From Leucobacter musarum subsp. musarum (GTDB lineage: Bacteria > Actinomycetota > Actinomycetes > Actinomycetales > Microbacteriaceae), in assembly GCF_001273845.1 (NCBI RefSeq), contig NZ_JHBW01000069.1:62001-126000 (forward strand): a stretch of DNA of 64,000 bases, given 5' to 3'. The translations under genes were made by a program, and so were the position numbers. Below are positions 1 through 64,000 of the stretch, piece by piece; within the stretch, counting starts at the first letter, position 1, and each line of letters starts with the position of its first letter. Below the pieces are notes generated by a model. The model was not told the DNA's origin. It made no database searches and was given only the letters and a program-made list of their open reading frames with translations.

Positions 1-2
1 AC

Positions 3-437
3 GACAACTCATGGAACTCCGATGCCGAGGCGGCCTACCTGGCCTGGTGCGCCGAGCGGGGCGACTCCCCCCGCATCTCCCGGGTCGCCGAGGGGCTGGG
101 CGAAGCCGGCGGGCGATCACTCGTTCCGTCGCTGCTCGCAGACGGGGCCCCCGACGCGATCTACTCGCTCACCGGCCGGCACGCCGCCGGCATTCAAGAG
201 GCGATGCGCGAGCACGGACTCATCGCTCCGACGCACTATCTGCTCGCGTGCGGCACGGATGCCGCTCAGACACGCACGGCCGAGCCACCCATCACCGCGA
301 TCGACCTGCGACCCGAGACGCTCGCTCGCGAGACCGTCGCGCTCCTCGCGCAGATCACCCGAGGGGAACAGCCCGAGGGGCGCCGACTCGTGCCGTCGGA
401 GTTGATCGTGCGACGCTCATCACAGCGCGACGCGTGA
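3..437 (+). CDS. LacI-family transcriptional regulator, C-terminal part (cut by window edge)
   Basis: This is the C-terminal part of a LacI-type repressor whose start lies outside the window; the open frame runs from base 3 to a TGA at 435-437. It carries the periplasmic-binding-protein-like effector domain, with the segments NSWNSDAEAAYLAW and YSLTGRHAAG and the usual late 'TAIDLRPETLARETVALL' stretch. The same segments occur in the LacI regulator at 8035-9093 (NSWNRESEDAYREW, FCLTGRHAAG), so the two look like paralogs. The DNA-binding half is not visible. It converges on the paiB-like gene with only 10 nt between the stops. It may take part in controlling the peptide-transport operon, which is an inference from position. 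Confidence 0.85.
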   Translation, partial: DNSWNSDAEAAYLAWCAERGDSPRISRVAEGLGEAGGRSLVPSLLADGAPDAIYSLTGRHAAGIQEAMREHGLIAPTHYLLACGTDAAQTRTAEPPITAIDLRPETLARETVALLAQITRGEQPEGRRLVPSELIVRRSSQRDA

Positions 438-447
438 GATCTGCGCG

Positions 448-1104
448 CTAACCACGCGTCCCCTCGGGGCATGTCACGCCGACCTCACCCATCAGGTCGG
501 CCACGTCGGGGTGGCGGTGATCCCCCTCCCGCAAATCGCGCTGCACTCGGGCGTGCACGTCGGTCGGCATGTCTTGACTCAGCTTGAACATCGCCGACTC
601 GGTCTCGATATCGATGGTGAACGACACGACGCCCGTCAGGATCTTCTCGAACACGTGCCTCGATTCCGCAGGATCCCACGGCTTCGCGCGCGCACCCTCG
701 AGCTGCGCGACGGTCCGCTCGACCACCGCAAGGTTCTCGGCCGGCTCCTCGAGCACCGTCACGCGCCCGGTGAGGTGCACGGTGGCGTAGTCGAGCGTCG
801 GCACTGCGGGGGTGAACTCGTACGCGCTGGGCGAGACGTACGCGTGCGACGAGGCGAAGACGAGCAGCACCTGCGGCTGCTCGGCGAAGAGCTTCCAGTG
901 CTCGTTCGCTCGCCCGATATGCCCCCACAGGCGCGTACCGACCAGCGTCTCCCCCGCTTCGACGCCCGGCGGAAACACGATGGGTGTGTGGGTCGCGAGC
1001 GGCGCCCCAGCGGTCGAGGTGGTGACGACGGCGAAGGGGTGATCCCGAACGAACTCGGCGATCGCGTGCCCGGACGGTGCGAGGTAACTGGGGTAGGTGT
1101 GCAT
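448..1104 (-). CDS. PaiB-like FMN-binding split-barrel protein
   Basis: This 218-aa protein resembles the PaiB/FMN-binding negative regulator family: a start of the MHTYPSYLAPS type, then a split-barrel flavin fold with 'HPFAVVTT', 'THTPIVFPP', 'GTRLWGHIGRANEHWK' and a late 'KLSQDMP' motif. PaiB of Bacillus acts on sporulation and protease genes, and many relatives are simply flavin-binding proteins, so the cellular role here is open. Length is normal for the family. An AAGGAG ribosome site lies 7 nt before the ATG. It is last in the same direction as the C45/ABC genes, but a 300-nt gap with its own promoter signals separates it from them. Confidence 0.85.
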   Translation of the reverse strand: MHTYPSYLAPSGHAIAEFVRDHPFAVVTTSTAGAPLATHTPIVFPPGVEAGETLVGTRLWGHIGRANEHWKLFAEQPQVLLVFASSHAYVSPSAYEFTPAVPTLDYATVHLTGRVTVLEEPAENLAVVERTVAQLEGARAKPWDPAESRHVFEKILTGVVSFTIDIETESAMFKLSQDMPTDVHARVQRDLREGDHRHPDVADLMGEVGVTCPEGTRG

Positions 1105-1404
1105 GCGGCGACTCCTTGCGGGCGGGCGCGAGCACCGGGCTCGTCCCTGAGCGTGAAAACTGCGGTGTGCCAGTCAGCCTAGGGAAGTAAAACGATTTAT
1201 GCCAGCCCGAGACGGATCGATGTGGCGACCCAGCCTCGTCACGTGCACCGAAGCGCGGAGATTCAGGAACTTGCGGACCGATTCGCTCAATTCCGTCCGC
1301 GATCCCCGGAATCCCCGCTGTTCAGGCAGCTGGCGCAGCCAGGTCAATGGGCGCAGCCAGGCCAACACGTGTAGCGAGGGGCGGATCGCCCCCACCCGCA
1401 CCCT
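1105..1404. other. 300-nt intergenic region between the C45 gene and the paiB-like gene
   Basis: I see no gene here. On the minus strand a TAGGCT -10-like box (about 1178-1183) precedes the paiB-like gene. A 12-bp near-palindrome with a central CG lies just upstream, at 1188-1199. A 12-bp direct repeat, GGCGCAGCCAGG, occurs at 1332-1343 and 1349-1360, near the end of the C45 gene. No clear terminator hairpin with a T-run was found. Confidence 0.5.
1188..1199. promoter_or_regulatory. LacI-type operator candidate upstream of paiB-like gene
   Basis: The sequence TAAAACGATTTA is palindromic at 10 of 12 positions around a central CG, the usual shape of LacI-family operators. It is close in form to the better palindrome at 7926-7935. 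It sits just upstream of a TAGGCT -10-like box on the minus strand, where a bound repressor could block transcription of the paiB-like gene. Confidence 0.4.
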
Positions 1405-2469
1405 CTACGCGGTGAGCACGCGCCACTCGCCGTGCTCTGCTTCGGGCGGCATGCCGTCGAAAATGCGGATGGTGCGCACATCGGGATCGGTCACCACCGT
1501 GGCGAGTGTCGCCCACCGGTCGCCGTACCCCTTCGACATGTCTGGCACGCAGGTGAGCGGCGGCTGCCCTGCGTCCGAAAGCAGCAGACGCACGAGTTCT
1601 GCCGCCGACTGCGGTACGGCGTCAGCAAGTCGCTCGCGCACCAGCGCGAGACGCTCCGATGAATCGGGCTCGTAGAGAGCCGTCTTCTGTCGAGACAGTG
1701 GCTCGGCAGCCTGGAAATGGTTCGTGCGCTGCACGGAGCCCGCGACTTCGTCAATCTCGAAGACGCCCACGGGGCTGATTTCGAGCGAGACGGCACGGGC
1801 CCCGTCGAGCAGCGTGAACGACGACGACGACCCGATGGGGGCAGCGCGCACCAGCGCGATGGCGTCGTCGACGGTCGCGCACTCAGAGAGAACGACGCTG
1901 GAGAGCAGGTGCATGGGCACTCCGTCGGGTCCGTCGGCCTCGTGCCCGAGAATGTTGAAGTGGAGAGCGAGCCCCGCTTCGTTCACACCGATCTTCGAGA
2001 GGATCCCCTGCTCGGTCAGCCCCACATAGGTGTACCCCGCACCCGACACCCGCTGCGTATGCCAGTACGAGTCGAGCTCGATGTGCCAGTCCCACGTCTG
2101 CACGCCGAGCCGGTGCCCTCCGAGCTGCGCGGTCACCGTCGAGCACTCGCTGGCCCCGTGGGTGCCGAGCGCAATGAGCTCGGTGCGGGCGTTCAGCGCG
2201 ACGATGGCGGCGAACGGCACCGCGGCGGCCTCCGCGACGCCGCGAAGCTCCTCAAGCAGCTCGGGGCGCCATGCCTCGACAGCGGTCACCACGCGCTCCA
2301 CGCCCGAGGCTTCGAGTTCCTCGGTCACGCCGAGCGTGCGGAACAGTTCCGCATACTTGGCGTAGGCGCCGGAGAGGGTGTCTCGCAGCGCCGCACCGCG
2401 GTGCGCCCCGCGCTCGCGGGCAGTCGCTCCCGTGACGTCGAGGTGGAGGCGGTCGGGTGTTGCATTCAT
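1405..2469 (-). CDS. C45-family acyltransferase/peptidase (isopenicillin-N acyltransferase-like)
   Basis: This 354-aa protein belongs to the C45 Ntn-hydrolase group. These enzymes mature by self-cleavage at an internal Cys and then hydrolyse or transfer acyl groups on amide bonds. The likely nucleophile is Cys109 in ASECSTVT, followed by the typical 'LGVQTWDWHIEL' and 'GLTEQGILSKIGVNEAGLALHFNIL' segments. The late CVPDMSKGYGDRWATLATVV block also fits. There is no signal peptide, so it probably acts in the cytoplasm. It follows the ABC transporter genes after 86 nt, so it probably processes an N-acylated peptide or amino-acid conjugate brought in by that transporter (inference). The upstream gap contains a short GT run of no evident function. 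Confidence 0.85.
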   Translation of the reverse strand: MNATPDRLHLDVTGATARERGAHRGAALRDTLSGAYAKYAELFRTLGVTEELEASGVERVVTAVEAWRPELLEELRGVAEAAAVPFAAIVALNARTELIALGTHGASECSTVTAQLGGHRLGVQTWDWHIELDSYWHTQRVSGAGYTYVGLTEQGILSKIGVNEAGLALHFNILGHEADGPDGVPMHLLSSVVLSECATVDDAIALVRAAPIGSSSSFTLLDGARAVSLEISPVGVFEIDEVAGSVQRTNHFQAAEPLSRQKTALYEPDSSERLALVRERLADAVPQSAAELVRLLLSDAGQPPLTCVPDMSKGYGDRWATLATVVTDPDVRTIRIFDGMPPEAEHGEWRVLTA

Positions 2470-2555
2470 GCGCAGTGCTTTCTGGGTGGCGGGTGTGTGT
2501 GTGTGTCGCGGTAGTCGTGCACCGCGCGGTCTGATCAGAGGAGTGGTGGATCCGG

Positions 2556-3416
2556 CTAGCCGCCGAGCAGCGCATCGCGCAGGCCGCGTTGCGGCACCCA
2601 GCCGGGCCTGGGCGCGGAGGCGATGAGCAGCCGGGTGTACGGATCCTGGGGAGCGTCCAGAATTTCCGAGACCGTGCCGCGCTCGATGATGCGGCCAGTG
2701 CGCATCACCACGACGTCGTCGGCGATGTCACGCACCACCGAGAGGTCGTGCGTGATGAACAGGTACGAGAGCCCGTGCTCGGCGCGAAGGCGCTTCAGGA
2801 GGTCGAGTACCTGCGCCTGCACCGACACGTCGAGCGCCGACACGGCCTCGTCGAGCACGATCACGCGCGGCTCCGCGGCGAGGGCACGGGCGATGGCGAC
2901 ACGCTGCTTCTGGCCGCCCGAGAGTGCTGCGGGCTTGGCGTCGGCGTGACGCTCGGTGAGGCCGACCTCGGTGAAGAGCTTCCGGAGTCGGGCGCGACGG
3001 CCGGCGCGGTCGAGGTCGGGGCGGTGGGCGCGCAGCATCTCGTCGATGGTCGCCGACACGGGCAGCGATCGATTGAGGGAGCCCTGCGGATCCTGGAACA
3101 CCATCTGCACGAGCTTCGCCCGTTCGCGCAGGGCGCGGCGCGCGGTCGTCGGCGCGACGTCGGTGCCGTCGATGCGCACGGATCCCGAGTCTGCGGATTC
3201 GAGCCCGACGACGACGCGGGCGAGCGTGGATTTACCCGACCCCGACTCGCCGACAACCGCGAGGCAGGTGCCCGGGCGCAGCGCGCAGGAGACGTCGTCG
3301 AGCGCGGTCACGCTCGCGCGGCGTCCGAGGTGGAAGGTGCGCGAGAGATGCGCGACTTCGATGATCGGGGTGGCCGCTGGCACGACCGCCTGGGATGCAG
3401 CCGCGATGGCGCTCAT
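2556..3416 (-). CDS. Peptide ABC transporter ATP-binding protein (DppF/OppF type)
   Basis: This 286-aa ATPase of the dipeptide/oligopeptide uptake family powers import through the permeases encoded upstream. Walker A is GESGSGKST at about residues 56-64, the Q-loop is MVFQDPQGSLN, the signature is LSGGQKQRVAIARAL, and Walker B is VIVLDEAVSALD. The C-terminal 'DAPQDPYTRLLIASAP' is typical of the Opp/Dpp ATPases. Its start overlaps the stop of the other ATPase gene by 4 nt (ATGA), so the two are translationally coupled. Dpp/Opp systems normally use two different ATPases, and both are present here. Confidence 0.93.
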   Translation of the reverse strand: MSAIAAASQAVVPAATPIIEVAHLSRTFHLGRRASVTALDDVSCALRPGTCLAVVGESGSGKSTLARVVVGLESADSGSVRIDGTDVAPTTARRALRERAKLVQMVFQDPQGSLNRSLPVSATIDEMLRAHRPDLDRAGRRARLRKLFTEVGLTERHADAKPAALSGGQKQRVAIARALAAEPRVIVLDEAVSALDVSVQAQVLDLLKRLRAEHGLSYLFITHDLSVVRDIADDVVVMRTGRIIERGTVSEILDAPQDPYTRLLIASAPRPGWVPQRGLRDALLGG

Positions 3417-4249
3417 GCGCGGTCCTCCGTTTCGCTCGCGGGGGTGGCGGGCGCCGGGTGCCCCGCAGGGTACAGCTGGGGGCGCGCCGACATCAGTGCG
3501 CGGGTGTATTCGGTGCGAGGTTGATCCCGAATCTCGTCGGGGGTGCCGATCTCGAGGATCTCCCCGTCTTTCATCACCGCGAGCCGATCGCAGACCGCGG
3601 CGGCGAGGTCAAGATCGTGCGTCACGAAGATCATGGAAAGGCCGTGCTCGCGCCGCATCTCGTCGAGGATCGCGACCACCTCGGCCTGCGTGGTGACGTC
3701 GAGCGCGGTCGTGGGTTCATCGGCGAGCAACAGCTTCGGTTCGCCCGAGATCGCTCCCGCGATCACCACGCGCTGCAGCATGCCGCCCGAGAGCTGATGC
3801 GGGTAAGAGCGCAGCACGCGGTCGGTGTCGGTGATGCCGACCTGGCGCAGCAGATCGGCGGCTCGCTCGCGTGCCTGCGCGGCCGGAAGCGACCGGGCGT
3901 CGCTCATCCCCTCGACCAGGTATCGGCCGACGGGCAGCACGGGGTTCAGCGCGCCGTGCGGGTTCTGGGCGATCAGCGCGAGATCGTTCGCGCGGATGCG
4001 CCGCAGCGCCTCGCCCTGGGTCGCGAGCAGGTCGGTGCCGTCGATCGTGATCGATCCGCCGACCTCGGCCCCGGATGGCTCGATGCCGAGGATGCACTTC
4101 AGGGTCATGGACTTGCCCGACCCCGATTCGCCGACGAGCCCGAGTGCCTCGCCCTGCGCGAGCGAGAACGAGTTGCCGTGGAGAATTTCGGTGCGTTCCC
4201 CGGTATCGGGGTCGGTGACGTTGAGCGTGAGCGCGTCGATCTGCAGCAT
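3413..4249 (-). CDS. Peptide ABC transporter ATP-binding protein (DppD/OppD type)
   Basis: This 278-aa ATPase is the partner of the DppF-type subunit. Walker A is GESGSGKSM at about residues 41-49, with signature LSGGMLQRVVIAGA and Walker B LLLADEPTTALD. The start is the ATG at 4247-4249 (MLQIDALTLNV), which shares one base with the TGA of the upstream permease (TGATG), so the frame upstream of it is not coding. The C-terminus is short and ends in 'SETEDRA'. The cysteine cluster often seen at the end of OppD/OppF proteins is not obvious. Confidence 0.93.
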   Translation of the reverse strand: MLQIDALTLNVTDPDTGERTEILHGNSFSLAQGEALGLVGESGSGKSMTLKCILGIEPSGAEVGGSITIDGTDLLATQGEALRRIRANDLALIAQNPHGALNPVLPVGRYLVEGMSDARSLPAAQARERAADLLRQVGITDTDRVLRSYPHQLSGGMLQRVVIAGAISGEPKLLLADEPTTALDVTTQAEVVAILDEMRREHGLSMIFVTHDLDLAAAVCDRLAVMKDGEILEIGTPDEIRDQPRTEYTRALMSARPQLYPAGHPAPATPASETEDRA

Positions 4250-5190
4250 CAGCGCGTCCTTCCTGCGGCGCGACGGCCGCCGAGCTGCTCGCCGACGTAT
4301 CCGAAGGCGGCGACGGTGATGACGATGGCGAGACCGGCGAAGATGCTCTGCTCCCAGTAGCCCTGCTGCAGCGATGCCTGCCCGTTCGAGACCATGAGGC
4401 CCCAATCGGGGGTGGGCGGCTGCACGCCGAGGCCGAGGAAGGAGAGCGCGGCGAGCTCGATCATCGCGTACCCGAAGTTGATGGTCATGCCGGTGAGAAT
4501 CTGGGTGCGCACGTTCGGGAGGATGTGCCGCACCGTGATGAGGAATCCGGAGATGCCTTGCAGCTGCGCCGAGGAGACGTAGGGCAGGTTGCGCTCGCGA
4601 AGGGCGACCGAGCGGATCACGCGGGCCGAGTAGGGCACGTAGCCGATGGCGAGCGCGAGCGATGCGGTGAGGATCGACGGCCCGAAGATGGCGACCGCGA
4701 GAATGGCGAGCAGCATGTTCGGGAACGCGAACAGGATGTCGAGCACGCGGCTGATGAGCGCGTCGACCTTGCCGCCGAACCAGACGGCGGTGAGGGCGAG
4801 CACCGTCGCGAGCACAGCCGTCACGACGATCACGATCGTGGGGCCGATGAGACTGGTACGGGCGCCCCAGATGATGCGCGACAGGATGTCGCGGCCCGAC
4901 TGATCGGTGCCCATCAGGTGCGCGAGGCTCCAGGCCTCGTGGCGCGAGGTCACGGTGCCGGCGAACGGATCGTACGGCGCGATGACCGGTGCGAGGATCG
5001 CCATGAGGATCACCAGCACGATGATCGCGAGGCTGACGATGCCGATCGGACCGAGGCGCCGCGCGAGGAGGCGCCAGCCCGAGGTCGGCACCGCGTTCCG
5101 CTGCTTGCGCAGCAGCTGCACGGCGACCGTGTTCTGGGCGCGGGTGTTCGTCTGCGTACCCGGTTCGCGGGTCGGGGGCTGCTGAGTCAT
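4249..5190 (-). CDS. Peptide ABC transporter permease (DppC type)
   Basis: This 313-aa inner-membrane permease of the DppC family has a hydrophilic N-terminus (MTQQPPTREPGTQ), one membrane segment (about residues 40-65), then a periplasmic-type loop containing 'HLMGTDQSGRDILSRIIWGARTSL'. The transport core carries the EAA-like segment 'SAQLQGISGFLITVRHILPNV'. The start is the ATG at 5188-5190, which overlaps the dppB-type stop by 4 nt. It forms the membrane channel with the neighbouring DppB-type permease. Confidence 0.93.
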   Translation of the reverse strand: MTQQPPTREPGTQTNTRAQNTVAVQLLRKQRNAVPTSGWRLLARRLGPIGIVSLAIIVLVILMAILAPVIAPYDPFAGTVTSRHEAWSLAHLMGTDQSGRDILSRIIWGARTSLIGPTIVIVVTAVLATVLALTAVWFGGKVDALISRVLDILFAFPNMLLAILAVAIFGPSILTASLALAIGYVPYSARVIRSVALRERNLPYVSSAQLQGISGFLITVRHILPNVRTQILTGMTINFGYAMIELAALSFLGLGVQPPTPDWGLMVSNGQASLQQGYWEQSIFAGLAIVITVAAFGYVGEQLGGRRAAGRTR

Positions 5191-6137
5191 CGTGCCGACA
5201 CTCCCTGGTTGAGGCGGACTCGCGGGTCGATCACGGAGTAGAGCAGATCGACGATGAGGTTGATGATGCCGAAGGCCAGCACCATGATGAGCGCGATCGC
5301 TTGCACCACGGCGAAGTCTTTCTTCTGCACCGAGTTCACGAGCAGCGAGCCGATGCCGTCGAGGGTGAAGGCGTACTCGATGACGAAGGCGCTGGCGAGG
5401 AGGCCCGCGACCTGCGTGCCGATGACCGTGGTGACGGGCAGCATCGAGTTGCGGATCGTGTGGCGCCACAGCACCAGCTGCTTGGGCACGCCGCGCGCGA
5501 TCGCCATGATCACGTGCTCCGACCCCTGCTCCTCGCGCACCGCGGTTCGGGTGATCCGCGCGACCACCGCGATTCCGGGGAAGGCGAGCGCGATGGCCGG
5601 CAGCGTCAGGTGCCACAGCCTGCCGAGGAAGCCCTCACCCGACCCCGAGACGGGGAACCACCCCAGGTTCGAGCCGAACAGGAACATGAGCACGAGCGCC
5701 GCGAAGAACGTGGGAACGGCGAACCCGAGGTTCGACCCGAACACCACGAACTTCTCGAACACGCCCGACCGGGTGGCGGCGAGCACGCCGAGGCCGATCC
5801 CGAACACGATAATGAGCAGCGCTGCGAAGCCGGCGAGGAACAGCGTTGTGGGAATGCGCGATGCGACGAGGGTCGTCACGTCTTGCTGGGTCAGCAGCGA
5901 ACGGCCGAGGTCTCCCTGCACGACGTCGACGAGCCAGTGCCAGTAGCGCACCAGGAAGGGATCGTCCAACCCGTACTGCGCCCGGATGGACGCGAGTACT
6001 TCCGGGCTGACGGTACGGCCCTGCACGAGGAACTGCTCCGGGCTGCCCGGCGCGAGATACATGCCGCAGAACACGATGAAGCTCGACACGACGAGCACTG
6101 CGAGCAGCGCCCCGAGCCGTTTGAGGACGTAGGTCAT
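5187..6137 (-). CDS. Peptide ABC transporter permease (DppB type)
   Basis: This 316-aa permease of the DppB family begins with the typical membrane anchor MTYVLKRLGALLAVLVVSSF and the 'MYLAPGSPEQFL' loop. The 'YGLDDPFLVRYWHWL' and 'GDLGRSLLTQQDVTTLV' segments and the late 'NSMLPVTTVIGTQVAGLLAS' core are also family hallmarks. It lies 24 nt downstream of the solute-binding protein gene and overlaps the dppC-type gene, so the five genes form one operon read on the minus strand. Confidence 0.93.
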   Translation of the reverse strand: MTYVLKRLGALLAVLVVSSFIVFCGMYLAPGSPEQFLVQGRTVSPEVLASIRAQYGLDDPFLVRYWHWLVDVVQGDLGRSLLTQQDVTTLVASRIPTTLFLAGFAALLIIVFGIGLGVLAATRSGVFEKFVVFGSNLGFAVPTFFAALVLMFLFGSNLGWFPVSGSGEGFLGRLWHLTLPAIALAFPGIAVVARITRTAVREEQGSEHVIMAIARGVPKQLVLWRHTIRNSMLPVTTVIGTQVAGLLASAFVIEYAFTLDGIGSLLVNSVQKKDFAVVQAIALIMVLAFGIINLIVDLLYSVIDPRVRLNQGVSAR

Positions 6138-6161
6138 GGACGATCCCTTCCGGAGAGCCGC

Positions 6162-7853
6162 TTAGGCCGCTGCGCCGATATCGGCGGCCCAGGGGTAGTA
6201 GAGGTACACGAACGAGGCCGGCGCGCCGGTGATGCTCTCGTCCATGTACATCCGCACCGCGAGGTCATTGATCGGCACCCACGGCTGCTGCTCCATGATC
6301 AGCGCCTCGGCCGTGACGGTGAGCTTCGCGCGCTCGGCATCATCGCTCTCCGCGATGGCTGCGTCGAGCGCGGCGTCGACCTTCGCATCCGAGAAGCCGG
6401 AGTAGTTCTGGTCGCTGCCGGTCTTCGCCACGCTGATGAGGTGCAGCAGCGGGTCGGGCGCGCTCAGGTAGTTGGTGGTCACGAAGCCGTCGTACCCGGC
6501 ACGCGCCTCGGGGTCGGAGAAGAACGCACCGAACTGCGCGCTCGGCACGCCGGTCGGCTCGAGGGTGATGCCGAGCTCCTTCGCGCCGTTCGCCATCTCG
6601 TTGAGGATGTCGGCGTAGAAGCTGCGCTCGCTGGGGTAGGCGATTTTGATGGGCTGCGACAGGTCGACCTTCGCGTCCTCCAGCTCGGCCTTCGCGGCCT
6701 CGATGTCGTAGCTCAAATCGGGCAGTTCCTGGTCGCGCAAGTCGGCGATGCCGGGCGTCGCCGCCTCGACCGCATCCCACGGCGACTGCGGCACGACCGA
6801 GCGCGACGGGGTGCCCGTGCCCTCGTAGACGGTGTCTGCGATCGCCTGGCGATCCGTAGCCCGGGTCAGGGCGCGACGCACGGCGGGATCACCGAAGGCG
6901 CCCTCACCGGTCGAGATGATCGCCATGTCTTGCATGCCTTGGCCGTAGTACAGCGTGCCCGAGGAGCTCGACGAGAGCTCGCCGAGCGCCGGGAGCGGCA
7001 CATCGTACGAGCCCTGAATCTCACCAGTGCTCAGCCCGTTCGCGATGGCGGTCGGGTCGACCACAAAGCCAATCTCGACACTCTTGGCCTTCGCAACCGA
7101 GTCGGTGTCCCAGTAGTTGTCGTTGCGCTCGAGCGTGATCGACTGCCCCTGCTTCCAGTCACCGGGGGTGAACTTCAGGGGGCCGGTGCACATGACGCCG
7201 GTGTCGGGGTTGCCGTAGTTTTCTCCGGCGGCGACGCGCTGCTCCTGCTGCACGACGACGCCAATGATGGTGCTGAGCGAGGAGGGCAGCGTGTAGTCGG
7301 CACTCTTCAGCGTGATGGTGACCTGCGCGTCTCCCGTTGCGGCGACGCTCGCAATATTGGCGACCGTACCGCCGCCCCAGTAGCTCCCCTCGGCGGGGTC
7401 GATGTGGCGATTGATCGAGAAGACGACATCGTCGACCGTCATCGGGGAGCCGTCCCAGAACTGCACATCGTCGCGGATGTCGAACACCCAGGTCTTGCCG
7501 TCATCGGTCTTCGAGTCGGTGGCGAGGTTCGGCTGCACCGAGAAGTCGGGCTGCATCTCGAAGAGCGGTTCGCAGAGGTTCGAGACGATGGTGTTCTCTG
7601 GGTAGTTGAACGCCTTGACCGGGTCGAGGCTGGCGAGTTCGCCATAGGTCGAGTTCCAGGTGACGGTGTCGGCATCGCCAGCTGCCTCGGGGGTGGTCTG
7701 CAGCAGTTCGTCGGTGACTGAGGTGTCACCGCCGGAATCGCCGCCGCGGCTGCCGGACGCGCATCCGGCGAGGGCGAGGCCCCCGATGGCGAGGAGGGCG
7801 ATGGTCGCCCGCATCGGTGCGAGTTTCACGTTGTTCTCCGTTCGAAGTTTCAT
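6162..7853 (-). CDS. Peptide ABC transporter substrate-binding lipoprotein (SBP family 5)
   Basis: This extracytoplasmic solute-binding protein of family 5 captures peptides or related compounds for the DppBCDF-type transporter. The N-terminus is a lipoprotein signal ending in a LALAGC lipobox, followed by a Gly/Ser/Asp-rich linker and the family-5 fold ('SNLCEPLFEMQPDFSVQPNLA', 'WVFDIRDDVQFWDGSPMT'). The start given is the ATG at 7851-7853, with GGGGAG 8 nt upstream. A GTG at 7827-7829 with GGAG 6 nt upstream would give a shorter, more classical signal peptide and cannot be excluded. It is first in the operon and divergent from a LacI regulator, with LacI-type operators between them. Confidence 0.92.
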   Translation of the reverse strand: MKLRTENNVKLAPMRATIALLAIGGLALAGCASGSRGGDSGGDTSVTDELLQTTPEAAGDADTVTWNSTYGELASLDPVKAFNYPENTIVSNLCEPLFEMQPDFSVQPNLATDSKTDDGKTWVFDIRDDVQFWDGSPMTVDDVVFSINRHIDPAEGSYWGGGTVANIASVAATGDAQVTITLKSADYTLPSSLSTIIGVVVQQEQRVAAGENYGNPDTGVMCTGPLKFTPGDWKQGQSITLERNDNYWDTDSVAKAKSVEIGFVVDPTAIANGLSTGEIQGSYDVPLPALGELSSSSSGTLYYGQGMQDMAIISTGEGAFGDPAVRRALTRATDRQAIADTVYEGTGTPSRSVVPQSPWDAVEAATPGIADLRDQELPDLSYDIEAAKAELEDAKVDLSQPIKIAYPSERSFYADILNEMANGAKELGITLEPTGVPSAQFGAFFSDPEARAGYDGFVTTNYLSAPDPLLHLISVAKTGSDQNYSGFSDAKVDAALDAAIAESDDAERAKLTVTAEALIMEQQPWVPINDLAVRMYMDESITGAPASFVYLYYPWAADIGAAA

Positions 7854-7911
7854 CTTTGAAGCTCCCCGACCCGGTGGCCCGAGCGAAGACGCACTGGCGA
7901 TCGTAGCATCC

Positions 7912-7935
7912 AAAACGGTTTGTTAAAAACGTTTT
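7912..7935. promoter_or_regulatory. Two LacI-type operators in the divergent dpp/lacI promoter region
   Basis: A perfect 10-bp palindrome with a central CG, AAAACGTTTT, lies at 7926-7935. A second near-copy, AAAACGGTTT, lies at 7912-7921, 14 bp away centre to centre. This is the usual form of LacI-family operators. The pair sits 60-80 nt upstream of the substrate-binding protein gene and about 100 nt upstream of the LacI gene read the other way. A repressor bound here could control the transport operon and its own gene. Confidence 0.65.
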
Positions 7936-8022
7936 GGGTGTTACGATTCGATGACGCTGCGGGAGCGCCCGGTCGTGGAGCCCCATCGCGGATCCCGATC
8001 TCGGTCTCGCAGCGCGACCGAC

Positions 8023-8028
8023 TATTCT
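8023..8028 (+). promoter_or_regulatory. -10 box of a likely leaderless lacI transcript
   Basis: TATTCT ends 6 nt before the ATG at 8035, the spacing expected if transcription starts at or next to the A of the start codon. No ribosome-binding site is visible before that ATG, which supports it as the true start rather than the ATG at 7951. Confidence 0.5.
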
Positions 8029-8034
8029 GACGGG

Positions 8035-9093
8035 ATGCGAGCGAGCGTGCGACCGACCATCAAAGACGTGGCCAAGGCTGCCGGAGTCTCGCCGACCACC
8101 GTCTCCCACGCCCTCAACGGCAAGGGTGTGGTGCGCCAAGAGACCGCCGACCGCATCGCCCGCGTCGCCGCCGACATCGGGTATCGCCCGAGTCCGATTG
8201 CGCAGGGTCTGCAGAGCTCAAAACTCGGCCTGCTCGCCCTCGTCATTCGACCGCTGCACACACTCGACACTTTCCTTCCCGAGGGTGTCGACTACTTCCT
8301 CCGTATGGCGGGAGCCGCTTCGCTCGCCGCAATGGAACGTGGATACAGCATGATGCTCGTCGACGACCCGACACGGCCCGAAGCCCCACTCAGTGCCACC
8401 GCCGCCGATGCCTACATCGTGTCCGAGCCGTTCGAGCACGATCCCGTACTCACCATGCTCGACCAGCGCAACATCCCATTCGTCGTGATCGGCTCCGACC
8501 CGGCACGCCCCGGCCAGTTCGTCGAGCTCGCCACCCGAGATCGCGAAGAGACGCTGCTCGCTCTCGACCACCTGCACGACGCGGGTGCGCGGCGTGTGGC
8601 GCTCGTCACCGGCACCGACGGCAACTCGTGGAATCGTGAGTCGGAAGACGCCTACCGGGAGTGGTGCGCACTGCGGGGCCAGATGCCCGACATCGCAGCG
8701 TTCCCCGAATCCGATGGCGAGGGAGCAGGCGAAGCAGCGATCGAGCGGTTCTTCGGTGCGGGTGCCGCATCGCGGGCACGTGATGCCCCCGACGCTATTT
8801 TCTGCCTCACCGGGCGCCACGCGGCGGGCCTCAACGCCGCCGCAGCTCGGCGGGGTATTCGCGTACCTGACGACCTTCTGCTCGCGGCCGGATCGGGCGC
8901 ACTGCAAAATCGTATCTCCCGCCCCAGCGTGACCACGCTCGACCTGCACCCAGAGGGCATCGCGGCCCGTGCGGTCGAGGTCGCCGTGCTGCTCGCCGAG
9001 GGCAAACCACTCGACATCCCCCTCGAAGTGCCGCGAGCCACGCTCGATATCCGTGAGTCGACGATGCGCAACGCGCCGTCACCGACGGAATAG
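8035..9093 (+). CDS. LacI-family transcriptional regulator
   Basis: This 352-aa repressor has an N-terminal LacI helix-turn-helix (RPTIKDVAKAAGVSPTTVSHALNGKG, residues about 4-30) with the hinge 'IGYRPSPIAQGLQSS', followed by the effector-binding domain. The start chosen is the ATG at 8035, directly before the HTH; the frame from 7951 would add a poorly conserved 28-residue extension. It is divergent from the peptide transporter operon, and LacI-type operators lie between them. LacI proteins mostly sense sugars or nucleosides, so control of a Dpp-type operon suggests a glycosylated or sugar-like ligand, or an unusual effector (inference). It resembles the truncated LacI gene at the window start. 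Confidence 0.92.
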   Translation: MRASVRPTIKDVAKAAGVSPTTVSHALNGKGVVRQETADRIARVAADIGYRPSPIAQGLQSSKLGLLALVIRPLHTLDTFLPEGVDYFLRMAGAASLAAMERGYSMMLVDDPTRPEAPLSATAADAYIVSEPFEHDPVLTMLDQRNIPFVVIGSDPARPGQFVELATRDREETLLALDHLHDAGARRVALVTGTDGNSWNRESEDAYREWCALRGQMPDIAAFPESDGEGAGEAAIERFFGAGAASRARDAPDAIFCLTGRHAAGLNAAAARRGIRVPDDLLLAAGSGALQNRISRPSVTTLDLHPEGIAARAVEVAVLLAEGKPLDIPLEVPRATLDIRESTMRNAPSPTE

Positions 9094-9121
9094 CTCTGCA
9101 GCGCCCCGCGTTGCACTCCGC

Positions 9122-10093
9122 ATGCCCGCCCCCTCACGCGCCAGCTCAGCCAGCTCAGCCGACTCCAACGCTTCTGCCGCGCGCACCACACACGACGACC
9201 GTGACGCCGCGATCGACCGCGTACTGGCCAGCATCAACGCCCGAGTGAAGCAGCAGCACCGCGTCACCGTGCGACCGGGCGACGCGGTCTCGATTCCTCG
9301 CGGCAGCGTCACCCTCGTGTATGTCATCGAGGGCGATCTGCGCGTGCACCCGAACGGCCCGCGGGCCGCAGTGCCCGATGCCGCACTCGCCGCTCACGAC
9401 GACGTGCGCCATCTCTCGATCGGCGACGCGCAACTCTTCACCGGACGCGAGGCGCACGCGCTGCGCGTGGACGAGCACGCCTTCGTGCTGCTCTCATCGC
9501 TCGACTTCACCGAGGCAACCGCGCACGTACTCGAGCTGCTGCCCGACACGATTCTGGTGCGCGACCTGCCCGGCACCGAACCCGCCGTCGCGGCCCTGGC
9601 ATCGATGCTTGGGCCCGAGGTCGGTCGACCCGCCGAGGCCTGCGCTGATCAAGCGGGATCATCGATCGTCTGCGGCATGATGGCGAACACGGTGCTCGTC
9701 TCGGTGATCCGCGCCTGGGCGATTCGCGGGTGCGCCCCTGACGGCTGGCCCTCGCGCACGAACGACCCGTTCCTCGACCGTGTGGTCGAAGCGATCCATG
9801 CCGATCCGGGTCGCGTCTGGACGCTCGAGGATCTCGCCCGCACCGGCGCGATGTCGAGGTCGGTATTCGCCGAGCGCTTCCGCATCGCCACCGGCACCTC
9901 CCCCGCGAACTACCTCACCGATGTGCGCATCCGATCGGCGCAGCAGCTCCTCGCGGAAGGCCGCGGCGTCTCCGAAGTGTCGCGGGCGATCGGGTACACC
10001 TCCGACGACGGTTTCAGCCGCGCATTCCGCCGCCGGGTCGGGGTCACCCCGTCGGCTTGGCGATCCGGCGCACTGCGCGCCTCGCGGGCGTAA
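9122..10093 (+). CDS. AraC-family regulator with N-terminal cupin domain
   Basis: This 323-aa transcriptional regulator has a cupin-type sensor in the N-terminal two-thirds ('RVTVRPGDAVSIPRGSVTLVYVIEGDLRVHP') and a C-terminal AraC double helix-turn-helix. The latter shows 'WTLEDLARTGAMSRSVFAERFRIATGTSPANYLTDVRIRSA' type motifs and the final 'SRAIGYTSDDGFSRAFRRRVGVTPSAWR'. The ATG at 9122 is chosen because upstream codons belong to the end of the LacI gene. Such cupin/AraC proteins often sit beside MFS exporters, and one follows convergently here. The effector is unknown. Confidence 0.88.
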   Translation: MPAPSRASSASSADSNASAARTTHDDRDAAIDRVLASINARVKQQHRVTVRPGDAVSIPRGSVTLVYVIEGDLRVHPNGPRAAVPDAALAAHDDVRHLSIGDAQLFTGREAHALRVDEHAFVLLSSLDFTEATAHVLELLPDTILVRDLPGTEPAVAALASMLGPEVGRPAEACADQAGSSIVCGMMANTVLVSVIRAWAIRGCAPDGWPSRTNDPFLDRVVEAIHADPGRVWTLEDLARTGAMSRSVFAERFRIATGTSPANYLTDVRIRSAQQLLAEGRGVSEVSRAIGYTSDDGFSRAFRRRVGVTPSAWRSGALRASRA

Positions 10094-10112
10094 CACGCGG
10101 GTACACACGACA

Positions 10113-10152
10113 ACCGGGGCCGCAGTCGCTGAGCGCTGACTGCGGCCCCGGT
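10113..10152. terminator. Bidirectional terminator between araC-type and MFS genes
   Basis: A perfect 15-bp stem (10113-10127 with 10138-10152; ACCGGGGCCGCAGTC) encloses a 10-nt loop between two convergent genes. There is no long T-run on either side, as is common in high-GC actinomycetes. Confidence 0.8.
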
Positions 10153-10169
10153 GTCGTGTGAGCTGAGGA

Positions 10170-11411
10170 TCACCCCCGCTTGCGGCGACCCTCCGAAATA
10201 CGGTCGGAGATGCCGAACAACGCGGCCCCGACGAGCAGCGCCGCCCCGCCGATCACGAAGACCGCGACGATGCCCCACGCATCGACCAGCAGCCCGCCGA
10301 ACGCGGCCGCAATGGTGATGCCGGCCTGGAATCCGACGACGATGAGACTGCCGCCGGCCTCGAGCAGGTCGGGCAGGCGGTTGCCGACCCAGGTATTCGC
10401 GATGATGAGCCACGCGGCGTAGAAGAATCCCCACACGACGACTGCGCCGCCGGTCGCCCACAGCGACCCCGACGAAGCGATGATGAGCAGGATCAATCCG
10501 GCGATCAGCACCGGCGTCACGATGATGAGCGCGCGGTAGCCGCGGTCGACCACGAACCCGATCACCACATTGCCGACAAGCCCGCCGACACCGAAGAGCG
10601 CGAGCAGCACGACGATCGTGTCGGCGCCGATGTGCGTGCCGCCCTCGCTGACCCGCTCGAGCGCGAGGCGCACGTAGGTGTAGGCCAAGAAATGCCCGGA
10701 GACGACGAGCACGTTCGCGACCACGCCGAGTGCGATACCCGGGCGTCGCAACGCGGCCCCGAGCGTCGAGAGGCGGGCGGCGTTCTCGGCCGGCACCGAC
10801 GGCAGCAGCCAGCGCAGCACGAGCGCGAGCACGGCGCTGAGCCCCGCGGCAACCCAGAACACGCTGCGCCAGTCGAGCGCCTCACTGAGCATGACGCCGA
10901 GCGGCACGCCCGCCACCGTGGCGAGCGAGACGCCCGCGGAGTTGAACATGACCGCCTTGCCCAGGCGATCCGGCCCGGCGATCTTCGCGGCTACCGAGAT
11001 CGACATCGACCAGAAGCCCGAGATCGCAGCCCCCAAGATGAAGCGCGCGAGAATCACGAGCAGCAGGTTCGGCGAGATCGCGACAAGCACGTTCGAGAGC
11101 GCGGCGGCGAGCGACAGCCACACGAGCAGCGAGCGGCGGTTGAGCTTCGGGAAGATGAGGCCTACCGTCGGCGCCGCGATCAGCCCGGCGAACGCGGTGA
11201 CCGCGACCATCTGCCCCGCCTGCCCGGGTGTGACCCCGAGGCCATCGGCGATACTCGTCAACATGCCGCTCGGCACGAATTCGGCGGTCACGAGGAAGAA
11301 GCTCATCAGCATCATCGTGATCAGCGCGGGGTAATTCATGGGTCGGCGCGCGGCCTTCCCGGTCGCGGCATCGGCCGCGGGCACCGTGGGAACGGGAGCA
11401 GTAATGGTCAT
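10170..11411 (-). CDS. MFS transporter (drug/sugar efflux, DHA1 type)
   Basis: This 413-aa major-facilitator exporter has 12 predicted membrane segments beginning 'YPALITMMLMSFFLVTAEFVPSGMLTSIADGLGVTPGQAGQ', typical of the AraJ/Cmr-like efflux branch. Motif A-like residues follow the second helix ('GLIFPKLNRRSLLVWL'). The start is the ATG at 11409-11411 (MTITAPVPTVPA). It probably exports a small compound; the substrate cannot be read from the sequence. It converges on the cupin/AraC gene, a common pairing for inducible efflux. Confidence 0.88.
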   Translation of the reverse strand: MTITAPVPTVPAADAATGKAARRPMNYPALITMMLMSFFLVTAEFVPSGMLTSIADGLGVTPGQAGQMVAVTAFAGLIAAPTVGLIFPKLNRRSLLVWLSLAAALSNVLVAISPNLLLVILARFILGAAISGFWSMSISVAAKIAGPDRLGKAVMFNSAGVSLATVAGVPLGVMLSEALDWRSVFWVAAGLSAVLALVLRWLLPSVPAENAARLSTLGAALRRPGIALGVVANVLVVSGHFLAYTYVRLALERVSEGGTHIGADTIVVLLALFGVGGLVGNVVIGFVVDRGYRALIIVTPVLIAGLILLIIASSGSLWATGGAVVVWGFFYAAWLIIANTWVGNRLPDLLEAGGSLIVVGFQAGITIAAAFGGLLVDAWGIVAVFVIGGAALLVGAALFGISDRISEGRRKRG

Positions 11412-11510
11412 GATTCCATCGTGGTCGGATCGGGCGCCCGGCGCCCGACGCTCGGTCCCGACCGTCCGACGCATCGTCCGGGCGGTCGGCGGCAGAGCGC
11501 TCGGAGACGG

Positions 11511-11546
11511 CAACGGGGACCGGCGCCGAAGCACCGATCCCCGTTG
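11511..11546 (-). terminator. Terminator of icd
   Basis: An inverted repeat (11511-11523 with 11534-11546, 12 of 13 paired; outer stem CAACGGGGA) with a 10-nt loop starts 22 nt beyond the icd stop codon on the minus strand. Confidence 0.7.
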
Positions 11547-11567
11547 CGCGCGAACGCGAGAGCGAGA

Positions 11568-12782
11568 TTACGCCAGTCGAGTCGACAGGTTCTCGTCGAT
11601 CGACGCGAGGAACTCCTCGGTCGTCTGGTACGCCTGATCCGGGCCGACGAGCAGCGCGAGATCCTTGGTCATCTTGCCCGACTCAACGGTCTTGATAACG
11701 ACGTCTTCGAGGGTGTGCGAGAACTCGATGAGCTCCTGATTGTTATCGAGCTTGCCGCGGTGCGCGAGGCCGCGCGTCCAGGCGAAGATCGACGCGATCG
11801 GGTTCGTCGAGGTGGGCTTGCCCTGCTGGTGCTGACGGTAGTGACGGGTCACGGTGCCGTGAGCGGCCTCGGCCTCGACGACCTTGCCGTCGGGCGTCGC
11901 CAGCACGGAGGTCATGAGACCGAGCGACCCGAAGCCCTGCGCCACGGTGTCCGACTGCACGTCGCCGTCGTAGTTCTTGCAGGCCCAGACGTAGCCGCCC
12001 TCCCACTTCATGGCCGAAGCGACCATGTCGTCGATGAGGCGGTGCTCGTAGGTGAGCCCGGCAGCCTCGAACTGCTCCTTGAACTCGGTGTCGTAGATGT
12101 CCTGGAAGACATCCTTGAACCGGCCGTCGTACGCCTTCAGGATGGTGTTCTTCGTGGAGAGATACACCGGGTAGTTGCGGCTCAGACCGTAGTTGAGCGA
12201 TGCGCGAGCGAAGTCGCGGATCGAGGCGTCGAGGTTGTACTGCACCTGCGCGATGCCGTCACCGGGCGACTGGAAGACCTCGAACTTCTGCGGCTCGGAG
12301 CCGTCGTTCGGTGTGAACTCCACGGTGAGCGTGCCCTCGCCCTGGAAGCGGAAGTCGGTCGCGCGGTACTGATCGCCGAACGCGTGACGGCCGATGATGA
12401 TCGGCTTGTTCCAACCGGGCACCAGGCGCGGGATGTTCGAGATGATGATCGGCTCGCGGAAGATCACGCCGCCGAGGATGTTGCGGATCGTGCCGTTCGG
12501 GCTGCGCCACATCTTCTTGAGGCCGAACTCTTCGACGCGCGCCTCATCGGGGGTGATGGTGGCGCACTTGACGCCGACGCCGTGCTTCTGGATCGCGTGC
12601 GCCGCATCGATGGTGACCTGGTCGTCGGTCGCGTCGCGGTGCTCCATGCCGAGGTCGTAGTACTCGAGCGTCACGTCGAGGTAGGGGTGGATCAGGCGGT
12701 CCTTGATGAACTGCCAGATGATGCGCGTCATCTCGTCGCCGTCGAGCTCGACGACCGTACCTTCAACCTTGATCTTCGCCAA
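11568..12782 (-). CDS. icd: NADP-dependent isocitrate dehydrogenase
   Basis: This enzyme decarboxylates isocitrate to 2-oxoglutarate, reducing NADP, in the citric-acid cycle. The 404-aa protein is the eukaryote-like, roughly 400-residue type ([20 protein letters not shown] at the N-terminus; later '[22 protein letters not shown]', '[23 protein letters not shown]' and '[24 protein letters not shown]'). The start is taken as TTG at 12780-12782, because GGGAG lies 5 nt upstream and the resulting N-terminus matches the family. The GTG one codon earlier lies too close to that site, and an upstream ATG would add 13 residues. A strong palindrome overlaps its promoter. Confidence 0.95.
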
Positions 12783-12819
12783 CACATCTCCCGTTTTCGT
12801 CGTGGTCAAACCGCGATCC

Positions 12820-12825
12820 ATCCTA
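12820..12825 (-). promoter_or_regulatory. -10 box of icd promoter
   Basis: TAGGAT on the minus strand lies about 38 nt before the TTG start of icd. With a normal 17-18 bp spacer, the -35 region falls within the palindrome at 12842-12859. Confidence 0.5.
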
Positions 12826-12841
12826 CCCGAGTCGCGACGGG

Positions 12842-12859
12842 TATCTCGACATCGAGATA
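12842..12859. promoter_or_regulatory. MarR-type operator palindrome upstream of icd
   Basis: TATCTCGACATCGAGATA is an 18-bp palindrome with 8-bp perfect arms and a 2-bp centre. This length, A/T ends and TCGA core fit operators of MarR-family repressors. It covers the expected -35 position of the icd promoter, so binding should repress icd. The cognate regulator is not in this window. Confidence 0.6.
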
Positions 12860-12893
12860 GTTTTCACGGGGGATCCCCATGCGCGGATTCCGC

Positions 12894-14165
12894 TCACGTC
12901 GTCGGGTGATCCGCCACCCACGCGCCGCCGCGCATCACCCGCTGCACCCGCACCGCGGGGTCGAGCACCACGAGGTCGGCACGCATCCCGGTCGCGAGAT
13001 CACCCGAGTCGACCCAACCGACCGCGCGAGCCGGCGTCGTGGCGGTCACCCTCACCGCTTCGCTCCAGCGCGCGTCGCTCGGGGGTTCTGAGGCATTGTC
13101 GGCAGCGTCGTTGTCGCCGTCGCCATCACCGTCGCCGTCGCCGAGGATCCACGAGCGGAAGAGCCGATCCATCGTGGCCGTACTGCCGGCAATCGCGCCG
13201 ATGCCACCCGTCTCGCCGCGCAGGCGAGCGACTCCGTCGCGCACCGCGACGTCGAGGCCTCCCAGTCGATAGTCGCCGTCGCCCTGCCCGGCCGCTGCCA
13301 TCGCGTCGGTGACCAGGGCAACACGCTGCGCGCCGGCCGACGCGACCACCCAGCGGGCGAGCTCGGGGGCGAGGTGGATGCCGTCTGCGACGAGCTCGAG
13401 GGTGACGCGCGGATCGTGCATGAGCGCGAGCACCGGCCCCGGCTGCCGGTGGTGCAGCGGCGGCATCGCGTTGAAGAGGTGCGTGGCCAGTGTCGCCCCG
13501 GCATCGATCGCGCGTCGTGTGCAGGCCGCATCGGCGTCGGTGTGGCCGATGCCGACGCGCACGCCTGCGGCGACGAACTGCTCGATCGCGGCGATCGCGC
13601 CTGGTAACTCGGGCGCGATGGTGACCACTGCGATCGCGGTGCGGCCGTCCGTTCCGGATCGCCCAGCGTCGAGCAGGTCGGCGACCTCGGCGGAGTCGGG
13701 TGCGCGCAGCACCGCGGGATCGTGCGCGCCGGCCCGACCCGCGCTCAGCCACGGCCCTTCGACGTGGATGCCACCGAGTTCGCCGTCCGCGACGAGCGGT
13801 GCGAGCGCCGCCACCTGAGCCAACAGTCGCTCGGGCGTCGCGGCGACGAGACTCGCCATGCTGCGCGTGGTGCCGTGCGCGAGGTGCGCGGCGCGGGCTC
13901 GCTTCGCCGGCGTGACCCCGTCGCCTGCGCCACTGTCGGGGTAGCTCGATCCTCCCCCGCCGTGCACATGGATGTCGACGAATCCGGGCACGATGGTCGC
14001 CTCGCCCAGGTCGACGCGGTGCAGCAAGCGAGCATCGTCGTCGTCTGGCACTCCGCTCCCCACCGCTATCACCCGATCACCCGAAACCCGCGCCCACCCG
14101 GGCGCGTGCACCGCGGAGCCGGTGACGACGCGAGCCGCCGTGAGCAGGCAGTCAGGCGAGGTCAT
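12894..14165 (-). CDS. nagA: N-acetylglucosamine-6-phosphate deacetylase
   Basis: This enzyme removes the acetyl group from GlcNAc-6-phosphate, giving glucosamine-6-phosphate for NagB. The 423-aa protein has the amidohydrolase metal site HVHGGGG (about residue 67 onward), the GIHVEGPWLS segment with its metal-binding Glu, 'GIGHTDADA', 'THLFNAMPPLHHRQPG', 'LVADGIHLAP' and the catalytic Asp in 'LVTDAMAAAGQ'. The start at 14163-14165 overlaps the nagB stop by 4 nt. An unusual GDGDGDGDGDND insertion near residue 350, encoded by a repeated 6-nt unit, breaks the domain just after the GIGAIAGSTATMDRLFRSW helix. Confidence 0.95.
   Translation of the reverse strand: MTSPDCLLTAARVVTGSAVHAPGWARVSGDRVIAVGSGVPDDDDARLLHRVDLGEATIVPGFVDIHVHGGGGSSYPDSGAGDGVTPAKRARAAHLAHGTTRSMASLVAATPERLLAQVAALAPLVADGELGGIHVEGPWLSAGRAGAHDPAVLRAPDSAEVADLLDAGRSGTDGRTAIAVVTIAPELPGAIAAIEQFVAAGVRVGIGHTDADAACTRRAIDAGATLATHLFNAMPPLHHRQPGPVLALMHDPRVTLELVADGIHLAPELARWVVASAGAQRVALVTDAMAAAGQGDGDYRLGGLDVAVRDGVARLRGETGGIGAIAGSTATMDRLFRSWILGDGDGDGDGDNDAADNASEPPSDARWSEAVRVTATTPARAVGWVDSGDLATGMRADLVVLDPAVRVQRVMRGGAWVADHPTT
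13107..13143. repeat. Hexanucleotide-type repeat inside nagA (Gly-Asp run)
   Basis: A short tandem array of a 6-nt unit (GTCGCC with variants, plus strand) encodes alternating Gly and Asp on the minus strand inside nagA. It is in frame, so the gene stays open. Such arrays can change copy number by slippage in 6-nt steps. Confidence 0.6.
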
Positions 14166-14956
14166 CGCGATCCGCCACCCGCGTATGCCGCCGCCGGCAT
14201 GCGCGCCTGTACGTGCTCGTAGTACTCGGTCAACGTCAGGGAGGCAGCCGCGGCTCGATCGATGAACACCGTCGCCCGCGGGTGCAGCTGCAGCGCGCTC
14301 GCCGGGCACATGCTCGCCACGGGCCCCTCGATCATGCGCGCAACGGCATCCGCTTTCTCGGCCCCCTGGGCCACGAGCACCAGCTGGCGCGCATCGAGAA
14401 TTGTGCCGAGTCCCTGGGTCAGACAGTGCTCGGGCGGCTGCTCGCCATCGAAGAAGCGGGCGTTGTCGGCGAGCGTGCGCGGAGCCAGCGTCTTCACCCG
14501 GGTGCGCGAGGCGAACGACGAGGTCGGCTCATTGAACCCGATGTGCCCGTTCGCGCCGATGCCGAGCAGTTGCACGTCGATGCCGCCGGCCTCGGCGATC
14601 GCACGCTCGTACGCGGCGCACGCGGCCTCCAGATCGTCGGCGCTGCCGTCGGGCACGTGCACGCGGTCTGCGTCAAGCCGCAGGGGTTCGGTGACGGTGC
14701 GGCGAATCACCGAGCGGTAGCTCTCCGGATGCTCCGGGGCGAGGCCCACGTACTCGTCGAGCGCGAAGGCGGTGACGCCGCGGGTGTCGAGGTGCCCCTC
14801 GTGCACCCGTGCGGCCAGCGCATCGTAGGTTCCGAGGGGCGACGATCCCGTCGCGACGCCGATCACGGGGTTCGACCGACTCTCGATTACGGCCGCGATC
14901 AGGTCGGCGGCGCGCTCGGCGACGGCTGCCGCATCTGCCTCGATGATGACATCCAC
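14162..14956 (-). CDS. nagB: Glucosamine-6-phosphate deaminase
   Basis: This enzyme converts glucosamine-6-phosphate to fructose-6-phosphate and ammonia, the last step of amino-sugar breakdown. The 264-aa protein shows 'VIGVATGSSPLGTYDAL', the active-site 'FALDEYVGL', 'LLGIGANGHIGFNEP' and 'VASMCPASALQLHPRATVFID'. The start is the GTG at 14954-14956, with GGGAG 8 nt upstream; upstream in-frame codons run into the promoter. It is co-transcribed with nagA (4-nt overlap) and divergent from a GntR regulator, with a dre-like operator between them. Confidence 0.95.
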   Translation of the reverse strand: MDVIIEADAAAVAERAADLIAAVIESRSNPVIGVATGSSPLGTYDALAARVHEGHLDTRGVTAFALDEYVGLAPEHPESYRSVIRRTVTEPLRLDADRVHVPDGSADDLEAACAAYERAIAEAGGIDVQLLGIGANGHIGFNEPTSSFASRTRVKTLAPRTLADNARFFDGEQPPEHCLTQGLGTILDARQLVLVAQGAEKADAVARMIEGPVASMCPASALQLHPRATVFIDRAAAASLTLTEYYEHVQARMPAAAYAGGGSR

Positions 14957-15045
14957 GTCGTGTCTCCCTTGCTCCCGGTACGAATTGCTCCCCGTGCATC
15001 GGTCGATCGCGCGCATCTGTAGCGCACGCACCGACGGGGTCATAA

Positions 15046-15061
15046 AATGGACTAGACCAAT
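15046..15061. promoter_or_regulatory. DasR-type (dre-like) operator between nagB and gntR
   Basis: AATGGACTAGACCAAT reads ATTGGTCTAGTCCATT on the other strand and closely matches the DasR/NagR responsive element, whose core is TGGTCTAGACCA. It lies 89 nt before the nagB start and 84 nt before the GntR start, in the divergent promoter region. In streptomycetes DasR releases such sites when glucosamine-6-phosphate accumulates; the same logic would fit here. Confidence 0.8.
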
Positions 15062-15145
15062 CCTCATCGGCAAGTGTGCAGCGCTGAGACGGCGATGTCA
15101 ACCGTGCCGCATGCGGGCTCGCCGATGCCGTTCTCTGGAGACACG

Positions 15146-15856
15146 ATGCCCAGCACGCCCAAGCATTACGCGCAGAAACTCCACCTGCTCAAGGCGCTGC
15201 GATACGCCCGGCCGGGCGATCCGCTGCCCACCGAACGCGAACTCGCCGAGCACTGGGGCACCTCGCGCACCACGATCCGACAGGCCCTCTCCGCGCTCGA
15301 GGCCGAAGGGCGCATCGTGCGCGAGCAGGGCCGCGGCACGTTCGTCGCGCCCCCGCCGATCGTGCACGTGCGATCGCTCACCTCGCTCAGCGAGGACTTC
15401 GGCGAGGTGCCGCTCGACAGTCACGTGCTCGGTATCGTCGAGACCACGGCGGGCGGCGATCCCGAGCGCGATATCGCGGCCGCACTCGGCCTCGAAGCCG
15501 GCTCCCCCGTCACCCGCGTCGAACGCGTGCGCCTGCACGAGGCGACCCCGCTCGCGCATGAGATCGCGCACCTGCCCGGCACGTACCCGGGGCTCGCGGG
15601 CGCCCTCGCCGAGCGCGGTTCGTTGTACGCGACGCTCCGCGACGAGTTCGGCGTCGAACTTGCGGTCGTCGATGACGAGATCGGCACCGCGCTCGCCGGG
15701 CCCGACGATGCGGAGCGGCTCGGCGTCGCCGTGGGGCACCCGCTGCTGCTCGTCGATCGCGTGGCCCGATCTACCGACGGGGTCGCCCGCGAGTACACAC
15801 GCTCTCGCTTCCGTGGTGACCGCTTCCGATTCGTCGCGCACGGGCAGCGCCCTTGA
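15146..15856 (+). CDS. GntR/HutC-family regulator, DasR/NagR-like
   Basis: This 236-aa regulator has an N-terminal winged helix ('DPLPTERELAEHWGTSRTTIRQALSALEAEGRIVREQGRGTFV', residues about 25-70) and a C-terminal UTRA ligand domain ('GSPVTRVERVRLHEATPLAHEIAHLP'). This is the architecture of DasR, NagR and relatives that sense phosphorylated amino sugars. The start is the ATG at 15146, with GGAG 5 nt upstream, in preference to four earlier in-frame ATGs. Divergent nagB-nagA and the dre-like site make control of amino-sugar genes very likely. Confidence 0.88.
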   Translation: MPSTPKHYAQKLHLLKALRYARPGDPLPTERELAEHWGTSRTTIRQALSALEAEGRIVREQGRGTFVAPPPIVHVRSLTSLSEDFGEVPLDSHVLGIVETTAGGDPERDIAAALGLEAGSPVTRVERVRLHEATPLAHEIAHLPGTYPGLAGALAERGSLYATLRDEFGVELAVVDDEIGTALAGPDDAERLGVAVGHPLLLVDRVARSTDGVAREYTRSRFRGDRFRFVAHGQRP

Positions 15857-15970
15857 ATCCCGCGCAGCCGCGCTGTTAGCCTGGGGCCGCCCAACGACGG
15901 GCACCGGTGGCCGCGAGGCTGCCGGCTCTACAACGGATCGTCCGGCACGTACCTGCCGGTGGAGGAAATC

Positions 15971-17101
15971 ATGGCAACAGTGACGTTTGACCACGTGTCT
16001 CGCGTGTACCCGGGCGCAACGCGCCCCTCGGTCGATGAGCTCGATCTCGACATCGGCGATGGAGAATTTCTCGTGCTCGTCGGCCCATCCGGCTGCGGCA
16101 AATCGACCACGCTCCGCATGCTCGCCGGGCTCGAGGAGATCGATTCGGGGCGCATCATCATCGGCGATCGCGACGTCTCAGAAATGCCCCCGAAGGATCG
16201 CGATATCGCGATGGTCTTCCAGAATTACGCGCTGTACCCGCACATGAGCGTCGCCGACAACATGGGCTTCGCGCTCAAGATCGCCGGCGTCTCGAAAACC
16301 GAACGCGACGAGCGCGTGCTCGAGGCGGCCCGCATGCTCGACCTCGAGGAGTACCTCGATCGCAAGCCGAAAGCGCTCTCGGGCGGCCAGCGGCAGCGCG
16401 TTGCGATGGGGCGCGCGATCGTGCGCCAGCCGCAGGTGTTTCTGATGGACGAGCCGCTGTCGAACCTCGACGCCAAGCTGCGCGTGCAGACCCGCACCCA
16501 GATCGCGTCGCTGCAGCGGCGGCTCGGCGTCACGACGGTCTACGTCACGCACGATCAGACCGAGGCGCTCACCATGGGCGACCGCATCGCCGTGCTCAAA
16601 GACGGTGTGCTGCAGCAGGTCGGCACCCCGCGCGACCTCTACGCCGCACCCGACAACGTGTTCGTCGCGGGCTTCATCGGCTCGCCCGCGATGAACCTCC
16701 TCCCCGCAGAAATCTCGGGCGAATCCGCCCGAACCGGTTCGCTCAGCGTGCCGCTGTCGCCCGGCGTGCGCGAACGCGCAACCGGATCGGGCGTGACGAT
16801 CGGCATCCGCCCTGAAGACCTGACGCTCGCGCCCGCCGGCACGCCAGGCCTGTCGGTCACCATCGACCTCGTCGAAGAGCTCGGCGCTGACGGCTATCTC
16901 TACGGCCGCACCACCTCCGTCGCCGGCGGCGGATCGGGCGTCGACCCCGACGCGCTCACCTCGACCAGTTCGGGAGGCGCCACGATCGTCGCCCGCGTCG
17001 ACGGCCGCGACCACCCCGCAGCCGGCGAAACGGTGACGCTCGTGCCCGCGCCCGAGCGCCTGCATTTCTTCGACGCGGCGACGGGGGCGCGCATCTCGTA
17101 G
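15971..17101 (+). CDS. Sugar ABC transporter ATP-binding protein (MsiK/UgpC/MalK type)
   Basis: This 376-aa ATPase of the carbohydrate uptake family 1 has Walker A GPSGCGKST at 39-47, Q-loop 'VFQNYALYPHMSV', signature LSGGQRQRVAMGRA at 136-149, Walker B 'VFLMDEPLSNLD', and a C-terminal TOBE-type regulatory domain ('GIRPEDLTLAPAG'). GGAGGAAATC directly precedes the ATG. No permease adjoins it. In actinomycetes one MsiK-like ATPase serves several sugar importers, so it may power the SBP/permease set at 19.9-23.2 kb, which has no ATPase of its own (inference). Confidence 0.92.
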   Translation: MATVTFDHVSRVYPGATRPSVDELDLDIGDGEFLVLVGPSGCGKSTTLRMLAGLEEIDSGRIIIGDRDVSEMPPKDRDIAMVFQNYALYPHMSVADNMGFALKIAGVSKTERDERVLEAARMLDLEEYLDRKPKALSGGQRQRVAMGRAIVRQPQVFLMDEPLSNLDAKLRVQTRTQIASLQRRLGVTTVYVTHDQTEALTMGDRIAVLKDGVLQQVGTPRDLYAAPDNVFVAGFIGSPAMNLLPAEISGESARTGSLSVPLSPGVRERATGSGVTIGIRPEDLTLAPAGTPGLSVTIDLVEELGADGYLYGRTTSVAGGGSGVDPDALTSTSSGGATIVARVDGRDHPAAGETVTLVPAPERLHFFDAATGARIS

Positions 17102-17144
17102 CCTGTTCTCGCTGCGGCTGCGGCGGCGCTTTCCCCTTGACGCA

Positions 17145-17215
17145 GAATCGGTGTCACTTTGTGTAGTTTTCGGGCTCGATTTCGCGGCCTCAACTGCAAA
17201 AAGTGACACCGATTC
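17145..17215. repeat. 71-nt palindromic element, family A, copy 1
   Basis: Two 24-nt arms (17145-17168 and 17192-17215) pair at 22 of 24 positions; the first 16 (GAATCGGTGTCACTTT) are identical. A 23-nt spacer lies between them. The left arm recurs in inverted orientation at 18464-18487, on the far side of the nuclease-like gene, including an exact 22-bp match (17147-17168). It could act as a terminator for the ATPase gene, but the fixed length and the second copy suggest a repeat element. Confidence 0.85.
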
Positions 17216-17393
17216 GCGCGGGAGGCGGATCGGGCGGACGGAACGGCCGGCCGGGCGCTGAACTGGGCCGGGCGGCGCATCGGCGATCGACGTTGTCCGT
17301 GCACAGCGAGCGCTTGCGCGTTCGCTCTCCACAGATTCGTCGCAGGCTCCGCCTGCGTCGTTTCCCGCGACCTCGCCCCGCCAGGCTGGCCGT

Positions 17394-18335
17394 ATGCGGC
17401 AATCAACAGCGACCCCGGTCCCGCCCGGCGCGCACTCCGTCGGCGCTCTCCACAGCGCCGGAGTGAGCCGCGGCCGCCTCCGGTCTCCGCGCCTCGCTCG
17501 AGTGGCGACCGGGCTTGTCGTGACGCCCGACAGCGGGCTCGATCTCTCCGTGTATCGCGACCGATGCCTGGCGGTCGGCAGGTCGCTAGCCACCGGCAGA
17601 TTCACTTCGCGCCGCTCCGCCGCCGCGATCCTGCGCATTCCCGCCCCACCCCCTCGACATCGCGAGGTCGAAGTCGGAGTCATCACGCCAGCCCGCGCTC
17701 CAAGACGATCCGGCCTGCTCGGACATCGCGTACGGCCCGACTTGCTCAAGTTCGAGTCGCGTGATGGGGTAGCGATTCCGAGCCCCGCAGACGTGTGGTG
17801 TCAGCTCAGCGCGGTGCTCGGCTTCGAAGCCCTGGTCGTCGCTGGAGACGCCATTGTGTCGGGCAGTCGCATCCTGAGTAGCGGTGGGCAGCGCACCCCC
17901 GAGCTCGCAACCCTCGATCAGCTTCGCGCAGCCCACGGTCAGCATTCCCGAGGTACCGGCACTCCGCTCCGCTCGCGAGCATTGGAGGCGGTCCGGGCTG
18001 GCGTGGATTCACCCCAGGAGAGTCGACTGCGCCTGATGCTCGTGGGAGCCGGCTACCCGGAACCCACCGTCGACTGCGCCGTGGCAGTGATGATCGACGG
18101 TCGACATCGCGAGTTGCATGTCGACCTGGGATACCCCGAACTGCGCATCGCAATCGAGTACGAGGGCGTGCACCACTTCACCGATCCGCGGCAGGTGCGG
18201 CTCGACCTCCGGCGCATCGAAGTGCTGCACGAGCACGGGTGGCGGGTCATCAGGGTCACCGCCGCGGATCTCCGCGATCCGAGCAACCTGCTCTCCAGAA
18301 TCGCGAAGGCCTTCGCCGATGCGCTCGCGCGCTGA
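17394..18335 (+). CDS. DUF559-type endonuclease-fold protein
   Basis: This 313-aa protein of unknown function has a C-terminal DUF559/Vsr-like restriction-endonuclease fold: 'SPQESRLRLMLVGAGYPEPTVD', then 'HVDLGYPELRIAIEYEG' with the Glu, Asp and Glu-Tyr-Glu positions expected of a PD-(D/E)XK-like site, and 'LHEHGWRVIRVTAADL'. The N-terminal half is Arg-rich and less conserved and resembles the AbiEi-type DNA-binding region of related actinobacterial proteins. The start is the first ATG (17394); no clear ribosome site is visible. It lies between two inverted copies of a 71-nt palindrome and interrupts the amino-sugar region. The protein at 54356-55387 has the same overall type. Confidence 0.75.
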   Translation: MRQSTATPVPPGAHSVGALHSAGVSRGRLRSPRLARVATGLVVTPDSGLDLSVYRDRCLAVGRSLATGRFTSRRSAAAILRIPAPPPRHREVEVGVITPARAPRRSGLLGHRVRPDLLKFESRDGVAIPSPADVWCQLSAVLGFEALVVAGDAIVSGSRILSSGGQRTPELATLDQLRAAHGQHSRGTGTPLRSRALEAVRAGVDSPQESRLRLMLVGAGYPEPTVDCAVAVMIDGRHRELHVDLGYPELRIAIEYEGVHHFTDPRQVRLDLRRIEVLHEHGWRVIRVTAADLRDPSNLLSRIAKAFADALAR

Positions 18336-18351
18336 GGCACCCGCCAGCCCT

Positions 18352-18405
18352 CAGCCTTCAGCCTTCAGCCTTCAGCCTTCAGCCTTCAGCCTTCAGCCTT
18401 CAGCC
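18352..18405. repeat. 7-nt tandem repeat (CAGCCTT), 7.7 copies
   Basis: The unit CAGCCTT is repeated seven times plus a partial CAGCC without a mismatch, starting 17 nt after the stop codon of the DUF559-type gene. It is non-coding and perfect, so its copy number probably varies between strains. Confidence 0.95.
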
Positions 18406-18416
18406 ACCAGCCCACC

Positions 18417-18487
18417 GAATCGGGGTCAAAAATTGCAGTCGAAACCGCCTCACACCGCTCAAGAACTACACAAAGTGACACCGATCC
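18417..18487. repeat. 71-nt palindromic element, family A, copy 2 (inverted)
   Basis: This is the same 71-nt unit as at 17145-17215, in opposite orientation. Reversed, it aligns with copy 1 without gaps, with near-identity in the first 24 positions and in the ACTGCAA and CCGATTC parts of the other arm. Its left arm is degraded, so the arms pair at only 15 of 24 positions and it would make a weak terminator. Confidence 0.8.
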
Positions 18488-18631
18488 CGAAAATGAGGGC
18501 AGAAACGGCAGCGGCGGCCAAAGTTACGGCGGAAGCACAGGCCAAAGCCGCGGTGAGTGAGCGAGCGATGCAGCGGCCCCGAACATCCGCGCGGAAAGAA
18601 TATTCCCGCAGGGCTTGCGCAGAATTAGTTC

Positions 18632-18646
18632 GTTAGCTTTACTAAC
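18632..18646. promoter_or_regulatory. ROK-type operator before the ROK regulator
   Basis: GTTAGCTTTACTAAC has perfect 5-bp arms and a 5-bp centre, of the TTAG...CTAA form bound by NagC/Xyl-type ROK repressors. It ends 4 nt before the ATG of the ROK gene, so the regulator probably controls itself. A TTTACT -10-like box inside it suggests a leaderless transcript. Confidence 0.6.
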
Positions 18647-18650
18647 TGTC

Positions 18651-19847
18651 ATGACGATCGCACTGTCGCGTTCAGGGACGCGCACGAGCCCTGCTCCCGG
18701 CTCCGCCGGGTTCTCCCCCGCGGGCGCCCAGTTCGGGGGCGCTCACCGCGCCGGGTTGGGCGCGACGCCCGGCGACGCAAAGCAGCACAATCGCACGCTG
18801 GTACTCCAGACGCTCTCGGCGGCCGGCCCGATGAGCCGCGCCGATCTCGCGCGCGCCACAGGGCTCACGAAGGTGACCGTCTCGGGCCTCGTCGCCGAGC
18901 TGCTGAGCGACGGCTTCGCGACCGAGCTCGGCGTTCAGGAGTCGCAGCGCCCCGGCAAACCCGCGATCCTCGTCGACCTCGCCCGCACCGCATTCTCGGT
19001 GCTCGCGCTCGATCTCAGCGACGATCGACGGTTCCGCGGCGCACTGCTCGACCTCGACGGCACCGTCATCGAACGCGCCGAGACACCGCTCGACGGCGCG
19101 GTCGGCGACGCCGCGAGCGAGCGAGCGGTGCGGCTCGCGCTCGACCTGCTCGAACGCGCATCGGTGCCGGTGCTCGGCATCGGCGTCGGCACCCCCGGCG
19201 TTGTCGATGCCGATGGAGTGGTGCGCACCGCGGCGAACCTGGGCTGGCATCAGCTCGACCTGCGCGGAGTGCTCGCCGAGCGCACCGGCATCACCACGGT
19301 GGTCATGAACGATGCCAACCTTGCCGCCCTCGCCGAGCTGCGGTTCGGTGACGCGACCGACGATTTCATCGTGATCACGATCGGGCACGGTGTGGGTTCG
19401 GGCCTCGTCGTGGCGGGCCGACCGGTGGTCGGTACCCGTTTCGCCTCGGGCGAGATCGGTCAGGTGATGGTCGGCACCGACCTGGGCATCGAGGCCCCGT
19501 ACGCCCGCGAGCAGGTGCTTGAGCACTGGTTGTCAGTACCATCGCTGACCAGTGCGCTCGCGGCCCATCCCGATCAGCGCGAAGCCGTGCTCCGCGAGGC
19601 CGGGCAACGCCTCGGCATCGCTCTCGCACCGGTGGTCGGCGTGCTGAACCTCGCCGAGGTCGTGCTTGCGGGCCCGATCGAATTGGTCGACGGGGTACTC
19701 GCCGAGGCGACCCTCGAGATTCTGCGCCGCCGCACCATGCCCGATTCGCACGACACTCTCGTACTGCGCACCAGCCGCCAGGGCGACGACCTCATACTGC
19801 GGGGCGCGACGGCCGTAGTGCTTGGGGCGACGCTCGGGATCACCTGA
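18651..19847 (+). CDS. ROK-family transcriptional regulator (NagC/XylR type)
   Basis: This 398-aa repressor has an N-terminal winged helix ('NRTLVLQTLSAAGPMSRADLARATGLTKVTVSGLVAELLSDG', about residues 46-90) fused to a ROK sugar-kinase-like domain ('VLGIGVGTPGVVDADG', 'VMNDANLAALAELRFG'). The zinc motif (CXCGXXGC) of ROK kinases is absent, as in some ROK regulators. The ATG at 18651 is used because an operator-like palindrome abuts it. It directly precedes a sugar ABC transporter operon, which it probably controls in response to the imported sugar or its phosphate. Confidence 0.88.
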   Translation: MTIALSRSGTRTSPAPGSAGFSPAGAQFGGAHRAGLGATPGDAKQHNRTLVLQTLSAAGPMSRADLARATGLTKVTVSGLVAELLSDGFATELGVQESQRPGKPAILVDLARTAFSVLALDLSDDRRFRGALLDLDGTVIERAETPLDGAVGDAASERAVRLALDLLERASVPVLGIGVGTPGVVDADGVVRTAANLGWHQLDLRGVLAERTGITTVVMNDANLAALAELRFGDATDDFIVITIGHGVGSGLVVAGRPVVGTRFASGEIGQVMVGTDLGIEAPYAREQVLEHWLSVPSLTSALAAHPDQREAVLREAGQRLGIALAPVVGVLNLAEVVLAGPIELVDGVLAEATLEILRRRTMPDSHDTLVLRTSRQGDDLILRGATAVVLGATLGIT

Positions 19848-19870
19848 CCCCCTGACCCGCACGATGCGCG

Positions 19871-19883
19871 GGTGCAGTGCACC
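19871..19883. promoter_or_regulatory. 13-bp palindrome upstream of the sugar-binding protein gene
   Basis: GGTGCAGTGCACC is a perfect palindrome around one central base, 49 nt before the ATG of the binding-protein gene and just after the ROK regulator stop. It could be an operator for the transport operon. It does not match the dre site or the ROK-type site. Confidence 0.35.
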
Positions 19884-19931
19884 GACTCACATCCATCCAT
19901 TCCGCAGTCACTCCGAAAGAAGGAACCTCCC

Positions 19932-21290
19932 ATGAAGAGAAAGCTCACCGGCCTCACCGCTGCGGCCGTGGCTTCCGCACTCCTGTTCACCGGTTGCAGT
20001 CAGGGCGCCGGCGATTCCGGCGGCTCGGGCGCCGTCGACGGCGACGGCAAGTCGATCACCCTCTGGCTCATCGGCAGCGATACGCCTGACACCCTGCGCG
20101 ACTACCTCACCGACGAGTTCCACGATCGCACGGGCGCCACGCTCAAGATCGAGGAGCAGGGCTGGGGCGACATCGTCACGAAGCTGACCACGGCCCTCCC
20201 CGATGCCAATAACACTCCTGATGTCACCGAGATCGGCAACACGCTCTCCCCGACGTTCACCAACGTGGGGGCGTTCTTGGACGTCAGCGACATGTACGAC
20301 GAGCTCGGCGGCGATGATCTGCTGCCGTCGTTCGTCGAGGTGGGCCAGGTCGACGGCAAGGAGTACACGCTCCCCTACTACTTCGGGTCGCGCTACATGT
20401 TCTATCGCAAGGATGTGTGGCAGGCGGCGGGCATCGAAGTGCCGAAGACGCTTGACGAGTTCAATGCCGCTGTCACCTCGATCACGGAGAAGAATCCGAA
20501 GGGCATCGACAAGTTCTCGGGCTTCTACCTCGGCGGCCAAGACTGGCGCGACGGGATCTCGTGGATCTTCGCGAACGGCGGCAACATCGCCGAGAAGCAG
20601 AGCGACGGTTCGTGGAAGGCGACGCTCGACTCCCCCGAGGCGATCACCGGCCTGGAGCAGCTGCAGCAGATCTACCGCACGGCTTCGAACGCTCCGAACG
20701 ACGCGAAGGATGCGAACCAGTACCAGTACCTCAACGACTCCGATCAGGTGAAAGACGAATCGGGGGCGGTGACCGATGATCTGTCGCTCTCTGCGGCGAC
20801 GATCATGGCGCCGGGCTGGGCGCACTTCTCGATCGGCGATCTCACCACGGGCGACGACGGCGAGGCGGCGCGCGAGTGGAACGACGACGTGTTCGGCACG
20901 TTCGTGCTTCCCGGCAACGACGGCAAGCCGGCCCCGGTGTTCGCGGGCGGCTCGAACCTCGGTATCTCAGCGAAGTCGGATGAACCGGAGCTCGCGAAGG
21001 AGCTGCTGCGCATCGTCTACTCCGAGGACTACCAGAAGATGCTTGGCGAGAACGGCCTCGGTCCCGCGAACCAGCAGTACGCCTCGTCGCTCGGCGACGA
21101 CCAGTTCGCGCAGGCGCTGATCGAATCGGCCTCGAATTCGAAGCTGACCCCCGCCGCACCGGGCTGGGCCGCGATCGAGTCGAAGAGCATCATGGAGGAG
21201 TTCTTCTCGAAGATCCGCGATGCCGATGATCTGCAGCAGCTCGCGGTCGATACGAACGCGAAGCTCGACGCGCTGCTGAATCAGAAGTAG
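19932..21290 (+). CDS. Sugar ABC transporter substrate-binding lipoprotein (SBP family 1)
   Basis: This 452-aa family-1 solute-binding protein has a lipoprotein signal (MKRKLTGLTAAAVASALLF, then TGC), a Gly/Ser linker, and the fold seen in NgcE/DasA/MalE-like proteins ('ITLWLIGSDTPDTLRDYL', 'DVTEIGNTLSPTFTNVGAFLDVS', 'YFGSRYMFYRKDVWQAAGIEVPKTLDEF'). The ATG at 19932 follows AAGGA. With its permeases and the downstream GH3 and ROK kinase genes it probably takes up GlcNAc-containing oligosaccharides. The exact ligand is an inference from neighbours. Confidence 0.92.
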   Translation: MKRKLTGLTAAAVASALLFTGCSQGAGDSGGSGAVDGDGKSITLWLIGSDTPDTLRDYLTDEFHDRTGATLKIEEQGWGDIVTKLTTALPDANNTPDVTEIGNTLSPTFTNVGAFLDVSDMYDELGGDDLLPSFVEVGQVDGKEYTLPYYFGSRYMFYRKDVWQAAGIEVPKTLDEFNAAVTSITEKNPKGIDKFSGFYLGGQDWRDGISWIFANGGNIAEKQSDGSWKATLDSPEAITGLEQLQQIYRTASNAPNDAKDANQYQYLNDSDQVKDESGAVTDDLSLSAATIMAPGWAHFSIGDLTTGDDGEAAREWNDDVFGTFVLPGNDGKPAPVFAGGSNLGISAKSDEPELAKELLRIVYSEDYQKMLGENGLGPANQQYASSLGDDQFAQALIESASNSKLTPAAPGWAAIESKSIMEEFFSKIRDADDLQQLAVDTNAKLDALLNQK

Positions 21291-21299
21291 TGCAGGATC

Positions 21300-21334
21300 G
21301 TCGGGCCCGGGTGCTGCGGCATTCCGGGCCCGAC
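21300..21334 (+). terminator. Intercistronic hairpin between binding protein and permease genes
   Basis: An 11-bp perfect stem (GTCGGGCCCGG, 21300-21310, with 21324-21334) and a 13-nt loop lie just after the stop codon. Such hairpins commonly reduce read-through and protect the upstream message, giving more binding protein than permease. Confidence 0.75.
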
Positions 21335-21379
21335 TCCCGCAGACCGTTCTAGCTCCCCTCTCGCTCCGAAAGGCCGGTC

Positions 21380-22297
21380 ATGGCAGACTCCACCGTCGCT
21401 CCTCGCCGACCCCGTTTCCGCATCGCGCCGTACGCACTGCTGCTCCCCGCGACGCTGATCGTGCTGCTCGCGCTCGGCTACCCGGTCGTGTGGCAGGTCA
21501 TCACCTCGATGCAGCACTTCGGCCTGGCCCAGCAGTTCGGCCAGCCGCCCGAGTGGGTGTGGTTCGGCAATTACATCGAGTTGTTCTCGAACCCGACAAC
21601 GTGGCTCGTGGTCGCCCGGTCGATCGCCTTCTGCCTCGTCACCGCGGGGGTCACCATGATCGTCGGCACCGCACTGGCGCTGCTGATGCAGGTGGTTCCG
21701 ACCGCGGCGCGCCTCACCCTGCAGATCTCGTTGCTGCTCGCCTGGGCGACCCCGGTGGTCGCCGCGATGACCATCTGGAACTGGATCTTCGATTGGCGCC
21801 GCGGGTTGGTGAATTGGGTGCTCGGGTCGATCGGGCTTCCGGTGCAGGGGCACAACTGGCTGCAAGATCCGCTGTCGTTCTTCGGAGTCGCCCTGATCAT
21901 CGTGGTGTGGATGAGCGTGCCGTTCGTCGCGTTCTCGATGTACGCGGGGCTGACGCAGGTGCCCGGCGAGGTGCTCGAGGCGGCGCAGATGGACGGCGCA
22001 AGCCCGTGGCAGCGATTCCGGTTCATCATTCTGCCGCTGGTGAAGCCGGTGCTCGGCATCGTCATGCTGTTGCAGATCATTTGGGATCTGCGGGTCTTCA
22101 CCCAGATCAAGCTGCTGCAAGATCGCGGTTCGATCGCGAGCCAGACCGACGTGCTCGGCACGTACATCTATCAGATCGGCATCGGATCGAGCGATTTCGC
22201 GATGGCGAGCGCGATGTCCATCTTCGTGCTCCTGCTCACCATCGCGCTGAGCTGGGCCTACGTTCGCAATCTGCTGAAGGAGGATGAGGAGCGATGA
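21380..22297 (+). CDS. Sugar ABC transporter permease (MalF type)
   Basis: This 305-aa inner-membrane permease has about six membrane segments ('IAPYALLLPATLIVLLALGYPVVWQVI' first) and the EAA cytoplasmic loop 'EVLEAAQMDGASPWQRFRFIILPLVKPVLG' that docks with the ATPase. It starts 45 nt after the intercistronic hairpin and overlaps the second permease by 4 nt. No ATPase is encoded in the operon. Confidence 0.93.
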   Translation: MADSTVAPRRPRFRIAPYALLLPATLIVLLALGYPVVWQVITSMQHFGLAQQFGQPPEWVWFGNYIELFSNPTTWLVVARSIAFCLVTAGVTMIVGTALALLMQVVPTAARLTLQISLLLAWATPVVAAMTIWNWIFDWRRGLVNWVLGSIGLPVQGHNWLQDPLSFFGVALIIVVWMSVPFVAFSMYAGLTQVPGEVLEAAQMDGASPWQRFRFIILPLVKPVLGIVMLLQIIWDLRVFTQIKLLQDRGSIASQTDVLGTYIYQIGIGSSDFAMASAMSIFVLLLTIALSWAYVRNLLKEDEER

Positions 22298-23196
22298 GTG
22301 CACCTCGCACCACCACTATGACGGCCCCGGTCGAGGTCGTGCGGCAGCGCGGTCGTGCGCGGATCGGCCGGCCGGGGCGCACGGTGCTCACGGTCGTCGC
22401 GATCCTCGTCGCTCTCATTTGGGTGTTCCCGGTCTATTGGATGCTCAACTCGTCGCTGCTGCCCGGCGTCGTGCTCGATCAGTCGACGCCGCGGTTGCTG
22501 CCCGTCGGCGGTTCGTTGCGCAACTTCTTCTCGGTCGTCTCCGACGGTTCATTTCTGCGCGCACTGGGCGTGAGTCTGACGGTTGCCGGCATTGCGGTCG
22601 CATGCTGCCTGATCTTCGCGTTTCTCGCGGCCTTGGCCATCAGTCGGTTCCGGTTCCGCGGTCGTCGCAGCTTCGTGCTCGCTGTGCTCTTCATCCAGAT
22701 GCTGCCCGCCGAGGGCATGTTCATCGCACAGTACAAGCTGATGGGGTCGCTCAATCTCCTCAACTCAGTCGTCGGGGTAAGCATCATCTACATCGCCGCG
22801 GTCGTCCCCTTCACGATCTGGATGCTGCGCGGCTTCGTCGCGGGCATTCCTGCGGAGCTGGAAGAGGCCGCCATGGTCGACGGGCTGAGCCGCACACAAG
22901 CGTTCCTGCGCATCACGTTCCCGCTCCTCGCACCCGGCCTGGTCGCCAGCGGCGTGTACGCCTTCTTGCAGGCTTGGAACGAGTTCACCGTCGCCCTGGT
23001 GATTTTGCAAGATTCGGGCACGCAGACGTTGCCCCTGTGGCTGCGCGGATTCATTCAGCAGTCGGCTTCGCGCGCGATCGACTGGGGCGAGGTCATGGCG
23101 GCATCGACGCTGGTCGCGGTGCCGGTGATCATCTTCTTCCTCATCGTGCAGGGGCGCATGACGAGCGGCCTCGTGAGCGGGGCGGTCAAGGGATGA
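22294..23196 (+). CDS. Sugar ABC transporter permease (MalG type)
   Basis: This 300-aa partner permease has 'VVAILVALIWVFPVYWMLNSSL' as its first membrane segment and the EAA loop 'AELEEAAMVDGLSRTQAFLRITFPLLAPG'. It overlaps the MalF-type gene at its start and the GH3 gene at its end, both by 4 nt (ATGA), so the block is translationally coupled. Together with the MalF-type protein it forms the sugar channel. Confidence 0.93.
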   Translation: MSAPRTTTMTAPVEVVRQRGRARIGRPGRTVLTVVAILVALIWVFPVYWMLNSSLLPGVVLDQSTPRLLPVGGSLRNFFSVVSDGSFLRALGVSLTVAGIAVACCLIFAFLAALAISRFRFRGRRSFVLAVLFIQMLPAEGMFIAQYKLMGSLNLLNSVVGVSIIYIAAVVPFTIWMLRGFVAGIPAELEEAAMVDGLSRTQAFLRITFPLLAPGLVASGVYAFLQAWNEFTVALVILQDSGTQTLPLWLRGFIQQSASRAIDWGEVMAASTLVAVPVIIFFLIVQGRMTSGLVSGAVKG

Positions 23197-24671
23197 GCGG
23201 GCTGCGACGGGCCATCCGCACCACGCTGATGCCGGGGTTCGCCGGGCTCAAGCCTCCGCGTTGGGTGTTCGACGCGATCTCGGGCGGTGTGCACTCGTGG
23301 TGCGTGTACGGCGAGAATGTGCAGGATCAGCCCCAACTCGCCGCGCTCGGCGCCGCGCTCCGTTCGGCCTCGTCCGACCTGATGATCGCGATTGACGAGG
23401 AGGGTGGCGAGGTCACGCGACTGCACTACCGAGAAGGGTCCCCCTATCCCGGCGCGGCCGTGCTCGGTCGCATGGATGACGTCGACGTCACCGAGCGCGT
23501 CGGCGCGCGGGTGGGCCGCGAGCTCCTGTCGTCGGGCTTCACCCTTGCGCTCGGACCCGTCGCCGATGTCAACAGTGACCCGCGCAACCCCGTGATCGGC
23601 ACGCGCAGCTTCGGGGCAGACCCCGAACTGGTCTCCCGTCATGTGAACGCCTGGATTCGCGGCTTGCGCGGCACCGGCGCGGCCGCATGCGCGAAGCATT
23701 TTCCGGGACACGGGGCGACCGCGCTCGATTCGCACCTGCACCTGCCCACAGTGGAGGCCGATGCTGCGCTGCTTGCGGAGCGCGATCTCCCCCCGTTCGC
23801 GGCGGCGATCGCTGCCGGAGTCGACGCGATCATGACCTCGCACATTCTGCTGCCCGAGGTCGACGCGGAGTTCCCCGCGACGTTCAGCGCGCGCATCTTG
23901 CAGGGGATCCTGCGCGAACAACTCGGCTTCGCCGGAGTGATCGTCTCTGACGCGCTCGACATGCAGGGTGCGAGTGCGGAGATCGGTATCCCCGAAGCCG
24001 CGGTGCGGGCGCTCGCCGCCGGGTGCGACCTGCTGTGCCTCGGCACCGGTTCGAGCCCGGAGCTGCTGGCCGAGATCGAGGAGCGCGTGATCGCGGCCGT
24101 GAACGACGGGCGTCTCTCAGCCGACCGACTGCACCGCGCGGCGGAACGCGTCGACGAGCTGCGCTCGCGCGCGGCTCTCGGCATCGCCAGGAGTCGCGCG
24201 ACAGACGCAGCGCTCGCATCCGCGTCGGAGCCGGCCTCGCACCTCGAGCTCGAGCGCATTGCCGCGAGCTTCAATGGCACCGAGGCGGCAGCGCACTGGG
24301 CGGCAGCGCATCCCCGCGCTCGCGTGCTGCGCGTCGAATCCTCCGCGAATCAGGCGGTCGGCGCCGCTCCGTGGGGGCCACCCGCATCTCCGGGCGACAT
24401 CCTCGTCACCGCCGAGACCCCGATGCCGTGGAGCGATGCGCTGCCACCCGGGGCCGCACCGGCCGATGGGATCATCATCGTCGGCCGGGATCTGCACCGG
24501 CACGAGTTCTCGCGCGACGGCATCGCATCGTTGCGCGACGATGGCGTGCCGACACTGACCGTCGAAATGGGCTGGCCCGACCCCGAGTGGGGCGCGGATC
24601 TCGAAACCTCAGGGTCGACGCTCCGCGCGGGCGAAGCCGTGCGGCACCTGCTGGCGGGGAGCACGCGATGA
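23193..24671 (+). CDS. Glycoside hydrolase family 3, NagZ-like beta-N-acetylglucosaminidase
   Basis: This 492-aa GH3 enzyme shows the NagZ-type motif 'CAKHFPGHGATALDSHLHLP', including the Asp-Ser-His dyad used as acid/base by this subgroup, and the nucleophile region 'GVIVSDALDMQGA'. It starts MSGLRRAIRTT with no signal peptide, so it acts in the cytoplasm on imported sugars. A C-terminal region of about 150 residues with 'GIIIVGRDLHRH' looks like a GH3 C-terminal domain. Linked to sugar permeases and a ROK kinase, it probably releases GlcNAc (or a related amino sugar) from oligosaccharides or muropeptides. Confidence 0.9.
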   Translation: MSGLRRAIRTTLMPGFAGLKPPRWVFDAISGGVHSWCVYGENVQDQPQLAALGAALRSASSDLMIAIDEEGGEVTRLHYREGSPYPGAAVLGRMDDVDVTERVGARVGRELLSSGFTLALGPVADVNSDPRNPVIGTRSFGADPELVSRHVNAWIRGLRGTGAAACAKHFPGHGATALDSHLHLPTVEADAALLAERDLPPFAAAIAAGVDAIMTSHILLPEVDAEFPATFSARILQGILREQLGFAGVIVSDALDMQGASAEIGIPEAAVRALAAGCDLLCLGTGSSPELLAEIEERVIAAVNDGRLSADRLHRAAERVDELRSRAALGIARSRATDAALASASEPASHLELERIAASFNGTEAAAHWAAAHPRARVLRVESSANQAVGAAPWGPPASPGDILVTAETPMPWSDALPPGAAPADGIIIVGRDLHRHEFSRDGIASLRDDGVPTLTVEMGWPDPEWGADLETSGSTLRAGEAVRHLLAGSTR

Positions 24672-25675
24672 ACAGCACCCTCCGCGTCGGCATGGATATC
24701 GGCGGCACCAAGACCGAGGCGGTCGCGATCGACGCCGACGGCCGAGTGGTCGCCTCCGTCAGACGGTCGACCGCACCGGGCGCAGAGGCCGTACTCGCGA
24801 CGGCGCAGCGGGCCGTCGACGATCTCGCGTCTGCCGTCGGCCGGCCGGGATCGGAGTTCGCCTCGATCGGCGTCGGCATTCCCGGGCAGATCAACCGCGA
24901 CGCCGGCGAAGTACAGCTCGCATACAACCTCGGCATCGAGCGCCTCGCCCTCGCGCGACGACTCGGTGATCGCGTCGGCGTGCCCGTGGCGCTCGACAAC
25001 GACGTCAATGCCGCTGCGCTCGGCGCGGCGCACCTCATGGGGCTCGATGGCACCGTCGTCTACGTGAACCTGGGCACCGGGCTGGCGAACGGTCTCGTCA
25101 TCGACCGCGTGCTGCAGCGCGGAGCCACGGGGATCTCGGGGGAGATCGGGCACCTCCCGATCGATCCGCTCGGCCGAGCATGCCCGTGCGGGCAGTTCGG
25201 ATGCCTGGAGACCGCGGCCAGCGGATCCGCACTGCGCACATACTGGCCGGGCGGCGGCGAGCACCCCGGCCGGGCCCTGCTCCCGGCGATCGATCGTGGT
25301 GACGCCGAGGCACAGGCGGCGTTCGAGCACCTCGTGCGCGGTACGGCGACGGCACTCCGCATGCTGGTGCTGCTGCTCGACCCGCACACCATCGTCGTTG
25401 GCGGCGGTCTGCGACTCCTCGGGAATCGGTTCTTCGATGCCGTTGAGTCCACCATTGCCGAGTGGGAGGCATCGAGCCCGTTCATCGCGGAGCTGCGGAT
25501 CGCTTCGAGGGTGCGCGTGTTGCCCGAGCACTCCCCCGCCGCGGCAGTCGGCGCCGCGCTCGCAGCCATCGGCGCGCCCAGCAGCACGGCGCCCAGCGAT
25601 ACCGCACCCAGCACCGCCGCGCCCGCCGCCGCAGCACCCGCCGACGGGTCTTGCGCGACCGCCGCGAAGCGTTAG
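24668..25675 (+). CDS. ROK-family sugar kinase, probable N-acetylglucosamine/glucose kinase
   Basis: This 335-aa ROK kinase has the ATP-binding start 'RVGMDIGGTKTEAVAID', the catalytic Asp region 'VPVALDNDVNAAALGA', and the zinc site GEIGHLPIDPLGRACPCG followed by QFGCLE. The C-terminus carries a low-complexity Ala/Pro/Ser tail of about 40 residues. Its ATG overlaps the GH3 stop by 4 nt. Given NagA and NagB nearby, phosphorylation of GlcNAc to GlcNAc-6-phosphate is the most economical role, though glucose or another hexosamine is possible. Confidence 0.88.
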   Translation: MNSTLRVGMDIGGTKTEAVAIDADGRVVASVRRSTAPGAEAVLATAQRAVDDLASAVGRPGSEFASIGVGIPGQINRDAGEVQLAYNLGIERLALARRLGDRVGVPVALDNDVNAAALGAAHLMGLDGTVVYVNLGTGLANGLVIDRVLQRGATGISGEIGHLPIDPLGRACPCGQFGCLETAASGSALRTYWPGGGEHPGRALLPAIDRGDAEAQAAFEHLVRGTATALRMLVLLLDPHTIVVGGGLRLLGNRFFDAVESTIAEWEASSPFIAELRIASRVRVLPEHSPAAAVGAALAAIGAPSSTAPSDTAPSTAAPAAAAPADGSCATAAKR

Positions 25676-25678
25676 CCT
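25673..25678 (+). promoter_or_regulatory. -10 box of a likely leaderless GNAT transcript
   Basis: TAGCCT ends 6 nt before the ATG at 25685, leaving no room for a ribosome-binding site. It overlaps the stop codon region of the kinase gene. Confidence 0.5.
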
Positions 25679-25684
25679 TATTCC

Positions 25685-26137
25685 ATGAGCGATCTGAGAC
25701 TCGAAGAGCTTTCCGCAGCGACCATCGTCGCGGTGAACACGCTGGGCCTCAAACGGGGTCAGGAGCAGTTCATCACTCCGGTCTCGTATGCAGCCGCCGC
25801 AGCCGTGACCCCGGCGCACACTTCATGGCAGCGCGTCGTCCTCAAAGACGACCACGTCGTGGGCTTCATTCACGGCAACTTCGACCCGGATGCGTCGCAA
25901 GAGGAGTTCCGTGCGGCTCTGTGGCGCATCAACGTCGACGCTGAGGTTCAGGGCTCCGGCGTCGGCACGTTCGCGGTCAACGCGCTCATCGAAGAGGCAC
26001 GCCGACGAGGCATCGCGCGGCTGACGGTGCTCTGGGAGCGCGGCGAAGACGGCCCCGAAGCATTCTTCTTGCATATCGGATTCGCCCCGGTCGGTGAAAC
26101 GCCCTACGGCGAGGTCATCGGCGCGATCGACCTGTAA
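25685..26137 (+). CDS. GNAT-family N-acetyltransferase
   Basis: This 150-aa acetyltransferase of the GNAT fold has the acetyl-CoA binding motif as 'VDAEVQGSGVGTFAVNALIEEARRRG' and a final 'FFLHIGFAPVGETPYGEV'. The N-terminal 'ITPVSYAAAAAVTPAHTSWQRVV' resembles spermine/spermidine-type acetyltransferases such as Bacillus PaiA relatives, but the substrate is not certain. It is followed by an EamA exporter gene after only 3 nt, so the two are probably co-transcribed. Confidence 0.85.
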   Translation: MSDLRLEELSAATIVAVNTLGLKRGQEQFITPVSYAAAAAVTPAHTSWQRVVLKDDHVVGFIHGNFDPDASQEEFRAALWRINVDAEVQGSGVGTFAVNALIEEARRRGIARLTVLWERGEDGPEAFFLHIGFAPVGETPYGEVIGAIDL

Positions 26138-26140
26138 GCG

Positions 26141-27049
26141 GTGCTCGGCTCCCTGAGCCGCGAAACACGAGGGGCGATCGTTTCGGTCGCCTCTTCTGTG
26201 TTGTTCGCCGGCATTTACTTCGTCACGCCCTATCTCGCCCCCGCGCCTGCGGAGGCGATCTGGGGCTTGCGCAACCTCGTCACCATCCCGATTATCGTGC
26301 TCGCACTCGTCGTCGTGCGGCAGTGGCACCTGGCGGCTGAGCTCTGGGCGCGCATTCTCCGCCGCCCGGTGCTCGCACTTGGGGTGCTCGCGTGCGGCAT
26401 CTTGGTCGGCCTCCAACTGTGGGTCTTCACGTGGGCGCCGCTGCACGGACGCGGCTTGCAGGTGGCGCTCGGGTACTTCTTGCTGCCGCTCGTGCTGGTG
26501 CTCGTCGGAAAGTTCATCTATCGGGACCGTCTGGTGTGGTGGCAGTGGCTCGCCGCCGGCGTCGCCGCGATCGGCGTGGTCTTCGAGATCGTGCGCGTCG
26601 GCGGCGTTTCCTGGGAGACGTTGCTCGTGTGCATCGGGTACCCGATCTACTTCGTCTTGCGTCGCTCACTCGGGTTCGCCAATCTCGGTGGCATGCTGTG
26701 GGAGTTCATCGCCGTCGCGCCGTTCGCGCTCTTCTTCCTGCTGCACGAACTCATGACCGGCAACTCAATCGCAGAGAACCCGGCGTTGCTCTGGGTCGGT
26801 CCACTCTTCGGCATCGGAACCGGGTTCGCCGTGGTGCTGTACATCGCTGCGTCTCGCATGCTCACCATCAGCATGTTCGGCCTGCTGAGCTACCTCGAGC
26901 CCGCGCTGCTCGTGGTTTCGTCGCTGCTCAACGGCGAGCGCATTGACCCGTCGGAGTTTCCGCTCTATGCCGCGATCTGGGCCGCCGTGTTGGTGCTGAT
27001 CATCGGTGGACTCACAAGGGTACTGCGCCGACCGCGAACGAGCGGCTGA
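26141..27049 (+). CDS. EamA/RarD-family membrane transporter
   Basis: This 302-aa drug/metabolite exporter has ten predicted membrane segments and the RarD signature pattern: an early 'GIYFVTPYLAP' segment, 'IWGLRNLVTIPIIVLALVVV' and a late 'ISMFGLLSYLEPALLVVSSLLNGE'. It begins with GTG at 26141, 3 nt after the GNAT stop. RarD-type proteins are suspected exporters of metabolites. The pairing with an acetyltransferase suggests detoxification or secretion of an acetylated amine, which is an inference. Confidence 0.87.
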   Translation: MLGSLSRETRGAIVSVASSVLFAGIYFVTPYLAPAPAEAIWGLRNLVTIPIIVLALVVVRQWHLAAELWARILRRPVLALGVLACGILVGLQLWVFTWAPLHGRGLQVALGYFLLPLVLVLVGKFIYRDRLVWWQWLAAGVAAIGVVFEIVRVGGVSWETLLVCIGYPIYFVLRRSLGFANLGGMLWEFIAVAPFALFFLLHELMTGNSIAENPALLWVGPLFGIGTGFAVVLYIAASRMLTISMFGLLSYLEPALLVVSSLLNGERIDPSEFPLYAAIWAAVLVLIIGGLTRVLRRPRTSG

Positions 27050-27056
27050 AGCCGGG

Positions 27057-27062
27057 TACAGT
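27057..27062 (+). promoter_or_regulatory. -10 box of a likely leaderless csoR-type transcript
   Basis: TACAGT ends 6 nt before the ATG at 27069, with no ribosome-binding site between. Confidence 0.5.
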
Positions 27063-27068
27063 TCTCGC

Positions 27069-27383
27069 ATGAGCGAAGTGATGGAGGCGGGCTGCGCCGA
27101 ACACACCCACGGGTACATCGAGCACAAGGATGAGCTGCTGAAGCGTCTGCGCCGGGCCGAGGGTCAGGTACGCGGTGTGCAGCGGATGGTGCAGGAAGAC
27201 GCGTACTGCATCGACATCCTCACCCAGGTGTCGGCGGCGACGAAGGCACTCGAACGGGTCGCGCTCGAACTGCTCGATGACCACCTCAAGCACTGCGTCG
27301 CCTCTGCCGCGGCAGAGGGCGGCGAGGTCGCTGCCGAGAAGCTGCACGAAGCGTCAGCCGCCATCGCCCGTCTCGTGCGCTGA
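27069..27383 (+). CDS. CsoR-family metal-sensing repressor
   Basis: This 104-aa all-helical repressor of the CsoR/RcnR family carries the copper-type ligand set Cys47, His72 and Cys76 ('DAYCIDILTQVSAATKAL' and 'DDHLKHCV'), so copper(I) sensing is likely. The DNA-binding surface is 'LLKRLRRAEGQVRGVQRMV'. The ATG at 27069 is used in preference to an earlier one that lies inside the exporter gene. No copper ATPase or chaperone gene is near, so its targets are elsewhere or it controls only itself. Confidence 0.9.
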   Translation: MSEVMEAGCAEHTHGYIEHKDELLKRLRRAEGQVRGVQRMVQEDAYCIDILTQVSAATKALERVALELLDDHLKHCVASAAAEGGEVAAEKLHEASAAIARLVR

Positions 27384-27477
27384 GCGCCACCCGTCGTCTA
27401 CCTCGGTGTTGCCTCGCGTTCACCGCGGCGGAGCACACTGGTACCCGGCAGCATCCGCAGCATCGAAAGGCGTCAGC

Positions 27478-28431
27478 ATGGCAGAAGAACTCGCACCCTC
27501 GCGCGAAGCGCGGTTCGAACTCGCCGGCCCCGGCGACATCGATGTGACGCCCGAGATCGACGAGCTCGATGAACTGCTGGGCGTCGAGACGGGCGAGCAG
27601 GGGCTCGAGGCGGCGTGGCGGCAGGGTTACCCGTACACGGAGAAGCTGTCGCGTCGTGCATACGAGATCGAGAAGCGTCTGCTGCAGATCGAACTGCTCA
27701 AGCTGCAGGCGTGGGTCAAGGAGTCGGGCGAGAAGATCGTCATCCTCTTCGAGGGACGTGACGCCGCGGGCAAGGGCGGCGCGATCAAGCGCTTCACCGA
27801 GCACCTCAACCCGCGCGGTGCTCGAGTCGTCGCACTTGAGATTCCCACCGAACGCGAGCGCACGCAGTGGTACTTCCAGCGCTATGTGCAGCACCTGCCG
27901 TCAGCAGGTGAAATCGTCATGTTCGACCGTTCCTGGTACAACCGTGCCGGAGTCGAGCGCGTCATGGGCTACTGCACGCCACAGCAGTACCTCGAGTTCA
28001 CCCGATCGGCACCCGAGTTCGAACAGATGCTCGTGAACTCGGGCATTCACTTGGTCAAGTTCTGGTTCTCGGTCGGCAAGGCCGAGCAGCACGAGCGCTT
28101 CATGTCGCGCTCCGAGGATCCGGTGAAGCAGTGGAAGCTTTCGCCGACCGACCTCGCGAGCCTCGACAAGTGGAACGACTACACCGAGGCGAAGGAGGCG
28201 ATGTTCTTCTACACGGACACACCCCAGGCCCCTTGGACCGTCGTCAAATCGAACGACAAGAAGCGGGCTCGACTCGAGGCCATGCGCTGGGTGCTCTCGC
28301 GCTTCGACTACCCCGACAAAGATCTCGAGGTCGTCGGCGAGCCCGACTCGCGCCTGATCGGCTCGCCCGCAACCGTGTACGACGAGGGTGAGACGCCGAC
28401 CGGCACCTTCCCTGTCGTCGGCGGGCGTTGA
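27478..28431 (+). CDS. ppk2: Polyphosphate kinase 2 family protein
   Basis: PPK2 enzymes move phosphate between polyphosphate and nucleotides. This 317-aa protein has one PPK2 domain with Walker A-like FEGRDAAGKGGAIKRF, the lid region 'HLNPRGARVVALEIPTERERTQWYFQRYV', Walker B 'GEIVMFDRSWYNRAGVERVMGYC', and 'WKLSPTDLASLDKWNDYTEAKEAMFFYTDT'. The ATG at 27478 has AAAGG 7 nt upstream. The N-terminal 45 residues are acidic and variable. Whether it prefers ADP, GDP or AMP cannot be read from sequence alone. Confidence 0.92.
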   Translation: MAEELAPSREARFELAGPGDIDVTPEIDELDELLGVETGEQGLEAAWRQGYPYTEKLSRRAYEIEKRLLQIELLKLQAWVKESGEKIVILFEGRDAAGKGGAIKRFTEHLNPRGARVVALEIPTERERTQWYFQRYVQHLPSAGEIVMFDRSWYNRAGVERVMGYCTPQQYLEFTRSAPEFEQMLVNSGIHLVKFWFSVGKAEQHERFMSRSEDPVKQWKLSPTDLASLDKWNDYTEAKEAMFFYTDTPQAPWTVVKSNDKKRARLEAMRWVLSRFDYPDKDLEVVGEPDSRLIGSPATVYDEGETPTGTFPVVGGR

Positions 28432-28506
28432 GCCGGCGATCGCCAACCCGAGGAGTCTGAGCGCCAGCCCCTTGCGCCGCCCGCAGCGTCGGGCGACCAT
28501 TGAGGC

Positions 28507-29184
28507 ATGAGCGATCCGGCATTCGATCTCGCACCCGTCAGCGCCGCACCCGAGGCTCAGGTCGAGCCCGATGGCCCTGAGCTGCTCTTCTCCCTTTTCG
28601 CCACATTTCGGGTGAGCTCGTCGCACCCCGTCGTGCTCGATGGCCGCGACGTACCGGGGATCGTGCGCGAACTCGAAGACGTCGCGCGCGAGCTCGACGA
28701 TGAGGGTGTCGTGCTGCGCGGCTGGTACGACGTCAGCGGTGTGCGCTCCGACGCCGATCTGCTGGTCTGGCTGCAGGGCATCGCCCCTGAAGATCTACAG
28801 TGGTCGCTGCGACAGCTGCGCCGCACGGCTCTGCTCGCTCCCCTGATTCGCACCTGGGGCGCACTCGGCATCGTCGTCGACGATGCCGGATCAGTTGTCG
28901 AAGCATCGACTGATCCGCTCGTCGACACGGCGCCCCGACAGTGGCTTTCGATCACGACTGCGACTGCGCACCCCGGCACGGTTCGCGCCGTGTCCGGCGA
29001 CGTCACCGTGCAGGTGGCCGCAGCCCACGGCGTCGGGGATGCCGATTGGATCGTGACGCACGAGGCCGACGAGCTCGCCTGGATCGTGAATCACCTGCGC
29101 GATGCGGGTGACGGCTCAGCGCGGTTGGGTGTGCTCGCCGGCCGTCTCGTCGATCCGGCGGAGATTATCGAGGTGCTGCAGTAA
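28507..29184 (+). CDS. Chlorite-dismutase/HemQ-like protein lacking the haem-ligand segment
   Basis: This 225-aa protein follows actinobacterial HemQ (coproheme decarboxylase) along its length: 'LLFSLFATFRVS', 'VVLRGWYDVSGVRSDADLLVWLQG', 'LRRTALLAPLIRTWGALGIV', 'PRQWLSI' and 'DADWIVTHEADELAWIVNHLRDA'. In normal HemQ the segment after 'PR.WL' holds a conserved YPFVRSYEWY-type stretch with the catalytic Tyr, and then an HG with the proximal His. Here that stretch is replaced by about 25 residues without these residues (TTATAHPGTVRAVSGDV). It therefore probably binds haem poorly or not at all and may be structural or regulatory. It is convergent with ccsB, a cytochrome c assembly gene. Confidence 0.72.
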   Translation: MSDPAFDLAPVSAAPEAQVEPDGPELLFSLFATFRVSSSHPVVLDGRDVPGIVRELEDVARELDDEGVVLRGWYDVSGVRSDADLLVWLQGIAPEDLQWSLRQLRRTALLAPLIRTWGALGIVVDDAGSVVEASTDPLVDTAPRQWLSITTATAHPGTVRAVSGDVTVQVAAAHGVGDADWIVTHEADELAWIVNHLRDAGDGSARLGVLAGRLVDPAEIIEVLQ

Positions 29185-29218
29185 CTGCTGCGCCCCACCG
29201 GGGGCAATGCGGGTCGGT

Positions 29219-30256
29219 CTAGAGGCCCGAGTAGGCGTGCAGGCCCTTGAAGAAGACGTTGACGATCGTGAAGTTGAAGATGACCGCCGTGTAGGCGATG
29301 ATCGACAACCATGCCGAGCGCGTGCCGCGCCATCCGCGCGTCGCACGCGCATGGATGAAGCCGGCGTAGAGCACCCAGATCACGAAGGTCCAGACCTCCT
29401 TGGTGTCCCAGCCCCAGTAACGGCTCCAGGCAGCTTCGGCCCAGATGGAGCCGGCGATGAGCGTGAAGGTCCAGAACACGAACCCGATGATCGCGAGTCG
29501 GTAGGCCAAATCTTCGAGCCGCACCGCGCTCGGGAACGTCGACAGGAATCGCATCGTCGGCTCGCCCCCGATCGCGTTGCGGTTCTCGCGACGCGCCTGC
29601 AGCAACTGCAGTACCGACAAGCCGAACGACAGCGTCAGGAAGCCGACGGCGAGCACGGCGACGAGAATATGGATCACGAGCCAGTACGAATCGAGCGCGG
29701 GCTGCAGCGGCACGATCGCGACGTAGAAGTTCACCTTCGAGACACCGAGGAAGAGGATGGTCATGCCGGTGATGAGTGCTCCGAGGAACCGGAGGTCGAC
29801 GAAGAACTGGGTCACGAGGAAGATGAGCACGATGGCGCAGGTCGCCGTGAGCGCGAACTCGTACATGTTCGCCCACGGCACGCGCTCGGCGCCGATGCCG
29901 CGCATGACGGTGGCCGCGAGGTGCAGCAGGAACCCGAGCACCGTGAGCGAGAACCCGATGCGCAACGTGCGCGAGCGCCGTGCCTTCGATTCGGTGCCGC
30001 CCGACGCCGCACGCGCGGTGCGGGTGAGGGTCGCGACCCCGCCCGTCGACTGCGCACCAGCGCTGCTCGCCGCGGCAGCCGCGGGAATCGTGAGATCGCC
30101 CGAAGCCGCAGCGCGCGCAGAGGTGCGCTCCGCAAGCGCGGCATCGCCGCTTCGGTTCGCAAGGTCGACCGCGTAGAACACGAAGGCGATGGCGTAGACG
30201 ATCATCGCCGAGTACAGGGCGATCGTCGAATAGTGTTCCAGCTCGGGGGTCAGCAC
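29219..30256 (-). CDS. ccsB: Cytochrome c biogenesis protein CcsB/CcsA-like
   Basis: This 345-aa polytopic membrane protein handles haem for attachment to apocytochrome c (system II). The tryptophan-rich WWD-type signature appears as 'WAEAAWSRYWGWDTKEVWTF', with flanking His in 'DSYWLVIHILVAV' and 'AGFIHARA'. A hydrophilic Ala/Ser-rich loop of about 60 residues follows the first membrane segment. The start is GTG at 30254-30256, with GAGGG close upstream and a TACCCT -10 box 8 nt away. The usual partners ResB/CcsB-type and CcdA are not in the window. Confidence 0.9.
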   Translation of the reverse strand: MLTPELEHYSTIALYSAMIVYAIAFVFYAVDLANRSGDAALAERTSARAAASGDLTIPAAAAASSAGAQSTGGVATLTRTARAASGGTESKARRSRTLRIGFSLTVLGFLLHLAATVMRGIGAERVPWANMYEFALTATCAIVLIFLVTQFFVDLRFLGALITGMTILFLGVSKVNFYVAIVPLQPALDSYWLVIHILVAVLAVGFLTLSFGLSVLQLLQARRENRNAIGGEPTMRFLSTFPSAVRLEDLAYRLAIIGFVFWTFTLIAGSIWAEAAWSRYWGWDTKEVWTFVIWVLYAGFIHARATRGWRGTRSAWLSIIAYTAVIFNFTIVNVFFKGLHAYSGL

Positions 30257-30264
30257 AGTCCCTC

Positions 30265-30270
30265 AGGGTA
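30265..30270 (-). promoter_or_regulatory. -10 box of ccsB
   Basis: TACCCT on the minus strand ends 8 nt before the GTG start of ccsB, consistent with a leaderless or nearly leaderless transcript. Confidence 0.4.
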
Positions 30271-30313
30271 GCCGATGATGCTGGGAAATCTGCACTCGGC
30301 CGTCGCGCTTCCG

Positions 30314-30319
30314 TACACT
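30314..30319 (+). promoter_or_regulatory. -10 box of a likely leaderless GDPD transcript
   Basis: TACACT ends 7 nt before the ATG at 30327, with no ribosome-binding site visible. Confidence 0.5.
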
Positions 30320-30326
30320 GTGGACT

Positions 30327-32174
30327 ATGTCCACGGAGACGCCCGGCATCTGGGCCGAGACACGGTCACTGATAACTGAGGCGGTTCGCTCGGTGCGCAG
30401 CGCCGGAGCCCGGCTCGTCGGCCTCGTGCTCGCCACGCAACTCGTGATCACGCTCGTCGCCCTTCCGGTGATCGCCTGGCTGTTCCGAGAGGCGTTGCGG
30501 GCGAGTGGCATGCACGGTCTCGACACGGGCGCCATGACGTGGAACAGCGGGTTTCCACTGACGATCGCGCTGATCGTCGTAATTTCCGTACTGGCGTTTT
30601 GGCTGCTGTCACTGCAGTTCATCGCGATCGTGGTGGTACTGCGATGGCCCGGAGAATCGCTCGGCATGTCGATTCGCCGCCTCGGCCGCATTGCGCGCAA
30701 GCTCGGGCGCCCACGGTCATTCTCCCTCGTACTCTATCTCTTTCTCCTGCTCCCGCTCAGCGGTTTCGGCTTCGTGTCGACACTGACGCGGGGCATCGCC
30801 ATCCCGCCGTTCATCTCGGGCGAACTCGCGAAGAGCCCGGCGACGAGCATCGGCCTGAGTGTCGTGCTGCTCGCGCTCGCGCTGCTCAACCTGCGCTTGA
30901 GTCTCACCGTTCCCGCGTTCGTGCTGACGCGCGGCGGGCACGCCGCACGCACGAGTTGGCGGCTGACCCGCGGCGTGCGCGCGGTGATCCCACTCGTCGT
31001 GTCGGTCGCTGCCGTGCTCGTGATCGCCGCCGTTGCCGCGAGCGCCCTCGCAGCGATTGCGATCCTGCCCACCATACTCACCGACGCCGTCGCCCCCGAT
31101 GCGTCGCCGGTGGTCGCCGCATACTCCCTCGGTGCCGCGCAGGTCGCCGGATTCCTGTTCGGCGGGTACGCGACCGCGACCGTGACGGCGGTACTCATCG
31201 CACGCCTGCGCCGCAGCGCATCACGAGTGCCTGCAGGCGTGCACCTCATCGACGACAACGACCCAGTGCACACGGAGGCCGGCATCCCCGGAAGCAGCAC
31301 CTCTACGCGTCGACCCGCACGTGTCGTGTTGGCGGTCGCACTGGTCGCCGCACTCGGGTTCGGCACCGCGGCGATCAGCACAATGCAGCGGCTCTCCGAG
31401 TATCCCGACACACTGGTGCTCGCGCATCGCGGGTTCAGCGACGGCGGAGTCGAGAACACGCTGAGCGGGCTCGATGCCGCCGCGAAGGCAGGAGCCGACC
31501 TGGTCGAGATGGACGTCATCCAGACACGCGACGGCGAGTTCATCGCGATGCACGATCCGAAACTCGATCGCCTTGCCGGTCGACCGGAGGCAGTGAAGGA
31601 CCTGACGCTCGCCGAGCTCACGGCGATCACCGTGCGAGACCAGCAGGGCCACACCGATACGATTCCCGCGTTCCGCGACTACGTCGCCCGCGCCGCCGAA
31701 CTCGAGATCCCCCTGCTGATCGAAATCAAACTGGGCGGGGCAGACACCCCGGACCACGTCGACCGGCTCGTCGCAGAACTCGAAGCGGCAGACGCACTCC
31801 AGAGCAACATCTACCACTCGCTCGATGCCGCGAGCGTCACCCGCCTCAAATCGCTGCGCCCGGATCTCACGGTCGGCTACACCATGCCGTTTGCCGGCGG
31901 CGGCCTGCCCGATACCTCGGCCGACTTCATCGTCGTCGAAGAGTGGACGGCCACGCAGCAGATGCAAGACGCCGCATGGAACGCGGGGCTGGGGTTCATG
32001 GCTTGGACGATCAACGACGAGTCGAGCATGCGCGAACACCTGCGCCGCGATACGGACGGCATCATCACCGACCACCCCGACACCGCCCTCGATGCGCGCG
32101 CGGGAATGCAGCAGGAGACCGGTCTCGCCGATGTGCTGCTCGACGCGCTGCACCGCTTCGTCACCGTGGTGTGA
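30327..32174 (+). CDS. Membrane-anchored glycerophosphodiester phosphodiesterase
   Basis: This 615-aa protein has an N-terminal membrane region of about 300 residues with seven or eight hydrophobic segments (GDPD membrane-domain type), one more membrane segment near 330-350, and a C-terminal GDPD domain. Catalytic and calcium-site residues are present: 'LVLAHRGFSDGGVENTLSGL', 'LVEMDVIQTRDGEFIAMHDPKLDRLAG', 'LIEIKLG' and 'GIITDHPD'. It cleaves glycerophosphodiesters to glycerol-3-phosphate and an alcohol. The catalytic domain probably lies outside the membrane, acting on lipid-derived or teichoic-acid-like diesters. Confidence 0.92.
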   Translation: MSTETPGIWAETRSLITEAVRSVRSAGARLVGLVLATQLVITLVALPVIAWLFREALRASGMHGLDTGAMTWNSGFPLTIALIVVISVLAFWLLSLQFIAIVVVLRWPGESLGMSIRRLGRIARKLGRPRSFSLVLYLFLLLPLSGFGFVSTLTRGIAIPPFISGELAKSPATSIGLSVVLLALALLNLRLSLTVPAFVLTRGGHAARTSWRLTRGVRAVIPLVVSVAAVLVIAAVAASALAAIAILPTILTDAVAPDASPVVAAYSLGAAQVAGFLFGGYATATVTAVLIARLRRSASRVPAGVHLIDDNDPVHTEAGIPGSSTSTRRPARVVLAVALVAALGFGTAAISTMQRLSEYPDTLVLAHRGFSDGGVENTLSGLDAAAKAGADLVEMDVIQTRDGEFIAMHDPKLDRLAGRPEAVKDLTLAELTAITVRDQQGHTDTIPAFRDYVARAAELEIPLLIEIKLGGADTPDHVDRLVAELEAADALQSNIYHSLDAASVTRLKSLRPDLTVGYTMPFAGGGLPDTSADFIVVEEWTATQQMQDAAWNAGLGFMAWTINDESSMREHLRRDTDGIITDHPDTALDARAGMQQETGLADVLLDALHRFVTVV

Positions 32175-32195
32175 CGCGGCGGTGCAGCGACCGGC

Positions 32196-33200
32196 TCAGC
32201 GGGTTGCCGAGTCGACGAGCACCTCGCGCTCAAGCCGCGCGTACCCGGTCTCCATGCCGTCGGCCATCCCCGTCGCGAGCACCATCTCACGCACCTGGCT
32301 ATCGGGGTACGTGATGACGTACGCGAGCAGGGTGCCCCCGTCGACCGGAGTGAGCGTCATCTCGTTGAGCGCCTCTGCGCTCGAGGTGCCGTCAGGGTCG
32401 GCCGGCGAGATCATCCGCTCCGTAGTCACGAGGCGATGCGGAGCCGCCGACTCGACGACGACCCCCGCGAACCCGAAACGCTCGCCGCTGTCGTCGTTCT
32501 GCCACTCCGTGCGCAGCTTCGCGCCGACCTCGGCACCGAACTCGCACACCGGCATGCTCCAACCGTCGGGCCCGAGCTGCCAGCGCTGCAGCAGCGACGG
32601 GTCGGTGTGCGCCTGCCAGACCTGCTCGATGCTGCCGCGGATGATGCGCGACACGCGAGCCTGCGCATCTCCCAGCAGTTGCACCTCGGTCGCGCGCCCG
32701 GCGGCGAACGACTGGAGATCCTCCACAACCTCGTCGATTTGCCCCATCGCGGCGCGCATGCCCTCTTCCATGCCCATGGCTTTGAGCTGCTCGAGCTCTT
32801 CGAGCGAGCCGAAGTACGTGGTCGTGGTGAGACGCGACCCCAGCGCGGTCTCGGTGAACCCGAAGACCATGCGCATGCTCGGCAGTTCCGTGTTCGGCGT
32901 GCCGTCATCGTGCGCGAAACCGTCGCGCACCTCGAACGAGTGCGGCGCATCGACGGCGACCCAGTGCCAGTACCCGGCGCTGCGTTCGCCCTCGGGGCCG
33001 GTCATCACATAGTTGCTCACGCCGCCCGGCGCCGCATCGTGGCGCAGAAACGTCGACGGGTACTGCGGCGGCCCCCAGAAGCGTTCGATCTGACGGGGGT
33101 CGGTGTACGCGTCCCAGAGTCGACGCACGGGGACGGTGAAATCGGCGACCACCGACAGCGTGAACGCCTCAGGGTCGGTGGTGACGGAGGTGATGGGCAT
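32196..33200 (-). CDS. Double SRPBCC (AHSA1-type) domain protein
   Basis: This 334-aa protein consists of two AHSA1/SRPBCC helix-grip domains in tandem. The first (residues about 1-160) has 'VPVRRLWDAYTDPRQIERFWGPPQYPSTFLRHDAAPGG' and 'GMEEGMRAAMGQIDEVVEDLQ'. The second (about 165-330) has 'GSIEQVWQAHTDPSLLQRWQLGPDGWSMPVCEFGAEVG' and 'ATGMADGMETGYARLERE'. These domains bind hydrophobic ligands; the ligand here is unknown. It starts 21 nt downstream of an ArsR gene in the same direction, a pairing seen very often in actinomycetes. The fusion of two domains looks like an internal duplication. Confidence 0.9.
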   Translation of the reverse strand: MPITSVTTDPEAFTLSVVADFTVPVRRLWDAYTDPRQIERFWGPPQYPSTFLRHDAAPGGVSNYVMTGPEGERSAGYWHWVAVDAPHSFEVRDGFAHDDGTPNTELPSMRMVFGFTETALGSRLTTTTYFGSLEELEQLKAMGMEEGMRAAMGQIDEVVEDLQSFAAGRATEVQLLGDAQARVSRIIRGSIEQVWQAHTDPSLLQRWQLGPDGWSMPVCEFGAEVGAKLRTEWQNDDSGERFGFAGVVVESAAPHRLVTTERMISPADPDGTSSAEALNEMTLTPVDGGTLLAYVITYPDSQVREMVLATGMADGMETGYARLEREVLVDSATR

Positions 33201-33221
33201 GATGCGCCTTTCTGCGTGGGG

Positions 33222-33608
33222 TCAGGGATGTTCGGCGAGAAATGCATCGAGGCGGTCGATGCGTGCGCGCCAGATCTGCTCGAAGTGGCCGAGGAGCTCT
33301 TGAGCTCGTCGGATGGTCTCTGGGTTGCCTCTGATGATGCGCTCCCGTCCTTTGGGGGTGCGGGCGACCAGGTCGGCCGCTTCGAGCACCGCGACATGCT
33401 TTTGCACCGCAGCGAACGACATGTCGTAGTCGGCGGCGAGATCTGAGATCGACGCTTCTGCAGTGAGCGTGCGACGCACGATGTCGCGTCGCGTCGCGTC
33501 TGCCAGCGCCCGGAAGATGCGGTTCACCTGCTCATCAGTGAGCTCGCTGTGCCGTGCCGCGTCGGCCGCGGGGTCGAGCGGTGTCTGGGGTGAGATTTGT
33601 GCAACCAT
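33222..33608 (-). CDS. ArsR-family transcriptional regulator
   Basis: This 128-aa winged-helix repressor has 'RIFRALADATRRDIVRRTLTAEASISDLAADYDMSFAAVQKHVAVLEAADLVARTPKGRERIIRG' as its complete DNA-binding fold. It has no cysteine metal site, as is usual for the ArsR proteins paired with SRPBCC genes. A palindrome overlaps its start codon, so it probably represses itself and the downstream SRPBCC gene. Confidence 0.92.
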   Translation of the reverse strand: MVAQISPQTPLDPAADAARHSELTDEQVNRIFRALADATRRDIVRRTLTAEASISDLAADYDMSFAAVQKHVAVLEAADLVARTPKGRERIIRGNPETIRRAQELLGHFEQIWRARIDRLDAFLAEHP

Positions 33609-33615
33609 TTGGTTG
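33602..33615. promoter_or_regulatory. Operator overlapping the arsR-type start codon
   Basis: CAACCATTTGGTTG has perfect 6-bp arms (CAACCA/TGGTTG) around a 2-bp centre and contains the ATG of the ArsR gene. A TAACGT -10-like box lies at 33617-33622, 8 nt before the ATG, so the transcript is probably leaderless and a bound repressor would cover the transcription start. Confidence 0.6.
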
Positions 33616-33673
33616 TACGTTAAACCACGCGAACGCCCACGTCAAGCAACGATCGCGATAAAAGCCGGGTCGA

Positions 33674-34399
33674 CTAGTCGACGGGTGCGGTCGGTGCCGG
33701 ATCGCTATTCGCCGCAGACACCCGGCGCTTGGCGCGCCAGTGCGAGAACGCGCGGATCGCTTCGATCAGAATCGGAATGCCCGGGATGAGCACGAGCACG
33801 ATGATGAAGATTTCGCTGTACTGCTGCACGAACGGAATGCGGCCGAGGAAGTACCCGATCAGCGTCACGCCGACACCCCACAGGAGTGCCCCGATTGCGT
33901 TGTAGGCCACGAACTGGCGATAGCGCATGTTGCCCACACCCGCGGCTGCCGGCACGAACGCACGGAAGATCGGCAGGAAGCGAGCGATGATGACCGCCTT
34001 CGGACCGTGCTTCTCGAAGAACGCGTGCGTGCGCTGCACGTTCTCGGGGTTGAAGAGTCGACTCTTCTCGCGCTTGAAGATCGCCGGGCCGAGTTTGCGC
34101 CCGATCATGAACCCCATCTGATCGCCCGCGAACGCACACAGGAAGAGCACGAAACAGGTGATCCAGATCGGCACGTCGATGATGCCCGTGGCGCTGAAGA
34201 GACCGACGGTGAAGAGCAGCGAATCACCGGGCAGAAACCCGAGCACGAGCACTCCGGTTTCGAGAAACACGAAGAGGCAGGCGAGCACGAGAGCGATCCA
34301 CCCACCGGCGCTCAGCAGGGTCTCGGGGTCGAGCCAGTCGATGCCGAAGAGTGCGGGGACGGTCGCGATCGAGGTGAGGGCGGTGGTCGTCAAGGTCAC
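33674..34399 (-). CDS. DedA-family membrane protein
   Basis: This 241-aa protein of the DedA (SNARE-associated) family supports membrane-lipid handling and proton balance in other bacteria. Family signatures are 'LFVFLETGVLVLGFLPGDSLLF', 'GFMIGRKLGPAIF', 'HAFFEKHGPKAVIIARFLPIFRAFVPAAAGVGNM' and 'GALLWGVGVTLIGYFLG'. The start is GTG at 34397-34399 with no strong ribosome site. The stop codon lies in a 14-bp palindrome that has no room for a loop. Confidence 0.92.
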   Translation of the reverse strand: MTLTTTALTSIATVPALFGIDWLDPETLLSAGGWIALVLACLFVFLETGVLVLGFLPGDSLLFTVGLFSATGIIDVPIWITCFVLFLCAFAGDQMGFMIGRKLGPAIFKREKSRLFNPENVQRTHAFFEKHGPKAVIIARFLPIFRAFVPAAAGVGNMRYRQFVAYNAIGALLWGVGVTLIGYFLGRIPFVQQYSEIFIIVLVLIPGIPILIEAIRAFSHWRAKRRVSAANSDPAPTAPVD

Positions 34400-34497
34400 T
34401 GGTGAGGCTCGGCTTTCGTGGAATGGAACGCGGGCACGACGCCTCTAGTATGCCTCGCCTGCCTGAATGGACGACGGGGCCACGACGGTGATGCACC

Positions 34498-34532
34498 GCT
34501 GCCCCCGTTCGCTGGGCGAGCCGGGGGGCAGC
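34498..34532 (-). terminator. Terminator of glyA-folD
   Basis: A 9-bp GC-rich stem (GCTGCCCCC, 34498-34506, with 34524-34532) and a 17-nt loop lie 18 nt beyond the folD stop on the minus strand. Confidence 0.6.
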
Positions 34533-34550
34533 AGGAGTGCGGGCAGGGCG

Positions 34551-35426
34551 TCAGGCGCGCTCCGCCATTTCCACTACGTTTTGCAGCAGCAGTGCGCGGG
34601 TCATCGGCCCGACCCCGCCGGGGTTCGGCGACACCCAACCGGCAACCTCGGCGACGGCGGGATCGACATCGCCGACCACACGGCTCTTGCCGGTCTCGGG
34701 GTCGACCTTGCGCGAGACGCCGACATCGAGCACGATTGCGCCGGGCTGCACATCGGCCGCCTGCACAATACCCTCGACACCCGCGGCCGCAACGATGACG
34801 TCGGCCTGCCGCAGCAGCGCCCCGAGGTCACGCGTACCCGTGTGTGTCAGCGTCACCGTCGCGTTCACCGCGCGCCGGGTGAGCAGCGGGCCGATCGGCC
34901 GACCGACCGTGACCCCGCGCCCGACGACGACGACGTGCTTGCCCGCCCACGAGATGCCGTTGCGCTCGACGAGCTCGATGACGCCCCGAGGCGTGCAGGG
35001 CAGCGGAGAGTCGATCGGGCCGTTCGCGTTGAGCACGAGTCGCCCGAGGTTCGTCGGGTGCAGACCATCGGCGTCTTTCTCAGGGTCGATGCGCTCGAGA
35101 ATGCGATCGGTGTCGATGTGCTTCGGCAACGGAAGCTGCACGATGTAGCCGGTGCACTCGGGGTTGGCGTTCAGCTCGTCGAGCACCGCCTCGAGCTCCT
35201 CCTGCGTCACCGAGTCGGGGAGCTCCCGCTTGATCGACGCGATGCCGACCTCGGCGCAGTCGCGGTGCTTGCCGGCGACATACCACTGCGATCCCGGATC
35301 TGCTCCGACGAGCACGGTCGCGAGACCGGGCACGATGCCGCGCTCGCGCAGCGCGCTGACGCGCTCCGTGAGCTCGGACTTGATCGCTGCGGCCGCCGCC
35401 TTCCCGTCGAGAAGTTCAGCTGCCAC
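34551..35426 (-). CDS. folD: Bifunctional methylenetetrahydrofolate dehydrogenase/cyclohydrolase
   Basis: FolD interconverts 5,10-methylene- and 10-formyl-tetrahydrofolate with NADP. The 291-aa protein has '[17 protein letters not shown]' with the catalytic Lys, '[14 protein letters not shown]', '[13 protein letters not shown]' and '[21 protein letters not shown]' plus '[16 protein letters not shown]'. In 'YVAGK' the usual Tyr and Lys are kept, but 'RGVTVG' replaces the commoner RSxxVG. GTG is the start, 3 nt after the glyA stop, so the pair is one operon under the ZTP riboswitch. Confidence 0.95.
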
Positions 35427-35429
35427 GGT

Positions 35430-36713
35430 TTACCACTCCTCGAGGCCGGGGTACAGCGGGAACGCGTCGGCGAGCGACTTCACGCGTGCCGAAAGCTCGG
35501 CGACGTCGCCCGACTGCTGCAGCGTCTGCGCGATGATGTCGGCCACCTGCGCGAACTCGGCATCGCCAAACCCGCGGGTCGCGAGCGCCGGCGTGCCGAT
35601 GCGCAGCCCCGACGTGACCATCGGCGGGCGCGGGTCGAACGGAACCGAGTTGCGGTTGACGGTGATGCCCACGGCGTGCAGGGCGTCTTCAGCCTGCTGG
35701 CCGTCGAGCGCCGAGTTGCGCAGGTCGGCGAGCACGAGGTGCACGTCGGTGCCGCCGGTCAGTACGTCGACACCCGCGGCCTTCGATGCCTCGGTCGTGA
35801 GCGCCTCGGCGAGCAGCTTCGCGCCCGAGAGGGTGCGCACCTGACGATCGGCGAATTCTTCGGACGCCGCGAGCTTGAACGCGGTCGCCTTCGCGGCGAT
35901 CACGTGCATGAGTGGCCCGCCCTGCTGCCCCGGGAACACGTTGGAGTTGAGCTTCTTGTAGAGGTCGAGCTCATTGGTGAGGATGAACCCGGAGCGCGGG
36001 CCGCCGATCGTCTTGTGCACGGTCGACGAGACGACGTGCGCGTGCGGCACCGGGTTCGGGTGGAGGCCCGCTGCGACGAGACCGGCGAAGTGCGCCATAT
36101 CGACCCAGAGCGTCGCCCCGACCTCGTCGGCGATCTCGCGGAACGCGGCGAAATCGAGCGTGCGGGGGTAGGCCGACCAGCCAGCGATGATCACCTTCGG
36201 ACGGTGCTCCCGGGCCTTCTCGCGCACCACGTCCATGTCGACGAGGAAGGTCTCGGGGTCGACGCCGTACGACACGACGTTGTACAGCTTGCCCGAAAAG
36301 TTGAGCTTCATGCCGTGGGTGAGGTGACCGCCGTGCGCGAGCTCGAGACCGAGAATGGTGTCGCCGGGCTCGGCGATGGCCGAGAGCACGGCAGCGTTCG
36401 CCGACGCGCCGGAGTGCGGCTGCACGTTCGCGTATGCCGCACCGAAGAGCGACTTGGCGCGCTCACGGGCGAGCTCTTCGGCGACGTCGACGAACTCGCA
36501 TCCGCCGTAGTAGCGGCGGCCGGGGTACCCCTCGGCGTACTTGTTCGTGAGCACTGAGCCCTGGGACTCGAGCACGGCGCGGGGCACGAAGTTCTCGCTG
36601 GCGATCATCTCGAGCGTCGAGCGCTGGCGGCCGAGCTCATTCTTGAGGACCTCGGCGATCTCGGGGTCGACGACCTCGAGCGGCTCGTTGAAGAAAGCGG
36701 ACTGGGGGGACAT
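35430..36713 (-). CDS. glyA: Serine hydroxymethyltransferase
   Basis: GlyA converts serine and tetrahydrofolate to glycine and methylene-tetrahydrofolate using PLP. The 427-aa protein has '[38 protein letters not shown]', the PLP-binding Lys in '[16 protein letters not shown]', and '[17 protein letters not shown]'. The ATG has GAGGAG 5 nt upstream. A ZTP riboswitch occupies the leader, so expression should rise when 10-formyl-THF is short and ZTP builds up. Confidence 0.97.
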
Positions 36714-36762
36714 GCAGGCTCCTCGGTGTCATCGGCGCGCGGGCGCGCCATCGTTTTCCGGA

Positions 36763-36846
36763 TACGACCCAGGCGAGCGGCCGTCCCTTGCAAGCAGTGT
36801 GTCGTTTCCCGATGGTGACCATCTGTACGCCAGTCACGACGGCATC
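36763..36846 (-). promoter_or_regulatory. ZTP (pfl motif) riboswitch upstream of glyA
   Basis: Read on the minus strand, the leader contains GTCGTGACTGGCG (ending near 36831), a small hairpin GATGG...CCATC, the CGGGAAACGA segment, and the 3' half GGCCGCTCGCCTGGGTCG (ending near 36767). These are the conserved parts of the ZTP/pfl aptamer, whose 3' GCCUGGG pairs with the early GUGACUGGC region. Downstream, a GC-rich GGCGCGCC...GGCGCGCG-type hairpin (about 36735-36751) sits just before the glyA ribosome site and probably forms the expression platform. GlyA and FolD are classic targets of this riboswitch. Confidence 0.88.
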
Positions 36847-36947
36847 AGCTTAGCAACCGAGACGCGGCGGCAGCACCCTGTCTGATCCGGGTCAACGCGC
36901 CGCCGCGCCACGACGCGAGGGGCGCATCGGGCGACACGGCGATCCAG

Positions 36948-36953
36948 TACTCT
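36948..36953 (+). promoter_or_regulatory. -10 box of a likely leaderless purU transcript
   Basis: TACTCT ends 7 nt before the GTG at 36961, with no ribosome-binding site between. Confidence 0.5.
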
Positions 36954-36960
36954 GACAGTC

Positions 36961-37848
36961 GTGACTGCGCTTGCCGATTTCCCCGCGACCTCTGACACCC
37001 AGTGGGTGCTGACCCTCTCCTGCATCGACGGCCCGGGCATCGTGCACGCCATCAGCGGCGCGATCGTCGCGGCCGGCGGCAACATCGCGGAGAGCCAGCA
37101 GTTCGCGTCGGCCGACACCGGTCGATTCTTCATGCGCCTGCAGGTCGAAGCCGTCGCCCAGCCCGAGACCTTCGATGCTCGGTTTGCCGACGCCCTCGCT
37201 CCGGTGACGTCGCGGTACAACATGTCGTGGCGATTGGAGCGGGCGGATCGCCCGGTGCGCACGTTGATCCTCGCGTCGACCGCAACGCACTGCATCAACG
37301 ACCTGCTCTACCGCCGCCGCGCGGGGCAGCTCGCCATCGATGTTCCGCTCGTGCTGTCGAACCACGACACGGTGCGCGACATTGCTGAGTTCTACGACGT
37401 CCCCTTCGAGCACCGCGCCATCGCCGGGGCCGAAGACAAGGCGGCGTTCGAGGCTCGGGTGCTCGAAGCGGTCGAAGAGCTCGATATCGAACTCGTCGTG
37501 CTCGCGCGCTATATGCAGATTCTTTCGCCCGAACTGTGCGCCGCCCTCGCGGGCCGCGCCATCAACATCCACCACTCATTCCTGCCCGGGTTCAAGGGCG
37601 CCAACCCCTACAAGCAGGCGCACCAGCGCGGCGTGAAGCTCATCGGTGCGACGGCGCACTTCGTCACGACCGACCTTGACGAGGGTCCGATCATCGAGCA
37701 AGACACGATTCGCGTCGACCACGGGTACACCGTGCGCTCGCTCACCCAGCTCGGGCAAGACGTCGAAGCGCGCGTGCTGCGCCACGCGGTGCGATCGTTC
37801 ACGGAGAACCGCGTGCTGGTCGACGGCGACCGCACCATCATCTTCTAG
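36961..37848 (+). CDS. purU: Formyltetrahydrofolate deformylase
   Basis: PurU hydrolyses 10-formyl-THF to formate and THF, balancing one-carbon units. The 295-aa protein has an N-terminal ACT domain ('WVLTLSCIDGPGIVHAISGAIVAAGGNIAESQQF') and a formyltransferase-type catalytic domain with 'INIHHSFLPGFKGANPY' and 'LIGATAHFVTTDLDEGPIIEQD', giving the Asn/His/Asp triad. The start is a leaderless-type GTG. It is divergent from glyA-folD, so three one-carbon genes lie together. Its stop shares 4 bp (CTAG) with the stop of the convergent TetR gene. Confidence 0.95.
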   Translation: MTALADFPATSDTQWVLTLSCIDGPGIVHAISGAIVAAGGNIAESQQFASADTGRFFMRLQVEAVAQPETFDARFADALAPVTSRYNMSWRLERADRPVRTLILASTATHCINDLLYRRRAGQLAIDVPLVLSNHDTVRDIAEFYDVPFEHRAIAGAEDKAAFEARVLEAVEELDIELVVLARYMQILSPELCAALAGRAINIHHSFLPGFKGANPYKQAHQRGVKLIGATAHFVTTDLDEGPIIEQDTIRVDHGYTVRSLTQLGQDVEARVLRHAVRSFTENRVLVDGDRTIIF

Positions 37849-38603
37849 GTTTCACCGTCCGGTCGCTCGCCGTCGGCTCGCTCGGCGTCGGTGTGCGCCC
37901 CGTCGGCGTGCGTGGCGAGCAGCCCCGCGGGCAGCGCCGCGTACTCGGCGCGAAGCCCCGCGAGCATGGCCCGGAGCCCGATGTCGAAGGCGTCGTCGGC
38001 GTTGCTGATCCCCTCTGCGGCGAGCGCGCCGCGCCGCGCCCGAAAGGCACTCGAGAAGTGGGGCACGTCGCTGCGCGCGCCTGGATCGAGCATGTCGTCG
38101 TCTGCTGCGAGGTCGAGGGCGGCGCCGAGTATGAAGCATTCGAATGCCACAATCACGGAGAGCACGCGAGCCTCGGGCCATCCTGCGGCGACGAGCGCGT
38201 GGATGACGGTGTCGTACATGTGCGCGGTCGCTGAGTCGGGCGCGAGCGTCTGGGTCGCGAGGAGCGCGATCGTCGGCGGGTGCGAGGCGAACGCGAGGCG
38301 GTAGCCGAGCGCCCAGGCCTCGAGCGCCTGATCCCAGGGCATCACGGCGAACGGCTCGGTGGGAATGCGCTCGCTGACGAGGTCTCGCACCCCGGCAATG
38401 AGTTCGTTCTGGCCAGCGACATGGTTGTACAGCGAAGATGGGCGCACGCCGAGCTCTTTGGCGATCGCGCGCATGCCTGCGCCGTCCACGCCGTGGGCAT
38501 CGATGAGCGCGAGCCCGGTTTCGAGAATCAGCCGCCGTGAGAGCACGCGCTGCTTCGGGCGTCCGGCGCGCCGAGCACCGCGTTCGCTCGTTTCCGTCGG
38601 CAT
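37845..38603 (-). CDS. TetR-family regulator of module 1
   Basis: This 252-aa TetR repressor has the N-terminal HTH ('RVLSRRLILETGLALIDAHGVDGAGMRAIAKELGVRPSSLYNHVAG') and a C-terminal TetR_C-like ligand domain. The ATG at 38601-38603 follows GAGGGAG and is preferred over an upstream ATG inside the promoter. It is divergent from an amidohydrolase gene, with a perfect inverted repeat between them. The TetR protein at 42048-42719 is a clear paralog (shared 'GRP..QVLSRR.I', 'GVRPS.LYNHV', 'AWG/AWARSYR.AFA.HPP.IALLA'). Confidence 0.9.
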   Translation of the reverse strand: MPTETSERGARRAGRPKQRVLSRRLILETGLALIDAHGVDGAGMRAIAKELGVRPSSLYNHVAGQNELIAGVRDLVSERIPTEPFAVMPWDQALEAWALGYRLAFASHPPTIALLATQTLAPDSATAHMYDTVIHALVAAGWPEARVLSVIVAFECFILGAALDLAADDDMLDPGARSDVPHFSSAFRARRGALAAEGISNADDAFDIGLRAMLAGLRAEYAALPAGLLATHADGAHTDAERADGERPDGET

Positions 38604-38667
38604 AGTCACTCCCTCGTGTACGTCGCTCTGGCGTGATCCGCACATCCGTACTATTCTCGACCCGCCG

Positions 38668-38690
38668 GTAAACGAACCCCGTTCGTTTAC
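38668..38690. promoter_or_regulatory. TetR operator of module 1
   Basis: A perfect inverted repeat, GTAAACGAAC, then 3 nt, then its mirror, spans 38668-38690 between the divergent TetR gene and the amidohydrolase gene. Perfect 10-bp arms are typical of TetR operators, so one repressor site could control both directions. Confidence 0.85.
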
Positions 38691-38760
38691 ACTGTAGACC
38701 CACCGCTCGCGCAACCGCACCGGTTACCGAGCACCGCACCCCCAGCAGCAAGGACGCAGC

Positions 38761-40389
38761 ATGAGCGAGACCACCGTATTCGTGAACGGCACCGTGATCG
38801 TCGACGCGGCGCGAGCCGTGACGAGCCACGCCGTCGCGTTTTCATCGGGCCGCGTCGCTGCGCTCGGCGCCGACGCGGAGCGGTTGGCAGATCGGCCCGA
38901 CGCGACCGTCATCGATCTCGCCGGCGGCACGCTCGCCCCGGGCATCGGCGACGGCCATGCGCACCCGTTGCTCGGCGGCGTCGAGGCGCTGGGGCCGCAG
39001 GTGCGCGATGCCGCAGACCTCGCCGGCATCCTTGCCGCAGTCGCCGAGTGGAAGGCCGCGAACCCCGACGCCGAGTGGATCATCGGAGCGAGCTACGACG
39101 CCACCTTCGCCGAGGGCGGGCTCTTCGATGCGCGCTGGCTCGACGAAGTGACCGGCGATACCCCCACCATTCTGCGCGCATGGGATTACCACACGGCCTG
39201 GGTCAACAGCGCCGCGCTCGCCGCAGGCGGCATCACGGTAGACACCCCGGATCCCGCGCTCGGCCGCATCGTGCGCCGTGCCGATGGCAGCCCCCTCGGC
39301 ACGCTGCAGGAGGCCGCCGCGAACGACTTCCTCGCCGAGGTCGTGCCGGCGTTCGCAGAGGCGCAGCGACTTGATGCAATCGAGCGCGCCACCCGCGGCT
39401 ATGCAGAGCAGGGCACCACGTGGATCCAGGACGCCTGGGTGGAGCCCGCCGACCTCGAGCTCTACCTCGTCGCGGCCGCGCAGCAGCGCTTGCACACCCG
39501 CGTCAACCTGGCGTTCCGCGCCGACCCGGCGCGCTGGCGCGATCAGGTCGCCGAGTTCGTCGCGGGCCGCAACCGGGTGCGCGGGCTCGAGCACCCGCGA
39601 CTGAGCAGTGAGACGGTCAAGTTCTTCGTCGACGGCGTGATCGAGAGCCACACGGCCGCGTTGATCGACCCGTACGCCGACCGCCCCGACGAGCGCGGCC
39701 TGCCGAACTGGACCGACGCGGAGCTGAACGAGGCCGTCGTCGCCTTCGACGCCGCCGGGTTCCAACTGCACTTGCACGCCATCGGCGACGCGGCCAACCG
39801 CAGCGCACTCGACGCGCTCGCAACGGCCCGCGACACGAACCCGCCGCGCGAACGGCACGACGTCATCGCGCACGTGGCACTGCTCGATCCGGCCGACGTG
39901 GCGCGCTTCGCCGAACTCGGCGTCATCGCGAACTTCGAACCCTACTGGGCGCAGTGCGACGCGGTCATGCGCGACCTCACGATTCCGCATCTCGGCCACC
40001 CGCGCGAGGAGTGGCAGTACCTCATCGGTTCGGTGCATCGCAGCGGTGCGACCATCAGCTTCGGCAGCGATTGGCCGGTGACGACGCGCGATTGGCGCCC
40101 GGCACTCTCGACCGCGATCACCCGACACAGCCACCTCGAGCCCGGCGCAGAGGCTTGGTTGCCCGAAGAACGCCTCACCCCGGGCGACGCGCTTGCCGCC
40201 TACACCTCGGGCATCGCGCGACAGGCGCTCGCGCCCGAGCGCGGCACGCTCGAGGTGGGCCGCGTCGCCGACGCCGCGTGGCTGTCGGCGAACCCGCTCT
40301 CGCTCGCCCCCGAGGCGATCGCCGATCTCGCAGTCAACGGCACCTGGCTGGCCGGCGAGGCGACGTTCCGCAGCCCCACGCACCCCTGA
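38761..40389 (+). CDS. YtcJ-type amidohydrolase of module 1
   Basis: This 542-aa metal-dependent amidohydrolase of the amidohydrolase_3/YtcJ group, which includes N-substituted formamide deformylases, has the HxH metal motif GDGHAHPL, 'DYHTAWVNSAAL', 'SSETVKFFVDGVIESHTAALIDPYAD', 'LHLHAIGDAANRSALDAL' and the late 'ISFGSDWPVTTRD'. No signal peptide is seen. It is followed by an APC permease gene after 47 nt and faces a TetR gene, so it probably hydrolyses an imported amide, carbamate or formamide. The true substrate is unknown. Confidence 0.88.
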   Translation: MSETTVFVNGTVIVDAARAVTSHAVAFSSGRVAALGADAERLADRPDATVIDLAGGTLAPGIGDGHAHPLLGGVEALGPQVRDAADLAGILAAVAEWKAANPDAEWIIGASYDATFAEGGLFDARWLDEVTGDTPTILRAWDYHTAWVNSAALAAGGITVDTPDPALGRIVRRADGSPLGTLQEAAANDFLAEVVPAFAEAQRLDAIERATRGYAEQGTTWIQDAWVEPADLELYLVAAAQQRLHTRVNLAFRADPARWRDQVAEFVAGRNRVRGLEHPRLSSETVKFFVDGVIESHTAALIDPYADRPDERGLPNWTDAELNEAVVAFDAAGFQLHLHAIGDAANRSALDALATARDTNPPRERHDVIAHVALLDPADVARFAELGVIANFEPYWAQCDAVMRDLTIPHLGHPREEWQYLIGSVHRSGATISFGSDWPVTTRDWRPALSTAITRHSHLEPGAEAWLPEERLTPGDALAAYTSGIARQALAPERGTLEVGRVADAAWLSANPLSLAPEAIADLAVNGTWLAGEATFRSPTHP

Positions 40390-40436
40390 CCCACCCCGAC
40401 TGCAGTCCCGTCATCGCACGAATCAAAGGAGACATC

Positions 40437-41849
40437 GTGAGCGACACCACCCAACCGCATCTCAAGCGGGCACTCGGCCTCACCGGCCTGACCCTCTTCG
40501 GGGTCACCTACATGACCGTCATCACCGTGTTCACGACGTACGGCATCGTGAACCAGGTCACCGACGGCCATCTCCCCTCGGCATACATCGTGGCGGTCGT
40601 CACCATGCTGTTCACGGCGGCGAGCTACGGCGCGATGGTGAAGCGGTACCCGGTTGCCGGATCCGCCTACACCTACTCGCAGCAGTCGTTCGGCGGCGCA
40701 GCCGGCTTCTTGACCGGCTGGGTCATGCTGCTCGACTACCTGTTCATCCCGATGATCAACTTCATGCTCATCGGCATCTACCTGAACACCCAGTTCCCCG
40801 CGGTGCCGATCTGGGTGTTCACGCTCGTCGCGCTGCTGCTCGTACTGGTGTTCAACATCCTTGGCATCACGCTCGTGAACAAGATCAACTTCGCGATCAT
40901 CGCGCTGTCGGTCGTGCTCGTCGTGGTCTTCGTCGCGCTCGCGTTCAAGCAGTACTTCGGCGGCGACCAGTCGGTCAGCCTGATCGAACCGTTCACCTTC
41001 GGCGAGGGCGGCATCGGTGCCGTCGCCTCGGGTGCGGCGATCCTCGCTCTCTCCTTCCTCGGGTTTGACGCGGTGTCGACGCTCTCCGAGGAGGCAAAGC
41101 AGCCCCGCCGCGACATTCCCCGCGCGATCGTGCTGTCGACGCTGCTCGGCGGTTTCTTCTTCATCCTCGTCTCGTGGGCCGGTGCGCTCGCGTTCGCTCC
41201 CGATTGGGCGACACTCAGCGACGCACAGATCGACGCGGCCGGCACCACCGTCATGGACAGCTTCGGCGTCAGCTGGTTCACCTCGTTCTTCGTCGCGATC
41301 TACGTGGTCGGCGCGTTCGGCTCGGGCATGACTGGCCAGGTCTCGGTGTCGCGCATCCTCTACGCGATGGGCCGCGACGGCATGCTGCCGAAGCCGCTCT
41401 CGCGCCTGCACCAGCGCTTCGGCACCCCCGTGGTCGCCGCCTGCATCGTGTCGATTTTCGCCCTGTCGGCGCTCTTCCTGTCGCTCGACACCGTCGCCTT
41501 CATGATCAGCTTCGGCGCGCTCGCCGCGTTCGCCATGGTCAACCTGTCGGTGATCCGCACCTACCTGTTCCCGAAGAACGGCGCGCGACCGCAGGGCGCG
41601 TGGGCCTGGATCCGCTACGGCCTCTTCCCGCTCATCGGCTTCGCGCTGACGATCTGGCTGTGGACCTCGCTGCAGCCGCTCACCTGGTTGGTCGGCGCGA
41701 TCTGGCTGGCCGTTGGCGTGGTCATCATCGCGATCGTCACCGGCGGGTTCCGTCGCGCGGTACCGAAGATGGACTTCTCGGAGAGTGACCCCAGCACCCA
41801 GCAGATCGACCAGCTGGCCGAGGACTACCCGCTGGAGCCGCGCGCGTAG
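40437..41849 (+). CDS. APC-family amino acid/amine permease of module 1
   Basis: This 470-aa transporter of the amino acid-polyamine-organocation superfamily has about 12 membrane segments, 'KRALGLTGLTLFGVTYMTVITVFTTYGIV' at the start, 'VKRYPVAGSAYTYSQQSFGGAAGFLTGWVMLLDYLFIPM', and 'LSFLGFDAVSTLSEEAKQPRRDIPRAI'. The GTG at 40437 has AAAGGAGA 4 nt upstream. It is very similar along its whole length to the permease at 42898-44352. It should bring in the substrate of the preceding amidohydrolase. Confidence 0.92.
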   Translation: MSDTTQPHLKRALGLTGLTLFGVTYMTVITVFTTYGIVNQVTDGHLPSAYIVAVVTMLFTAASYGAMVKRYPVAGSAYTYSQQSFGGAAGFLTGWVMLLDYLFIPMINFMLIGIYLNTQFPAVPIWVFTLVALLLVLVFNILGITLVNKINFAIIALSVVLVVVFVALAFKQYFGGDQSVSLIEPFTFGEGGIGAVASGAAILALSFLGFDAVSTLSEEAKQPRRDIPRAIVLSTLLGGFFFILVSWAGALAFAPDWATLSDAQIDAAGTTVMDSFGVSWFTSFFVAIYVVGAFGSGMTGQVSVSRILYAMGRDGMLPKPLSRLHQRFGTPVVAACIVSIFALSALFLSLDTVAFMISFGALAAFAMVNLSVIRTYLFPKNGARPQGAWAWIRYGLFPLIGFALTIWLWTSLQPLTWLVGAIWLAVGVVIIAIVTGGFRRAVPKMDFSESDPSTQQIDQLAEDYPLEPRA

Positions 41850-41904
41850 CGCGTCCGGCCCGGCGCCCCACCGGCGCCGCCCGCGTTGCCTGCTTCTGCA
41901 TCTC

Positions 41905-41988
41905 CGCCGAGCCCCTCCTTTCTCACCGATCCCCTTCGAACTGCGCACGCAGAACGCAGGGGCTGGGCAAGATCGGAGGGGCTCGGCG
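41905..41988. repeat. 84-nt palindromic element, family B, solo copy
   Basis: The terminal arms CGCCGAGCCCCTCC (41905-41918) and its complement (41975-41988) are perfect, and the inner parts pair imperfectly. Length and internal register match the two family-B copies at 54167-54250 and 55393-55476. It lies between the convergent APC permease and TetR genes, so it may also serve as a bidirectional terminator. No nuclease-like gene adjoins this copy. Confidence 0.85.
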
Positions 41989-42047
41989 ATTTCCGCGTCG
42001 CAGGCAGGACGCGGGCACGGGCAGGGCGCAGGCCGCACCGCGCGGCG

Positions 42048-42719
42048 CTAGCGCGTCGCCAGCTCGCGCTGCTCGGCACGGAGGCCCGCGAGCATCACCC
42101 GCAGACCCGCGTCGAACGCTTGGTCGGCCGGGCCGTCGCCAGTCGCAGCGGCGCGCGCATCGCGCTCCCGATAGGCGGCGGTGAACCCGGGCACGTCCGC
42201 ACGATCGCCCGGGCTGAGCATGTCTGGGGCGGCCGCGGCATCGAGCGCCGAACCCAAAATGAACGATTCGAGCGCGACGAGCCGGTTGAGCGCGTCGACC
42301 CGGTTCCAGCCCGCCTCCGTGAGCAGCGCAATGACGCGCTCGTACGACGGGAAGGCATCGGAGGCAGGGTCGTAGGGCATCACGGCGAGCAGCGCGATCG
42401 ACGGCGGGTGCGCGGCGAAGGCGTCGCGATAGGAGCGCGCCCATTCCGCGAGCGCCACATCCCACGGCTCCGATTCGAGCGCGGCGGTCGAGATACGACT
42501 CGCCACGTCCTCGCGAATGCCGCGGAACACGTCTTCCTTGTTGGCGACGTGGTTGTAGAGCGCCGACGGCCGCACCCCGAGTTCGCGGGCGATGTCGCGC
42601 ATGCCGAATCCGTCGGAACCGTGCGCGTCGAGCAGTTCGAGCGCGGTGGAGACGATCCTGCGCCTCGAGAGCACCTGTTCGCTCGGCCGACCGACCCGCC
42701 TGCGCGGTGTTTCGCTCAC
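42048..42719 (-). CDS. TetR-family regulator of module 2
   Basis: This 223-aa TetR repressor has the HTH 'RVGRPSEQVLSRRRIVSTALELLDAHGSDGFGMRDIARELGVRPSALYNHVANKEDVF' and a ligand domain resembling that of the TetR protein of module 1. The GTG at 42717-42719 is chosen because GGAGGG lies 9 nt upstream; an ATG at 42755 would add 12 residues. It is divergent from the second APC permease and probably represses it. An A/T-rich inverted repeat lies in the shared promoter region. Confidence 0.88.
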   Translation of the reverse strand: MSETPRRRVGRPSEQVLSRRRIVSTALELLDAHGSDGFGMRDIARELGVRPSALYNHVANKEDVFRGIREDVASRISTAALESEPWDVALAEWARSYRDAFAAHPPSIALLAVMPYDPASDAFPSYERVIALLTEAGWNRVDALNRLVALESFILGSALDAAAAPDMLSPGDRADVPGFTAAYRERDARAAATGDGPADQAFDAGLRVMLAGLRAEQRELATR

Positions 42720-42805
42720 GCTCGCGCTCCCTCCGTTGGTAGCGAGCGCGGCCATTCTCAGATTTCGACTCGCGCTCGAAACATTCTCCGCTTATCCTAA
42801 TCACG

Positions 42806-42831
42806 TCAAAAAGAACATTGTTCATTTTGGA
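42806..42831. promoter_or_regulatory. Putative TetR operator of module 2
   Basis: GAACA, one base, TGTTC (42813-42823) is flanked by matching A- and T-runs to give an imperfect palindrome of about 25 bp between the divergent TetR and permease genes. Its sequence differs from the module-1 operator, so the two paralogous repressors probably bind separate sites. Confidence 0.55.
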
Positions 42832-42897
42832 CGCGCGTCCCGAAGATGGAACGCGCGCACCACTCCCGGCATCCGCCGCTGTATTTCAGGAGCACCA

Positions 42898-44352
42898 GTG
42901 AGCCAAGCAACCGGCGCGCACCTCAAGCGCACCCTCGGCGTCTTCACCCTCACCCTCTTCGGGTTGTCATACATGGCGGTGGGCACCGTCTTCACCACGT
43001 ACGGCATCGTCAACCAGCTCACCGAGGGCCACCTCGTCGACTCCTACATCGTCGCGCTCGTCGTGATGCTGTTCACGGCGGGCAGCTACGCCGCGATGGT
43101 GCGGCGGTACCCGGTTGCCGGATCCGCCTACACCTATTCGCAGCAGGCCTTCGGCGGCGCCACCGGGTTCCTCACGGGCTGGGTGCTCATGCTCGACTAC
43201 CTGTTCATCCCGATGATCAACTTCCTGATCCTCGGCCTGTACGTGGGCACGCAGTTCCCGAGCGTGCCGAGCTGGATCTTCACCCTCGCCGCACTCATCG
43301 GCGTCTTCGTCTTCAACGTGCTCGGCATCTCGCTCGTCGGCAAGATCAACACGGTCATCGTCGTCGTCTCGGTCGCGGCCGTGATCGTCTTCGCGATCCT
43401 CGCCATCAAGGCCGCCATCAACGACCCGAACGCCCCCTCGCTGCTCGAACCGTTCATCCCGGGCGCCGTCGGCTACAGCCCGATCTTCACGGGAGCCGCA
43501 GTGCTCGCGCTGTCATTCCTCGGCTTCGACGCGGTCTCCACCCTGTCTGAAGAGGCCAAGAACCCGCGCCGCGACATCCCACGCGCCATCATGCTGACCA
43601 CGATCATCGGCGGCCTGATCTTCATCGTCATTTCCTACGTCGGCGCGCGTGCCTACTACCTCTCCGACTGGAGCACCGCCTCTGACGACCTGCTGAACGC
43701 CGCGGGAGCCGTGCTCTTCGGCCACGTCGGCGGAGACGTGCTAGCCGCAATCTTCGTGATCATCACGGTCGCCGGCTGCTTCGGCTCGGGTCTCGCAGGC
43801 CAGGTCGCCGTGTCTCGCATCCTCTACTCGATGGGCCGCGACGGCATCCTGCCGAAGCCGCTCGGCATTCTCTCGAAGCGCTTCGGCACCCCGATCGTCG
43901 CGGCGACCACGGTGTCGGTTGTCGCCCTCGCAAGCCTCTTCGTCAGCCTCGACCAGGCCGCCTTCATGATCAGCTTCGGGGCACTCGCGGCGTTCGCGAT
44001 GGTGAACCTCTCGGTGATCCGCACCTACCTCTTCCCGAAGGGCGGCCGCACCGAGCCCGTCAGCGCGTGGGGCTGGATCCGCTACGGCCTCCTGCCGCTC
44101 ATCGGCTTCGGCCTTACCATTTGGCTGTGGACCTCGCTCGAGGGTCTCACCTGGATCATCGGCGGCATCTGGCTCATCATCGGCGTCGCCATCCTCGCAC
44201 TCAAGACCGGCTTCTTCCGCAAGCCGGTGCCGAAGCTGAACTTCTCCGAAGAGGTGCCGTCGACCGAGGCGATCGACGCGCTCTCGGCCGAGTTCCCGCT
44301 CGATGAAACCGCCGCTCCCGCCGCCGGCACGCAGGGTGGCTCGCAGCGATGA
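42898..44352 (+). CDS. APC-family amino acid/amine permease of module 2
   Basis: This 484-aa APC transporter closely resembles the one in module 1 (shared 'HLKR.LG...LTLFG', 'RRYPVAGSAYTYSQQAFGGATGFLTGWV', 'LSFLGFDAVSTLSEEAKNPRRDIPRAI', 'MISFGALAAFAMVNLSVIRTYLFPK'). The GTG at 42898 has AGGAG 5 nt upstream. It overlaps the following amidohydrolase gene by 4 nt, so the two are translationally coupled. An Ala/Gly-rich tail follows the last conserved segment. Confidence 0.92.
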   Translation: MSQATGAHLKRTLGVFTLTLFGLSYMAVGTVFTTYGIVNQLTEGHLVDSYIVALVVMLFTAGSYAAMVRRYPVAGSAYTYSQQAFGGATGFLTGWVLMLDYLFIPMINFLILGLYVGTQFPSVPSWIFTLAALIGVFVFNVLGISLVGKINTVIVVVSVAAVIVFAILAIKAAINDPNAPSLLEPFIPGAVGYSPIFTGAAVLALSFLGFDAVSTLSEEAKNPRRDIPRAIMLTTIIGGLIFIVISYVGARAYYLSDWSTASDDLLNAAGAVLFGHVGGDVLAAIFVIITVAGCFGSGLAGQVAVSRILYSMGRDGILPKPLGILSKRFGTPIVAATTVSVVALASLFVSLDQAAFMISFGALAAFAMVNLSVIRTYLFPKGGRTEPVSAWGWIRYGLLPLIGFGLTIWLWTSLEGLTWIIGGIWLIIGVAILALKTGFFRKPVPKLNFSEEVPSTEAIDALSAEFPLDETAAPAAGTQGGSQR

Positions 44353-46016
44353 CCACGACGCTTTTCACGAACGCCGTCGTCTTCACGGCCGACCCCACTC
44401 CCGAACAGCCCGAGCCCGTCGCCGAGGCGTTCGCCGTCTCCGACGGCCGCTTCGTCGCCGTCGGGTCGCTCGATGACGTGCGCACGGTCATCGGCGCGGT
44501 CGCCGACGGTGCCGGATCACCCAGCGTCACCGAGGTCGACCTCGCGGGTGCATTCGTCGCCCCCGGCGTCATCGACTCGCACACCCACCTCGTCGGCTTC
44601 GGCGATTCGCTGGCCCGCGTGCAGCTGCGCGACTGCGCCTCGCTCGCCGAGATGCAGGAGCGCCTGGTCGCCGCGCGTGCGGCCGCACCGGATGCCCCGC
44701 GCGTGCTCGGCAGCGGATGGCTCTTCGACGCGATCGCCGAGGGCCGCCCCACCGCGGCGATGCTCGACGCGGTGCTACCCGACGTGCCCGTGTACCTCGA
44801 TGCCAACGACTTCCACTCGGTGTGGGTCAACTCGGCAGCGCTCGCCGAGCTCGGCATCGACGCGTCGACCCCGAACCCGGTCGGCGGCGAGGTCGTGCGC
44901 GACGCTGCCGGGCAGGCCACGGGGCTGCTGCTCGAGACGGCCGGCACGCAGTACGCGTGGGCGTTCCTCGGCGCGCAGTCGACCCCGGAAGACGTGGTGG
45001 CGGCACTCGATCGGGCGTTCGCGACCTACCTCGAGACCGGCGTGACCGGCGCCACCGAGATGTCGCTCAACGCAGCGGAGGTCGCCGCGCTGCGCACGAT
45101 CATCGCGCGAGATGGTCGCCTGCCGTTCCCGATCACCGCGCACTGGATCCTCGAGCCCACCGGCGATACGGCGCAGGACGTCGCCGGCGGGGCGGCCATC
45201 ACGGCGCTCCGCGACGAGATCGCCGCGGGCCCCGAGTCCGAGTGGCTGCGCATCGCCGGGGTGAAGTTCATCATGGACGGCGTCATCGACGCCTGCACCG
45301 CCACGATGATCTCGCCCTACGCCGACGGGTCGAACGCCGAACCCATCTGGACCGCGGATCGCATCATGCCGGTGGCCGAGGCCGCCGACCGCGACGGGCT
45401 GCAGATCGCGATGCACGCGATCGGGGATCGCACGAGCCAGATCGCGCTCGACGTCGTGGAGCACTGCGTGCGCGCGAACGGCCCCCGCCCGCGCCGCCAC
45501 CGCATCGAACACTTGGAGAGCGTCGCCGACGACACGATCGTGCGCATGGGCGAGCTCGGCGTCGTCGCGTCGATGCAGCCGGTGCACTGCGACCCGGCCG
45601 TGCTCGACAATTGGAAGGCGCAGCTCGGCGACGAGCGTCAGGAGCTCGGCTTCCCCTGGCAGAAGTTCCGCGCCGCGGGCGTCGCCATGACGCTGGGCAC
45701 CGACGCGCCGACCGCGCCGCACGAGGCGCTGCCGAACCTCTACATCGCGCTCACCGGAGCGTCGGTGCTCGCTCCCGAGCGCGATCCGTACCACCCCGAG
45801 CGCGCATTCACCCCGGCCGAGGCGCTGACCGCGCTCACCGCCGGCGGTGCCTTCGCGGGCGAGATGGACGGCACGACCGGCCGCATACGCCCGGGCCTGA
45901 GCGCCGACTTCATGGTGCTCGACGTGAACCCGCTGGAGGCGGAGCCGACCGCGCTGCTCGACTCGCGCGTGCAGCGCACGTACGTGCGCGGCGAGGAGCG
46001 CTACCGCGCGGCGTAA
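44349..46016 (+). CDS. YtcJ-type amidohydrolase of module 2
   Basis: This 555-aa metal-dependent hydrolase of the same group as the enzyme at 38761-40389 has the HxH site as 'GVIDSHTHLVGFG', then 'DANDFHSVWVNSAAL', 'VKFIMDGVIDACTATMISPYADG', 'LQIAMHAIGDRTSQIALD', 'RRHRIEHLESVADDTI' and 'MTLGTDAPTAPHEALPNLYIALTG'. No signal peptide is seen. The order permease-hydrolase is the reverse of module 1. The products probably act on related, not identical, amide-type nutrients. Confidence 0.88.
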   Translation: MTTTLFTNAVVFTADPTPEQPEPVAEAFAVSDGRFVAVGSLDDVRTVIGAVADGAGSPSVTEVDLAGAFVAPGVIDSHTHLVGFGDSLARVQLRDCASLAEMQERLVAARAAAPDAPRVLGSGWLFDAIAEGRPTAAMLDAVLPDVPVYLDANDFHSVWVNSAALAELGIDASTPNPVGGEVVRDAAGQATGLLLETAGTQYAWAFLGAQSTPEDVVAALDRAFATYLETGVTGATEMSLNAAEVAALRTIIARDGRLPFPITAHWILEPTGDTAQDVAGGAAITALRDEIAAGPESEWLRIAGVKFIMDGVIDACTATMISPYADGSNAEPIWTADRIMPVAEAADRDGLQIAMHAIGDRTSQIALDVVEHCVRANGPRPRRHRIEHLESVADDTIVRMGELGVVASMQPVHCDPAVLDNWKAQLGDERQELGFPWQKFRAAGVAMTLGTDAPTAPHEALPNLYIALTGASVLAPERDPYHPERAFTPAEALTALTAGGAFAGEMDGTTGRIRPGLSADFMVLDVNPLEAEPTALLDSRVQRTYVRGEERYRAA

Positions 46017-46031
46017 CCGATCGCTGCGTGA

Positions 46032-46054
46032 GGTGCGCCCAGCTCGGGCGCGCC
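46032..46054. terminator. Short hairpin between convergent amidohydrolase and birA
   Basis: GGTGCGCCC (46032-46040) pairs with 46046-46054 at 8 of 9 positions across a 5-nt loop, reaching the birA stop codon. It is a plausible terminator for both convergent genes. Confidence 0.5.
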
Positions 46055-46920
46055 TAGCGCAGGTGCTCGACGTCGCCGGCCGACACCGTGAGCTCACCGC
46101 CGGTCGGCAGGTCGATGACGAGCGAACCGTCGTCGGCGAGGCGGCGAGCGCGGCCGTCGACGATCTGACCGCCGGGCAGGTGCACCCGCACCTCGGTGCC
46201 GAGCGTCAGGGAGTGCCGAGCGACGCGTGCCCGGGCCGCACCGGGGTCGGTCGCGGCGAGGTCGACGAGGCGGAGGAGCTCGGCGGTGTAGTCGGCAAGG
46301 ACACGGTCGGCCAGATCCTGCCCCGCCGCATCGGCGAGACTCTCGGCACCGCCCACGTCGGCACCGCACGCCAAGAGCGACCCGGCTCGTTCGGTCGGCA
46401 GATCCCACTCCTCGATGAGCAGGTTGATGCCCGTGCCGACGATCACGGTGTGCCCGCGCTCACCCGGCACTCCGGGCAGCAGCTCGCACAGAATGCCGCA
46501 CAGCTTCTTCCCGGGCCGGCCCGCGATCGCATCGTCCTCGTCGCGCACGTGCACATCGTTCGGCCACTTCACGCCGACCCGCTTCGCCTCGCCGCCGTCG
46601 CGGGCGGCAGCCGCGGTGAAGTGGGGCTGCAGGGCCGTCACGAACGCCGACCCCACGAGCAGCGGCAGCCAGCTCGGCTCGAGGCCCTCAGTCGCGAACT
46701 CGCGCACCAGCAGCGATGCCGCCAGCGAGGTGTCAGGCGGGGTCACCCAGCCGCGATCAAGACGCCCGCGACCCGCAGTCTGATCACTGGTGACCAGCAG
46801 CGTGCCGTGGGGCCGCCCGGGAGATTCGCCGACGAGATCGCGCAGCTCGGCGTTCGTCGACGGCGAGGTGTCGCGCCAGATCACTTCCGGCAGCAGGTTG
46901 CGTGTGCGCATCAGCTCCAT
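46054..46920 (-). CDS. birA: Biotin-[acetyl-CoA-carboxylase] ligase
   Basis: BirA attaches biotin to the carrier subunit of acyl-CoA carboxylases. The 288-aa protein has 'DTSPSTNAELRD', the biotinyl-AMP motif 'VTSDQTAGRGRLDRGW', 'VGVKWPNDV', 'KLCGILCEL' and 'VIVGTGINLLI', and a C-terminal SH3-like domain. It lacks the N-terminal DNA-binding domain, so it is a ligase only and not a repressor. The ATG at 46918-46920 is preceded 7 nt upstream by a TAGCGT -10 box. Acyl-CoA carboxylase genes follow 5 kb away. Confidence 0.93.
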   Translation of the reverse strand: MELMRTRNLLPEVIWRDTSPSTNAELRDLVGESPGRPHGTLLVTSDQTAGRGRLDRGWVTPPDTSLAASLLVREFATEGLEPSWLPLLVGSAFVTALQPHFTAAAARDGGEAKRVGVKWPNDVHVRDEDDAIAGRPGKKLCGILCELLPGVPGERGHTVIVGTGINLLIEEWDLPTERAGSLLACGADVGGAESLADAAGQDLADRVLADYTAELLRLVDLAATDPGAARARVARHSLTLGTEVRVHLPGGQIVDGRARRLADDGSLVIDLPTGGELTVSAGDVEHLR

Positions 46921-46927
46921 GACTGTT

Positions 46928-46933
46928 ACGCTA
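46928..46933 (-). promoter_or_regulatory. -10 box of a likely leaderless birA transcript
   Basis: TAGCGT on the minus strand ends 7 nt before the ATG at 46920, with no ribosome site. Confidence 0.5.
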
Positions 46934-46972
46934 CCGGGTTGAAAACGATAGACCGGACCCCCTGCGGCGCAA

Positions 46973-46978
46973 TACACT
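46973..46978 (+). promoter_or_regulatory. -10 box of a likely leaderless TPM-protein transcript
   Basis: TACACT ends 6 nt before the GTG at 46985, which therefore is probably the true start. Confidence 0.5.
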
Positions 46979-46984
46979 CCGAGT

Positions 46985-49033
46985 GTGGAGCACTTGCGAA
47001 TGGATCCTCGTCGTCGTCATCTCGGGCGTTGGCTCGCGAGCCTGCTCATCGGAGCGGCCTGGATGCTCATCGCCGGCGCATCAGCCAGTGCGGTCGCGCC
47101 GGGCCCGCTCGGCGACGACTACGTGACCGACAGCGCCAACGTGCTCACCGCGAGCGAAGAGAGCGCGGCAAACGCGCGGCTCGCCGCGGCTCAGCAAGAA
47201 ACCGGGCTCGACCTCTACGTCGTCTTCGTCGATCAGTTCACCGACCCGACCGATCGCATCGCCTGGGCCGACGAAACCGCGGAGTTCAACGGATTGGGTG
47301 ATGCGCAGTACCTGCTCGCCGTGTCTACTGAGGGCCGCCAGTACTACCTGTCGTCTCCGAACGGCGGGTCGCTGAGCAATGGTGCGTTGGATCGCATCGA
47401 AGAGAACGTGCTTCCCGAGCTGCGTGCGAACGATTTCGCGGGAGCGGTGACGGCCGCGGCCGAGCAACTCGAAAAGGAACATGCGACTCCGGGGCGCAAC
47501 ACCGCAATCGCGGTGGGCGTCGGGGCAGGCGTCGTCGTCATCGGCGGCACGGCGTTCGGCGTCAGTCGTGTGGTGCGCAAGCGCCGGGTGCAACAGTCAG
47601 TGGAGCAAGACCTCACACAGCTCGACCGCACGTCTGGCGCTGCACTCGTCGCGGCCGACGATGCGGTGAAGACGAGCGCGCAAGAGCTCGACTTCGCGCG
47701 TGCGCAGTTCGGAGACGCCGCCGTCATCAACTTCTCGACGGCGATCGAGACGGCGCGGGGTCAGCTACTCGAAGCGTTCACGTTGCGCCAACAGCTCGAC
47801 GACGCGACCCCTGATACCGAGGCGCAGCGACGGGAGTGGCTGCATCGCATCATCGAACTCCGCGAAAGCGTCGACGAGACGCTCGACGCCCAAGCCGAGT
47901 CGTTCGAGCGCCTGCGCGCCATCGAGCAGAACGCCCCGGCCGCGCTGGCTGCGCTCACCGAACGCCGGGCGCGGGCCGCGGGAGCGAGCGCGACCGCCGC
48001 CGCAGAGATCGCGCGACTTTCAGCCACGTATGCCGCCGACGAGCTCGGTGCGCTTACGGGTGGCCCGCAACAGGCGGACTCGCTGCTCGCCTTCGCCGCC
48101 GAACGTGAGGCAACGGCCTCGGGGGCGCTCACCGCAGCAGCGCCCGACACCGGCGCCGCGTCGATCGCCATCCGTGAGGGGGAGGCCGCCGTCGCTCAGG
48201 CCGAGGGGCTGCACCAGGCGATCGCCGCGCACGGCACCGAGCTCACCGGCATCGAAGCCCGTTGCGCGGACCTCATCGCCGAGCTCGAGAGCGATGTCGC
48301 CGGCGCACGCAGCCTGCAGGATCCTGACGGCAGCGTCGGCGCCGCGATCGCCGCCACCGAACAGCAAATCGCGCAGGCCCGTACCGACCTGTCGGGTACC
48401 GAGCGCCGCCCATCACGCGCGGTCCAGGCTCTCGAAGCGGCAAACACGCACATCGACGGCGTCGTCGCATCCGCACAAGAGGCCGCACGCGCCCGGCAGC
48501 TGCTCGACGCGCAGCTCGCTCAGGCCGGCGACCAGGTGCGCCAGGCGGAGGCGTACATCGACGCTCGTCGCGGGGCCGTCGGCGCCACGGCGCGCACACG
48601 CGCGGCCGAGGCTCGGGCGGCGCTGTCACGCGCCGAAGCGGCACGCGTCGCCAACCCGCAGGGCGCACTGGCCGAAACGCAGCGTGCGAACCAGCTGGCG
48701 TCAGAGGCATTGGGCTCCGCTCAGGCCGACGTCTCCGGCTTCGGCAATGGCGGGTACGGCGGATACGGCGGTGCTGCCGGCGGCTCACGAGGCGGCAGCA
48801 GCTCCGCCGGAGACATCGCCATCGGCGCGATCCTCGGCGGCATCTTCGGCCACGGCGGTGGCGGCGGCTACTCCGGCTACGGCGGCTCAGGCGGCGGCTT
48901 CTGGGGCAGTGGCGGCGGCGGTTCGTGGGGCGGCGGATCATCCCGGCGCTCGGGGGGCTCGTCGTGGGGCGGCTCGTCACGCCGTTCAGGCGGCTCCAGT
49001 CGTTCTGGCCGCAGCGGAGGCGGTCGCTTCTAA
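46985..49033 (+). CDS. TPM-domain membrane protein with coiled-coil region and Gly/Ser-rich tail
   Basis: This 682-aa envelope protein has a signal/anchor segment (residues about 14-37), an extracytoplasmic TPM domain of about 130 residues ('DDYVTDSANVLTASEESAANARLAAAQQETGLDLYVVFVDQF'), and a membrane segment near 170-190 ('VGVGAGVVVIGGTAFGVS'). A long Ala/Glu-rich helical region (about 200-580) follows, then a Gly/Ser/Tyr/Trp-rich tail ending in SGRSGGGRF. The helical part and tail resemble the protein at 50064-51389. TPM proteins are linked to membrane repair and envelope integrity. Adjacent pspA supports a stress role. Confidence 0.85.
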   Translation: MEHLRMDPRRRHLGRWLASLLIGAAWMLIAGASASAVAPGPLGDDYVTDSANVLTASEESAANARLAAAQQETGLDLYVVFVDQFTDPTDRIAWADETAEFNGLGDAQYLLAVSTEGRQYYLSSPNGGSLSNGALDRIEENVLPELRANDFAGAVTAAAEQLEKEHATPGRNTAIAVGVGAGVVVIGGTAFGVSRVVRKRRVQQSVEQDLTQLDRTSGAALVAADDAVKTSAQELDFARAQFGDAAVINFSTAIETARGQLLEAFTLRQQLDDATPDTEAQRREWLHRIIELRESVDETLDAQAESFERLRAIEQNAPAALAALTERRARAAGASATAAAEIARLSATYAADELGALTGGPQQADSLLAFAAEREATASGALTAAAPDTGAASIAIREGEAAVAQAEGLHQAIAAHGTELTGIEARCADLIAELESDVAGARSLQDPDGSVGAAIAATEQQIAQARTDLSGTERRPSRAVQALEAANTHIDGVVASAQEAARARQLLDAQLAQAGDQVRQAEAYIDARRGAVGATARTRAAEARAALSRAEAARVANPQGALAETQRANQLASEALGSAQADVSGFGNGGYGGYGGAAGGSRGGSSSAGDIAIGAILGGIFGHGGGGGYSGYGGSGGGFWGSGGGGSWGGGSSRRSGGSSWGGSSRRSGGSSRSGRSGGGRF

Positions 49034-49083
49034 CCCGGACCCCTGACTTTCCGCATCTCCGGCAGTTCCACAGTCCCCATCCC

Positions 49084-49089
49084 TACACT
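49084..49089 (+). promoter_or_regulatory. -10 box of pspA
   Basis: TACACT with a TTCCAC -35-like box (49065-49070) lies 33 nt before the pspA ATG. Unlike several neighbours, this gene has a leader with AAAGGA before the start. Confidence 0.4.
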
Positions 49090-49121
49090 CGATCCAACCG
49101 TTCATCCGAAAGGACCCCATC

Positions 49122-49856
49122 ATGGCGAAGCAATCCATCCTCGGACGCATCACCACTCTCGTTCGCGCGAACATCAACTCGCTCCTCGACTCCGCTGAAG
49201 ATCCGGAGAAGATGATCGACCAGCTGATCCGCGATTACTCGAACAACATCTCTGATGCCGAGTCGGCGATCGCAGAAACGATCGGCAACCTACGCCTCAT
49301 CGAGCAGGACTACGACGAAGACGTGCGCACCGCCGCCGAGTGGAACCGCAAGGCAATCGCCGCCAGCACGAAGGCAGACGAACTGCGCGCCGCCGGCAAC
49401 AGCGTCGACGCCGACAAGTTCGACAACCTCGCCAAGGTGGCGCTGCAGCGTCAGATCACGGAAGAGAACGAGGCCCGCGCTGCCGAGCCGACCATCGCTT
49501 CGCAGCGCGAGGTCACCGAGAAGCTCAAGGCCGGTCTGAACGGCATGAAAGACAAGCTGCAGCAGCTGCAGTCGAAGCGCGCCGAGCTGGTCGCGCGCTC
49601 GAAGACCGCTGACGCGCAGAACCGCGTTGCTGATGCCGTGAAGTCGATCGACGTGCTCGACCCGACCAGCGATCTCGGCCGCTTCGAAGAGAAGATCCGC
49701 CGTCAGGAGGCGCTCGCGCGCGGCAAGCAGGAGATCGCAGCCTCGACGCTCGACGCGCAGTTCAACGAGCTCGAGAACTTCGAGGCCGTCACCGAGGTCG
49801 AGGCGCGTCTCGCCGCCCTCAAGTCGGGCACGCCTCAGCAGGCCATCGGCCAGTAA
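49122..49856 (+). CDS. pspA: PspA/IM30-family membrane stress protein
   Basis: This 244-aa, almost wholly helical protein of the PspA/Vipp1 (ESCRT-III-like) family polymerises on damaged membranes. Typical segments are 'ILGRITTLVRANINSLLDSAEDPEKMIDQLIRDYSNNI', 'DNLAKVALQRQITEENEARAAEPTIASQREVTEKLKAGLNGMKDKLQQLQSKRAELVARSKTADAQ' and a C-terminal 'RFEEKIRRQEALARGKQEI'. It lies between two proteins that share a coiled-coil region and a Gly-rich tail, suggesting a dedicated membrane-repair set. No PspC or toast-rack gene is adjacent. Confidence 0.95.
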   Translation: MAKQSILGRITTLVRANINSLLDSAEDPEKMIDQLIRDYSNNISDAESAIAETIGNLRLIEQDYDEDVRTAAEWNRKAIAASTKADELRAAGNSVDADKFDNLAKVALQRQITEENEARAAEPTIASQREVTEKLKAGLNGMKDKLQQLQSKRAELVARSKTADAQNRVADAVKSIDVLDPTSDLGRFEEKIRRQEALARGKQEIAASTLDAQFNELENFEAVTEVEARLAALKSGTPQQAIGQ

Positions 49857-49906
49857 TCGAGCGGGTCGGCCCGTCGCCGACCACCTGCGCGTCTCGCAGG
49901 GTTCGA

Positions 49907-49944
49907 CAGCGGAGCGAGTCGACACCGGTCGGCTCGCTCCGCTG
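49907..49944 (+). terminator. Hairpin after pspA
   Basis: A perfect 12-bp stem (CAGCGGAGCGAG, 49907-49918, with 49933-49944) and a 14-nt loop lie 50 nt after the pspA stop. No T-run follows. It may partly stop transcription before the next gene. Confidence 0.6.
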
Positions 49945-50063
49945 CGTCACCGGCGCAGCGCGCTCGCTCGATCGCTCACTCAGCAGCGTTGCACCGCCGA
50001 CCGCTTCACTGCTTGACCGTTTCACCGTCTAAACGCACACCACCGATACAACCGAGGAGCACC

Positions 50064-51389
50064 GTGGGATTCTGGGGACGCCGCGATCGCGAAGCCGAGC
50101 AGCAGCAGGAGGCCACCGACGCCGATCTGTCGCGCCGCGCACGCAGCGCCATCGTCGCCGCCGACGAACGCATTCGCGCGACGGGCGACGAACTCGCCTT
50201 CGCCACGGCCGAACTCGGCGACGACGCCACCTCCGAGTTGCGCGTCGGCCTCGCGTCCGTGCGGGAGCACCTCGCCGAAGCCTTCCAGCTGCACCAGCTG
50301 AACCACGACCACATCCCCGATACCCCCGAAGAGACACGCACGCGCAATGCGCGCATCGTGCAGCTCTGCGAATGGGCGGAGGCAGTGCTCGACGAGCGCA
50401 CCTCCGCGCTGCAGGCGCGCGTCGAGCGGGCCCGACGAGCGCCGGAGATGGTGCAGCGCGTGCGCGACGACGTCGCCGCGCTCACCGCCCGCGTGCCCGA
50501 CGCACAGCAGGCTGCGGCACGACTCGCCGAACGCTACAGCCCCACCGCCCTGCAGCGCGTGCGATTGAGCTCGGAAGACGTCGAGCAGTTGCTCGATTTC
50601 GCGCTCCACTCCGCTGATCTGTCGGATCGCCGCCGCGCAGCCGGCGCGCTCGCCGATGCGAACCTCGCGCTCGAGACCGCCACCGAGACCGTGCGTCGTG
50701 CCTCGTCGATTCTCGACGGAGTCGACGGCTTCGAAATCGAAGCACTGCGCGCACAGAACACCTTGGCCGACGTGATCGAGGATTCGCGCGGAGACATTTC
50801 TGCCGCTCGCACCGAAGCGAGCAATGCCACGGTGACTGCGGCGATCGATCGGCTCGAATCAGCCCTCGCCGAGGTGGCGAACGGACGGCAACGCGATCCG
50901 TTCGCCGACCTCGCGCTCGTCTCGAGCGCGAACGCGGCGCTCGACGCTGCCCGCGCTCGCGCAGCGAAGCCCGTGCCGTCATCGGCGCAGGTGCAGCACG
51001 GCATCGCGGCCGCCGACCACGCCATCGGCATCGCGTCGAGCCTCATCGAGGGCCACCGCGGCTGGATCGGCGCCGATGCCCGCACCCGGCTCGCCGAAGC
51101 GCGGCGTCACCGCAGCGAGATCGCGGTCATGCACGACACCGAAGACACCCGCGAAGAAGCGCTCCGGCTCGCCCGACGAGCTTCTGAACTCGCCGACGAA
51201 GCGCTCCGCTTCGCGCAGCGAGACATCGACTCCTCACGACCCGACAACGACGACTGGGGCTGGGGCGGCGGCGGAGGTCGCGGCGGACGCGGCGGCTGGG
51301 GCGGCGGACGTGACAGCGGCGGCGGCATGCTCGGGCCAGTCATCGGCGGCGTGATTCTCGGCGGCTTGCTCGGCGACATCTTCGACTGA
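50064..51389 (+). CDS. Soluble coiled-coil protein with Gly-rich C-terminus, paralog of the TPM protein
   Basis: This 441-aa protein has no signal peptide and no TPM domain. It starts GFWGRRDREAEQQQ, followed by a long Ala/Glu/Arg-rich helical region in which 'SAIVAADERIRATGDELAFATAELGDDATSELRVGLASVREHLAEAFQLHQL' aligns with 'ALVAADDAVKTSAQELDFARAQFGDAAVINFSTAIETARGQLLEAFTLRQQL' of the TPM protein. The tail has a GGGGRGGRGG run ending in GGVILGGLLGDIFD, similar to IGAILGGIFG in the TPM protein. The GTG at 50064 has GAGGAG 4 nt upstream. The function is unknown; a partner of PspA at the membrane is a reasonable guess. Confidence 0.82.
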   Translation: MGFWGRRDREAEQQQEATDADLSRRARSAIVAADERIRATGDELAFATAELGDDATSELRVGLASVREHLAEAFQLHQLNHDHIPDTPEETRTRNARIVQLCEWAEAVLDERTSALQARVERARRAPEMVQRVRDDVAALTARVPDAQQAAARLAERYSPTALQRVRLSSEDVEQLLDFALHSADLSDRRRAAGALADANLALETATETVRRASSILDGVDGFEIEALRAQNTLADVIEDSRGDISAARTEASNATVTAAIDRLESALAEVANGRQRDPFADLALVSSANAALDAARARAAKPVPSSAQVQHGIAAADHAIGIASSLIEGHRGWIGADARTRLAEARRHRSEIAVMHDTEDTREEALRLARRASELADEALRFAQRDIDSSRPDNDDWGWGGGGGRGGRGGWGGGRDSGGGMLGPVIGGVILGGLLGDIFD

Positions 51390-51468
51390 CCCTCGCTTCG
51401 TAGCATTCCGACCAAGGAATTTCGATTCCGTTGGAGAGGTTCGCGGGGCTGCGGCATGTCCCCCGCGC

Positions 51469-51474
51469 TAGGCT
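51469..51474 (+). promoter_or_regulatory. -10 box of a likely leaderless carboxylase beta transcript
   Basis: TAGGCT ends 7 nt before the GTG at 51482, with no ribosome site between. Confidence 0.5.
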
Positions 51475-51481
51475 GGCATGC

Positions 51482-53074
51482 GTGACTGCAGAGAACATCG
51501 CACCCGCGACGACCGCCGACCGCATCGCCGATCATCGCCGCAAGTACCAGGAAGCCGTGGGCGATCGCGACGCCGCGGCCGCCGCCAAGCAGCACGCGCG
51601 CGGCAAGATGACTGCCCGCGAGCGCATCGCCGCGCTGCTCGACGCCGGCTCGTTCGTCGAGTTCGACAAGTTCGTGAAGCACCGCTCGCACGGCTTCGGC
51701 ATGGAGCACACGCACCCGTTCGGCGATTCCGTCGTGACCGGCGCGGGCACCATCCACGGTCGCCAGGTCGTCGTCTACTCGCAAGACTTCACCACGTTCG
51801 GCGGTTCGCTCGGCGAAGTTGCCGGCGAGAAGATCGTCAAGGCGATGGAATTCGCCCTCAAGACCGGCGCCCCCGTGCTCGGCATTCTCGACTCGGGTGG
51901 AGCCCGCATTCAGGAGGGCGTCGTCGCCCTGTCGAAGTACGCGAACATTTTCCGCCTGAACACGATGTGCTCGGGTGTCATTCCGCAGATCTCCATCGTG
52001 ATGGGCCCGTCGGCCGGCGGCGCCGTCTACTCCCCCGCGCTCACCGACTTCGTGATCATGGTCGACAAGACCAGTCACATGTTCGTCACCGGCCCCGACG
52101 TCATCAAGACCGTCACCGGTGAAGAGGTCGGGTTCGAAGAGCTCGGCGGTGCCCTCACGCACAACAAGACCAGCGGTGTGTCGCACTACCTCGCGAGCGA
52201 CGAGCACGACGCGCTCGATTACGCTCGAGCGCTCATCAGCTACCTGCCCGACAACAATCTCGCCGAGGCGCCGATCTACGACACGGAGACCGCGCTCGAG
52301 ATTACCGACGCCGACCGTCGTCTCAACACGCTGATTCCCGACAGCCAGAATCAGCCCTACGATATGCAGGTCGTCATCGAGGCGATTCTCGATGGTGGCG
52401 ACTTCCTCGAGGTGCAGCCACTCTTCGCCCCGAACATGCTCATCGGTTTCGGCCGCGTCGAAGGCCGCACCGTCGGCATCGTCGCCAACCAGCCGGCGCA
52501 GATGGCGGGCACGCTGAACATCGATGCCAGCGAGAAGGCCGCACGCTTCGTGCGCTTCTGCGACGCGTTCTCGATCCCGATCCTCACGCTCGTCGACGTG
52601 CCGGGCTACCTCCCGGGCACCGACCAGGAGCTCCAGGGCGTCATCCGCCGCGGCGCGAAACTGCTCTACGCGTACGCGGAGGCGACCGTACCGCTCGTCA
52701 CCATCATCACGCGCAAGGCCTACGGCGGAGCGTACATCGTGATGGGCTCGAAGCAGATGGGCGCCGACTTCAACATCGCGTGGCCCACCGCCGAGATCGC
52801 CGTCATGGGTGGTTCGGGTGCTGTCAACATTCTCTACCGCAAGGAACTGGCCGCAGCTGCGGAACGCGGTGACGACGTCGAGGCCCTACGTGCCGAACTC
52901 ACCGCGAAGTACACCGCAGACGTCACCTCGCCGTTCCTCGCCGCCGAGCGCGGCGAACTCGACAACGTGCTCGAGCCCGCCGGTTCGCGCCTCGCCGTCA
53001 TCAAGGCGCTGCGCGGCCTGCGCGGTAAGCGCACCGAGCAGCCCGCCAAGAAGCACGGCAACATCCCGCTGTAA
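51482..53074 (+). CDS. Acyl-CoA carboxylase beta (carboxyltransferase) subunit
   Basis: This 530-aa subunit transfers carboxyl from biotin to acetyl- or propionyl-CoA, giving malonyl- or methylmalonyl-CoA. Signatures are '[20 protein letters not shown]', '[41 protein letters not shown]', '[16 protein letters not shown]' and '[15 protein letters not shown]'. The start is the leaderless-type GTG at 51482; a longer reading to 51431 has no support. It is followed by the small epsilon subunit, so this is the actinomycete AccD/PccB kind. Substrate choice depends on residues that I cannot assign with confidence. Confidence 0.94.
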
Positions 53075-53084
53075 GCGAGCATCC

Positions 53085-53411
53085 ATGGCCAAGCACGCAG
53101 CACTCTCAGATGTTCCCGCGGACGACGCTCCGGTGAACGGCGCCTCGGCGATCCTGCCCCCGGATGCGGCCGCACGCGACGCCGCGAAGCGCGACGAACT
53201 CGCCGACGACGATCTGCTGCACGGCAGCGATATCCGCTTCGTCACCCGGCAGGTCAGCGATGCCGAGCGCGCCGCGATCGTCGCGGTGCTCACCCAGGTG
53301 CGTGGCGAAGAATCGCAGCAGGTCAAGCGAGTATCGCGCCGCGATCGCGAGCCGTGGTCGCGCTCTCAGCGCGTTCCCGAGGGCATCTTCGATCTGCTCG
53401 CCGAGGGCTGA
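53085..53411 (+). CDS. Acyl-CoA carboxylase epsilon subunit
   Basis: This 108-aa protein is the actinomycete-specific epsilon subunit that stabilises the carboxylase complex. The typical segment 'IRFVTRQVSDAERAAIVAVLTQVRG' comes after a variable N-terminus and is followed by 'REPWSRSQRVPEGIFDLL'. It starts 10 nt after the beta-subunit stop, so the two are co-transcribed. Confidence 0.85.
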   Translation: MAKHAALSDVPADDAPVNGASAILPPDAAARDAAKRDELADDDLLHGSDIRFVTRQVSDAERAAIVAVLTQVRGEESQQVKRVSRRDREPWSRSQRVPEGIFDLLAEG

Positions 53412-53433
53412 ACTGCGGCTCTCCGTGCCGCTG

Positions 53434-53439
53434 TAGGGT
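53434..53439 (+). promoter_or_regulatory. -10 box of a likely leaderless Nudix transcript
   Basis: TAGGGT ends 7 nt before the ATG at 53447, with no ribosome site. Confidence 0.5.
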
Positions 53440-53446
53440 GACGAGT

Positions 53447-54139
53447 ATGCCCCGTACCGCCGCCGACGCCGAGAGCGACCTGCGCGCGCTGCTCGCTCGG
53501 CCGGTCGCCGCCCCGATCGACTACGTGCCCCAGGGCGCGCCAGGGGCACGACCGTTGCGGCGATCCGCCGTGCTCGTACTCCTGGGCACGCTCGACCGCG
53601 AGCCCGCCGCTCACGGCGCGACGACGGTGCCCGCCGAACTCGACGTGCTGCTGACTCGGCGCGCCGACAGTATGCGGCACCACGCGGGGCAGATCGCGTT
53701 TCCGGGCGGCGGCGCCGAGCCCGAAGACGTTGACGCGGCGGCCACTGCGCTGCGTGAAGCTGCTGAAGAGACCGGCGTTGACCCGAGCGGCGTCGACGTG
53801 CTCGGCCAGTTGCCTCCCGTGCACATCCCCGTCAGCAACAACCTCGTGACCCCGGTGATCGGGTGGTGGCGCCACCCCAGTGCCGTCGCCGCAGACCACG
53901 CAGAATCGGTCGAGGTATTTCGTGCGCCCGTCGCCGAACTCCTCGCACCGGCCGCTCGCGGCACCTCCGTGCTGCGCCACGGCAGCACGACGTATCGCGG
54001 CGCGGCGTTCGCGCTCGGCCCTCACCTCGGCGGGCACCTCGTGTGGGGTTTCACCGGCATGGTGCTCGCGAGACTCTTCGACGAGCTCGGCTGGGCAGTG
54101 CCGTGGGATGCGGCGCAGGAGTTCCCGGTCGCGCCGTAG
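53447..54139 (+). CDS. Nudix hydrolase, CoA-pyrophosphatase-like
   Basis: This 230-aa Nudix enzyme of the NudL/PCD1-like type, which cleaves CoA and its esters, has 'SMRHHAGQIAFPGGGAEPED' just ahead of the Nudix box, which reads G-x5-E-x7-REAAEETG ('GGGAEPEDVDAAATALREAA', then 'EETGV'). This is followed by 'PPVHIPVSNNLVTPVIGWW'. The 'HAGQIAFPGG' start is typical of the CoA-pyrophosphatase branch. The neighbouring acyl-CoA carboxylase fits a CoA-related role. Confidence 0.9.
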   Translation: MPRTAADAESDLRALLARPVAAPIDYVPQGAPGARPLRRSAVLVLLGTLDREPAAHGATTVPAELDVLLTRRADSMRHHAGQIAFPGGGAEPEDVDAAATALREAAEETGVDPSGVDVLGQLPPVHIPVSNNLVTPVIGWWRHPSAVAADHAESVEVFRAPVAELLAPAARGTSVLRHGSTTYRGAAFALGPHLGGHLVWGFTGMVLARLFDELGWAVPWDAAQEFPVAP

Positions 54140-54166
54140 CGCCCCGCTGGCTCCCGGTGCTTCTTT

Positions 54167-54250
54167 CGTCGAGCCCCTCTCAAGTCACCCAAACCCTCTT
54201 TTCTGCCCGCGCATTTGGCAGGGGTTCGGCAACTTTGGAGGGGCTCGCGG
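54167..54250. repeat. 84-nt palindromic element, family B, left copy
   Basis: Terminal GAGCCCCTC (54171-54179) pairs with 54238-54246, with further imperfect pairing inside. It has exactly the same length and internal spacing as the copies at 41905-41988 and 55393-55476, and about two thirds of its bases match the latter when that copy is inverted. It lies between the Nudix gene and the second DUF559-type gene. Confidence 0.85.
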
Positions 54251-54355
54251 TCGCCGGTGAGCTTGTAATACGGCGGCGCCGACGAAGCGCTCACAGGCGC
54301 CGCAGCTCCCTGATTCATCCACATTCTGCGAATTCAGACAATGGAGGCTTTCGCA

Positions 54356-55387
54356 GTGCGATTCACTCGGACGATGGAGGCACCACACCGCATCGCACTC
54401 ATCGAGGCTTCGATCACTTCAATCGGCGCACATCTCGATGCTGGAGTTTCTCGCCGCGAACTCGCACGGCTGCTCCATGCAGGGGTGTGGCATCGAGTCG
54501 GGAAGGGATACGTCGTTGAAATGACGACGTGGGCAAACTGGCGCGTGGAACAGCGCCACCTTGCCCGCGTGATCGTGGCGGCAAAGGAGTCCCGTGGAGT
54601 CCCAATCTTTTCGCATCAATCAGCCGCGGCCCTCCTGGGTTTGCCATTCTGGGGCTGCACCGATTCGCCCCCGCACGTTATTTCATTGTCTGCCCACGGA
54701 CGCAGCGATTCGCTCGTACGCCATGAGCTCGACGTTCCAGAGGGCGACATCACCAAATCTTGGGGGTTCACACACACCACTCCGAACCGCACCCTCGTCG
54801 ACCTGTCGATGCTGTCTCTCGCTCCAGAAAGTCTGGTCGCTACGGCAGACGTCGTGCTCGGGAGGAGTGCACGGTCGGGGCGACATGTTGACAGTGACGC
54901 TGCTGGGCAATGGCACGAAGAGATGGCTGCGCGCACGCTCGCTGCGGCTGGGAAACGCGGAGTTCGATTGCTTCGCACCATCGTTGATTTCGCGGACGCC
55001 CGCGCAGATTCACCCCTCGAGAGCGTCAGTCGCTGGCGTTTTCACGAGTTCAACATTTCTGTCATACCCCAGTTCGAGGTACCCGCACGCAACGGCGGCT
55101 GGTACTTCGTCGATTTCTTTCTCCCCGATCATGGCGTGTTTGGCGAGTGTGATGGACGGACCAAGTATCTCGACCCTGCGCTTCGAGGAAATCTCAGTGT
55201 GGGCCAAATGGTGCTTCAAGAAAAGGATCGCGAAGACTGGGTCGCGGCGACAACGAACAGCCGGTTCATTCGGTGGGGCGCCAGCGAAGCGTCGACCGCA
55301 CAACGCTTCGGCTCCATGCTGACGGCGTTTCGAATCCCATTCACGACCAAGGTCCCTCGTTCTCGATTGTTGACCCATGCGGAATAA
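54356..55387 (+). CDS. AbiEi-like/DUF559-type protein, probable endonuclease fold
   Basis: This 343-aa protein of unknown function has an N-terminal winged helix like AbiEi antitoxins ('ITSIGAHLDAGVSRRELARLLHAGVWHRVGKGYVV') and a middle 'FSHQSAAALLGLPFWG' segment. The C-terminal DUF559/Vsr-like nuclease fold shows 'ADSPLESVSRWRFHEFNI', 'WYFVDFFLPDHGVFGECDGRTKYLDP' and 'LQEKDREDWVAATTNSRFIRW' (conserved Glu, Asp and Glu-x-Asp-Gly). GTG at 54356 with GGAGG 7 nt upstream is the likely start; an ATG at 54341 is possible. The gene is visibly less GC-rich than its neighbours, suggesting transfer, and lies between inverted family-B palindromes. Confidence 0.78.
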   Translation: MRFTRTMEAPHRIALIEASITSIGAHLDAGVSRRELARLLHAGVWHRVGKGYVVEMTTWANWRVEQRHLARVIVAAKESRGVPIFSHQSAAALLGLPFWGCTDSPPHVISLSAHGRSDSLVRHELDVPEGDITKSWGFTHTTPNRTLVDLSMLSLAPESLVATADVVLGRSARSGRHVDSDAAGQWHEEMAARTLAAAGKRGVRLLRTIVDFADARADSPLESVSRWRFHEFNISVIPQFEVPARNGGWYFVDFFLPDHGVFGECDGRTKYLDPALRGNLSVGQMVLQEKDREDWVAATTNSRFIRWGASEASTAQRFGSMLTAFRIPFTTKVPRSRLLTHAE

Positions 55388-55392
55388 ATCAA

Positions 55393-55476
55393 CAGCGACC
55401 CCCTTCTTTCTCGCCGAGTCCCTCCAAAGTTCGCGGGCACTTCAGAGGGGGTCGGCGAGAAAAAAGGGGCTCGGCG
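55393..55476. repeat. 84-nt palindromic element, family B, right copy (inverted)
   Basis: This is the third 84-nt family-B unit, starting 5 nt after the stop of the DUF559-type gene. Positions 4-35 of the unit pair with 50-81 almost fully. Each arm carries two CGA...CCCCT-type motifs 20 nt apart. Compared with the left copy (54167-54250) it aligns best in reverse orientation, including the central TGCCCGCG. Confidence 0.85.
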
Positions 55477-55528
55477 TGGCAGGCGGGCACGCGCGGGACC
55501 AGCGGTGCCGCCGCCGCCAGCCGCCCGC

Positions 55529-56191
55529 CTATGCGTGGGTCGCGGAGTCGTCCGGGAAGACCGTGTCCGTGTCGCCGAGCTGCAGCGCGAGCGCGGTCGC
55601 CTGCGCCGCGTCTTCGAGGTTGAGCGCCCGCCGGTACGCCATCTGCACGTCACCGGCCACGACCGAGCAGCCGTGGTGCTGCATCACGACGCAGTCGTGA
55701 TCGCGCAGCGCATCGCCTGCGGTGTCGGCGAGCTCATCCGTGCCGTTGTGGAAGAAGGGGGTGACCGCGATTTCGCCGAGGTAGTACGCGTGGTCGAGGG
55801 TGAGGCGGCGGATCGGCCGGCCGAGACTGGCCAGCACCACGGCGGTGCGCGGGTGCAGATGCAGCACGCACTCGGCGTCGGGGCGCGCACGGTAGGCGCG
55901 GTGGTGCAGTTTCCACTCGCTCGACGGTTCCGGCCCGACGTCGACGGGTGCACCGGTCTCGTCGTCATCGAGCGTCAGCAGGGCAAAGCTCTCGGGGGTG
56001 AGGCGATCCAGCCAGCTGCCTTTCGCGGTGACCAGGAACTCGCGATCAGACACTCGCACCGACAGGTTGCCGGCGCTCGCCAGCACGAGCCCGCGACCGA
56101 CAGCGTCTCGGCCGACCTCGATCAGTTCGGTGATCAAGCGGGCGCGGTCGCGCACCTGCGGCACGCGGGCTTCGCGCGGGGGGTTACTCAC
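55529..56191 (-). CDS. Class II aldolase/adducin-family protein
   Basis: This 220-aa protein has the class II aldolase fold (FucA/AraD-like), using zinc held by His residues in 'ECVLHLHPRTAVVLASLG' and 'VVMQHHGCSVVAGDV', with the phosphate-binding start 'ASAGNLSVRV' and 'VTAKGSWLDRL'. Members are aldolases, epimerases or dehydratases. Which one this is cannot be told. It overlaps the end of the dGTPase gene by 8 nt and is read in the same direction. Confidence 0.85.
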   Translation of the reverse strand: MSNPPREARVPQVRDRARLITELIEVGRDAVGRGLVLASAGNLSVRVSDREFLVTAKGSWLDRLTPESFALLTLDDDETGAPVDVGPEPSSEWKLHHRAYRARPDAECVLHLHPRTAVVLASLGRPIRRLTLDHAYYLGEIAVTPFFHNGTDELADTAGDALRDHDCVVMQHHGCSVVAGDVQMAYRRALNLEDAAQATALALQLGDTDTVFPDDSATHA

Positions 56192-57830
56192 TGGTGGTTC
56201 CTCCGGTCAGGGCTCGATGGGTGATGACGGCCTGCTGATCGCTCAGCGAAGCGACATAGTCGAGAATCGCGCGGGTGCGCCCCTGTCGGCGCATGCCGGC
56301 GTCGCTGGTGTCGCCCATCAACAGCTCGGGGCGGTCACGGCGCACCGCGAACCCGGTCTCGGTCGCGACCTCCGCCCACTCGAGCAGGCGGCGGGGTGCG
56401 CGCCCAGCATCGTCACGGTCGGCGAGCCAGGCGTCGAAGCCGAGCACGAGCTGCTCGACGACCTTCGCCCGCCCGCGCTGCGGCTGCCCGAGCTCGGGCC
56501 GCTCGAGCACGAAGTGCGCGTGCACGAACTTCAGCACCATCACCTCGTGCCAGGCCTGAGTGTTCAAGCGCACGTGTCCGCTGCGCACGTGCGGACGATC
56601 CTCGACGACGATGGAGGTGCGCAGGTGGTCGATCCAGCGGCGGGTGAAATCGGAGACGGATCGCTCGCTGTCGATGCCCCCGTCGTAGGGGGCGGCGAGG
56701 AGCGACTCCCCCACCTCTTCGCTGACGCGGCGCACGGCGGCGCGGAACGCGTCACGGTCGGCGATCCAGCCGTCTTTCGCATGGAGTCTGCGCCACAGCA
56801 GTTCGAGCGAGATGCCGGGCCTGCGCCACTCGGCGAGGAGCGCGTCGTCGGCTTCTGTGGCGAGCGCGCCCGAGCGGTCGAGCCATGCGCGGAACTCGCC
56901 GGCGACCGACGACTGCTGCAGCACCCCCGCCCGGGTGAAGTCGTCGAGGTCGTGCACGGCGTAGGCGATATCGTCGGCGAGATCCATGACGGCGCACTCG
57001 ACGGTCTGCACTCCGATGCCGATCGCCGTGAACGGTCGCAGCGCGGTCTCCATCTCGACGTGGTCGAGGCTGTACACGGAGAACTTCTCGGCACCGCCCA
57101 CGGAGTCGATGCCGACGCCGCGGGGGCGATCCGGCGCCGCGACCGCCGCCTCGGTGACGCCGACCCACGCACCCCGAGTCCAGGGGTACTTGAGGGTGGC
57201 AGCGCGAGTGGCTGCGGTGAGGTTCAGGCCGGGAAAGTCGCGGCCGAGCGTGTCGAGCTGGGTGAGAATGCGGAAGCTCTGCGCGTTGCCTTCGAACCCT
57301 TCGGCGAGACCGAGCTGCTCGCGGGCGACCCGGTCGAGTACGCGCTCGCCGAGGTGGCCGAACGGCGGGTGCCCGAGGTCGTGGGCGTGAGCGGCGGCCT
57401 GCGCGACGATCGTGTCGCATCCCCCGAGCCGGGTGACGGTCGCGCCGACGGCGTCATCGTCAGCGCGATCGCCTCGCACGAACGCTGCGTGCTGGGCGGC
57501 GCGACCGGCGAGCTGGGCGGCGATGACGCGCGCGACCGCACTCACCTTGAGCGAGTGGGTGAGGCGGTTGTGCATGACCGGGCCGACGCCCGATTGCGGC
57601 ACGACCTGCGTGACGTCGGAGAGGCGCGCGAAGTACGAGGAGAAGCGGATGCGCTCGAGATCGACGCGATACTCCTGGGGCTCGGCGGCAGGCCCGTCGG
57701 CGTCGGCCGGCCACTGCGAGTCGGCGATGCCTGCGGGTCGATGCTGCGACGACACGTGCTCGACGTAGCGGCGCCCCTCGCGGCCGGCACCCGTTCCCTC
57801 GGAAATCTCGACACCCTCCACGACCCGCAT
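56184..57830 (-). CDS. dgt: Deoxyguanosinetriphosphate triphosphohydrolase (HD domain)
   Basis: This 548-aa HD-domain enzyme hydrolyses dGTP (or other dNTPs) to the nucleoside and triphosphate. Motifs are 'VVPQSGVGPVMHNRLTHSLKVSAVARVIA' (first His of the metal site), 'AHDLGHPPFGHLGERVLD' (HD pair) and 'VMDLADDIAYAVHDLDDF' (last Asp). The start is taken as ATG at 57828-57830; an ATG 14 codons upstream lies in the divergent promoter. It belongs to the longer dGTPase group. It helps keep dNTP pools balanced and can limit phage growth in other bacteria. Confidence 0.92.
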   Translation of the reverse strand: MRVVEGVEISEGTGAGREGRRYVEHVSSQHRPAGIADSQWPADADGPAAEPQEYRVDLERIRFSSYFARLSDVTQVVPQSGVGPVMHNRLTHSLKVSAVARVIAAQLAGRAAQHAAFVRGDRADDDAVGATVTRLGGCDTIVAQAAAHAHDLGHPPFGHLGERVLDRVAREQLGLAEGFEGNAQSFRILTQLDTLGRDFPGLNLTAATRAATLKYPWTRGAWVGVTEAAVAAPDRPRGVGIDSVGGAEKFSVYSLDHVEMETALRPFTAIGIGVQTVECAVMDLADDIAYAVHDLDDFTRAGVLQQSSVAGEFRAWLDRSGALATEADDALLAEWRRPGISLELLWRRLHAKDGWIADRDAFRAAVRRVSEEVGESLLAAPYDGGIDSERSVSDFTRRWIDHLRTSIVVEDRPHVRSGHVRLNTQAWHEVMVLKFVHAHFVLERPELGQPQRGRAKVVEQLVLGFDAWLADRDDAGRAPRRLLEWAEVATETGFAVRRDRPELLMGDTSDAGMRRQGRTRAILDYVASLSDQQAVITHRALTGGTTSE

Positions 57831-57889
57831 GCCCTTATTCAAGCACGCACCGCCCCGGTACACTGAGCGCAACGTCGAAAGGGGCCTCG

Positions 57890-58447
57890 ATGACTGACGG
57901 CAATCGCACCCGGGCCGAGAACGTCCCGGCGATCGAGCGGGCGACGGGCCGCGATTGGGAGGCCTGGGTCGCCCTCTTCGAGGCGCAGGGGGCGGCGACG
58001 CTGGCCCACAGCGAGATCGCGAAGATCGCTCGGGCGGCGGTCACGGACGATCTGAAGAACCCCGACTGGTGGGCGCAGGGCATCGCGATCGCTTACGAGC
58101 AGCACGCCGGCCTGCGGGTGCCGGGCCAATCGTCTTCGGGCACGTTCCGCGTCAGTGCCAGCCGCACGCTCACGCTCGACCGCGACGCCGCCATCGAGGC
58201 GTGGACCGCAGCCCACGGCGATCGCAGCGAACACCTCGGCCACGTCTCCGGCGACCCCAGGCCCTCGCGCACCGAGAAGCGCAGCTTCTGGCGCTTTCCA
58301 CTCGACGGCGCCGGCAAGGTCGAGATCTCGGCGACGCCGAAGGGCGATGACAAGGTGATTCTTGCGGTGAGCCAGGACGGTCTGGCCGACGGCGATCGCA
58401 TCGAAGAGTGGCGCGCGCATTGGAAGGCGCTGCTCGCCGCGCTCTGA
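57890..58447 (+). CDS. DUF4287/SRPBCC-like protein
   Basis: This 185-aa protein has an N-terminal DUF4287-like part ('IERATGRDWEAWVALFEAQGAATLAHSEIAKIAR' and 'NPDWWAQGIAIAYEQHAGLRVPGQSSSGTFRVSASRTL') and a C-terminal helix-grip-like part ('RSFWRFPLDGAGKVEISATPKGDDKVILAVSQDGL' then 'EEWRAHWKALLAAL'). No catalytic residues are known for the family. A TACACT box and an AAAGGGG ribosome site lie upstream of the ATG. Confidence 0.75.
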   Translation: MTDGNRTRAENVPAIERATGRDWEAWVALFEAQGAATLAHSEIAKIARAAVTDDLKNPDWWAQGIAIAYEQHAGLRVPGQSSSGTFRVSASRTLTLDRDAAIEAWTAAHGDRSEHLGHVSGDPRPSRTEKRSFWRFPLDGAGKVEISATPKGDDKVILAVSQDGLADGDRIEEWRAHWKALLAAL

Positions 58448-58553
58448 GGCTTCCCCTCCGCTTGCCGGAATCCGGCCCCCGCTCGACCCGTCGCCCGCCG
58501 ACTCGTTCAGTTTCCCGAATCCCTCTTCACCCCCGCATACGAAAGCAGTCACC

Positions 58554-59570
58554 ATGGTCGCGCAGCGCATCGGCATCGTCTGGAATCCCTCGAAGGTCTC
58601 TGAGCGCGAGTTGCGCACGGCCTGGGACGACGCGGTGACCCAGTTCGACGGGCCCCGGCCCGATGCGTCCTGGTTCGAGACCTCTCCAGACGACGCGGGG
58701 CTCGGCGCGACGGCCGCCGCGCTCGCCCGGGGATGCGATGTGGTCGTCGCCGCTGGGGGCGACGGCACGGTGCGGGCCGTGGCCGAGGCTCTGGGTGATT
58801 CCGGATCGCCGGCCGCCGACCTGGGCGTCGTGCCGCTGGGCACGGGCAACCTGCTGGCGCGCAACCTCAGTATTCCGCTCGGCGACCCGCGCGCGGCATT
58901 CACTCGGGTGCTCACCCACGAGGCGACCCCGCTCGATCTCGGTCGCGTGCAGTTCACGCTCGCGAACACGAAGGACGCCGATGTCGACCCCGCGGCGGAA
59001 CCCGACGGCGTGAAGAATGAAACTCCGCCCGTTGAGTTGCAGCATGGCTTCGTCGTGATGGTCGGGTTCGGCATCGATGCGCAGATGATCGTCGAGACCG
59101 ACGACGAGCTGAAGGCGAAGGCCGGGTGGCTCGCCTACGTCGAGTCGCTCGGGCGCGCGGCGTCGGGTGCGGAGGTCGTGGAGTTCTCGCTCGCCCTCGA
59201 TGGCGAGGCGCCCCAGACCGAGCACGCCCACACGCTGCTGATCGCGAACTGCGGGTCGATTCAGGGCGGTGTCACCCTGCTGCCCGACGCGCGGCCCGAC
59301 GATGGCCGGCTCGATCTCCTCGTGCTGCGCGCGGCTGACGCCGGTGCCTGGCTCGACACGATGCGCAATTTCGTCTGGCACAACGGGCTGAAACGCATGT
59401 TCACGCAGTCGACCGCGGCCGAGAGCACTGAGTCGACGGAGCACCTGCAGGCGCGTCGCGTCTCAGTGGTGCTGCCCGAGGCCCGCGCCTTCGAGATCGA
59501 CGGAGATGACATCGGCGAAGTCACCGCGTTCACGGTCGAGGTGCTGCCCGAGGCGTTGCGGGTGCGCTGA
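58554..59570 (+). CDS. Diacylglycerol kinase-like lipid kinase
   Basis: This 338-aa kinase of the DagK/sphingosine-kinase family has the nucleotide motif 'DVVVAAGGDGTVRAVAEAL', then 'GVVPLGTGNLLARNLSIPLGD', and the C-terminal 'VTLLPDARPDDGRLDLLVLR' and 'EARAFEIDGDDIGEVTAFTVEVLPEALRV'. It phosphorylates diacylglycerol or a related lipid, feeding phospholipid recycling. The hydrophobic tail of membrane-bound DgkA is absent. A strong terminator follows. Confidence 0.92.
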   Translation: MVAQRIGIVWNPSKVSERELRTAWDDAVTQFDGPRPDASWFETSPDDAGLGATAAALARGCDVVVAAGGDGTVRAVAEALGDSGSPAADLGVVPLGTGNLLARNLSIPLGDPRAAFTRVLTHEATPLDLGRVQFTLANTKDADVDPAAEPDGVKNETPPVELQHGFVVMVGFGIDAQMIVETDDELKAKAGWLAYVESLGRAASGAEVVEFSLALDGEAPQTEHAHTLLIANCGSIQGGVTLLPDARPDDGRLDLLVLRAADAGAWLDTMRNFVWHNGLKRMFTQSTAAESTESTEHLQARRVSVVLPEARAFEIDGDDIGEVTAFTVEVLPEALRVR

Positions 59571-59591
59571 GTCGGTCACCGCCCCGAGCTG

Positions 59592-59625
59592 CGGGGGCGG
59601 CGTCGCGCGAGCGATGCCGCCCCCG
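59592..59625 (+). terminator. Terminator of the lipid kinase gene
   Basis: A perfect 10-bp stem (CGGGGGCGGC, 59592-59601, with 59616-59625) and a 14-nt loop are followed by TTGTGTTG, 21 nt after the stop codon. Confidence 0.85.
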
Positions 59626-59774
59626 TTGTGTTGCACGCCCGGCGATCCCGCAACCCAACGTCAGATGTTTGCAGGAGTTTCCCACGTTTCCCCGAGGCTC
59701 CTCATGAAGTGCGCTGCCATCTTGGAATTCCATCGACCGCAGCGCACCCCACTCGCGCAATGTCAGGAGTCACT

Positions 59775-60512
59775 GTGAAGAAGTCCCAGAAGATCCTTAT
59801 CGGCGTCGGAGCCGGCGTCATCGCCCTCGGCGTCGCGGCGGCCATCGCCGGGCCGATGATCTACCGAGATGTCATCGCCGCTCCTGCGGCCGATACCCCC
59901 TCACTGACCGCGAGCGAGTCCACGGAGTCCACCGACTCCAGCACTGCCGACGACAATTCGGCGACAGGCGAACTCGATCCCCGCGCCCTCGCCGGCGCTT
60001 GGAGCGTCTCCGACGGCTCCGAGGCCGGCTACCGCGTCGACGAGGTGCTCAACGGCACTGACGTCACCGTGACCGGCCGCACCGACGACGTCACGGGCAC
60101 CTTCACCATCGGCGACACTGGCCTCACGCTCGATGCCGCCGAACTCACCGTCGACGTCGCCTCGATCGCCACCGACAGCAGCAACCGCGACGAGTACTTC
60201 CGGTCGCAGGCGATGAACGTCTCGGAGTTCCCGACCGCCACCTTTACGCTCACCGACCCCGTGACCCTCGACAGCGCTCCGGCATCGGGCGAGGTCGTCA
60301 AGACGCAAGCGACGGGCGAATTGACCCTGGCGGGCAAGACGCAGACCGTCACCGCCGAGATCGAGTTGAAGAGCGACGGCACCACCGCCGAGATCGCCGG
60401 CTCGATCCCGATCACGTTCGCCGATTTCGGCGTCGAAGCACCGAGCCTCGGGTTCGTCTCGGTCGAAGACAGCGGCTCAGTGGAGTTCCAGCTCACGGCC
60501 GCGAAGTCCTAA
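59775..60512 (+). CDS. YceI-family protein with N-terminal membrane anchor
   Basis: This 245-aa protein has one N-terminal membrane segment (KKSQKILIGVGAGVIALGVA) and a Ser/Thr/Asp-rich linker. It ends in a YceI-type lipocalin-like barrel that binds isoprenoid-like lipids ('AGAWSVSDGSEAGYRVDEVLNGTDVTVTGRTDDVTGTFTI', 'RDEYFRSQAMNVSEFPTATFTLTDPV'). The GTG at 59775 has AGGAG 5 nt upstream. An ATG five codons earlier is possible. The barrel is on the outer face of the membrane. Confidence 0.88.
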   Translation: MKKSQKILIGVGAGVIALGVAAAIAGPMIYRDVIAAPAADTPSLTASESTESTDSSTADDNSATGELDPRALAGAWSVSDGSEAGYRVDEVLNGTDVTVTGRTDDVTGTFTIGDTGLTLDAAELTVDVASIATDSSNRDEYFRSQAMNVSEFPTATFTLTDPVTLDSAPASGEVVKTQATGELTLAGKTQTVTAEIELKSDGTTAEIAGSIPITFADFGVEAPSLGFVSVEDSGSVEFQLTAAKS

Positions 60513-60548
60513 CCGCTCGCTCCCGAGCAACGGCCCGGGAGCTCGCGG
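60513..60548. terminator. Bidirectional terminator between yceI-type and rimK genes
   Basis: A 13-nt arm (60513-60525) pairs with 60536-60548 at 11 of 13 positions across a 10-nt loop, between convergent stops. Confidence 0.65.
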
Positions 60549-60551
60549 CGG

Positions 60552-61745
60552 TCACCCGTCAGCGAGCTCCTGGGCCGCTTTCGTCAGCTTGCGCACCCGC
60601 GCACGACGGCGTCGGCGCTCCGGAATCATCGACCGCATCTCATCGAGGCGACCGAAGCACAGCAGGCGGTCTTCGGCTTCGAGCACCACGTGCTTGCGGG
60701 GGTTCGGGATCACCTGCACCCCGCGGTGCAGCGTCAGCACGGTGACGTCGCGGTCCCACAGCCCCAGTTCGCCGAGGGTCTTGCCGACGTGCTCCGAGCC
60801 GTGCATCGTGAGCTCCGCGACGCCGTAGGCCGTCGAGACACTCAGGCGCTGGCGCACATCGATCTCGGGGAAGTCGACCTGATTCGCGATGAAGTCGATG
60901 ATCGCGCCGGCCACGTCGAGGCCCGTCGCGCTCTCGATGCCCTGCAGCCCAGGCGACGAGTTGACCTCCATGACCAGGGGCCCTTCGTCGCCCTCGAGCA
61001 TGTCGACGCCGGCGACGCGCAGCCCCATGATCTGAGCCGCACGCACGGCTGTCTGCTCGTAGGCGGCATCGAGCTGCACGGCTTCGACGGTGCCGCCGCG
61101 GTGCACATTCGACCGGAATTCGTCACCGGCCGCGGTGCGGCGCATCGCCGCGACCACGCGATCGCCGACCACGAGCGCGCGCACGTCGCGGCCGCGGCTC
61201 TCTGAGACGAAGCGCTGAATGAGCACGTTCTGGCGCGTCGAGTGCAGCGTCTCGATGATCGCCTCGGCGACCTTCACCTGCGGGGCGAGAATGACGCCGA
61301 TGCCCTGCGTGCCCTCCAGCAGCTTGATAACGACGGGGGCGCCTCCGACGCTCTCGATCGCCGGGCGCACGTCGGCGCGGTTGCGCACGAACGCCGTCGC
61401 GGGCATCTCGATGTTGTGCTTCGACAGAATCTGAATGGCGCGCAGCTTGTCTCGCGCATTGGCGATGCCGTTCGCCGTGTTCGGCGTGTACACATCCATC
61501 TGCTCGAGCTGCCGCACGACCGCGGTACCGAAGTAGCTGATCGAGCTGCCGATGCGCGGCAGTACCGCGTCGTAATCGCTGAGCTGCTTGCCGCGATAGA
61601 GCAGGTCGGGTTCTTCTCCGGCCAGGTCGATCGCAAAGCGCAGAGTATTGAGCACGCGCACCTTGTGGCCGCGCTCGAGAGCCGCGGCCTGGAGCCGCTG
61701 AGTCGAGTACGCCTGCGGGGCGCGCGAAAGAATCGCGAGTTTCAC
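60552..61745 (-). CDS. rimK: RimK-family glutamate ligase with C-terminal TrkA-C-like domain
   Basis: This ATP-grasp ligase adds glutamate to protein or peptide C-termini (ribosomal protein S6 in E. coli). The 397-aa protein has 'DYDAVLPRIGSSISYFGTAVVRQLEQMDVYTPN', 'VIKLLEGTQGIGVILA', 'RFVSESRGRDVRALVVGDRVVAAMRR' and the metal site 'LVMEVNSSPGLQGIE'. A C-terminal addition of about 100 residues ('AELTMHGSEHVGKTLGELGLWDRDVTVLTLHRG') resembles a TrkA-C (RCK_C) ligand-binding domain. The start is GTG at 61743-61745. It is divergent from a RimB-like protease gene with only 25 nt between starts. Confidence 0.9.
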   Translation of the reverse strand: MKLAILSRAPQAYSTQRLQAAALERGHKVRVLNTLRFAIDLAGEEPDLLYRGKQLSDYDAVLPRIGSSISYFGTAVVRQLEQMDVYTPNTANGIANARDKLRAIQILSKHNIEMPATAFVRNRADVRPAIESVGGAPVVIKLLEGTQGIGVILAPQVKVAEAIIETLHSTRQNVLIQRFVSESRGRDVRALVVGDRVVAAMRRTAAGDEFRSNVHRGGTVEAVQLDAAYEQTAVRAAQIMGLRVAGVDMLEGDEGPLVMEVNSSPGLQGIESATGLDVAGAIIDFIANQVDFPEIDVRQRLSVSTAYGVAELTMHGSEHVGKTLGELGLWDRDVTVLTLHRGVQVIPNPRKHVVLEAEDRLLCFGRLDEMRSMIPERRRRRARVRKLTKAAQELADG

Positions 61746-61770
61746 CGTGATTTCCTGCCAAGATAGATGC

Positions 61771-62250
61771 GTGACCGTACCCGACCATTCAAGCACTCCG
61801 ACGGGGTGGCGTGAATGGGTGAAGCTGAATGGTATCGGCGTGCCGTGGATCAAGGCGAAGATCGACACCGGCGCCCAGACCTCCGCCCTCCACGCGACCG
61901 AGATCACCGAGTTCGAACGCTCGGGCGAGCCGTGGGTCCGCTTCCTCGTGCAGCCCTGGCAGGTGGACGATGAAGACGCGGTCGAGGTCGAGTTGCCCGT
62001 GCACGATCGCCGCACCGTGCGCAGCTCATCGGGCCATGCGCAGCTGCGCCCGGTCGTACTCGTGAATCTCACCCTGGCGGGCCGCAAGGTCGAGGCCGAG
62101 CTCACGCTCACCGACCGTGAAGAGATGGTCTTCCGCATGCTCATCGGTCGCGAGGCGCTGCGCCAGGGCTTCGTGGTCGATTCAGCCGCGTCGTATCTCG
62201 GGGGCCGCCCGGCACGACAGATCCGGCGTCGCAATCGCGGCCGCGCCTAA
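61771..62250 (+). CDS. RimB-like retropepsin-type aspartic protease
   Basis: This 159-aa protein of the group often called 'ATP-dependent zinc protease' (COG4067), now viewed as retropepsin-like, includes RimB, which trims RimK-added glutamates. The active-site motif 'WIKAKIDTGAQTSALHA' has the Asp-Thr-Gly of aspartic proteases, and 'EEMVFRMLIGREALRQGFVVDSAASYLGG' is also typical. The start is GTG at 61771. Its head-to-head position with rimK supports shared control and opposing activity. Confidence 0.85.
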   Translation: MTVPDHSSTPTGWREWVKLNGIGVPWIKAKIDTGAQTSALHATEITEFERSGEPWVRFLVQPWQVDDEDAVEVELPVHDRRTVRSSSGHAQLRPVVLVNLTLAGRKVEAELTLTDREEMVFRMLIGREALRQGFVVDSAASYLGGRPARQIRRRNRGRA

Positions 62251-62301
62251 CGCGCCGAACACGCTCCCGGCCAGCCTCTTCCGGCCCACCACCCCCAGCA
62301 C

Positions 62302-62307
62302 TACTCT
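62302..62307 (+). promoter_or_regulatory. -10 box of a likely leaderless FGase-like transcript
   Basis: TACTCT ends 6 nt before the ATG at 62314, with no ribosome site. Confidence 0.5.
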
Positions 62308-62313
62308 GGTGCC

Positions 62314-63411
62314 ATGAACGCGAACGATCTCGACCTGATCCCCGTCGGCACGGTGTTCGCCCCCGACGAGATCATTCACTACGCCGACCCCGACACGCGC
62401 GATCTCGACCGCGCCATCGCCGAGGCCGACCTGCTGGTCACGACGCCCCACTCGGGTGCGGCGATCCCGGCAGAGCTCGCCGAGTTCCTCTCACCCGAAC
62501 TCACCCGCCGCCTGCAGTACGACTTCACCGATGTCGCGACGGCTTCGGTCGTCAAACGGTGGGCTGAGATCGATCCGCGCATTGTCGCGGTGATCAACCC
62601 GCATCCTCGTCTCGTGCGTGACCCGAACCGCGCTAAGCCGGCCGATGTGCGCGCCGATCTGCAGCAGGCGATCGAGCGGGTGCGCGAGGCCGGCCCGTGG
62701 CAGAAGGTCGACCTGTCTGGAGTCGACGCGATCCGCCCCGTCACGTTCTCGTTCTTCCCGATTCTCGAAATCCCAGAGACCGCCGATGGCCTGCACCGCC
62801 TCGTCGATACCTTCGCCGCCACCGCCGAACAGGGTCTGGGCGTGTACGAGGCAACGCGAGAAGTCCTCACCGATCGATTCATCGAGCACGGGCTCGCCCA
62901 CGGCGGCTCGTTCACGCGCCTGTCCTTCCACGACACGATGAATACGACGACGACTCGCGATGGCGCCGTCAACGTTGCTCGTGCCCCGCAGGATCGCCTG
63001 CCCGCCGTCGTTGCACTCTCCAATCGCGGTGATGCCCAGGGCGAGTCGCGCGACCCCGCCGACCCGCCGACCATGTACCCGGCGGCCCTGCGACGTCTGG
63101 CCGCCGCGCACCGCACCGGGTTCGAGGTCGAAGAGCCCGAGGCGGTGCTGCTCAACCAGCCGTATCTGGGCAGCCAGGAGATTCTGGCGGCGGGTGCGCG
63201 GTTCCGGGCGCTCGAAACCGAGGCGACCGAAGCCGGGCTGACACTCGGGGCGGTGCAGGCGGAGTTCTTGCGCGAGTACCTGCTAGGCCCCGAGGCAGTG
63301 GCCGAGCTGCAGCAGCCCGGCACCGAGTGGATCACCGAGGATCGCGAACGCGTCGACATCCTCGCCTACGCCTGCAAGCGGGCGTGGGATCAGTTCCGCG
63401 ACCAGGCCTAG
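62314..63411 (+). CDS. N-formylglutamate amidohydrolase-family protein
   Basis: This 365-aa protein resembles N-formylglutamate amidohydrolase, with the zinc-binding start 'LLVTTPHSGAAIPAELAEFL' and later 'INPHPRLVRDPNR', 'THGLAHGG'-type and 'SFHDTMNTTTTRDGAVN' segments. True HutG-type enzymes act in histidine breakdown, but no hut genes are near. Its place beside RimK and RimB-like genes suggests action on a glutamate-containing peptide or N-blocked glutamate (inference). Length is greater than that of typical HutG (about 265 residues). Confidence 0.78.
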   Translation: MNANDLDLIPVGTVFAPDEIIHYADPDTRDLDRAIAEADLLVTTPHSGAAIPAELAEFLSPELTRRLQYDFTDVATASVVKRWAEIDPRIVAVINPHPRLVRDPNRAKPADVRADLQQAIERVREAGPWQKVDLSGVDAIRPVTFSFFPILEIPETADGLHRLVDTFAATAEQGLGVYEATREVLTDRFIEHGLAHGGSFTRLSFHDTMNTTTTRDGAVNVARAPQDRLPAVVALSNRGDAQGESRDPADPPTMYPAALRRLAAAHRTGFEVEEPEAVLLNQPYLGSQEILAAGARFRALETEATEAGLTLGAVQAEFLREYLLGPEAVAELQQPGTEWITEDRERVDILAYACKRAWDQFRDQA

Positions 63412-63494
63412 GGCGCCCGCCCTCCTGCGGTGCCCGGCGCCCGGGCACCGCTCTCCGCACCCCGCTCCCCGCGCTCCGCGCCCCCGCCATCCCC

Positions 63495-63565
63495 TCGAAC
63501 GCACCGGTTTCTGCCGAGTGCACCCAATAGACACTGGTGCGCTCGGCAGAAAGTGGTGCGCTCGA
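63495..63565. repeat. Palindromic element, family C (71 nt)
   Basis: Two 30-nt arms (63495-63524 and 63536-63565) pair at 26 of 30 positions around an 11-nt spacer. Each arm carries two CGA..GCACC motifs 20 nt apart, the same layout as the family-B arms, with a shared TTTCT.GCCGAG core. It lies between convergent genes and could also act as a terminator. Confidence 0.85.
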
Positions 63566-63613
63566 CGCAGGGGCGGGGTAAGCAACGCAGCGGCGAGGCT
63601 GAGTGGGTAGCGC

Positions 63614-64000
63614 TTAGGCGCCGCCCCAGATCGCACCGAATGCGGCTCCGGCGGCGATGGTGGTGACCGCGAGAATCAGCGTCGGCAGGAAGAACGAGTG
63701 GTCAACGAGCTTGGTGCCGAGCTTCGTGCTGCCGGTCGTGTCGAAGTTGGCCGCGGCGATCTGCGAACCGTTGGTGGGCAGCAGGTAGATGCCGGCGAAC
63801 GCGCCCGCCCACATGCCCGTGAGCAATCCGAGCGGAATGCCGGCGGCCAGGCCGATGGGCACGATGGTTCGCGTTGCCGTCGACTGGCTGGTGGTCAGCA
63901 CGCAGACGAGGAAGACGCCGAGCGCGAAGATCCAAGGCACCGCGGTGACCAGACCGCCAACTCCGTCGGCGATGAGTGCTGTATGCGCGCCGAGGAATGT
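63614..64000 (-). CDS. Dcu-type C4-dicarboxylate carrier, C-terminal part (cut by window edge)
   Basis: This is the C-terminal end of a membrane carrier of the DcuA/DcuB family, which exchange fumarate, succinate or aspartate. 'TIVPIGLAAGIPLGLLTGMWAGAFAGIYLLPTNGSQIAAANFDTTGSTKLGTKLVDHSFFLPTLI' matches the last third of these proteins. The frame is open to the window edge (20 further codons before 63940), so the start lies outside. Confidence 0.85.
   Translation of the reverse strand, partial: TFLGAHTALIADGVGGLVTAVPWIFALGVFLVCVLTTSQSTATRTIVPIGLAAGIPLGLLTGMWAGAFAGIYLLPTNGSQIAAANFDTTGSTKLGTKLVDHSFFLPTLILAVTTIAAGAAFGAIWGGA

Follow-up and report, generated by a model that had tools for sequence, protein, structure and literature searches.

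A predicted nuclease gene between two copies of a palindrome

The window, by which we refer to the whole stretch of 64,000 nucleotides that was analyzed, lies within contig C98 of a 3.44 Mb genome (designated G000 below). A gene on its forward strand (54341..55387), with a NUDIX gene on one side and a class II aldolase gene in convergent orientation on the other, codes for a 348-aa protein with an AbiEi-like winged helix and a predicted PD-(D/E)XK/Vsr-like nuclease domain. It is bordered on both sides by 86-nt palindromes, to which no strand is assigned and which we term family B: the left one (54166..54251, corresponding to G000:C98:116166-116251) contains four sites of the CGAGCCCCT type, and the right one (55392..55477) is inverted with respect to the left. 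This is the only gene between the two palindromes, and its neighbors code for NUDIX, Aldolase_II and HD domains. The original prediction, made from the letters of the sequence, delimited two units of 84 nt each at 54167-54250 and 55393-55476; these coordinates and lengths are correct, and each unit is indeed palindromic (54/84 and 64/84 positions self-complementary). Its claim of a gapless inverted match also stands, with 56/84 matching positions as against a mean of 22.7 and a maximum of 38 in 5000 shuffles, but the accompanying statement that the units align only when one of them is inverted does not, as they also match directly at 49/84 positions because each unit is itself a palindrome.

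A half-site pattern derived from the units has six matches in the window (0.03 expected), all of which fall inside three family-B palindromes. The third of these is a solitary copy (41904..41989, likewise with no strand assigned), located 55 nt past the end of an ORF at 39954-41849 and absent from the original prediction. The covariance model of the family (R1) scores the left, right and solitary copies at 68.2, 80.7 and 79.8 bits, respectively, all three being among the 13 copies used to build the model and hence matching by construction; their DNA hairpin z-scores are -4.59, -5.61 and -6.26. The low G+C content that had been remarked upon for the enclosed gene is genuine, at 0.596 compared to 0.680 for the window, with 0.3% of 1047-nt windows being as low.

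Domain architecture and conserved residues of the protein

The AbiEi-like winged helix recognized in the original prediction is recovered by a PADLOC AbiEi model (E 9e-11) and by Pfam AbiEi_4 at 18.8 bits, under its 25-bit cut-off; the PADLOC AbiEi models match 45 of the 47 aligned family members. The AlphaFold2 model of the window protein has a mean pLDDT of 91.9, the alignment behind it (A7) including two rows that are in the wrong frame by their coordinates (L256 and L261). The domain limits read from the model place the winged helix at approximately residues 14-60 and the nuclease domain at approximately residues 207-330. In Foldseek searches with this model the top solved match, and the sole one below 0.001, was the AbiEi antitoxin 6y8q (E 3.2e-4), followed by weaker matches to the R2 retrotransposon 9dou (E 0.023), AbaSI (E 0.13-0.18), and the Vsr structures 1cw0 (probability 0.80, E 0.9) and 1vsr (probability 0.75, E 1.5). 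The DUF559/Vsr-like fold that had been proposed for the C-terminal region was sustained in one of its two parts: the window protein has no Pfam match to DUF559, whereas the predicted C-terminal fold moderately resembles those of Vsr/AbaSI-type nucleases.

The helix-strand order of the nuclease core is present in the model, and seven positions are nearly invariant across 140 frame-corrected aligned proteins, nine of which are second copies: E227 (140), Q244 (140), D258 (139), E269 (138), D271 (139), K275 (137) and R297 (139). (Another alignment, A2, includes L081, which like L085 was read in the wrong frame.) The C-terminal domain probably holds the core of a PD-(D/E)XK/Vsr-fold nuclease with its acidic residues and lysine conserved, the fold match itself being moderate. 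Variability is distributed unevenly along the protein, with the N-terminal helices (2.6-3.3 bits) being among the most variable parts, residues 185-201 also reaching 2.8 bits, and the nuclease core staying at 1.6-2.2 bits. Private targets would call for a conserved cutting domain together with a reading head that diverges, and we posit that the head reads the site.

With Pfam, the window protein yields AbiEi_4 and neither a nuclease family nor a transposase, and none of the 47 members matches a transposase family at E <= 0.1. MTES_1575 was weakly matched by 2 of these 47 (best E 0.034), and the window protein has no match to DUF559 or MTES_1575. NCBIfam gave scattered single matches, a profile search of solved structures gave nothing useful, and a search of the named genomes with the window protein alone as query detected no relative.

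The association of the gene family with palindromes

Homologues are detectable at E <= 1e-5 in 44 of the 54 genomes of the genus. From these we assembled a genus set of 92 loci, one of them entered twice, of which 88 have flanks long enough for comparison; two places in G043 and one fragment in G025 were left out. A second set of 50 loci from named genomes (49 testable) shares eight genes with the first, for example L053/L227 with 100% protein identity. Together, the 142 loci, which come from Leucobacter, Microbacterium and other actinomycetes, include nine second copies (eight present in both collections and one fetched twice) and so represent 133 distinct loci.

When the left flank of each gene was scored against its right flank, 45 of 88 genus genes reached a score of at least 30, as against 15 of 1056 mispaired flanks; the window gene, with a score of 29, falls just short of this cut. 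In the named genomes 43 of 49 genes reached it (37 of 41 once the eight genes shared with the genus set are removed), the null of 31/980 being partly inflated by orthologous loci. When flanks were taken from the ORFs and duplicates discarded, 68 of 127 genes reached the cut as against 12 of 1270 mispaired controls, 51 of the 127 distinct genes scoring below 28; since upstream starts were chosen, the ORF-based flanks cut some palindromes, thereby reducing the count in the named set to 24/40 from 37/41. The same test on the 44 window ORFs with 200 aa or more gave a score of 30 or above for a single one, namely the other nuclease gene (17394-18335).

A direct search for palindromes of at least 24/38 within 450 nt of the gene succeeded on one or both sides for 109 of the 133 distinct loci and on both for 59, whereas control windows of equal size, of which each locus comprises two, contained one in 22 of 486 cases. 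The earlier surmise that two such cases in 64 kb make chance less likely is upheld, and the layout is far more general. Chance or low complexity as the source of the palindromes is ruled out by the mispaired-flank, shuffle, far-window and other-gene controls, and the link between gene and palindrome is strong. The inverted arrangement of the flanking copies holds for the window gene but is not the rule: among 82 genes (six being second copies of a gene), which also served for the comparison of palindrome and protein identity below, 28 have direct and 12 inverted copies, with 42 ambiguous.

The window genome itself holds several such genes. Two more homologues (L002 and L003) and three DUF559-type genes (L004, L007 and L005, which is the gene at 17 kb) are each accompanied by a palindrome of different sequence; no palindrome was seen at the weak matches L006 and L008. 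The strong palindrome of L002/L046 on contig C116 is present on a single side. A solitary palindrome close to the end of the window (approximately 63487-63573) resembles the pair around the family gene L003/L047 on contig C93, which ends approximately 120 nt past the center of the palindrome that follows this gene. Such repeats may therefore break short-read assemblies and lower the counts obtained from draft genomes.

A shared scaffold with gene-specific sites

Grouping the proteins at 60% identity gave 95 clusters, 79 of which have a flanking palindrome, for a total of 158 arms. Most palindromes consist of four 12-nt sites in the orientation + + - - with an exact 19-nt spacing, each site often starting with CGA(G) and continuing with 8 gene-specific nucleotides. 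This period is evident in the self-match of 12-mers within an arm, which averages 8.85/12 at an offset of 19 and 3.4-5.1 at all other offsets from 10 to 30; a pair of sites matching at 8/12 or better was found in 95 of 158 arms, with a null of 144/4000. The trinucleotide C/T-G-A occurs at -39 and -20 from the center in 67 and 72 of the 158 arms, the next best position having 27; hence, given these counts and that of the site pairs, the scaffold is not universal. Arms aligned at their centers have little in common beyond the CGA(G) at these two positions, and the 8-nt part after the tag agrees at 5.30/8 positions within an arm as opposed to 2.31/8 between genes. Most palindromes thus set one private site four times into a frame that they share.

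Thirteen family-B copies of G000 display 38 two-sided compensating changes compared to 21.1 in shuffled sets, a value reached by none of 500 shuffles, though two of five measures of covariation do not clearly stand out, being attained in 33 and 163 of the 500. Single strands of three family-B copies fold strongly (z-scores of -4.6 to -6.3). Both the compensating changes and the folding fit a hairpin or cruciform, and symmetric repair of palindromes could also produce them.

Dispersed copies and the cognate gene

Copy numbers according to the family-B model are 15 for G000, 19 for G024 and 10 for G009, the three genomes that encode the nearest B proteins, in each case at the same NUDIX-aldolase site; the 13 copies of G000 on which the model was built match by construction. 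Elsewhere it has 1 to 6 matches in 8 genomes and none in 43 of the 54. Some of these lesser matches have a local partner: one in G017 flanks that genome's own gene L061, those in G001 resemble, by eye, the palindromes belonging to the local gene L121, and in G010, a fragmented assembly, one match out of six is of the third family considered below, the other B-like matches having no identified cognate gene.

A second family (R2) has 17, 15 and 17 copies in G006, G023 and G049, the genomes with the corresponding gene, the model having been trained on copies that include the flanking ones of these three genomes, which match by construction. Fewer matches were found in eleven other genomes and none in 40 of the 54. 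Among the eleven, G033 (13) and G022 (7) have matches that include palindromes beside their own family genes, G042 (4) and G045 (3, another fragmented assembly) have no known partner gene, and seven genomes have one match each. The exact motif of a third family occurs 7 times in G009 and 5 times in G010, the pair of genomes in which the orthologous gene is present, with three matches in two further genomes, which by eye lie outside the four-site scaffold, none in 50 genomes, and none in the control. Across the 54 genomes, all three families thus have more repeats where the gene is present, some of the low-number matches being without explanation.

Near-identical third-family palindromes also stand 1.02 kb apart, at approximately 1576 and 2600 of L299 (G009:C1:354500-359000), with a similar arrangement in G010 (L303); a tblastn search found no family gene between the paired palindromes of L299. 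The positions of 31 family-B copies, out of 46 found in four genomes, were classified with crude gene calls based on codon-position G+C: 18 are in convergent gaps, 8 in tandem ones and 2 in divergent ones, and the remaining 3 fall within crude ORFs.

Inheritance and co-divergence of gene and repeat

Palindrome and protein co-vary, in that 14 of 17 pairs of genes with a protein identity of at least 0.70 share their palindrome at a score of at least 25 (8 of 11 without the six pairs that represent one gene in two collections), compared to 2 of 13 pairs at 0.60-0.70 and 0 of 3291 below 0.60, six of the latter being shared at a laxer score of 20. As most of these close pairs represent orthologous genes at a common locus, the pattern is one of co-divergence through descent and does not prove matching. 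A relationship in which palindromes become gradually more similar as protein identity rises was rejected (rank correlation 0.075, reached by 1 of 200 permutations), the weakness of the correlation reflecting that palindromes are unrelated below approximately 60% identity; when the correlation was computed by protein segment, no single part stood out. The original prediction held that each gene has its own repeat, and counted a lack of such co-variation, or of any relative with the neighboring genes and without the block, against it. The palindromes are indeed gene-specific in sequence, and neither result was encountered.

Close homologues are mostly syntenic, which rules out transposition of the whole block as its usual mode. 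The outer flanks of 55 distinct-gene pairs with at least 60% identity are homologous on both sides in 41 cases, on one side in 12 and on none in 2, both of the latter involving a gene at a contig end; for 137 pairs at 50-60% identity the corresponding numbers are 64, 23 and 50. In 25 pairs with less than 66% protein identity, the best-matching outer-flank proteins are nonetheless at least 90% identical on both sides, and at the site of the window block the B proteins of three species are 46-58% identical although the position is common. The gene is therefore mostly inherited vertically, with the repeats coming and going, and the combination of shared flanks with repeat sharing tied to identity indicates that gene and repeat change together at a fixed place. 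As a correction to the original prediction, which had mobility among the possible mechanisms, the block is less mobile in its behavior than the solitary palindromes. The aldolase gene beside the block (L048 versus window 55529-56191) has 88.5% DNA identity between G000 and G024, compared to 74% for the NUDIX gene and 77% for the dgt-like gene, which marks an exchange tract adjoining the block even though the B proteins of these two genomes are just 58% identical.

A relative with the neighboring genes and no block does exist. G002 has no B protein at E <= 1e-5, and 51 nt separate its NUDIX gene from the aldolase gene; it has two B palindromes left, both orthologous to G009 copies and one also to a G000 copy. 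At two further solitary sites a palindrome is common to G000 and G009 and there is none in G002; at one of these G000 also has an extra segment of approximately 2 kb. At the site 41904-41989, the palindrome is of family B in G000 and in G009 carries the motif of that genome's other gene L081; G002 has neither of these, an unrelated hairpin being seen there by eye. In a small tree, four of five segments place G002 beside G009, one of the four, the aldolase segment, being disturbed by the exchange; the dgt-like segment groups G000 with G002. The simplest reading is that G002 lost the gene and its repeats decayed, and that two families reached one site separately. At the L041 site only one flank is in common between the genomes, and in seven block-free genomes with a readable NUDIX-aldolase gap the best palindrome scores 18-21, none reaching 24/38.

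A proposed palindrome-nuclease unit and its alternatives

We consider it reasonably probable that gene and palindromes together form a palindrome-nuclease unit, which would function in the manner of a REP/RAYT pair with unrelated proteins. The sequences themselves show palindromes specific to each gene, a scaffold that most of these share, conserved nuclease residues, a concentration of dispersed copies where the cognate gene is present, and a varied occupancy of orthologous sites; that the protein binds, cuts and copies the palindrome, and that the nuclease causes its spread, we infer, the latter being the best reading of the copy-number and site data. Under this proposal, the AbiEi-like winged helix would read a 12-nt site, commonly composed of CGA(G) and a gene-specific 8 nt, and four such sites at a 19-nt spacing would make up one 86-nt palindrome. 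The PD-(D/E)XK/Vsr-like nuclease would act on this palindrome, probably in the form of a hairpin or cruciform during replication, and over time its action may spread palindromes and keep them in intergenic regions, chiefly where genes end. The gene for the nuclease would itself stay at one locus between two copies and be inherited mostly vertically; upon its loss the repeat population would decay, and as the winged helix diverges the repeat sequence would diverge along with it. Counting against this explanation is the lack of a readable clean insertion boundary or target duplication at any of the compared sites, while the inference of gene loss in G002 has to contend with a small tree whose segments conflict. 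The copy numbers of 10-19 are also far under the 69-235 REPINs per E. coli genome given in PMC8049555. On the same side stand the flank scores below the cut, that of the window gene among them, the arms that lack the scaffold, the two covariation measures that do not stand out, the one-sided palindrome of L002/L046, and the matches in G010, G042 and G045 with no identified cognate gene.

Several alternatives account for parts of the data. The AbiEi-like region could be a transcription factor, with the flanking palindromes as its operators, the solitary copies as regulated or transcript-end sites, and the nuclease aiding transcript or DNA processing: the AbiEi of Streptococcus agalactiae represses its own promoter via inverted repeats (PMC3985639), the palindromes are close to the gene on both sides, and the 8 of 31 copies in tandem gaps lie where there is one promoter. 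Yet with 18 of the 31 family-B copies between convergent genes and 2 in divergent gaps, with site occupancy varying among related species to the extent of different families at one site, and with a near-complete conservation of nuclease residues that regulation alone does not require, we hold such a regulon to be unlikely. Nor do the strong hairpins, many of them between convergent genes, have to be more than ordinary bidirectional terminators or hairpins that happen to sit at gene ends; but gene-specific sequences, a 19-nt period of sites in most arms and a copy number that tracks one gene would all be unexpected of terminators, and G002 has, by eye, an unrelated hairpin at the 41.9-kb site, making this the least probable of the alternatives and one to which we give hardly any weight.

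Two other readings place selfish or defensive behavior in the gene itself. In a homing-type gene drive the nuclease would cut a solitary palindrome in a recipient and the gene would be copied in by repair on the palindrome flanks, for which two similar repeats around the gene, more often direct than inverted (28 versus 12, with 42 ambiguous), and the elevated identity of the aldolase gene relative to the NUDIX and dgt-like genes, as a sign of exchange, may be adduced. This appears quite improbable in the face of the 41 of 55 close pairs with homologous outer flanks on both sides and 12 with one, the 46-58% identity of the B proteins at their common position in three species, and the seven readable NUDIX-aldolase gaps in which no palindrome attains 24/38. 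A locus for defense or of toxin-antitoxin type, akin to AbiE, in which the palindromes serve as operator or self-mark, would agree with the AbiEi models matching 45 of 47 members and with the fast divergence of the protein relative to its neighbors (as in the 25 pairs with flank proteins at least 90% identical on both sides). The window block, however, is a single gene between NUDIX and class II aldolase genes and a dispersed population of palindromes is not known to be part of AbiE, so that we regard this as very improbable, more so than homing.

Relationship to known systems and implications

The nearest known kind to the palindrome-nuclease unit proposed here are the REPtrons and TIRtrons, whose defining transposase is absent from our proteins; in these the enzyme is a HUH/tyrosine transposase (PMC3733652), and the RAYTs are single-copy, vertically inherited genes with more REPINs where the gene is present (PMC8049555). 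The resemblance extends to a mostly vertical gene flanked by its own palindromes, dispersed extragenic palindromes in several families, more copies in the presence of the gene, and a short tag, which is GTAG in REPs and often CGA(G) here. Unlike REP/RAYT, our family has no HUH/tyrosine (Y1) transposase, its structural model matching AbiEi and, weakly, Vsr/AbaSI and R2-retrotransposon chains; its repeats are 86-nt units with four sites at 19 nt rather than GTAG-tagged REPs of 20-40 nt; and its hosts are actinomycetes, with lower copy numbers.

With the AbiEi antitoxins of the type IV system AbiE, the family shares the N-terminal winged helix and the region following it, as seen in the match to 6y8q (E 3.2e-4), and possibly inverted-repeat binding, known for AbiEi at its own promoter (PMC3985639). 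It differs in having a predicted C-terminal nuclease domain and palindromes that are both flanking and dispersed in the genome, and no adjacent AbiEii nucleotidyltransferase toxin gene is present at the window locus. Likeness to the MTES_1575/DUF559/Vsr-like domains is seen in the weak MTES_1575 profile and Vsr Foldseek matches, MTES_1575 having been described as a Vsr-type nuclease that occurs in fusion with HEPN and winged-helix domains (PMC3710099); the window protein differs in having no Pfam nuclease match, and the palindrome association is not seen in the available part of PMC3710099. The EDxHD/Vsr-fold homing endonucleases have a related nuclease fold and possibly a selfish life style. 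Unlike these, the block described here stays at one locus, and the dispersed part is the palindrome and not the gene.

Among the matches listed in a search of the open-access literature, to which most subscription papers and all preprints were outside, no title or start of an abstract pairs such palindromes with AbiEi or DUF559 proteins. The palindrome-nuclease association is real, general and, within this search, undescribed. We offer more tentatively, as a possibility that we would not yet favor, the broader proposal that actinomycetes harbor REP-like mobile palindromes run by an AbiEi/PD-(D/E)XK nuclease, with a modular, re-targetable 8-nt code in a four-site, 19-nt scaffold, and that proteins of the present type, currently taken for AbiEi antitoxins or endonuclease-domain proteins, are repeat-spreading enzymes. 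If true, this would be a second, independently evolved answer to the REP/RAYT problem, in which a chromosomal nuclease keeps a population of palindromes; it would account for a set of intergenic repeats in actinomycete genomes and give a testable job to a widespread protein type that matches AbiEi models. The private DNA target of each enzyme would then be readable directly from its flanks and, as a candidate target adjoins each gene, dozens of protein/DNA-site pairs are at hand for working out the recognition code.

A second class of nuclease genes with private palindromes

DUF559/MTES_1575-type genes form a second class (17394-18335 in the window, L004 and L007) with private palindromes on both sides, the window block of this class spanning 17141-18490. 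The matches of the gene at 17394-18335 to DUF559/MTES_1575 are below the curated cut-offs. By eye, the palindromes of this class follow a different plan, namely one long stem with a loop. Directly after the 17-kb nuclease gene, at approximately 18349-18407, there is a short array of 7-nt repeats (CAGCCTT).
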